Assembly: GCA_005801425.1 (NCBI GenBank)
Contig: SYDY01000015.1
Coordinates: 1 to 27,701, forward strand
Length of the DNA stretch: 27,701 bases
Source: Bdellovibrionales bacterium
Lineage (GTDB): Bacteria > Myxococcota > XYA12-FULL-58-9 > SYDY01
Reading direction: 5' to 3'
In this document: one piece after another, positions 1 to 27,701 of the stretch
Position numbering within the stretch: position 1 is the stretch's first letter
How the letters are laid out: every line of letters begins with the position of its first letter
The notes under the pieces: generated by a model
The model's database searches: none
Seen by the model: the letters and a program-made list of their open reading frames with translations, nothing else
What the model was told of the DNA's origin: nothing
Made by a program: the position numbers and the translations under genes

Positions 1-63
1 GCGATGGATACTTGCAGAGAAAAAATAGATGTTTGCAGAGAAAATGCAGAGATACTGAGATAA
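1..63 (+). CDS. Possible C-terminal tail of a gene entering from the left edge
   Basis: Frame 1 is open from the window edge to a TAA at 61-63, giving 20 codons that include two similar Cys-Arg-Glu units (TCREK and VCREN). At DNA level this is a short direct repeat of TTGCAGAGAAAA. There is no start codon to judge and the stretch is too short to assign to a family. It may be the end of a real protein or chance. The decayed ardA copy begins just downstream on the other strand. Confidence 0.25.
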   Translation, partial: AMDTCREKIDVCRENAEILR

Positions 64-104
64 ACCGCCCCCTCTCTCCGGCCCTATTTCGGCGGGGTGT
101 TGCA

Positions 105-565
105 TCAATTGCCTGCGGTGTGTGCTGCCATGCACGTGAACGGTGAAGACATCGCCGCTGGGGCGCAATCGTGGACTTGATGTCGCGTATGCATTGCAGG
201 GACAAGGCTTCAAGCTGACCCGTTTCTTCGACCGTTTGCGTCCTGAGGCTGTTCTCCATGCGCCGAGGCATCTTCCATGCGGCTGTCTATGTCGTGGAAT
301 TGCTCCAACACCGCACCGAGGGCCATGCTCCACGAGGCGGTCAATGCACGGTGTTGGTCTCCATGGCTTCTTACAGCGCGATGCCGCCATCGTGGCCACG
401 TCTCGCATCCTTCGGCGTTCGGGCGAGCGTGCCAACATGGTTTGGATGGCCTCGTATCATCGGTGATGCGCTTGGTTTGCATCGGCCCCTCTGCGTATGC
501 CCGCATTGTATACCGCAAGACATGCCACGCGTGTGTTCCTTGTGTGCTGTTGATGGACTGCGCAT
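105..565 (-). pseudogene. Decayed inverted copy of ardA
   Basis: Read on the minus strand, this stretch aligns along its length with the intact ardA at 806-1354. Shared blocks include CATGTCTTGCGG, a near-identical segment encoding RPSKPCWHARP in a shifted frame, GCAATTCCACGACAT, and the final GATGTCTTCACCGTTCACGTG block. The start equivalent is the ATG complementary to 563-565, and the stop equivalent is at 105-107. The copy spans about 461 bp against 549 bp for the intact gene, so roughly 90 bp are missing in several small deletions, and no single frame runs through. It is therefore unlikely to make ArdA. Homology continues past the stop to about position 66 and upstream of the start to about 596, so more than the coding region was duplicated. 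Whether this came from inversion-duplication or from two independently acquired genes cannot be told from sequence alone. Confidence 0.85.
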
Positions 566-805
566 GATTTCGTCCGCTTGAAACCGCCATCGCCTCTACG
601 CTCGCCTCGATCCTGCGGACACCAGTCGACTGGCACTTGCTTGCAGTGGCAACCTTCATGCCAGCGCTGTCTGGTGTGAACCACAGTATCTTCGGCTTCA
701 CTTCGAGGCGATGGCGGTTTCGCGCTTCCTTTCATGTCTCTTGCCACTTGGCCCTCGTCTTTCGTGAGAGGGCCAAGGTGGCCTTCACCAAGAAAGGAAC
801 TCATC

Positions 806-1354
806 ATGCATGCAGTCAATTCATCACCAGCAGAGGAACAAGACACACCACGCATCTATGTGGCATGTCTTGCGGCATACAATGCGGGCAGACTTCATGG
901 GGCTTGGATCGATGCAAACCAAGATCCCGATGATTTGCACGAGGCCATCCAAACCATGTTGGCACGCTCGCCCGAACCCGACGCCGAAGAATGGGCGATC
1001 CATGACTACGATTCTTTCGGCGGCATCGCGCTGCAAGAAGGCACCTCCATGGACACCGTGTCAGAATTGGCCGCCGCGCTTGTGGAACATGGCGAATTGT
1101 TCGGTGCGGTGTATGAGCAATTCCACGACATCGACCAAGCCAAAACCTGCATGGAAGATTCGTATCTCGGCGCATGGGACAGCCTCGAAGACTGGGCCAC
1201 AAACTTTCTCGAAGAAACGGGACAACTTGAAGCCTTGCCCCAACATCTCCAATGCTACTTCGACACCCAAGCCTTCGCACGCGATTGCGAATTGGGCGGC
1301 GATGTCTTCACCGTTCACGTGAATGGCAGCACGCACGTCTTCTCAAATACTTGA
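806..1354 (+). CDS. ardA: ArdA-type antirestriction protein
   Basis: This 182-residue acidic protein is predicted to mimic B-form DNA and bind type I restriction-modification enzymes in the cytoplasm, protecting newly entered element DNA. The N-terminal block RIYVACLAAYNAGRLHGAWI followed by the acidic DANQDPDD segment is the hallmark of ArdA, as is the later WAIHDYDSFGG block. Acidic residues dominate throughout, and the length fits the family (about 165-185). The ATG at 806 was chosen over an upstream in-frame start because AAAGGAAC at 793-800 is a good ribosome binding site and homology begins here. A decayed copy lies upstream in inverted orientation. A type I system lies about 21 kb away in the same window, so the natural target class is present on the same DNA. 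The metal operon begins about 80 bp after the stop and seems to be a separate transcription unit. Confidence 0.9.
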   Translation: MHAVNSSPAEEQDTPRIYVACLAAYNAGRLHGAWIDANQDPDDLHEAIQTMLARSPEPDAEEWAIHDYDSFGGIALQEGTSMDTVSELAAALVEHGELFGAVYEQFHDIDQAKTCMEDSYLGAWDSLEDWATNFLEETGQLEALPQHLQCYFDTQAFARDCELGGDVFTVHVNGSTHVFSNT

Positions 1355-1375
1355 TGCAACACCCCGCCGAAAAAG

Positions 1376-1391
1376 GCCCTCGAAAGGGGGC
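1376..1391 (+). terminator. Short GC hairpin after ardA
   Basis: GCCCTC and GGGGGC can pair around a GAAA tetraloop, giving six pairs with one G-T. The hairpin starts 21 bp after the ardA stop. No T-run follows, only CTTACC, so a rho-independent terminator is not well supported. A related sequence follows the decayed ardA copy on the other strand, so the element was part of the duplicated unit. Confidence 0.35.
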
Positions 1392-1407
1392 TTACCCACA
1401 CCCACAC

Positions 1408-1436
1408 TCGACACACTGAAGGAAATAACCTACTAT
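1408..1436 (+). promoter_or_regulatory. Predicted sigma-70-type promoter of the blaI-like gene and metal operon
   Basis: A -35-like TCGACA at 1408-1413 is separated by 17 bp from a -10-like TACTAT at 1431-1436. The -10 lies inside the left arm of the palindromic operator, which is the usual geometry for repression by BlaI/MecI-type repressors. Transcription would begin near 1443, leaving a leader of about 30 nt. Inferred by eye only. Confidence 0.55.
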
Positions 1437-1450
1437 CGAAAATAGTAGGT
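1428..1450 (+). promoter_or_regulatory. BlaI-type operator O1
   Basis: This is a perfect inverted repeat with 9-bp arms ACCTACTAT and ATAGTAGGT around a 5-bp spacer. The core resembles the TACTACA/TGTAGTA half-sites bound by MecI/BlaI dimers. It lies immediately upstream of a BlaI-family gene and overlaps its predicted -10 box. The same core recurs at 2942-2962. Assignment to the neighbouring repressor is inference from family knowledge and position. Confidence 0.75.
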
Positions 1451-1471
1451 CACTCCAAGGATCCAATCAGC

Positions 1472-1885
1472 ATGTTTCACCTCCGCACAGGGAAGATAGG
1501 TTTGGCACTTCGTCTTCACGCACTTGAAGCGACCATTATGGACGTGGTGTGGAGCAAACGGCTTTTCGCTTTCTCAGTGAGCGATGTGCTTGTCGTTCTC
1601 GAAAAACAACGTGACATTGCCTACACAACCGTCATGACCACGATGTCGCGGCTTCACGACAAGGGATTGCTGACACGCAAGCGTGATGGAAAGCGATACC
1701 TTTATTCTCCCAAGCTTACACGAGAACAGTTCCTCGAATCCACAGCACGCACGGTGCTCGATGGGGCAATAGGAAGCCACCAAGCAATTGCCATGCTCGC
1801 TGAAAAAGTTTCCGAAGCATCCGCAGATGAACTTGACGATCTGGAAGCATTGATTTGCCAACGTCGCGAGGAGCTTGGCATATGA
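1472..1885 (+). CDS. BlaI/MecI/CopY-family transcriptional repressor
   Basis: This 137-residue cytoplasmic repressor is expected to bind the palindrome just upstream as a dimer and to be released by proteolysis through the membrane protein encoded next. Residues about 15-80 form the family's winged helix, with the recognition segment around YTTVMTTMSRLHDKGLLTRK and the wing around DGKRYLYSP. The rest, with a helical segment around residues 90-137, fits the dimerisation region. The start at 1472 has AAGGA at 1457-1461. Its TGA overlaps the ATG of the blaR-like gene (ATGA), implying translational coupling. Family members control beta-lactamase, mecA or copper transport genes. Here the downstream genes are metal-efflux genes and no beta-lactamase is present, so the likely regulon is metal resistance. 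I leave the symbol empty because a blaI label would suggest beta-lactam control. Confidence 0.9.
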   Translation: MFHLRTGKIGLALRLHALEATIMDVVWSKRLFAFSVSDVLVVLEKQRDIAYTTVMTTMSRLHDKGLLTRKRDGKRYLYSPKLTREQFLESTARTVLDGAIGSHQAIAMLAEKVSEASADELDDLEALICQRREELGI

Positions 1886-2901
1886 CAGAAGCCATTTTTC
1901 CATTGCTTGGTACAGCTTTCGTCATTCTGATCGCTCTCCCCTGCTCTGCGCTGATCGCTAAAGCCGGGCTGATGATTGTCGAACACGAAAAAGTCTCTGG
2001 ACGCCTTCACAGCCTAGACCTTCGCTATATACTCCTCATTGCTACGAGCATTGTGCCCATCGCCTGGTTTCTTTCGGCGGGCCTTCATCAAATTGAATCC
2101 GGAAAATTAACGTTGGCATGTCTCTTCGATCACAATGCTGCCCTATGCTTTGAACCTGGATTTTTTGCACTTACCCTCATCTTCGTTGTGATACATCTTG
2201 GTACTGCAACACTTCGACACAATCGAAGACCACGCATCTCCACGAGCACCCATGCTGATGCACTCACGCAACGTGTCGAACGTCTCATCCTTGCAAACGC
2301 TTCTCTTCAACCGCTTCATGGTCGGATCCGCATCACAGATGAACATGATTTCGCGCTGGGAACACATGGTCTTCTCAAGCCGGTTGTTATTATTGGGTCA
2401 TCATTCGCGGATCGTATTTCACATGACATGCTCGCAAGTGCACTTGCTCATGAGAACGAGCACGTACGCTCCCTTGATCCGTTACGTTACTTGCTTCTCA
2501 AGCTCGCACTCGCAGTGAACCCACTCGGACGTTTTCTTCTTGGATCCCATGTTTCGCGGTGGCATGCCGCGCAGGAAGCGCATTGCGATCGCGAAGCGGT
2601 GATCCGAGGCGCATCGCCACTGTCCCTCGCCGATGCCATCATTCGCGCTGCACGACCAAGCACCCAAGAGGCGGTGGCCCTCGGTGCCAGAGACACCACA
2701 GTGCTCAAATTCAGGATCCAAATGCTACTTGCGTTTTCTGAACAAAATCCAACCAGGTGCTGTCGACGCGAAATACCCGCTATCCCCATGATCTTGATCC
2801 TTCTGATCTTCACACTCATTCTTCCACACCAAACAAGCACGGCTGCGCTCGACGCCATCCATACCGGCTCAGAACATATACTCACTTACTTCTTGCACTG
2901 A
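1882..2901 (+). CDS. BlaR1-like membrane M56 metalloprotease without a penicillin-sensor domain
   Basis: This 339-residue inner-membrane protein should act as signal transducer, with its cytoplasmic zinc protease inactivating the repressor encoded upstream. Visible features are TM segments near residues 5-30, 47-68, 93-111 and 299-315, the zinc motif HENEH at 190-194, and a downstream QEAHCDRE block at 231-238 that fits the family's third zinc ligand. The start is the ATG at 1882, which overlaps the blaI-like stop, not the upstream in-frame start at 1855. Classical BlaR1/MecR1 is about 580-600 residues with a C-terminal beta-lactam-binding domain; this protein ends 24 residues after TM4. By BlaR1 topology the loop at 69-92, with H69, C80, D83, H84, C89 and E91, and the His-containing tail (H316, H327, H332, H339) would face the periplasm. 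That makes them candidate metal-sensing elements, which is inference. Confidence 0.85.
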   Translation: MTEAIFPLLGTAFVILIALPCSALIAKAGLMIVEHEKVSGRLHSLDLRYILLIATSIVPIAWFLSAGLHQIESGKLTLACLFDHNAALCFEPGFFALTLIFVVIHLGTATLRHNRRPRISTSTHADALTQRVERLILANASLQPLHGRIRITDEHDFALGTHGLLKPVVIIGSSFADRISHDMLASALAHENEHVRSLDPLRYLLLKLALAVNPLGRFLLGSHVSRWHAAQEAHCDREAVIRGASPLSLADAIIRAARPSTQEAVALGARDTTVLKFRIQMLLAFSEQNPTRCCRREIPAIPMILILLIFTLILPHQTSTAALDAIHTGSEHILTYFLH

Positions 2902-2905
2902 GGAA

Positions 2906-4351
2906 ATGATGAACCCATTTTATACCATTCATGTGCCCTTATCTACTATCGCTCATAGTAGAATTGCGTTTGTACTTTTATTATCGGTTCTCACCAGCAC
3001 GAATACGCACGCTGCCTCCGACACAAAAAAAATAACAACCATTGTAGAAACGCCACCACCGCATCTTCGCGCAGTTGCTGAAGAAGACAGCACAGATGAT
3101 GATCATGAGCAAACACGCACCATCCCGGATCCAAGTGCGAAGGCCGATGTTCCTCTCGGTGGGATACTCCTGTACGCAGATCTGCATTCGCCTGTGCTCT
3201 TGGTTGCGCGAAGCACACGTTCTCGCGCGGAAGCAGCACGGGCCGCCGCTTCGCCGCTTTTGCCTGGAAACCCCACGCTCACTGTCGCCGCAGGCCCACG
3301 CTATGGCATTACGGGAACTGGAACCGATGTTGACGTTTCTTTAATGCAGCAAATTCAAATTGCAGGTGAACGCGGCCAGCGTATCAAAGCTTCTGACCAG
3401 CTTCGCGATCTTACCAATGCTGAGATCGAACAAATGCGTTGGTTGGTCCACTGTGATGTTCATGCTGCATTTCATCGCGCGCTCATTGAGCAAGCGCGCG
3501 CGCAGCTTGCGGAACGCGTTGTGGTTTTTCAAGCGGAGATCCTGCGTGTTGTAGAACGTCAGATCTCTTCAGGTGACGTCGCTCCCCTTGCTCTGCGCTT
3601 GACTCGCGCTGAAGTTGCGCAATCGCAACAAATTCTTGTGGCTGCACAGCAAACGTTCTTCGCTTCGCGTATTCGTCTCGCACAACTTTCAGGTTGGCCT
3701 ATTGCCACGCCGCCTATGCCTGCTGGAAGCGTGGACACGCCCCGTGAACCACCCCATCAAAATGTCCTTCTCACCATTGCACGCGAACATTTGCCTAATT
3801 TGCGTTCGGGTGAAGCGCGCATTCGTGAAGCAGAATCGCGCGTCGCTGTTGCCAATCGCGATATCTGGCCACGGCCATCTATCGGCGTGCAATACCGACG
3901 CGAAGGCAATCCAACCAGCGAAGGCCCCTACAGCATGGTGATGGGCGTTCTGTCCCTTCCCATTCCTACTTTTCAGGTCAATCAAGGCGAGCGTGCGCGC
4001 GCACGTGCCGATGCTACGGTGGCCACGGCCGAACTCGATGCGATCACGCGATTGTTAGAAGGTCAAATTGTCGAGGCGCATAGCGAAGTCACCGCAGCGG
4101 CGCAACGCACACGTGTTTATAGCACAGAGATCCTTCCACGTTTTGAAGAAAACCTCACACTCCTTCGTCGATCTTTCGAGCTGGGCGAGATCGACATTCT
4201 CGCGCTTTCCACGGGGCGTGAACGTTTCCTACGCATTCAGAACGACGCGCTAGGTGCTCAACTGGACTATTTTGTCGCACTGGCCGGACTCGAACGGGTC
4301 GTTGGGATCGACCTTTGGCGAGACGATAACCATGAGGAAAAAACACCATGA
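2906..4351 (+). CDS. czcC: CzcC/TolC-like outer-membrane factor of a metal-efflux RND pump
   Basis: This 481-residue outer-membrane channel protein should form the exit duct for the CzcBA-like pump. An N-terminal signal peptide is visible (hydrophobic run around RIAFVLLLSVLTS, probable cleavage after THAA). It is followed by an Asp/Glu/His-rich stretch at about residues 55-80, then two outer-membrane-efflux repeats with long helices rich in Ala, Glu, Gln and Arg. Two adjacent ATGs (2906, 2909) follow GAGGAAA at 2900-2906, five bases after the blaR-like stop. An in-frame GTG at 2933 lacks a ribosome binding site. The gene ends in ATGA, overlapping the adaptor gene. Oddly, a second copy of the BlaI-type palindrome is embedded in codons 13-19. 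The family call is firm. The metal range is inferred from the downstream transporter genes. Confidence 0.85.
   Translation: MMNPFYTIHVPLSTIAHSRIAFVLLLSVLTSTNTHAASDTKKITTIVETPPPHLRAVAEEDSTDDDHEQTRTIPDPSAKADVPLGGILLYADLHSPVLLVARSTRSRAEAARAAASPLLPGNPTLTVAAGPRYGITGTGTDVDVSLMQQIQIAGERGQRIKASDQLRDLTNAEIEQMRWLVHCDVHAAFHRALIEQARAQLAERVVVFQAEILRVVERQISSGDVAPLALRLTRAEVAQSQQILVAAQQTFFASRIRLAQLSGWPIATPPMPAGSVDTPREPPHQNVLLTIAREHLPNLRSGEARIREAESRVAVANRDIWPRPSIGVQYRREGNPTSEGPYSMVMGVLSLPIPTFQVNQGERARARADATVATAELDAITRLLEGQIVEAHSEVTAAAQRTRVYSTEILPRFEENLTLLRRSFELGEIDILALSTGRERFLRIQNDALGAQLDYFVALAGLERVVGIDLWRDDNHEEKTP
2942..2962 (+). promoter_or_regulatory. BlaI-type operator O2 inside the czcC-like coding region
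   Basis: A perfect 8-bp inverted repeat, TCTACTAT and ATAGTAGA, surrounds a 5-bp spacer, sharing the core CTACTAT-N5-ATAGTAG with the operator at 1428-1450. It lies 36 bp inside the czcC-like reading frame. TACTAT could again serve as a -10, but I see no matching -35. Binding could act as a roadblock or loop with O1, about 1.5 kb away. Function is inferred. Confidence 0.65.
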
Positions 4352-5484
4352 ATTCAAACTTTGTCATTGCGTTGATCCTCATCACCTTTTTTAGCGCCTG
4401 TCGCAAAGACGCTGAAAAAAAGGAGGATCATGATAAGAAAAATGAACACCTGAACGAGATCCATCTCACAAAAGAGGCACTCGAATATGCTGGTATTCGC
4501 ATTGCAACCGTTGAACGACGCGCATTGACTGGCGGTGTCGCAATTCCTGCGGAAGTTCAATTTGAGCCAAGCAGCACGGCCCATGTCGGGCCGCTTGTCC
4601 AAGGTCGCATCACACGTGTTGCTGTTACGCTCGGTGAACGCGTACACAAAGGACAGTTGCTGGGCATCGTCGCTTCGAGCGATGTCTCCGCTGCCCGCGC
4701 ACGACTTGATCAAGCGCAAGCACGCCTTTCTGCGGCGACAGCGACCATGCAACGTCAACAACTCCTTTCCACCGAAGGAATTGGCGCGCGACGATCTCTG
4801 ATCGATGCAGAGGCTCAGCTTGGCGATATTCGGGCGGAAATCAAAGGCCTCAAACGGCAGCTCTCTGTATTTGGATCCGGCAGCGGCGGTGAACTGGTGC
4901 TTACGTCGCCCATCAATGGCGTGATTGTCGCTGTGCATGCCACTCTTGGCGAAATTGCAAGCCCCGATCAACCAGCGTTCATCGTGACCGATCCAACGAA
5001 AGTTTGGATACAAGGCCATGTTCCAGAACTTGAGTTGAGTCGTGTCATTACGGGCTCTGCAGCTATCGTACGCCTTCATGCATTTCCCGATCTCGCCATG
5101 CCCGGAACGATCACCTACGTCGCCCCTTCCTTGGACGAAAAAACGCGGTCCATTCCTGTGCGCGTCATGCTTAAAACGCCAGATCCCCGTTTGCGAAGCG
5201 GTCTCTTCGGCAGCATTGAACTTGTCGGTGGAAATGCAGGCGAACGTGTCTTGGTGGTTCCTGCCGATGCAATCGCAACGCTTGATGGACAAACGGTGGT
5301 GTTTGTTCCTGCGGATGAACAGAACAGTTTTAAGCCACAGCCGGTCGCACTGGGACGACGGGCCGGAGGGCTCTTTGAAGTTCGATCTGGGATCCAAGAA
5401 GGTGCGCAGATCGCTGTCAGCGGCGCATTTACACTAAAGAGCGCGTTGCGCAGCGATGAACTTTCCGAACATCACGATCACTGA
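4348..5484 (+). CDS. czcB: CzcB/CusB-like membrane-fusion lipoprotein of the RND metal pump
   Basis: This 378-residue periplasmic adaptor links the inner-membrane pump to the outer-membrane channel. It begins with a lipoprotein signal ending in FFSAC, with C18 as probable lipidation site. A His/Lys/Glu/Asp-rich segment follows (DHDKKNEH). HlyD-type features come in order: a lipoyl half around GPLVQGRITRVAVTLGERV, a helical hairpin at roughly residues 110-175, the second lipoyl half (LTSPINGVIVAVHATLGEI), beta-barrel segments and a C-terminal domain. It ends in SEHHDH, a His/Asp cluster that could bind metal. The ATG overlaps the preceding stop (ATGA), and the pump gene starts 10 bp after the stop, so the three products are probably made in step. 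Family assignment is strong; exact metal specificity is not readable. Confidence 0.88.
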   Translation: MNSNFVIALILITFFSACRKDAEKKEDHDKKNEHLNEIHLTKEALEYAGIRIATVERRALTGGVAIPAEVQFEPSSTAHVGPLVQGRITRVAVTLGERVHKGQLLGIVASSDVSAARARLDQAQARLSAATATMQRQQLLSTEGIGARRSLIDAEAQLGDIRAEIKGLKRQLSVFGSGSGGELVLTSPINGVIVAVHATLGEIASPDQPAFIVTDPTKVWIQGHVPELELSRVITGSAAIVRLHAFPDLAMPGTITYVAPSLDEKTRSIPVRVMLKTPDPRLRSGLFGSIELVGGNAGERVLVVPADAIATLDGQTVVFVPADEQNSFKPQPVALGRRAGGLFEVRSGIQEGAQIAVSGAFTLKSALRSDELSEHHDH

Positions 5485-5494
5485 GGAACCTGCC

Positions 5495-8400
5495 ATGAAA
5501 AAATTTCTAGAACTCTGCCTCACATGGCGCTTACTCGTGTATGCCTTCGTTGTCATCGTCGCAGCAGTAGGGATCCGCAATGCTCAGCAGCTCCCAATCG
5601 ATGCTGTCCCCGATATCACTACCGTCCAGGTTCAAGTGCTTACAAACGCACCAGCGCTTGGTCCGGTTGATGTTGAGCGCATGATCACCTTTCCCATCGA
5701 ATCATCCATGAGCGGCCTACCGGGTATTGAAACGATCCGCAGCGTGTCGCGTTTCGGACTCTCTGCTGTCACCGTGGTTTTTGAGGAAGGCACCGATCTT
5801 CTGCGTGCACGCCAACTCATCTCAGAACGCTTAATAGAGGCCCGTGATCGTCTGCCCAAAGATGCGTCCCCTGAACTTGGACCGCTCAGCTCCGGGCTTG
5901 GGGAGATCTTTCAATTTGAATTGCGTGCGGAGGTTATGTGCGCTGCTGGGAAACCGGATACCGAGCAATGTTACTCTCCCATGGAACTGCGCTCATTGCT
6001 TGATTGGTTCGTCGCATATGAATTGCGATCCGTGCCGGGTGTCGTCGAGGTCAACTCTTTTGGTGGCGAATTAAAAACATACGAAGTCGAAGTTATCCCT
6101 GATCGATTGCGTGCTCTGGATGTTTCACTCAACACACTTTTTTCGGCTCTTGAGCAAAACAACGCAACTGCGGGCGGTGGCTATCTTGTGCGATCGGGTG
6201 AGCAACTCCTCGTTCGCGGCGAAGGTCGTATCCAGAGCCTCGACGAGATCGGCGATGTACTGATCGAAACACGTAACGATGGAATGCCCGTACGTGTACG
6301 CGATGTTGCGCGTGTTCATCTCGCACCCATGATCCGTCAAGGGGCTGTCACGCGGGATGCGCGTGGTGAGATCGTCACAGGCATCGTGATGATGCTTGTG
6401 GGTGCCAACGGTCGTGAAGTGGTGGAAAATGTAAAAGAAAAAATTGCGCAAATCACACCATCACTCCCACCAGGCGTAAGCATCGATGTATTCTATGATC
6501 GCGCCGATCTTGTAAATCGAACCATCCATACTGTGGGAAAAAATCTGGCAGAAGGGGCCCTCTTCGTTATCGCCGTGCTGTTTCTTCTTCTCGGCAGTGT
6601 TCGGGGTGGCCTTATCGTGGCTGCCGCTATTCCATTTGCAATGCTTGTTGCCTTCACAGCCATGAGAATGCTTGGCCTGAGTGGAAATTTGATGAGTCTT
6701 GGTGCCATTGATTTTGGCATTGTCGTTGATGGCTCCATCATCGTTGTTGAAAATGCCATTGTTCATCTCGCAGCCGCTGCACGCGGGAAAAAACGAGCGA
6801 TGACGTACGCAGAGGCCGCAGATGTTGTTCTCAATGCAACCCTCGATGTACGCAAAGCCGCACTTTTTGGTGAAGCAATTATCGTCATTGTTTACCTCCC
6901 CATCCTCACACTCGTCGGCATTGAAGGAAAAATGTTCAAACCGATGGCAATCACAGTGCTCTTCGCGTTGCTGGGCGCATTTATCGCATCGCTTACTTTC
7001 GTTCCCGTGCTGGTTGCCACATTTTTGAGGCAGCACCCCGAAGAAAAAGAGCCGTTCATCGTTCGCCATCTTCATCGTGTGTATCCACCCTTGCTCGCCA
7101 AGCTCATGCAAGTGCCAACGAAGGTCATCAAAATCTCACTCGCGTTATTGTTCATCGCAGGACTCGTCGCATGGCGCATGGGAGCCGAATTTGTGCCGCG
7201 CCTCGATGAAGGTGCCCTTGCGATTCAGATCCTTCGGTTACCCAGCGTATCACTCGAAGAGAGCGTACAAGGTGCAACACGATTTGAGCGCGTTATGCGT
7301 GAGTTTCCAGAGGTGGTCACCGTCGTATCCAAAACGGGACGCGGGGAGATCGCCACAGATCCCATGGGTGTGGAGCTTTCCGATGCCATTGTCACTTTGA
7401 AACCCCACGGCGAATGGACGACCGCTGATACCCGAGAGGAACTGATTGAGCGCATGTCTGCGCGGCTTACCGAGGTCCTCCCCGGACTTGGTTTTTCTTT
7501 CTCTCAACCTATCGAATTGCGCATGGCTGAACTTATCAGCGGTGCCCGTTCGGATGTTGTCATCACAATTTATGGGGACGACTTGGCTATTCTTGAGCGC
7601 TTGAGTCTCCAGGTACAAAATGTTGTGCGCGGTATTCCTGGCGCTTCTGATGTTCGCGGTGAGCAGCTCGCGGGCCTTCCAACGCTTGAGGTCACAGTCG
7701 ATCGCGCTGCCGCCTCACGCTATGGCATTTCAGTGCGCGACGCACTCGATGTCATCGAAACTTTAGGAGGCCGTGCCGTCGGTGAAATTTACGAAGGTGA
7801 ACGTCGATTTCGATTGCAAGTGCGCGTTCCATCCGCACTGCGCGACGATATCGATCAAGTGCGAAATTTACCCGTGAGCGGTCAAATGGGTCCGCTTGTT
7901 CCATTGGGCCAAATAGCCAACATTCAAATCGTTGATTCGCCCGCAAGTATAAGCCGTGAGGCCATCCGTCGCCGCACCAACGTCGAAGCCAACGTACGCG
8001 GACGTGATCTTGCATCCTTCGTTGGTGAGGCACAAACACGTGTTCTCAAAGAAGTGCCGATGCCACCCGGTTATGTTCTGCAATGGGGTGGTCAATTCAA
8101 GAATCTGACCGCTGCTTCCGAGCGTCTGGCGCTTGCCGTACCCATGGCCCTCGGACTGATTTTTATCCTGCTTTACATGGCTTTTGGCCAAATCAAACCG
8201 GCGCTTCTCATCTATTTGAACGTGCCCTTCGCGGCGGTGGGTGGAGTATTCCTCTTGGCCCTTCGAGGCATGCCATTTTCGATCAGCGCAGCCATCGGTT
8301 TTATTGCACTCTTCGGCATCGCGGTGCTGAACGGTGTTGTTTTGCTAACGACAATTAAAAAGCTTCGTGCCTTAGGTAAAACACCGTATGAAGCAGCCCG

Positions 8401-8638
8401 TGAAGGCGCTGAGTCTCGCTTGCGTGCGGTCGTCATGACAGCAACGGTCGCAGCGCTTGGATTTATTCCGATGGCACTTTCGTCAAGTGCAGGCGCTGAA
8501 GTTCAAAAGCCACTGGCCACAGTGGTGATTGGCGGCCTCTTGAGTGCAACATTCCTGACCTTGTTTGTACTGCCAACCGTCTACGCTTACGTCTATCGAC
8601 AGGAAGAACCCCATGAACTCAAATCACCCCATTGCTGA
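5495..8638 (+). CDS. czcA: CzcA-type heavy-metal RND efflux pump (HME-RND)
   Basis: This 1047-residue inner-membrane proton/metal antiporter is the engine of the tripartite efflux complex. The N-terminal TM segment (LLVYAFVVIVAAVGI) is followed by the family pattern LPIDAVPDITTVQVQV. The TM4 signature DFGIVVDGSIIVVEN carries D406, D412 and E419, equivalent to the proton-relay residues of CzcA. The DFG...DG...EN form points to the Zn/Co/Cd/Ni branch, not the Cu/Ag branch, although substrate prediction from this motif is approximate. Two large periplasmic loops and twelve TM segments in two halves are evident. The start is the ATG at 5495, preceded by GAGGAA at 5483-5488; an upstream in-frame ATG at 5456 lies inside the adaptor gene. 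The periplasmic part includes a two-Cys segment (CAAGKPDTEQC). The gene overlaps the following ATPase start by 26 bp. Confidence 0.95.
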   Translation: MKKFLELCLTWRLLVYAFVVIVAAVGIRNAQQLPIDAVPDITTVQVQVLTNAPALGPVDVERMITFPIESSMSGLPGIETIRSVSRFGLSAVTVVFEEGTDLLRARQLISERLIEARDRLPKDASPELGPLSSGLGEIFQFELRAEVMCAAGKPDTEQCYSPMELRSLLDWFVAYELRSVPGVVEVNSFGGELKTYEVEVIPDRLRALDVSLNTLFSALEQNNATAGGGYLVRSGEQLLVRGEGRIQSLDEIGDVLIETRNDGMPVRVRDVARVHLAPMIRQGAVTRDARGEIVTGIVMMLVGANGREVVENVKEKIAQITPSLPPGVSIDVFYDRADLVNRTIHTVGKNLAEGALFVIAVLFLLLGSVRGGLIVAAAIPFAMLVAFTAMRMLGLSGNLMSLGAIDFGIVVDGSIIVVENAIVHLAAAARGKKRAMTYAEAADVVLNATLDVRKAALFGEAIIVIVYLPILTLVGIEGKMFKPMAITVLFALLGAFIASLTFVPVLVATFLRQHPEEKEPFIVRHLHRVYPPLLAKLMQVPTKVIKISLALLFIAGLVAWRMGAEFVPRLDEGALAIQILRLPSVSLEESVQGATRFERVMREFPEVVTVVSKTGRGEIATDPMGVELSDAIVTLKPHGEWTTADTREELIERMSARLTEVLPGLGFSFSQPIELRMAELISGARSDVVITIYGDDLAILERLSLQVQNVVRGIPGASDVRGEQLAGLPTLEVTVDRAAASRYGISVRDALDVIETLGGRAVGEIYEGERRFRLQVRVPSALRDDIDQVRNLPVSGQMGPLVPLGQIANIQIVDSPASISREAIRRRTNVEANVRGRDLASFVGEAQTRVLKEVPMPPGYVLQWGGQFKNLTAASERLALAVPMALGLIFILLYMAFGQIKPALLIYLNVPFAAVGGVFLLALRGMPFSISAAIGFIALFGIAVLNGVVLLTTIKKLRALGKTPYEAAREGAESRLRAVVMTATVAALGFIPMALSSSAGAEVQKPLATVVIGGLLSATFLTLFVLPTVYAYVYRQEEPHELKSPHC

Positions 8639-10589
8639 TGCCAAACAACAGCACGACGACCCTACAAGTCAGTCGAGCATCAAACTCGCCGCAGCGCTTG
8701 TCTTGGCGATTGCAGCGGAACTTGTTGACGCTTTCGCCCCACACACACTTCCATGGCGAAGCATTGGGCTTATCATGGCCGTGGTCGCAATTGGGATCGC
8801 GGGAATTGATGTTTACAAAAAAGGCCTGCGCGCATTGCGAAAAGGCCATCTCAACATCAACGCACTCATGAGCACAGCCGTCACCGGAGCCATGGTGATT
8901 GGGCAATGGCCAGAAGCGGCGATGGTGATGGCGCTTTATGCGATCGCGGAGGCTATAGAAGATCGCGCCGTGGATCGTGCACGAAACGCAATCAAGGGCC
9001 TGCTTGCTCTGGCCCCAGAGAAAGCCAATATCAAACAAGCCGACGGTACGTGGCGTTTAATGTCCGTGAAAGAAGTTTCCTTGGGAAGCACGGCTTGGGT
9101 TCGCCCAGGGGAACGCATACCCATGGATGGTATTATCACCACGGGCAACACCAGCATCAATCAGGCGCCTGTTACAGGAGAGAGCATACCCGTTGACAAG
9201 GGCCCAAATGATCCCGTGTTTGCGGGAACCATCAACGACATGTGTGCATTTGAACTGAGAGTTACCGCAGTGGCTGCAAACTCAACCCTCGCTCGAATCA
9301 TTCATGCCGTGGAAGAAGCACAAAGCACCCGTGCACCAACGCAAAGTTTCGTAGACAAATTCGCTGCCATTTACACACCATCGATTTTTTTCATTGCGGT
9401 TGCGATAGCCGTATTTGGACCGCTATTGCTGGATTGGCCGTGGTTGACTCGCATCTACAAAGCCCTGGTACTTTTGGTGATTGCATGCCCATGTGCCTTG
9501 GTGATCTCAACACCGGTTTCGATTGTCAGTGGCCTCGCGGCTGCGGCAAAAAACGGGATCTTGATCAAAGGTGGAATACACCTGGAAAACGCCAGAAAGC
9601 TAAAGGCCATTGCATTCGACAAAACAGGGACGATCACCGAAGGCAAACCCAAACTTGTTTACAAAGAGTTCATGCACGACGAATGGCATCAGAGTGAAAA
9701 CATTGCCGCTGCCATTGCCAGCCAATCAGACCATCCTATTTCGCAAGCCATTTCAAAAAATCTTCAATCATCAACGTTGGTCGTCAGCGCTTTTCAAGCG
9801 TTGCCTGGAAGGGGCATTCAGGCAACGGTAGAAAACATAGAATACGTGTTGGGCAATCATCGACTCATCGAAGAGCGCAAGCTGTGTTCACCAGCACTAG
9901 AGAAAATTTTGCTTCGTCACGAAGCCCAAGGACATACGGTTACATTGCTTGCAACACGCGGATCGGTACTGGCTATCTTTGCGGTCGCCGACACAATCAA
10001 GGCGTCCTCAAAAAGGGCAATTGCCGAATTAAAAGCGCTGGGCATCCTTCCCATCATGCTCACCGGTGACAATCAAACAACAGCCGCTGCCATTGCCAAA
10101 GAAGCCGGCATCGAAGAAGCGCGTGGAGAACAACTTCCGGCGGATAAACTCTCGGCTATCAAAGAGATGCATCAAAAGTTTGGATCCAGCGCGATGACGG
10201 GGGATGGCATCAACGACGCACCAGCTTTAGCAGAAGCAGATATAGGCATTGCCATGGGTGGTGCTGGCACAGACATTGCCATGGAAACTGCCGACATCAT
10301 CATCATGAACGATGACTTACGTAAGATCGTACAGGTCATCCGTCTCTCCAAGAGAACCTGTGCAATCCTTTGGCAAAACATCACATTTGCCCTTGGCATT
10401 AAGGCAGCGTTCCTTGTGCTCGCCGTATTCGGTACCGCGGCCATGTGGATGGCTGTGTGTGCGGACATGGGCGCGAGCCTCTTGGTCGTTCTTAATGGCC
10501 TGCGATTATTGAAACAGTTGAGCAAATGGTCCGCCGTGCAGTTGCGGGCTGGCGAACAGACAAAGCCCAAGGAATTTATGCCACTGTAG
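8613..10589 (+). CDS. cadA: P1B-type Zn/Cd/Pb-exporting ATPase without an N-terminal metal-binding domain
   Basis: This 658-residue inner-membrane ATPase should move divalent soft metals from cytoplasm to periplasm, where the RND complex can expel them. Catalytic landmarks are C292-P293-C294 in the metal-binding TM helix, the phosphorylation site D336 in DKTGT, a SDHP motif with H374, TGDNQ, and D531/D535 in GDGINDAP. In the last TM pair ADMGASLLVVLN (D618) matches the Zn/Cd/Pb subgroup (ZntA/CadA-like), not copper ATPases. The ATG at 8613 has AGGAAG at 8601-8606, and an upstream in-frame start at 8565 would add only residues read from inside czcA. The N-terminus has no CxxC heavy-metal domain, only a short His-containing stretch, so the protein is shorter than typical CadA. 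The 26-bp overlap with the pump gene makes a shared transcript likely. Confidence 0.93.
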   Translation: MNSNHPIADAKQQHDDPTSQSSIKLAAALVLAIAAELVDAFAPHTLPWRSIGLIMAVVAIGIAGIDVYKKGLRALRKGHLNINALMSTAVTGAMVIGQWPEAAMVMALYAIAEAIEDRAVDRARNAIKGLLALAPEKANIKQADGTWRLMSVKEVSLGSTAWVRPGERIPMDGIITTGNTSINQAPVTGESIPVDKGPNDPVFAGTINDMCAFELRVTAVAANSTLARIIHAVEEAQSTRAPTQSFVDKFAAIYTPSIFFIAVAIAVFGPLLLDWPWLTRIYKALVLLVIACPCALVISTPVSIVSGLAAAAKNGILIKGGIHLENARKLKAIAFDKTGTITEGKPKLVYKEFMHDEWHQSENIAAAIASQSDHPISQAISKNLQSSTLVVSAFQALPGRGIQATVENIEYVLGNHRLIEERKLCSPALEKILLRHEAQGHTVTLLATRGSVLAIFAVADTIKASSKRAIAELKALGILPIMLTGDNQTTAAAIAKEAGIEEARGEQLPADKLSAIKEMHQKFGSSAMTGDGINDAPALAEADIGIAMGGAGTDIAMETADIIIMNDDLRKIVQVIRLSKRTCAILWQNITFALGIKAAFLVLAVFGTAAMWMAVCADMGASLLVVLNGLRLLKQLSKWSAVQLRAGEQTKPKEFMPL

Positions 10590-10705
10590 GCACCCAAGAT
10601 CGCCAAGCCGCAGCCCAAGCGATCGTGAATCTGATCGATCAAGCCGACGCCAGGATACACCCGCAGGATACACCCAAAAAATCGGAGCTTTGCGATGTGG
10701 ATTAA
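10526..10705 (+). CDS. Possible small ORF overlapping the ATPase 3' end
   Basis: A 59-codon frame begins with ATG at 10526 inside the last codons of the ATPase and ends with TAA at 10705, directly before the inverted-repeat element. The part after the ATPase stop reads like ordinary coding sequence (AAAQAIVNLIDQADARI, then PKKSELCDVD). There is no clear ribosome binding site, so it may be a truncated remnant whose 5' part was replaced by the ATPase gene, or chance. No family recognised. Confidence 0.25.
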   Translation: MVRRAVAGWRTDKAQGIYATVGTQDRQAAAQAIVNLIDQADARIHPQDTPKKSELCDVD

Positions 10706-10709
10706 AAAA

Positions 10710-10945
10710 GTAACTTCTCAAAAAGTGGTGGCAAATATAGAGGGCCGTGCAACTATTTTAGAAACTCCCCCTTTGGGGGAGTCGGGCGCGTAGCGACCGG
10801 TGGGGGTGCATAGAATGAATTGTGATAAGTCTAACAGCCAAAACGATGAAGAAGACCCCCACCGCCTGCGCTTCGCTTGGCGACTCCCCAAAAAGGGGAG
10901 TTTTCGGAAAAGTCATTCGCTTGCCACCACTTTTTGAGAAGTTAC
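10710..10945. mobile_element. MITE-like element with 25-bp terminal inverted repeats
   Basis: Perfect 25-bp inverted repeats bound a 236-bp stretch. The left arm is at 10710-10734 (GTAACTTCTC to GTGGTGGCAA) and the right arm at 10921-10945. Flanking A-run and T-run extend the symmetry. Inside, two more palindromes (ACTCCCCC-TTT-GGGGGAGT, and ACTCCCC-AAAAA-GGGGAGT) are themselves related in inverted orientation, so most of the element can fold on itself. It encodes no convincing protein. Size, terminal repeats and self-complementarity fit a non-autonomous miniature transposable element, though a large structured repeat of another kind is possible. A target-site duplication is not obvious because both flanks are homopolymeric. 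Confidence 0.7.
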
Positions 10946-11002
10946 CTTTTTTTCAACATTTTTTTTGCACCGTCGATCCCGAGGAAGTACAACAGAGAGA
11001 GC

Positions 11003-11096
11003 AACGGCCGTTCGGGTTTCTGTAAACCTGAGGACGGCGGCGATGGAGCAGCAAACTCCACCACCGCCTAGGCCACGAACCTTAAAGAGCAAGGTT
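11003..11096 (+). other. Tandem hairpins in non-coding DNA; possible structured RNA
   Basis: Between the MITE-like element and the replication gene, three hairpins follow one another: TCGGGTTT with AAACCTGA (11012-11031, CTGT loop, one G-T pair); GGCGG-CGA-TGGAG with CTCCA-CCA-CCGCC (11036-11068, ten pairs around a symmetric 3x3 internal loop); and AACCTT with AAGGTT (11078-11096). A 10-bp palindrome AACGGCCGTT (11003-11012) precedes them. No T-run follows. It could be a small RNA, the leader of the 53-codon ORF, or a copy-control region for the replication gene. I match it to no known RNA family. Confidence 0.4.
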
Positions 11097-11104
11097 AGAG
11101 ACCT

Positions 11105-11266
11105 ATGAACTTATCTAAGCCGATCCGTCTCCTCATTCAAGTTCCAATTATGTTGACCCTCCCACCCTTCGCGGTGTTGGGCCTTGGTCTGCTTGCACGC
11201 CATCCCAAGCTCGTATTCATCGCTTGGGTGCTGCGCAGAACAGTGGCCACCACGCCGAGCTCTTAA
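11105..11266 (+). CDS. Possible 53-residue hydrophobic small protein
   Basis: An ATG at 11105 opens a 53-codon frame ending in TAA at 11264-11266. The peptide starts MNLSKPIRLLIQVP and has a hydrophobic run of about 20 residues (LTLPPFAVLGLGLLA) that could span a membrane, then a basic segment. The ribosome binding site is poor (AGAGACC just upstream). It sits directly after the tandem hairpins and about 100 bp before the replication gene. No family recognised. It could be a small membrane peptide or an unexpressed frame. Confidence 0.35.
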   Translation: MNLSKPIRLLIQVPIMLTLPPFAVLGLGLLARHPKLVFIAWVLRRTVATTPSS

Positions 11267-11321
11267 AAAAATGCGTTGAATCGACGTCTTTCACATGCTA
11301 CGAGATTCGTCAGGCATGTAC

Positions 11322-11331
11322 TAGAGCTCTA
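11322..11331. promoter_or_regulatory. 10-bp palindrome upstream of the replication gene
   Basis: TAGAGCTCTA is a perfect palindrome about 40 bp before the initiator start, and could be an operator. CATGC and GCATG at 11293-11317 form a second loose inverted repeat upstream. No good -10/-35 pair was found here, so this is a weak call. Confidence 0.25.
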
Positions 11332-11369
11332 TGTTGTTTAACATTTTCAAGTTAATTGAGGGAGAGAAT

Positions 11370-12407
11370 ATGTGGATCCCACTTCACGATACACTCATTG
11401 GACACCGAAAACTTCGACGCCTCACACGCATCCTTAATATCAGCGAGCCCACCGCCCTAGGGCATATCACCCTCTTATGGCTCAACGTCATGCAGCGGGT
11501 GCCCGACGGTCTGCTCACAAACCACGACGCCGAAGACATCGCCGCCTATGCCAAATGGGACGGCGACGCACAAATCTTTGTTGCTGCGCTTATTGAAGTT
11601 CTATTTTTAGATCTGTCGGATGGGATCTATCACATTCACGATTGGGATGTTCACACCCTTCACGGCAAAGACAAAAACCGACGCGAACGCGACAAACATC
11701 GCAAACGTTCGCAACCTGAAAGTGTCCAAGCAACACAGCCCAATGCCCCTGCCAAAGAAAAATCAACCCGTGATCCGCAAGACGCCAACAGCATTCCGAC
11801 GGAATTCCAAGCACCTGCCATGGAATTCCAAGCACCTGCCTCGGAATTCCAAGCACCTGCCACGGAATTCCAAGCACCTGCCACGGAATTCCAAGCACCT
11901 GCCATAGAATTCCAAGCACCTGCCACGGAATTCCAAGCACCTGCCATGGAATTCCAGCCCTATAGTAGAGTAGAGAATAGTAGAATAGATAAGAGTAGAG
12001 TAGAAAAGAAAAAACACACGCGTGCATACGCACGCGAGGATGTGTTGTTGATCTTTTCCCATTATCGAAAATTTCATCAACATGCCCACCCTTCGCCGCA
12101 ACCGAACAGCATCGAGTGGAAAGCCATCGCAGCACGCATGGCCGAAGGCTACAGCGTCGACGATTTGTGCAAAGCCATCGACGGATGCCATCGCTCACCG
12201 TTTCACCTGGGCCAAAACGAAAGCGGCACCAAACACACGGGACTTCGCATCGTCGTGCGCGATGGTTCGCAGGTTGCAAACTTCATTTCCATGGCCAACA
12301 ACCCAACACCCTGCCCTACGCAGCCTGTAAGCCCCGCCACGCAACGCCTGATCTCCGTCGGCAACGCATGGTTGGCCAAAACTGAAAACGCCCTGGAGGT
12401 GCACTGA
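11370..12407 (+). CDS. Lambda O-like replication initiator with in-gene iteron repeats
   Basis: This 345-residue protein is predicted to bind the origin and nucleate the replisome. The start at 11370 is preceded by GAGGGAGAG at 11358-11366 and begins MWIPLHDTLIGHRKL, in the style of phage/plasmid replisome organisers with an N-terminal winged helix (about residues 1-95). A basic linker follows (KDKNRRERDKHRKR), then eight heptapeptide repeats EFQAPAx at residues 145-197, a charged hinge, and a C-terminal domain (about 220-325, EWKAIAARMAEGYSVDDL to VANFI) resembling the conserved C-terminus of phage replication proteins. The repeat-encoding DNA has the layout of the lambda origin inside O. 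The next gene overlaps by one base and resembles a helicase-loader-type partner. No polymerase or helicase gene is nearby, so host DnaB would be needed. The architecture supports the role; family naming is from memory. Confidence 0.7.
   Translation: MWIPLHDTLIGHRKLRRLTRILNISEPTALGHITLLWLNVMQRVPDGLLTNHDAEDIAAYAKWDGDAQIFVAALIEVLFLDLSDGIYHIHDWDVHTLHGKDKNRRERDKHRKRSQPESVQATQPNAPAKEKSTRDPQDANSIPTEFQAPAMEFQAPASEFQAPATEFQAPATEFQAPAIEFQAPATEFQAPAMEFQPYSRVENSRIDKSRVEKKKHTRAYAREDVLLIFSHYRKFHQHAHPSPQPNSIEWKAIAARMAEGYSVDDLCKAIDGCHRSPFHLGQNESGTKHTGLRIVVRDGSQVANFISMANNPTPCPTQPVSPATQRLISVGNAWLAKTENALEVH
11801..11956 (+). repeat. Eight 21-bp iteron-like direct repeats with GGAATTCC core
   Basis: The unit GGAATTCCAAGCACCTGCC plus two variable bases recurs every 21 bp. 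Cores begin at 11801, 11822, 11843, 11864, 11885, 11906 (AGAATTCC variant), 11927 and 11948, and the last unit is partial. Each core is an 8-bp palindrome, and 21 bp is two helical turns, so all sites face the same side of the helix. Changes between units fall mainly at the two bases before the core. Location inside the initiator gene suggests binding sites for its own product. Confidence 0.85.
11961..12016 (+). other. Purine/A-rich tract beside the iterons; candidate unwinding region
   Basis: Directly after the repeats the top strand is almost free of C and consists of AGTAGA/GAATAG-like units, ending in an A-rich run. Its low GC and strand asymmetry resemble the AT-rich segment next to the lambda O iterons, where the duplex opens. 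The tract still encodes protein (a Ser/Arg/Glu/Lys-rich hinge). The role is inferred from position. Confidence 0.5.
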
Positions 12408-12970
12408 TGCAAGCCCAAGACCGCAGCGCATTTTTTCTGGCCTTCGCAAGTTTGTGTACGGCGTTTTCGCGCAACGTCGATGAAGCCCTTGTGGAAGTGT
12501 ATTGGCGTGCGCTCAGTGATTTGCCGGTGGATGCCGTACGTGCGGCCATGGACGAAGCCATCATGACCCAAGACTTCATGCCGCCGCCTGCCAAGCTTCG
12601 TAGGTTTGCGGGCCAGAACAGCAACGAGACTTGCGCCGAGCCTTCGGATGAAGCCTTTGCACTGGTTGCACGCGCCGTGCGTGAAGTAGGATCTTATCGC
12701 GCCGTCGATTTTGATGACCCATGCATTCACGCAACCATCCGTGCCCTCGGCGGTTGGTCAAATTTCTGTCGCGCACCGGCCCATGAATTCAACACGTGGA
12801 CCCGCAAACGGTTTGTCGCAATATACCGCGAGTTATCGGCAGAGCCTCAAGAGCAACATCACCACCGCCCATTGCTTGCCGCATACGACAACAGCGAGCC
12901 TGTACGATTCGTAAGAAGATCCCACGAAACCTACGCGCCATTGTCCTATGCGCTGATGGAGGTTGCGTAA
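12407..12970 (+). CDS. Replication partner protein, DUF6475/lambda P-like
   Basis: This 187-residue soluble protein starts at an ATG sharing one base with the upstream stop (TGATG) and has GGAGGT at 12395-12400, so it should be co-translated with the initiator. The N-terminal half is helical (FFLAFASLCTAFSRNVDEA), with the motif DFMPPPAKLRRF at about residues 57-68. The second half holds DDPCIHATIRALGGWSNFC and ENTW-like FNTWTRKRFVAIYREL. These blocks match my memory of the DUF6475 family, found in phage and plasmid replication contexts. Placement after an O-like gene, as with lambda P, suggests a helicase-loader or replisome-recruiting role, but I see no Walker motif, so any loading would be ATP-independent, as for P. 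Function is inferred from synteny. Confidence 0.55.
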   Translation: MQAQDRSAFFLAFASLCTAFSRNVDEALVEVYWRALSDLPVDAVRAAMDEAIMTQDFMPPPAKLRRFAGQNSNETCAEPSDEAFALVARAVREVGSYRAVDFDDPCIHATIRALGGWSNFCRAPAHEFNTWTRKRFVAIYRELSAEPQEQHHHRPLLAAYDNSEPVRFVRRSHETYAPLSYALMEVA

Positions 12971-13061
12971 TGTTGTTTTTTTGGGTGTGCACATCACGCA
13001 ATCACATGTGTTGCCGCGCTTGCAGGCAAACTTGCAGCATGCACAGCGAAAACATCGCGTG

Positions 13062-13185
13062 CACACACACAAATCCACCCTGCCCTGCATTCCCTCCGCA
13101 CTCCCCGACCCCACCCTCACAACGAGTTGATGATGATGGGGTCTGGTAGTGCTCTGGGAATGGGTTGGGTGGATTTGTGTGTGTG
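13062..13185. repeat. Long nested inverted repeat; candidate oriT or cruciform site
   Basis: A perfect 19-bp inverted repeat has its left arm at 13062-13080 (CACACACACAAATCCACCC) and right arm at 13167-13185. Inside it ATTCCC (13089-13094) pairs with GGGAAT (13156-13161), and GACCCCA pairs with TGGGGTC nearer the centre. The left half is pyrimidine-rich on the top strand and the right half purine-rich. Just upstream lie repeated CTTGCAG motifs and TGTGCAC/GTGCACA boxes. It separates the replication genes from the transfer-like genes. A transfer origin, single-strand initiation site or transcription boundary are all possible. Confidence 0.6.
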
Positions 13186-13215
13186 AAAAGTAAGAACAAA
13201 AAAGGAGAGGGAAAA

Positions 13216-14217
13216 ATGAGAAAAGTGTCAAAAAGAGAAGAGAGATTTTTAAATGAATTATGGGAGTTAAGATATTTATCTTCAAGTCAGATACAACAAT
13301 TGTGGTATCCAGGAAGAAGCATTGAAAATTGCAGGGTGCGATTAAGCAGACTTGCCAAAGATGGTTTTATACAAAGACAACCTTTGTACGATGATTTGTT
13401 TCGGTTTGCGTGGTGCTTGGGTTCTAAAGGTTATGCGCATTTGCGACGACGATTTGGAGGCGAATACAAAGCCTACGATGTGTTGTCGCCTTTGTATATT
13501 CCGCATTTGATTGAAACGAATGATCTGTATGTAACGCTACGCGGAAACAATGATGGCATTTGGGAAGACCTCCCCTTTTTGTGGCGCGGTTCGCATCGCT
13601 CGATACTTCGTTACTGCACGCGCTTGGACGGCGGTTTATCGCGCATTCGTGATCGCGAAGTGCGCCCTGATGCCATTGTAGAGCCTCAAGGAGCATCCCT
13701 GTGCGTGTTTATGGAACTCGACCGTTGCACCGAGAGCTTGGTGTCGGGCACAGGACGCCGCAGCATCGAAGGTAAACTTGATGCCTATGCCCAGTATTTG
13801 AACGGTCGTACATACAGCGGTGCCACATGGTTTGAAAAACAGTATGGCCCAGAGCGTAAAGCACGCATTGTGTTTGTGGTACCGGGGCGTGGAAAATCAA
13901 CGGAACGCATCGACAACATCCGTGCCATGGCCCACGCCCATTCTGTTTCCAAAGTGGCCTCTTTGGTGTGCCTTTCAAGCACCGAACAGGGCGCCATTCG
14001 CAAAGCCTGTGGGCTTCCCGAAGAAACGCAAGCCACCCAAACATCGGTCACGTCTGATTTGGCGTTGTGGCGAAAGCTCTACGAAGTTTCGGCACAAGCC
14101 TATCGTCGGTTGAGTCCTGAATCACCCATACGTCCGAAATTTTTACACATCGTGCAGCAAACAGAAGCACGTCTCATGGTTTTAGAAACAGCATGCGAAG
14201 GAGGCATCGTGTCATGA
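13216..14217 (+). CDS. Replic_Relax-like (replication-relaxation) protein
   Basis: This 333-residue protein starts at 13216 after GGAGAGGG at 13204-13211. An upstream in-frame start at 13165 would use the inverted repeat as coding sequence and is not preferred. Residues about 5-60 form a winged helix (LNELWELRYLSSSQIQQLW, then RVRLSRLAKDGFIQR). The body has blocks typical of the family: GYAHLRRRFG, PHLIETNDLYVTL, RPDAIVEP, then FMELDRCTESL, a later K-x-DAYAQYL segment and ARIVFVVPG. The D..E..K spacing is reminiscent of a restriction-endonuclease-like fold, which I cannot verify. Such proteins occur on plasmids beside coupling ATPases, as here, and are thought to act in plasmid mobilisation or replication. 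The first ~60 codons are much richer in AAA, AGA and TTA than the rest. It ends in an ATGA overlap with the membrane protein. Confidence 0.75.
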   Translation: MRKVSKREERFLNELWELRYLSSSQIQQLWYPGRSIENCRVRLSRLAKDGFIQRQPLYDDLFRFAWCLGSKGYAHLRRRFGGEYKAYDVLSPLYIPHLIETNDLYVTLRGNNDGIWEDLPFLWRGSHRSILRYCTRLDGGLSRIRDREVRPDAIVEPQGASLCVFMELDRCTESLVSGTGRRSIEGKLDAYAQYLNGRTYSGATWFEKQYGPERKARIVFVVPGRGKSTERIDNIRAMAHAHSVSKVASLVCLSSTEQGAIRKACGLPEETQATQTSVTSDLALWRKLYEVSAQAYRRLSPESPIRPKFLHIVQQTEARLMVLETACEGGIVS

Positions 14218-15299
14218 TTGCATCGCGCCGTTTGTTGGTCTGGCTGCATGAGCAAGCCCTCCCCTTTGCGTTGGGCTTGCTTGCGTGTGCCATCAGTTTG
14301 ATTCTCACCATGCAGTATTGCCGTATGCTGCGTGGTGATTTACCCGGTCACTTGCCTGAAGCCTTGGGACTCCTTTGGGAAGTGGGCAAATATATGTTTG
14401 TCACCGCAGGCCTGGCATTCCTTGCGTGGAAAGATTTTGGCCACAAGCTTGCCGGTTTTTGTTTTTTAATCATCGCCATGGTGCTTGTGGTGGGAAGCAT
14501 CCGCGCGTCCATGCATTGGTTATCGGAAAATGACAGCGACCTTCGCGAAAAGAGCACGCGTCAATCGCAAGCGTATCAAGCCCTCAGCCAAGAAATAGAA
14601 GCCCTTGATACGGAGTACGAACTAACCATGGCCAACGCCAAAAGCGACCAAACCATGAACATGCGAACACGCAGCATCGAGATGGCCAAGAGCGCTGCCC
14701 TCCTCCGCGAACGACGATCCGAAATCGTTGCAAAACGCGCCACACTGGAAAATTCCGTACCCCAGCAAGAGGCCGGCCTCGGTTCGTACTTCGAGTACAT
14801 GGCCGTGTCTGTGATGCTTGAAGTGGTAAGCATTGCGGCGTTTGCGATCTTTCGCTTGCGTACGCCGGTTGCAGGTACGAACGCAAGTACGAACCCAGGT
14901 ACGAACGCGAGTACGAGAAGTACGAGCCCGAGTACGAACCCAGGTACGAACGCGAGTACGAGAAGTACGAGCCCGAGTACGAGTCCGAGTACGAACCCAG
15001 GTACGAGAAGTACGAGTCCGAGTACGAACCCAGGTACGAGAAGTACGAGTCCGAGTACGAACCCAGGTACGAGAAGTACGAAATCGGGTACGAAGACGAG
15101 TACGAAATCGTACCCGGTAATCGACATTGAAAAGTACAAAACGGCACGGGATCTTGTGGGTACGGGCCGTGTGATGCCTGCGTATCGTGAGCTCAAAAGA
15201 ACATTGAATGTTGGACAAAAAGCGGTGGAGGATTTGATCAAGCGCATGGCCTCTGAAGGGGTGATCATTCGTTCGGGTCGTACTTGGGCAGTGGCCTGA
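14214..15299 (+). CDS. Four-TM membrane protein with coiled coil, Ser/Thr-rich repeat and C-terminal winged-helix-like domain
   Basis: This 361-residue protein starts at 14214, overlapping the previous stop (ATGA), with AAGGAGG at 14198-14204. Predicted TM segments are near residues 16-36, 53-73, 78-97 and 193-214. A charged, coiled-coil-like stretch lies between TM3 and TM4 (about 105-185). After TM4 comes a low-complexity tail of NPGT, NAST, RSTSPST units (about 221-300), then a 55-residue domain (VMPAYRELKRTLNVGQKAVEDLIKRM overall region) that looks like a winged helix. A membrane-anchored DNA-binding protein next to a coupling ATPase could tether the DNA-protein complex at the secretion channel. 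TM-coiled-coil-TM topology also occurs in transfer-channel partners. No family recognised; the role is inferred from position. The stop overlaps the coupling-protein start (TGATG). Confidence 0.6.
   Translation: MIASRRLLVWLHEQALPFALGLLACAISLILTMQYCRMLRGDLPGHLPEALGLLWEVGKYMFVTAGLAFLAWKDFGHKLAGFCFLIIAMVLVVGSIRASMHWLSENDSDLREKSTRQSQAYQALSQEIEALDTEYELTMANAKSDQTMNMRTRSIEMAKSAALLRERRSEIVAKRATLENSVPQQEAGLGSYFEYMAVSVMLEVVSIAAFAIFRLRTPVAGTNASTNPGTNASTRSTSPSTNPGTNASTRSTSPSTSPSTNPGTRSTSPSTNPGTRSTSPSTNPGTRSTKSGTKTSTKSYPVIDIEKYKTARDLVGTGRVMPAYRELKRTLNVGQKAVEDLIKRMASEGVIIRSGRTWAVA
14874..15113 (+). repeat. GTACGA minisatellite encoding the Ser/Thr-rich tail
   Basis: The heptad AGTACGA or GGTACGA recurs more than 20 times at spacings that are mostly 9 or 12 bp, arranged in higher-order blocks such as GTACGAACCCAG and GTACGAGAAGTACGAGCCCGA. 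All spacings are multiples of three, so the frame is kept. Near-identical larger blocks indicate recent slippage or recombination. It is not a CRISPR array, because there are no unique spacers. Confidence 0.85.
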
Positions 15300-17035
15300 T
15301 GGATTCCCAAGAGATCCATTGGCCGGGTTTATTTGTGGCCGTACTTTTGGGTGCTGTTTGTTTGCTTGAATGGATGTGGCGTTCGCCTGAGTTTTGGATC
15401 AAACTTCCCATGACCCTCCAAATGATTACGGCGCACTACGATACCGTGCGCACGTATGCATTGACCCATCCATGGCTTAGCATGGTTGCGGTGGTGATGG
15501 GATTGTTCATCATGGCATTGCTTTATCGCGGTGTGGTGATGCTTTGGAGCAACGTGATTGTTGCAAGCCTTTCAGGGGTTCGACTTCAAACTCGCTTGAC
15601 AGGATTTCGCCACCGACCGTTTGAACTTTTACACGCCATCCACAATGCACCCCAAGGACAAACATGGATCGGCATGGATCCCAAGGGTCGTCCTGTTTAC
15701 CTTTCAGAATCGGATCTCGATACCCACGGGCACATCATGGGGCACACAGGTTCGGGCAAAACAAAATCGGTGCTTGAACCGTTGATGTTGCAAGACATGA
15801 TGCACGGCAAAGGCGTGTTATTTATGGATGCCAAGGGAAGTTCTGAAAACGTGGACATGCTGCAAGGCCTTGCGCAAGAGGCAAAACGGGCATCGGATGT
15901 TAGGGTTTTTGCATTGGCGTATCCCGAATGGAGCCACACGTACAATCCCGTGTATTTAAGTGCCAAAAGCGATCCATTGGCGGTGGCCGAACGCATTTTC
16001 AGCATTTTTGAAATGGAAAACGAATATTATCGCGGTCAATCCAAGTTGTTTTTTTATCAACTGGTGCGGTTGCTTGCGGGAACGGGCAAGCCATTCAATA
16101 TGGTGGATATTCGTTTATGCGTGTGCGACGACGATGTGCTCGGTTATGCCTTTGAATTGTCCGACGACATTCGCGCCAAATACGAAATAGAACGGCAGGG
16201 CAAGCAATTGGGGAAACGTCGCGCTGAGACGTTTACAGGCCTTACCAATGCACTTGCCGATTACGATCATCCATTGCTTGGCAGCTACAATCCCGACATC
16301 GTGTTGGACGACCTGGTGGAGCAGAAAGGCATTGTGTATTTCAACCTCCCGGCCAATCGGTATGCGCTGCTTGCACCGGCCATTGGCAAGATTGTGCTGC
16401 AACATGTGCAGGCCATCGGCGCCTCACGGCAAATCGACCGAAAAAGACACGATCAAACCCCGTTTTCCATCAACATCGATGAGCTCAATCGTTTTGCGTT
16501 TCCTGAACTTGTACCGTCATTGGCGATGTTGCGCGATGCCCACATGCAATTTCGACTTGCCCATCAATCTATCGGCGATTTGGAACAGGTGTCCCCGGAA
16601 TTTTCGCGCCAAGTCCAAGACAACACACGGTGGAAAGTGATGCTGTACGAAAACGACCCCGACCATTTGGAAAAAATCGCACGAAGTTATGGGACAAAAA
16701 CTGCGTTTAGAAAAACCGTTCGTTTCAAAGTGGGGCCGCTGTTTACGTTTTTGAACACAGGTGACGTAAGCAATCGCGAAGTGGAGGAGTTTGTATTGCA
16801 TCCCAATTTACTCAAATGCCTTGAAGCACGGGGCCAAGGGTACTTGCTCAAACCCGAAGGCATGACCGGTTTAAACTTTGCCATGTTGCCGCGATTGAGC
16901 GCCACACAAACACTTGCCAAGAGCCGTGGGTCTGCACACGATATAGGGCTCGATTTCCACGGTCGATTTGTGTTAAACAGTCAAAACTATTTGAAGAACG
17001 AGAAACGGGAGTGGGTCTCAATTCATGCCACCTAG
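15299..17035 (+). CDS. VirD4/TraG/TraD-type coupling protein
   Basis: This 578-residue inner-membrane ATPase should bring the DNA-protein substrate to a type IV secretion channel or mobilise DNA through a helper channel. Two N-terminal TM segments lie near residues 10-28 and 60-83. The Walker A is GHTGSGKT at 148-155, and the Walker B-like segment is GVLFMDAKG at 172-180. Later family blocks include INIDELNRFAFPELVPSLAM and the LRDAHMQFRLAHQS helix. The ATG at 15299 overlaps the previous stop (TGATG); no strong ribosome binding site is visible, consistent with coupled translation. It overlaps the next small gene by 11 bp. No other type IV secretion genes (VirB4, VirB6 and so on) are in this window, so the channel must lie outside it or be supplied in trans. 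Confidence 0.85.
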   Translation: MDSQEIHWPGLFVAVLLGAVCLLEWMWRSPEFWIKLPMTLQMITAHYDTVRTYALTHPWLSMVAVVMGLFIMALLYRGVVMLWSNVIVASLSGVRLQTRLTGFRHRPFELLHAIHNAPQGQTWIGMDPKGRPVYLSESDLDTHGHIMGHTGSGKTKSVLEPLMLQDMMHGKGVLFMDAKGSSENVDMLQGLAQEAKRASDVRVFALAYPEWSHTYNPVYLSAKSDPLAVAERIFSIFEMENEYYRGQSKLFFYQLVRLLAGTGKPFNMVDIRLCVCDDDVLGYAFELSDDIRAKYEIERQGKQLGKRRAETFTGLTNALADYDHPLLGSYNPDIVLDDLVEQKGIVYFNLPANRYALLAPAIGKIVLQHVQAIGASRQIDRKRHDQTPFSINIDELNRFAFPELVPSLAMLRDAHMQFRLAHQSIGDLEQVSPEFSRQVQDNTRWKVMLYENDPDHLEKIARSYGTKTAFRKTVRFKVGPLFTFLNTGDVSNREVEEFVLHPNLLKCLEARGQGYLLKPEGMTGLNFAMLPRLSATQTLAKSRGSAHDIGLDFHGRFVLNSQNYLKNEKREWVSIHAT

Positions 17036-17378
17036 GAAAAAATACGTATTAAGCACAACCGTTCGTTGGAGCGCCGTGGAAGTGGCGCTGTTTAAATACG
17101 TTGTGCAAATCACCCAAACCAACATGGTTGAAAATCTTCGTTCAGCCATACGACTTTACGCGCAACACTTGCCAGGGTTTGACCCCGATGCGTTTGCAAA
17201 CTTTGCCAAAACCCAAGTGATTGAAACCATGCCCCAAGGTCCCGATCGCGAACGGCTGCGTGTTGAGATCCAAGAACTTGTTGAACGTTTTAAAAAACCC
17301 GAAGTATCCGACTTTGATCACACCGCGCCACGTCCAACCCTCAAGTCAGCATGTGGCGAACACGACTTTGACACGTGA
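17025..17378 (+). CDS. Small ribbon-helix-helix-like protein A
   Basis: This 117-residue protein starts at 17025, within the last codons of the coupling gene. The N-terminal KKYVLSTTVRWSAVEVALF segment looks like the beta-strand and first helix of a ribbon-helix-helix fold, followed by the helix NMVENLRSAIRLYAQHLPG. The rest is charged, with an acidic C-terminus. Ribbon-helix-helix proteins next to coupling ATPases usually act as relaxosome accessory or autoregulatory DNA-binding proteins. The similar layout of the next gene suggests the two are diverged paralogs that might form heterodimers. The call is based on pattern alone. Confidence 0.5.
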   Translation: MPPRKKYVLSTTVRWSAVEVALFKYVVQITQTNMVENLRSAIRLYAQHLPGFDPDAFANFAKTQVIETMPQGPDRERLRVEIQELVERFKKPEVSDFDHTAPRPTLKSACGEHDFDT

Positions 17379-17388
17379 AAGAGGTCCC

Positions 17389-17718
17389 ATGAGCAATCGC
17401 ATTCAAGACAAACAAGGCCGTCCCAAAAAATTCACCGCACGGGTGGGCCTTGCCCTCGATCCCATCGAACGCATGTTCGTGGAATACTACGCGGATTTGT
17501 ACCACAAAGATTTTTCACAAATCGTGCGGGGCATGATCCGAAAATACATCGCCATCGATCCCAACTTCGACATCAAGAAATTTTCACGATGGGCCGAAAA
17601 GATGTGCATCCAAGACCAAGAAGATGAAGAAACACAAGCATTGTACAAACAAGCGCTGCGTGATTTTAATGAGGCCAGTGATGCGGTGGGGATAAAGAGG
17701 AAAAAGAAGGCGGGGTAA
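17389..17718 (+). CDS. Small ribbon-helix-helix-like protein B
   Basis: This 109-residue basic-ended protein has its ATG at 17389, preceded by AAAGAGG and lying 10 bp after the previous stop. An upstream in-frame start at 17221 lies inside that gene and is rejected. RPKKFTARVGLALDPIERMF gives a strand-plus-helix pattern, and DFSQIVRGMIRKYIAID the second helix, as in ribbon-helix-helix proteins. The C-terminus ends in a Lys-rich tail (GIKRKKKAG). It closes the plus-strand transfer-like operon. The next gene converges from the minus strand 27 bp away, leaving only an AT-rich gap and no clear terminator. Confidence 0.5.
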   Translation: MSNRIQDKQGRPKKFTARVGLALDPIERMFVEYYADLYHKDFSQIVRGMIRKYIAIDPNFDIKKFSRWAEKMCIQDQEDEETQALYKQALRDFNEASDAVGIKRKKKAG

Positions 17719-17745
17719 ATATTTTTTCTATGAACGGCTCCAGTA

Positions 17746-19740
17746 TCACACGCTTTCAACAATCGATCGAAAATACTCCAGCAGCCAAACCATCGACAAA
17801 GTATCAAGTTCACAATACTTGAGAAGAGCCTTCTGAACCGCATCGCGTTCCAAGATGGACATCTCCGTAAACTGCATTCGTGCCCAGGCTATCATCGCAG
17901 CACCGCCCTTATTTATGTCACTGTCATCAATCAAAAGATGATTTTCCAATCGGTCAAGTTCCTCTTGAGGAATATCCGAAAACATAGAGGGCAGCATCTT
18001 ATACGGATCTTTGGTTGATCCATCTTTTTCAGTATGGATCCACACCATAGCGTCAAAGTTCAGGCTTGGGATCTGAAGCCCTTTTCCATAAATTGGATGT
18101 GAATACTTTTCACGCAATCGCTGTGAATCGTGGAGAACCGCAGGGATAACCTGCTTAATCGAATTTGATCCACCCATAAGCGGGTGATAATAATTGTCCC
18201 GAACAATATCCAGCAAATCGACCATGCATCGCTTGCCAACTTGCTCTGGAAAGTCCTTTGTCTTTGAAACACGCGTTAGTGAATCAATAAAGTATTTCAG
18301 TTCTTCCGCATCATGTGTTGGCGTCGTTTCAAGCTGATCATAGATTTGCCGAAGCACAGTATTCTCGTGCGAAGCATATCTGAAAATTGTTCCCTCATCT
18401 CCCTCAAGAGATCCTTTGAGTCGGCGAACAAAATCGAAGTTGGGAAACACGTCGGATTCAAGGTGAATGAATTGATCCCGGTGTTCAATAGAACCATTTT
18501 CTCGCAATACGTGATGGGAAAATTGGAATGCAATCTGCTCGTAGGGGCGTCGTCCTTTGTGAAATGGAATAGCCACCATAGACGTTTCAAAATCAATACA
18601 GTGGATCGGCCACTTCACCGCGTCAAATTGCGACTTTAATCCCTCGCGATTTATCCAAGGCGTAGGATCACGTTCCTTCACTTTATTCACTTGAATCATC
18701 TGTCTGATGTAAGGAGGGTGTTCACTGCGAGATGATTTCGGCTTTAGATCTTCTTCCTTGACTTGGTCAATAAATAGGATGTTCTTTGACAGAAGTTTTT
18801 GAACTTGTAAGTTCCAAATATCAAAGACAAGCGGTCTCGCGCTGTCCTCTTTTTTTAATTTACCGCTACCCACCCAGCATTCCACAAAGCCAGATTGCAA
18901 TCCCGTTAGCTCCGTTTCATCTTTGATCCGAAATTCGCATTTATTACAAAGTTCATTGCATCGAGGAAGGGCTCTCGCATCTTGAATGAGATGATCCGCT
19001 AAGTATTTTGCGTAGTTTGAAAAATTCTCGTTTGTTGGAAAAACATATTCTTCAATGAGATAAATTACCTCTTCAGAAACATCACATTTCTTTAAGATCG
19101 ATTTTCCGCAATCCTTCTTGCTCAGGCCAGACCTTACCATTACCGATGATTTTCCCTTGTTTGGCTTGAGTAAAAACCATTGATGAAGACCGTTGACATC
19201 CGAAGTCACTGTCTTATCTACAAGCATCAGGAATGGCGTAATGTGGATAGGTGCCTTGAAGTAGCGACGTGCCACCCAAGTTTGAAACGCAACGTCGACG
19301 AGGTAGGGCTCCCAATCGGAATAAAGACCGGATTTTTTCTTTGTAAAAAATCCATTTTCTTCCGACGGAAAGTCATGGCTCTTCGACTTCACTTCGATGA
19401 GGTTGATTGTATTGCCTATCTTTTCCAAAATATCGACACGCACCAAATAGTCGTCAATTTGAAGTGCGGCCTCAAAAATCACGATATTGTCAAGTTTGAG
19501 AAGATCTGCGGTCTTTTGAATTGCCTCTTCCGTGCCCAGACCTTCGAGATCATGTCCACCTTCGTAAAAAACTTTTGCGAGGGCACCTACTTGAAAGCCT
19601 CCCTGCGCAAGGGTTTTCAAGAAGTCGTTATCTGTGAGTAAATTACCGTACGTATCTGCATGCTCAGCGTAGTAAAGCTTTCTTGGACACTCGTAAGCAG
19701 ACTTAAATCGAGATTTGGTCAAATACTTCTTACGCGTCAT
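17746..19740 (-). CDS. DUF2779-like double nuclease: Cas4/RecB-like domain plus DEDD exonuclease-like domain
   Basis: This 664-residue protein starts at 19740, with AAGGAAG just upstream on its strand. The N-terminal domain has the layout of Cas4/AddB-type PD-(D/E)XK nucleases: CPRKLYY with C18, then D103 and E116-V-K118 in RVDILEK...LIEVKSKS, then C261, C265 and C268 (RCNELCNKC). Those four cysteines could hold an iron-sulfur cluster. The second half has HCIDFETSM (D383, E385), which is the first motif of DEDD/RNase H-fold exonucleases, and later MVDLLDIVRDNYYHPLMGG, a family block. I recall this combination as DUF2779. Likely activity is DNA or RNA degradation; the biological role is not established. 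It lies 52 bp downstream of mrr on the same strand, which suggests a defence role or shared expression. Confidence 0.75.
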   Translation of the reverse strand: MTRKKYLTKSRFKSAYECPRKLYYAEHADTYGNLLTDNDFLKTLAQGGFQVGALAKVFYEGGHDLEGLGTEEAIQKTADLLKLDNIVIFEAALQIDDYLVRVDILEKIGNTINLIEVKSKSHDFPSEENGFFTKKKSGLYSDWEPYLVDVAFQTWVARRYFKAPIHITPFLMLVDKTVTSDVNGLHQWFLLKPNKGKSSVMVRSGLSKKDCGKSILKKCDVSEEVIYLIEEYVFPTNENFSNYAKYLADHLIQDARALPRCNELCNKCEFRIKDETELTGLQSGFVECWVGSGKLKKEDSARPLVFDIWNLQVQKLLSKNILFIDQVKEEDLKPKSSRSEHPPYIRQMIQVNKVKERDPTPWINREGLKSQFDAVKWPIHCIDFETSMVAIPFHKGRRPYEQIAFQFSHHVLRENGSIEHRDQFIHLESDVFPNFDFVRRLKGSLEGDEGTIFRYASHENTVLRQIYDQLETTPTHDAEELKYFIDSLTRVSKTKDFPEQVGKRCMVDLLDIVRDNYYHPLMGGSNSIKQVIPAVLHDSQRLREKYSHPIYGKGLQIPSLNFDAMVWIHTEKDGSTKDPYKMLPSMFSDIPQEELDRLENHLLIDDSDINKGGAAMIAWARMQFTEMSILERDAVQKALLKYCELDTLSMVWLLEYFRSIVESV

Positions 19741-19792
19741 GCTTCCTTACCGTCGCCTCAATAGCGGCTCTGATCCTGCGGAGTTTCAACGA

Positions 19793-20701
19793 TTAATCCA
19801 ACTCTTCAAAATAATCGTGATCGATGCGTTTGATAGAATACACGCGCTCATCGTGCACACCAAGGCCGCAATCGATCATCAATTCGGTCAACTGTGCACC
19901 ATCGATTAACACAATTTTTTTCTCAATTTGCTGAACATACGCACGCGCATCTTGAGAAAATGACGATGTGGTGATGAACACCCCTTTGCGTGCGCGATTA
20001 CCTTCAAGGCTACCGGCAAACTTTTGTATATCAGGACGTCCCACCGTGCCTTCCCAGCGTTTGGCTTGCAGGTAAATCGCATCAAGTCCCAACTTGTCTT
20101 CTTTGATGATTCCATCGATGCCACCATCGCCGCTTCTGCCAATCGCTTCGCCCGCATCTTTGCGCGAACCGCCGTAACCCATAGTGACAAGCAGATCCAC
20201 CACAAGCTGCTCAAAAAATGGCGGCGAGCACGATTTGATTTTTGCAATCAAATCGGATGCAAGTGCCTGCTTGAGGATCTGGTGGCTCCGCTCCCATTGC
20301 TCTTCGGGACTCATTGTTTGTTCAATGGCTTGCACAGACGGTAACTCTTGTGTCCCTGGCGATGCGTGAAATGTCACAAATTCAGGATATGCACGCAGAT
20401 TTTTAACATTGATCGCCTCGGGCTTTGTGGCAAGCAATTCCAAACCCTGCTGCGTGATCTTAAATTTCCCGCGACCTGTGGTTTCCAAAAGCCCCGCTTT
20501 GGTCATGTACGTTTTGGCCCAACCCACGCGATTGTACAAAACAGTTTGCGTGCCGCTTGGAATGCGTTCACGACGGTCCTCTTCAGACAATGTAAGTTCA
20601 TTAGCAAGTGCATCGCAGGAGCCACGCAGGGTGTGTTCGTGTTGATCGGAGGTAAGCCGCAACAAGGGTAACATCAGGGATTGATAATCGGGTGTGGGCA
20701 T
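19793..20701 (-). CDS. mrr: Mrr-type modification-dependent restriction endonuclease
   Basis: This 302-residue protein should cut DNA carrying foreign methylation. The N-terminal winged-helix domain begins PDYQSLMLPLLRLTSD, the classical Mrr opening, and extends to about residue 95 (QQGLELLATKPE). The C-terminal catalytic domain has E164 in PPFFEQLVVDLL, D192/D196 in GDGGIDGII and Q212-A-K214 in IYLQAKRW, matching the family's PD-(D/E)XK variant with QxK. The sequence runs without breaks, so it appears functional. There is no Shine-Dalgarno before the start. Instead a promoter-like TTGGCA-N18-TATAAC ends 8 bp upstream, suggesting a leaderless mRNA. The gene sits between the DUF2779-like nuclease and the DUF5677-like gene on the same strand. 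Confidence 0.92.
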   Translation of the reverse strand: MPTPDYQSLMLPLLRLTSDQHEHTLRGSCDALANELTLSEEDRRERIPSGTQTVLYNRVGWAKTYMTKAGLLETTGRGKFKITQQGLELLATKPEAINVKNLRAYPEFVTFHASPGTQELPSVQAIEQTMSPEEQWERSHQILKQALASDLIAKIKSCSPPFFEQLVVDLLVTMGYGGSRKDAGEAIGRSGDGGIDGIIKEDKLGLDAIYLQAKRWEGTVGRPDIQKFAGSLEGNRARKGVFITTSSFSQDARAYVQQIEKKIVLIDGAQLTELMIDCGLGVHDERVYSIKRIDHDYFEELD

Positions 20702-20709
20702 GGGGAAAG

Positions 20710-20739
20710 GTTATAGCAACGTTAAAGATTTAATGCCAA
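20710..20739 (-). promoter_or_regulatory. Predicted promoter of mrr giving a leaderless transcript
   Basis: On the minus strand TTGGCA (20734-20739) is followed after 18 bp by TATAAC (20710-20715). The mrr ATG lies 8 bp beyond the -10 box and is preceded by CTTTCCCC, which is not a ribosome binding site. Transcription starting the usual 6-9 bp after the -10 would begin at or next to the A of the start codon. Confidence 0.5.
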
Positions 20740-20748
20740 GCATTGATC

Positions 20749-21564
20749 TTATAGATCCATCTCCACGCATTCGGACTTCGTTTTTGCAGCCATTTCATTG
20801 AGCGCGATATGCAACCACTCCTTGATAAGGTGCTTTTCCTCAGGCAGGTCATATTGCTTCTGATAAAGAACTAGCGTTTCATCTAGCCAACGAGCGACCG
20901 TATCTAATTGGTGAGCATCCGGTGGAAACTCAGGCATCGCTGCTACAAATGTGTGCCGATGAAGTGGGCTCTCGCTCCGTCGTGCATTGTATTGAGAGAT
21001 ATGGTTCCAGGTACTATGAACGCATCCGCTAAACGGCTGGTATGAAAAATTATAGGCATTCTCTAAGCCCGCCTCGATCGCCATTTCTCTCGTGGAAATA
21101 TTGGACCATGAACCTAGTTCTACGGGAAGTAAGAACATCAGCTTCTGCGCGTTGAGCCATGCTTCCATTTCCTGAATGCTTTCATCTTTTTGATGATCTA
21201 TCCCCCGAGACGTCAAATCCGATTTCAAGTGTTCAAGGTGTAGCTTTGACTGCCCAAGACCATATTCTACATACTTTTTAGATCTGTCCTTAGGATCTAG
21301 CATCAACCACGCGATAGTAATGTGTGCATCGACCATCGCTCTGATGAACAACGGGGCGGAATGATAATTCCACGCTGATACAGCTTGCGCCAACTCGATC
21401 GCGATCGTTCCTTGTCGCGCGAGAAGAGCGCCGAGCACCGAATGTACCTGGGGCTCTATGAGATCAATAGGAATAGCATTAACATGTCTTTTTATTTCGG
21501 CTTTCACCTTTCCCCTAAAATCATCCACTAATTCACAAATTAACTTTTGTCCCACATCACTCAT
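20749..21564 (-). CDS. DUF5677-like protein
   Basis: This 271-residue, mostly helical soluble protein overlaps the preceding minus-strand gene by 8 bp, so the two are probably co-translated. The central block FIRAMVDAHITIAWLML (R75, H81) followed by DRSKKYVEYGLGQSKL, and a later YQPFSGCVHSTWNH block, match my memory of DUF5677. That family has no settled function and is often found near defence genes. The R-x5-H spacing is compatible with a HEPN-like RNase motif (R-x4-6-H), but this cannot be shown without structure comparison. It lacks signal peptide and TM segments. mrr starts 47 bp after its stop, under what looks like its own promoter. Confidence 0.55.
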   Translation of the reverse strand: MSDVGQKLICELVDDFRGKVKAEIKRHVNAIPIDLIEPQVHSVLGALLARQGTIAIELAQAVSAWNYHSAPLFIRAMVDAHITIAWLMLDPKDRSKKYVEYGLGQSKLHLEHLKSDLTSRGIDHQKDESIQEMEAWLNAQKLMFLLPVELGSWSNISTREMAIEAGLENAYNFSYQPFSGCVHSTWNHISQYNARRSESPLHRHTFVAAMPEFPPDAHQLDTVARWLDETLVLYQKQYDLPEEKHLIKEWLHIALNEMAAKTKSECVEMDL

Positions 21565-22330
21565 GCATGTACTCTAGATGCAACTTCTTGATAGGTTTTA
21601 ATTCAAGATTATGATTCCAAAAATACTTGACCCAACTCCACGATGGTATCTCATGATCCTGTCTCACCATTGTAAGCATGAAACTCGCCGCACAAACTGA
21701 AGCCCCAACCTTTCTCGATTCTTCAGTTTCTGGATAGTTTGCGAGGGCCTCAAAATTCCCAAGTGAACATCCTTCCGCAACAGAGAGCTTCCCTTGGCAA
21801 CCTAGTAGATAAATCGAATTAGCCTGCATTAGGACTGATCGACGGCCACGCTTGTGCAATAACTCTCCTACGAACGTTTCAAGGAATAAAAGATAATCGG
21901 GTCTACGAAGAGTAATGGGGCGCTGTTCAAAGAGGTCAACAAGGGGGCATTCAGGATAGAGAACAACAAAGTCGTGTACCGCGGTCAATAAAGTTGAGAG
22001 GGATTTTGTGGTGGTTAGGTAGGCACGCAAGTCATGCCATTCTTCCTGCTTTACTGAAGGCATTTCCGAGAGCATAATAAAATGACATTTGCTTTCGCAG
22101 TTCTTAACGTAATGTCCGATGTCTGCCGCGACTTTTGCGGCTGCAGCAATACCATGTGATTCTTCAACGAGCGCCAACCAAATAATTTCGGGTAAAGTAT
22201 CTCGATCGTAATGTGCAGTACTTAAGCCGCCCTGGATCTGGTGCAACATAGGCGGAAGAAGAGTCTTGCCAATCTTTTTATGGTCAGCAAGCACGCCTTG
22301 CCGCGATTTTCTTTTGTTTGGTTTCTTCAT
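21557..22330 (-). CDS. Unrecognised protein paired with the DUF5677-like gene
   Basis: I do not recognise a family in this 257-residue protein. The start is placed at the ATG complementary to 22328-22330 because GGGG lies four bases upstream and a basic N-terminus follows (KKPNKRKSRQ). The frame is open back to 22420 through weaker starts. The protein is largely helical, with blocks such as LPPMLHQIQGG, RDTLPEIIWLALV and LRRPDYLLFLETFVGEL. It has six scattered cysteines and no predicted TM segment. Its stop lies 8 bp inside the DUF5677-like gene, indicating a two-gene unit. Placement between Mrr/DUF2779 and the type I RM operon suggests a defence-related job. No catalytic motif is visible. 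Confidence 0.6.
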   Translation of the reverse strand: MKKPNKRKSRQGVLADHKKIGKTLLPPMLHQIQGGLSTAHYDRDTLPEIIWLALVEESHGIAAAAKVAADIGHYVKNCESKCHFIMLSEMPSVKQEEWHDLRAYLTTTKSLSTLLTAVHDFVVLYPECPLVDLFEQRPITLRRPDYLLFLETFVGELLHKRGRRSVLMQANSIYLLGCQGKLSVAEGCSLGNFEALANYPETEESRKVGASVCAASFMLTMVRQDHEIPSWSWVKYFWNHNLELKPIKKLHLEYMHE

Positions 22331-22612
22331 GATACCCCGAAGCACCACAGGGTCAGCACCATCCATAGACATGCGAAAAGAGATCCAAAGGTTCATACCC
22401 CAAAATAAACAGCGGCCCACCGCGAGATAGATCCAATTTATTTAAGCCTTCCCAAAACGCGCCATCCAACAAAGATCACCTAACCCCAACGCATTACCTG
22501 CTCACGGCCCCCCTATAGAACAGAAATAAATAAAAATACATACTTTTCTATTTCATTATCTTTTGTTATCTTTGAAACAACTTAAAGCAATAACATCTTA
22601 GGATCCCACGCC
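22331..22612. other. Divergent intergenic region between the defence block and the hsd operon
   Basis: This 282-bp stretch separates divergent transcription units and must hold promoters for both. Positions 22520-22600 are very AT-rich (AAATAAATAAAAATAC and similar). No -10/-35 pair stands out on either strand. The left 90 bp is an open extension of the minus-strand gene using weaker starts. Confidence 0.4.
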
Positions 22613-22831
22613 ATGGACAACACCGAACGCTGGTTGAGTATCGACGAAATCACGGCCCATCTGGGGGTCTCTGCGGTAACCATCTACCGTTGGCTGGAGC
22701 GCGGCAAAGTGCCAGCGCATCGCGTGGGCAAGCTGTGGAAATTCAAAGCATCTGAAGTGGATGAATGGGTCAAGTGCGGACAAGCCGCAGAGAAGCAGCC
22801 CCCTGCACAAGGAGGGCACCCCCATGGTTAA
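22613..22831 (+). CDS. Excisionase/MerR-type small HTH protein leading the hsd operon
   Basis: This 72-residue protein consists almost wholly of a DNA-binding helix-turn-helix of the excisionase type. LSIDEITAHLGVSAVTIYRWLERGKVPAHRVG is the helix-turn-helix region and WKFKASEVDEWV the wing and final helix. The start at 22613 has AGGAT at 22600-22604. Its last codons overlap the hsdR start by 8 bp and contain the hsdR ribosome binding site, so the two are translationally linked. Such genes often precede type I RM operons and could be autoregulators that control restriction expression. An excision role is less likely because no integrase is visible. Confidence 0.75.
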   Translation: MDNTERWLSIDEITAHLGVSAVTIYRWLERGKVPAHRVGKLWKFKASEVDEWVKCGQAAEKQPPAQGGHPHG

Positions 22832-25586
22832 CCAACATCCCGAACAAATCGCCCGCGATGCCATCGACCAACGTCTTGAGCAGGCGGGATGGAAAGTCCA
22901 GCCCTACAAGCGCATCGACTGGAGCGCTGGCCCTGGCATTGCCATTAAAGAGTACCCCACGGAAGACGGCCGCTCCGCAGATTATGCACTTTTTATAGAT
23001 CAAAATCCTGTGGGCATTATCGAGGCCAAACGCGATGACGAAGGCCTTCGCCTCACGGCTGTAGAAGAACAATCAAGCGGTTATGCCGACAGCAAATTAA
23101 AATATGTGGATCATGGCCCCCTGCCTTTTCGCTACGAAGCCACAGGCGTGGTGACACGATTTACCGATATCCGAGATCCAAAACCGCGATCACGCGAAAT
23201 GTTTTCATTTCATCGCCCAGCAACACTTTTGGCCTGGCTAAAAGAAAGTCGATCGTTGCGGGATAGGCTTTATGATTTGCCTGAGCTTCATCATACGGGA
23301 TTACGAGATTGCCAATTTAGCGCCATTTCACAGCTTGAAAAATCATTCAAAGCCAATCGGCCACGGGCATTGATTCAAATGGCCACCGGTGCGGGAAAAA
23401 CGTTTACAGCCATCACCGCTGTGTATCGATTGCTTAAATTTGCGAAAGCAAAGCGCGTTTTGTTTTTGGTGGACACCAAAAATCTGGGGGAACAAGCCGT
23501 ACAAGAGTTTATGGCATTTAAGCCCGCAGATGATAACCGAAAATTCACCGAGCTTTACAACGTCACGCGGTTAAAATCAAAACACGTCCCCACCGACTGC
23601 CAAGTGTATATCTCAACCATTCAACGTTTGTATTCTGTGTTGCGTGATGAAGAGCTGGATGAATCATTGGAAATCACCAACCCCGGTGAAGATATCGCCC
23701 CCATCAAGCAACCGTCCTGTGTTGTCTACAACGAAAAGATACCTGTTGAATTTTTTGATTTTATCATCATCGATGAGTGCCATCGTTCTATTTATAATTT
23801 ATGGAAACAGGTTTTGGATTACCAAGACGCTTTTTTGATTGGCCTCACCGCAACGCCTGACAACAGAACATTAGGATTTTTCAACGAAAACATGGTCAGC
23901 GAGTATTCCCATGAAGACGCGGTGGCGGATGGCGTCAACGTGGGTTACGACACGTATTTGATCACAACAAAAATCACACAAGAAGGCTCAAAACTTGAGG
24001 CCGAACAGTACATAGAACGGCGTGAAAAACTATCGCGTAAAAAGCGATGGGAGCAACTTGACGAAGACGTGGAATACGCATCCAAAGATTTGGACCGCAA
24101 CATTGTAAATCCCAGTCAAATTCGGCAAGTCATCCGAACTTTTCGCGACAAGTTGCCCGAGATATTTCCAGGCCGAACCGAAATGCCCAAAACACTTATT
24201 TTTGCCAAAACAGACAGTCACGCCGATGACATCATCGGTATCGTTCGGGAAGAATTTGAACAAGGCAATGCTTTTTGCAAAAAAGTAACCTATCAATCTG
24301 AAGAAGACTCAAAATCCGTTCTTTCCCAATTCAGAAACGACTATTACCCACGCATTGCCGTGACCGTTGATATGATTGCCACCGGCACCGACGTAAAACC
24401 GATTGAGTGCCTTGTGTTTATGCGGAATGTAAAATCGAGGAATTATTTCCAACAAATGCTTGGACGCGGAACCCGCACACTCAACGAAGATGATTTGAAG
24501 CGTGTCACCCCATCGGCATCAACAGCCAAAACACACTTTGTGGTGGTAGATGCCATTGGTGTCACCAAATCGCAAAAAACAGACTTACGCCCCTTAGAAC
24601 GAAAGCCCGGCGCGTCCCTCAAAGACCTTTTGAACCAAGTTTTAATGGGCAACAAAAACGCTGATGTGTTTTCTTCTCTGGCAAGTCGCTTGATCCGACT
24701 TGATAAAGAACTTACCCCTGTAGAACATGAATCCTTGAAAAAATTGGGCAAAGGCTCCACCCTTTCTGACATCACACGGGCGCTTTTGCATGCCCATGAT
24801 CCCGATATCGTTGAAGCCCAAGCGCGTGAAACATTTCAGATTGCCCCCACTGAAGAGCCTTCTGAAGAACAGAGAGAACAAGTCCAACAAAATCTGTTGA
24901 AAATACCAGGTTCAAGACTTTCGGGCGAATTGAACGAGTTTATCGTAAAATCCCGACAAGCCCACGACCAAATTATCGACGTGATCAATCAAGACCAAGT
25001 CACGTTTGCAGGATGGGACGCATCCCAAATCCATCAAGCCAAAGCCATGGTCACCGATTTTGAAACATTCATCAAACAGCATAAAGACGACATAATGGCC
25101 CTGTCGATCCTCTACAACGCGCCCCATCGACGAAAAGAAATCACCTATGCCATGATCCGCGACGTGTTTGATCTTCTCAAAACACATAGACCCCATCTTG
25201 CGCCTCTACGCGTGTACCAAGCCTATGAGGCCCTCGACCAAGTCAAAGCGGGCAACCCTAGAAATGAATTGATTGCCATTGTGTCCCTCATCCGGCGCGT
25301 GACAGGCATCGACACAACCCTTACCGAGTATCAACGAAGAGTTGATAAAAATTTCCAAACGTGGGTCTTCAAAAAACAAGCGGGATCTGCCGCCAAATTC
25401 GATCAAGAACAAATGGACTGGCTACACATGATCAAAGAACATATGGCGTCGAGTTTTCACATAGAACGCGATGACCTCGACCTTGCACCCTTCAACGCAA
25501 AAGGCGGTTTGGCAAAAATGTACGACCTCTTCGGAACGCACATGGATTCGATCATCTCAGAAATCAATGAGGCGTTGGTGGCATGA
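22824..25586 (+). CDS. hsdR: Type I restriction enzyme R subunit
   Basis: This 920-residue subunit provides ATP-driven translocation and cleavage in the HsdR2M2S complex. The start at 22824 follows AAGGAGGG at 22809-22815. The N-terminal nuclease has D53 and E67-A-K69 (SADYALFIDQNPVGIIEAKR). The SF2 motor follows with Walker A ATGAGKT (K192), the DECH box starting at D317, GLTATP, and a C-terminal helicase block ending LGRGTRTL. The long helical C-terminal part should bind the methylase core. No frame disruptions are visible, and length fits the family (about 780-1050). The stop overlaps hsdS (ATGA). Confidence 0.93.
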   Translation: MVNQHPEQIARDAIDQRLEQAGWKVQPYKRIDWSAGPGIAIKEYPTEDGRSADYALFIDQNPVGIIEAKRDDEGLRLTAVEEQSSGYADSKLKYVDHGPLPFRYEATGVVTRFTDIRDPKPRSREMFSFHRPATLLAWLKESRSLRDRLYDLPELHHTGLRDCQFSAISQLEKSFKANRPRALIQMATGAGKTFTAITAVYRLLKFAKAKRVLFLVDTKNLGEQAVQEFMAFKPADDNRKFTELYNVTRLKSKHVPTDCQVYISTIQRLYSVLRDEELDESLEITNPGEDIAPIKQPSCVVYNEKIPVEFFDFIIIDECHRSIYNLWKQVLDYQDAFLIGLTATPDNRTLGFFNENMVSEYSHEDAVADGVNVGYDTYLITTKITQEGSKLEAEQYIERREKLSRKKRWEQLDEDVEYASKDLDRNIVNPSQIRQVIRTFRDKLPEIFPGRTEMPKTLIFAKTDSHADDIIGIVREEFEQGNAFCKKVTYQSEEDSKSVLSQFRNDYYPRIAVTVDMIATGTDVKPIECLVFMRNVKSRNYFQQMLGRGTRTLNEDDLKRVTPSASTAKTHFVVVDAIGVTKSQKTDLRPLERKPGASLKDLLNQVLMGNKNADVFSSLASRLIRLDKELTPVEHESLKKLGKGSTLSDITRALLHAHDPDIVEAQARETFQIAPTEEPSEEQREQVQQNLLKIPGSRLSGELNEFIVKSRQAHDQIIDVINQDQVTFAGWDASQIHQAKAMVTDFETFIKQHKDDIMALSILYNAPHRRKEITYAMIRDVFDLLKTHRPHLAPLRVYQAYEALDQVKAGNPRNELIAIVSLIRRVTGIDTTLTEYQRRVDKNFQTWVFKKQAGSAAKFDQEQMDWLHMIKEHMASSFHIERDDLDLAPFNAKGGLAKMYDLFGTHMDSIISEINEALVA

Positions 25587-26899
25587 GAACAGTACCTCTT
25601 TCAGAGTGCATACTTCCAGCAAAGTCTAAAGTTCAGCCCAAAGATTATCCTGGTTTTCCATATATCGGATTGGATGATGTAGAATCTCACACAGGGCAGA
25701 TACTCACCAAAAAGTCCACGGAAGAAATGAAAAGTGCAGCAGTTCTATTTTCTCCTGGTGAGATCTTGTATGGACGTCTTAGACCATACTTAAACAAGGT
25801 ATTTGTCGCGAATGAATATGGATTATGTTCTGCGGAATTTATACCTCTTAAATGCAAATCTGAAATAGTAATTCCCGAGTATCTTGCCTGGTTACTTCGG
25901 AGCAACAAGTTTGTTTCATTTTCGACTCGCTTAGGAGCCGGAGATCGACCACGAGTGAGTCTGGATGATATAGGATTTTTTCTTGTCCCACTCTATAACA
26001 CAATAACGCAAAAAAAAATCGTCTCCAAAATCGACACCCTCTTCGCTGAAATCGACGCAGGCATGGCGGATTTAAAACGCGCCAAAGCGCAACTTGAACT
26101 CTACAAACAATCGGTTTTGAATGCTGCCATCCAAGGCAAGCTTGTACCCCAAGACCCCAACGACGAACCCGCATCAAAATTGCTTGAACGCATCCGCGCT
26201 GAAAAAGAAAAGCTCATCAAAGAGGGCAAAATCAAAAAACAAAAACCGCTTCCCCCCATCGACCCAAGCGAAGTGCCTTTTGAATTGCCACAAGGGTGGG
26301 AGTGGGTGAGGTTGGGGGAACTTTCACAAGAGTTCAATTACGGAACATCGCAAAAGTGTGATTACTCTATTTCTGGTACTCCAGTTCTCAGGATACCAAA
26401 TATCGGAAATGAAGTCATTGATATAGGAGATTTGAAATTCACAAGGCTCGAAAAGAATGACTACGAAAATCTAAAACTACAGATTGGCGATATACTAATT
26501 ATCCGGAGCAATGGAAGCGTTAATTTGGTTGGCAGAAGTGCTATTGTAAATGATTCTTCTGTTGGCATGGCATACGCTGGATACCTTATTCGTTTAAGGC
26601 CATTTCAGACAGTAGAACCAGAATACATACACTTATGTTTAAGTTCATTTTACCTACGCACTCAAATCGAGGCATTTGCAAAATCGACTAGCGGAGTCAA
26701 CAACATCAATGCTCAAGAACTGTCTAGGCTCATTATTCCGCTACCACCAACTTCAGAGCAAATCCGAGTCATTAAAACAGTTAAAAAAATATCTGAAAAA
26801 AAACTTGGGAAATCCCTAGGCATTGAACTTAATTTATCTTTTACAAGCCTCTTGAAACAATCCATCCTCAAATCCGCCTTTGAAGGAACCCTCGTATGA
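25583..26899 (+). CDS. hsdS: Type I restriction enzyme S (specificity) subunit
   Basis: This 438-residue subunit reads the bipartite DNA target through two target-recognition domains (TRDs). TRD1 covers about residues 1-145 and TRD2 about 245-405. The central conserved helix (about 146-215) contains LELYKQSVLNAAIQGKLVP, and the C-terminal conserved region has the matching LLKQSILKSAFEGTLV, giving the family's internal pseudo-repeat. Both TRDs are visibly more AT-rich than the conserved helices, as expected where TRDs are exchanged by recombination. Start and stop overlap hsdR and hsdM in ATGA junctions. The recognition sequence cannot be read by eye. Confidence 0.9.
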   Translation: MRTVPLSECILPAKSKVQPKDYPGFPYIGLDDVESHTGQILTKKSTEEMKSAAVLFSPGEILYGRLRPYLNKVFVANEYGLCSAEFIPLKCKSEIVIPEYLAWLLRSNKFVSFSTRLGAGDRPRVSLDDIGFFLVPLYNTITQKKIVSKIDTLFAEIDAGMADLKRAKAQLELYKQSVLNAAIQGKLVPQDPNDEPASKLLERIRAEKEKLIKEGKIKKQKPLPPIDPSEVPFELPQGWEWVRLGELSQEFNYGTSQKCDYSISGTPVLRIPNIGNEVIDIGDLKFTRLEKNDYENLKLQIGDILIIRSNGSVNLVGRSAIVNDSSVGMAYAGYLIRLRPFQTVEPEYIHLCLSSFYLRTQIEAFAKSTSGVNNINAQELSRLIIPLPPTSEQIRVIKTVKKISEKKLGKSLGIELNLSFTSLLKQSILKSAFEGTLV

Positions 26900-27701
26900 A
26901 CAGTGCATCCATCATCAACAAAGTGTGGAGTTTCTGTCACGTCCTTCGTGACGACGGCGTAGGCTACGGCGATTACCTCGAACAGCTCACCTATCTTTTA
27001 TTTTTGAAGATGGCCGATGAATACGCAAAACCGCCCTACAATCGAAAAATTGGTATTCCCAAGGAATTTACGTGGGAAACGATTACGTCCAAAAAAGGTG
27101 CCGAACTCGAAGAACACTACGCACGGCTTCTCAAAGAATTGGGCAACAAACCAGGCATGGTTGGTCAAATTTTTGTGAAATCCCAAAACAAAATCCAAGA
27201 CCCTGCCAAGCTATCGCGCATCATCGATATGATAGACAAAGAGCAATGGGTCAGCATGGAGGCCGATGTTAAAGGCGACATCTACGAAGGCTTGTTGGAG
27301 AAAAACGCAGAAGACACCAAAAGTGGTGCGGGCCAATATTTTACGCCCCGCGCTTTGATTAAAGCCATGGTGGAATGTGTTCGACCTGAACCGCGCAAAT
27401 CGATTGCAGATCCAGCCTGCGGCACGGGTGGGTTCTTTTTGTCGGCCTATGATTTTTTGGTCAAAGAACATCAGCTGGATCGCGAAGACAAAAAGTTTTT
27501 GATGCTCCATACATTTCGTGGCAATGAAATCGTATCGGGCACACGTCGGCTGTGTTTGATGAATTTGTTTTTGCACAATATCGGCGAAATGACCCAAGAA
27601 GATATCATCATTTCCCCCAACGATGCGCTTGTGGCCCCGCCAAGCACCACGTTTGACTATGTTCTTGCCAATCCACCTTTTGGCAAAAAAAGCAGCATGA
27701 C
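26896..27701 (+). CDS. hsdM: Type I restriction enzyme M subunit, cut by the window edge
   Basis: The first 268 codons of the modification methyltransferase are present and the reading frame stays open to the right edge. The start overlaps the hsdS stop (ATGA). The N-terminal helical domain (SIINKVWSFCHVLRDDG, YLEQLTYLLFLKMADE) precedes the catalytic domain. GQYFTPRALIKAMV is typical of HsdM. SAM-binding motif I is DPACGTGGFF (D172), and the catalytic motif IV of N6-adenine methylases is NPPF (N259), close to the edge. It should methylate adenines at the target given by HsdS and protect host DNA. It lies downstream of R and S, an unusual order. Confidence 0.93.
   Translation, partial: MNSASIINKVWSFCHVLRDDGVGYGDYLEQLTYLLFLKMADEYAKPPYNRKIGIPKEFTWETITSKKGAELEEHYARLLKELGNKPGMVGQIFVKSQNKIQDPAKLSRIIDMIDKEQWVSMEADVKGDIYEGLLEKNAEDTKSGAGQYFTPRALIKAMVECVRPEPRKSIADPACGTGGFFLSAYDFLVKEHQLDREDKKFLMLHTFRGNEIVSGTRRLCLMNLFLHNIGEMTQEDIIISPNDALVAPPSTTFDYVLANPPFGKKSSM

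Follow-up and report, generated by a model that had tools for sequence, protein, structure and literature searches.

A BlaI-type repressor and an M56 protease at the head of a Czc and P-type ATPase metal-efflux operon with two conserved operators

The window, the whole stretch of 27,701 nucleotides analysed here and part of a 3.38 Mb assembly, carries a repressor–protease pair of the BlaI/BlaR1 type directly ahead of genes for metal pumps. This raises the question of whether a proteolytic switch familiar from penicillin resistance may control metal efflux, and of what it would sense.

The operon and its setting

A BlaI repressor and an M56 protease had been proposed in an earlier note as the first two genes of a tightly packed metal-efflux operon, and the Pfam and NCBIfam matches and the tight succession of the genes bear this out. 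The operon lies on the plus strand in the order blaI, M56 protease, czcC, czcB, czcA and P1B-type ATPase, with its 3′ end at 10589. The gene blaI (1472–1885) encodes a BlaI/MecI-type winged-helix repressor of 137 aa that matches Pfam Penicillinase_R (PF03965; 1.5e-26, 93.4 bits against a cut-off of 22.6), and its profile matches the solved structures of BlaI and MecI. The M56 membrane metalloprotease gene (1882–2901, 339 aa) overlaps it, its start codon being shared with the blaI stop in an ATGA. It is followed by czcC for the outer-membrane factor (2909–4351; PF02321, 2e-34; ATG at 2909 in an ORF open from 2906), czcB for the periplasmic adaptor (4348–5484; TIGR00999 at 2.3e-54, below the cut-off of that model, and TIGR01730 above its own), czcA for the heavy-metal RND pump (5495–8638; TIGR00914, 1205 bits against a cut-off of 701) and the ATPase gene (8613–10589, ORF open from 8565; TIGR01525 and TIGR01512 above cut-off). 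The czcA ORF is open from 5456, and the start at 5495 was picked by comparing relatives. With czcB and czcC adjoining a pump of the CusA/CzcA family, the CzcCBA set is complete.

CzcA carries the motif DFGIVVDG, and its best match among solved structures is ZneA. CusA carries a methionine triad, the positions of which align with non-methionine residues in the window CzcA. In the ATPase, CPC and DMG motifs are present, which we take to denote the Zn/Cd/Pb class of P1B ATPases. As the earlier note had it, none of the proteins of the window that were scanned with Pfam is a β-lactamase or penicillin-binding protein, and the transpeptidase-domain proteins of the genome lie on other contigs.

Upstream of the operon, in the region 67–1379, ardA (734–1354) is flanked by a second copy of the gene, decayed and inverted, at about 67–568 (71% identity over 597 columns). 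The segment 13165–17035 encodes a Replication-relaxation family protein and a T4SS coupling-protein-like ATPase, which suggests that the operon resides on a mobilisable element; a terminal overlap was looked for in the contig and none was found. The segment 17746–26899 is defence-like, with a DUF2779 protein, an Mrr-type restriction enzyme, a DUF5677 protein and the R and S subunits of a type I restriction system. In several relatives the P-type ATPase gene is followed on its 3′ side by a class I methyltransferase gene (13934–14557 in L007); an ORF of that size occupies this position in L003, L005, L006, L007 and L008.

Two operators and their conservation

Two exact copies of the palindrome CTACTAT-N5-ATAGTAG are present, operator 1 (CTACTATCGAAAATAGTAG) at 1430–1448 and operator 2 (CTACTATCGCTCATAGTAG) at 2943–2961, about 1.5 kb apart. 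Shuffled sequences gave a mean of 0.17 matches and never reached two, and in the whole 3.38 Mb genome these two sites are the sole matches with up to two mismatches. The palindromes had been thought to mark the repressor promoter and the first efflux gene. For operator 1 this holds, as it overlaps a probable sigma-70-type promoter recognised by consensus scan (1408–1436, plus strand; TCGACA-17 bp-TACTAT), with the −10 element in its left arm. Operator 2 proved to be intragenic and devoid of a promoter signature; it does not lie in a promoter gap and covers about codons 12–18 of czcC, counted from the ATG at 2909, within the signal-peptide n-region. A role as a second promoter was rejected, given a −35 score equal to that of shuffles and a czcC start codon upstream of the site. 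Inside the downstream ORF 11331–12407, two ATAGTAG half-sites occur as a direct repeat at 11962 and 11977, 15 bp apart.

The search for BlaI–M56 pairs before czc genes, combined with the palindrome scan that the earlier note had suggested, showed that the arrangement recurs in about 40 loci, mostly from Myxococcota and with M56 identity as low as 23%, in which the gene order is kept and an operator stands ahead of blaI, with a second at the czcC start. Many of these loci come from metagenome-assembled genomes, and taxa are named here as in the records. When bacterial genomes were scanned with the M56 protein, eight loci emerged, mostly in Myxococcota MAGs. All eight have the order BlaI-M56-CzcC, followed in seven by czcB and czcA (in the other, L002, the sequence ends soon after czcC), and in all eight the two palindromes occupy the corresponding positions (in L006 the second one was read from the sequence directly). 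Seven related genomes scanned whole, under a somewhat relaxed pattern that tolerated one mismatch, contain exactly two palindrome sites each, all in the BlaI-M56-Czc operon. An M56 profile search gave matches in 38 of 377 genomes from the phylum to which the genome of L003 belongs and in 4 of 195 from the window's own phylum; a plasmid search for M56 relatives returned none. The blaI gene stands beside the M56 gene in nearly all fetched loci, and at least one Czc gene lies downstream on the same strand in 33 of the 34 fetched Myxococcota neighbourhoods, the remaining one being cut by a contig end.

The operators were scored across 44 loci as 19-mers matching at least 10 of the 14 palindrome positions. 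An operator-1-like site is kept at the blaI promoter in 40 of the 42 scorable loci, where BlaI is predicted from the sequence to bind, and 37 of the 44 loci have an operator-2-like site no more than 130 bp from the M56 stop; the best score elsewhere is 8–10 in most loci. Operator 2 is absent or unrecognised in the other seven, one of which is cut by a contig end. In L058, where about 1 kb of extra sequence separates M56 from czcC, the palindromes adjoin czcC, directly before it. Operator 1 overlaps a promoter in one of two ways. The window shares its geometry with close relatives: in the window, L003 and L005, TCGACA or TTGACA is followed at 17 bp by a TACTAT in the left arm (L005 has a perfect TTGACA-N17-TACTAT). 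In L071, L075, L078 and L080 a TTGACA abuts the palindrome. Two further loci have paired operators of their own with a different sequence at both places, CTACGATGTTAC(A/T)TCGTAG in L122 (M56 at 7073–8125) and a form like CTACTAC-N5-(T/C)GTAGTA in L132 (M56 at 6725–8032), both from the second M56 group described below.

In most loci operator 2 lies 3′ of the start codon, in the czcC signal-peptide n-region, so that the site might be a by-product of protein conservation. This was ruled out: ACT and AGT are rarely used codons in the GC-rich relatives, as is CAT in most of them; L049 and L057 have the site upstream of the czcC frame, and L066 reads it in a different frame. It is therefore the DNA, and not the protein, that is kept. 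A shared RNA hairpin at the two operators was judged unlikely, because operator 1 of the window, which holds the probable −10 element, would not be fully transcribed. The simplest reading of operator 2 is a roadblock or one end of a DNA loop, for which the lac operator inside lacZ offers a comparison.

The M56 protease and its candidate metal site

The M56 protein matches PF05569 at 1.3e-5, below the curated cut-off, and the genome has no other Peptidase_M56 match. Its HExxH motif is HENEH at 190–194. In an alignment of 35 proteins that are 23–62% identical to the window M56, the catalytic residues H190, E191, H194 and E232 are invariant, and C235 and D236 are also kept. Outside the catalytic site, H327 is likewise invariant, W62, S65, H69, E72, C80, P315 and H316 are present in at least 90% of the proteins, and H84, C89 and E331 are the majority residues. 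Folds were compared because a profile search with the M56 sequence against solved structures gave no match. The AlphaFold model, built without metal from 35 diverse sequences (pLDDT 88.9, pTM 0.86), was used instead of one from 10 close sequences (pLDDT 52). Its best matches are S. aureus BlaR1 entries (Z 11.2–13.6 over 224–240 residues, rmsd 5.7–6.8 Å), followed by Ste24-type proteases; Foldseek also ranked BlaR1 first, but with E > 0.001.

The penicillin-binding sensor domain of BlaR1 is absent from this protein, which ends about 25 residues past the last predicted membrane helix and has PF05569 as its sole domain. That a β-lactam-responsive BlaI/BlaR1 system stands by chance beside an efflux operon, as the family names of the two regulators would have it, is thus already contradicted by the anatomy of a 339-aa M56; with operators restricted to the metal operon and a Czc linkage kept across tens of genomes, we regard this explanation as scarcely credible.

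The residues conserved outside the catalytic site suggest what may stand in place of the sensor. By analogy with BlaR1, residues 67–91 would form its outer loop EL1, and the C-terminal tail, from about residue 315 onwards, would lie outside as well. On the basis of conservation, H69, E72, C80, H84, C89, H316, H327 and E331 are candidate outer metal ligands. The pairs H69/E72, C80/H84 and H327/E331 have i to i+3 or i+4 spacing in predicted helices, which would correspond to a common spacing of metal ligands. In BlaR1, β-lactam binding displaces EL1, a loop that is coupled to helix 3 (PMC9834060); this makes direct action of a metal on EL1 a concrete hypothesis for the M56 protease.

The tail motif was compared with pump linkage in a control set of M56 proteins from 20 neighbourhoods, collected with the Pfam model and not with the profile. 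An H-x3-E tail is present in 9 of 9 Czc-linked controls and in 1 of 11 without Czc; the exception (L130) has the motif, but its contig ends soon after. Two more non-Czc controls match H-x3-E within long fused ORFs. The linkage has a Fisher p of 0.0001 by the strict count and 0.0014 by the loose one, for a motif derived from the profile set and a strict/loose split chosen after the data had been seen. Most of the nine Czc-linked controls form a second M56 group with a His/Cys-rich outer loop of approximately DHCxxH...HxHLCxxH. A third group belongs to the phylum of the genome of L008 (record titled Alphaproteobacteria), in which 27 of 395 genomes have M56 matches, all distant except that in L008's own genome. 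Pump genes adjoin BlaI-M56 in 13 of the 20 neighbourhoods fetched from this phylum, and the pump-linked proteins have mostly Cys/His-rich tails, such as DCTMDRCETHAELIDDCKTHC. Ten pumps of the phylum carry a CusA-like motif (e.g. AIAIGAMIDGA), and the window and most Myxococcota loci have the DFG...DG motif. A match between sensor ligands and pump class is no more than suggested by these data, as phylum and pump class are confounded.

These data bear on where a metal would be sensed. BlaI could be a direct sensor like CopY, with M56 as an accessory or merely turning BlaI over; CopY belongs to the same repressor family, and the CopY model TIGR02698 is the best NCBIfam match of BlaI, although the score of 62 bits falls short of the cut-off of 122. 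The Cys motif of CopY is missing, with no conserved Cys or His across 42 BlaI homologues (no Cys column reaching 40%), which makes CopY-like sensing unlikely. The constant presence of an M56 gene next to blaI, with the catalytic residues of the protease intact, also argues against it, and we consider direct sensing by BlaI improbable. Somewhat less improbable, though still unlikely, is that M56 cleaves BlaI on a signal other than metal bound to M56, such as damage to the envelope, a partner protein under metal stress, or the loading of its own catalytic site with metal. Signals have been established for only a minority of M56 proteins, and for PetP a copper dependence of the protease activity itself has been proposed (PMC7896320). 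Against this stand the conserved non-catalytic His, Glu and Cys residues on the predicted outer face of M56, and the tail and loop motifs that track metal-pump linkage. Periplasmic metal sensing by M56 is well supported by inference.

Proposed control and known systems

Control of the Czc and P-type ATPase operon by BlaI and M56, as the earlier note proposed, is strongly supported by conserved synteny, two genome-unique operators per genome and conserved residues, both catalytic and non-catalytic. Judged from sequence, the locus is probably a metal-efflux operon under autoregulation by a proteolytic BlaI/M56 switch, with a periplasmic metal of the Zn/Cd class activating M56. A BlaI dimer would sit on operator 1, overlapping the promoter, and on operator 2, just inside the first pump gene. 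The latter site would serve either to halt transcription as a roadblock or to anchor the distal end of a DNA loop; a block at this point would allow low-level production of the regulators while the pumps are off. The M56 protein would be a cut-down BlaR1 in which the penicillin sensor gives way to a metal site, made up of the C-terminal tail together with the outer loop that connects membrane helices 2 and 3. Binding of a periplasmic Zn/Cd-class metal at this outer site would activate the cytoplasmic protease site, M56 would cleave BlaI and free both operators, and the pumps and the ATPase would be made until the metal falls.

A broader proposal, with roughly even chances of being right, envisages a widespread family of single-operon metal switches whose M56 proteins have exchangeable outer metal sites suited to their pumps. 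In Myxococcota, where the pumps are of the Zn/Cd class, the site would be a His/Glu/Cys loop plus an H-x3-E tail; in the other phylum sampled, with its CusA-like pumps, it would be a tail rich in Cys and His. Metal would bind on the loop that serves as the BlaR1 relay, and the intragenic operator would separate the expression of regulators and pumps. If metal control by BlaI and M56 is borne out, the penicillin-resistance switch would be a general periplasm-to-DNA signalling chassis with an exchangeable sensor, and a class of heavy-metal pump control would be added beside the two-component, MerR, ArsR and CopY types. A question about BlaR1 also becomes testable, namely whether the outer loop alone, without a penicillin-binding domain, can drive the protease. 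Some of the genes that are annotated as BlaR1 or as penicillinase repressor in environmental genomes may be metal regulators, which would affect surveys of resistance genes. A review mentions a blaR1 gene close to Ni/Co resistance genes in a nickel-resistant Shewanella (PMC11253441); this may be another metal-linked M56 under a β-lactam name.

In the literature searched, which included only a minority of subscription papers, BlaI/M56 control of Czc operons is not described; the efflux-pump use, the sensor anatomy, the dual operator with an intragenic copy and the breadth of distribution thus appear to be new. The earlier note had seen a different control logic here, and this stands in part. 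Metal control relieved by a protease is known in principle from PetR/PetP of Synechocystis sp. PCC 6803, a BlaI/BlaR-type pair whose regulator is degraded when copper is present (PMC7896320); a second source also describes this copper-responsive control (PMC12292863). As in PetR/PetP, a BlaI-family regulator is encoded here beside a BlaR1-family (M56) protease. The targets of PetR/PetP are plastocyanin and cytochrome c6, whereas here they would be an efflux operon, and a commentary on that system mentions no dual operator around the regulator genes (PMC7896320).

With BlaI/BlaR1 and MecI/MecR1 of S. aureus, the locus shares the repressor family, the M56 HExxH...E signature and paired operators, as well as, by comparison of the predicted fold, the four-helix membrane scaffold of BlaR1/MecR1. 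It differs from them in the absence of a penicillin-binding sensor, in its metal-pump targets, in the operator sequence and in the predicted cleavage site, since the Asn-Phe pair cleaved in S. aureus BlaI is not kept; the second operator is, moreover, intragenic here. The likeness to CopY lies in the repressor family and the control of metal export, but CopY binds the metal itself through its Cys motif, whereas this BlaI lacks conserved Cys and has a protease gene always adjoining. The C-B-A order of the pump genes is that of CzcCBA and ZneCAB, and CzcA falls in the Zn/Cd/Co motif class, ZneA being its best match among solved structures. The heavy-metal RND determinants of Cupriavidus metallidurans are mostly run by two-component systems (PMC10127602), in contrast to the proteolysed repressor that is predicted here.
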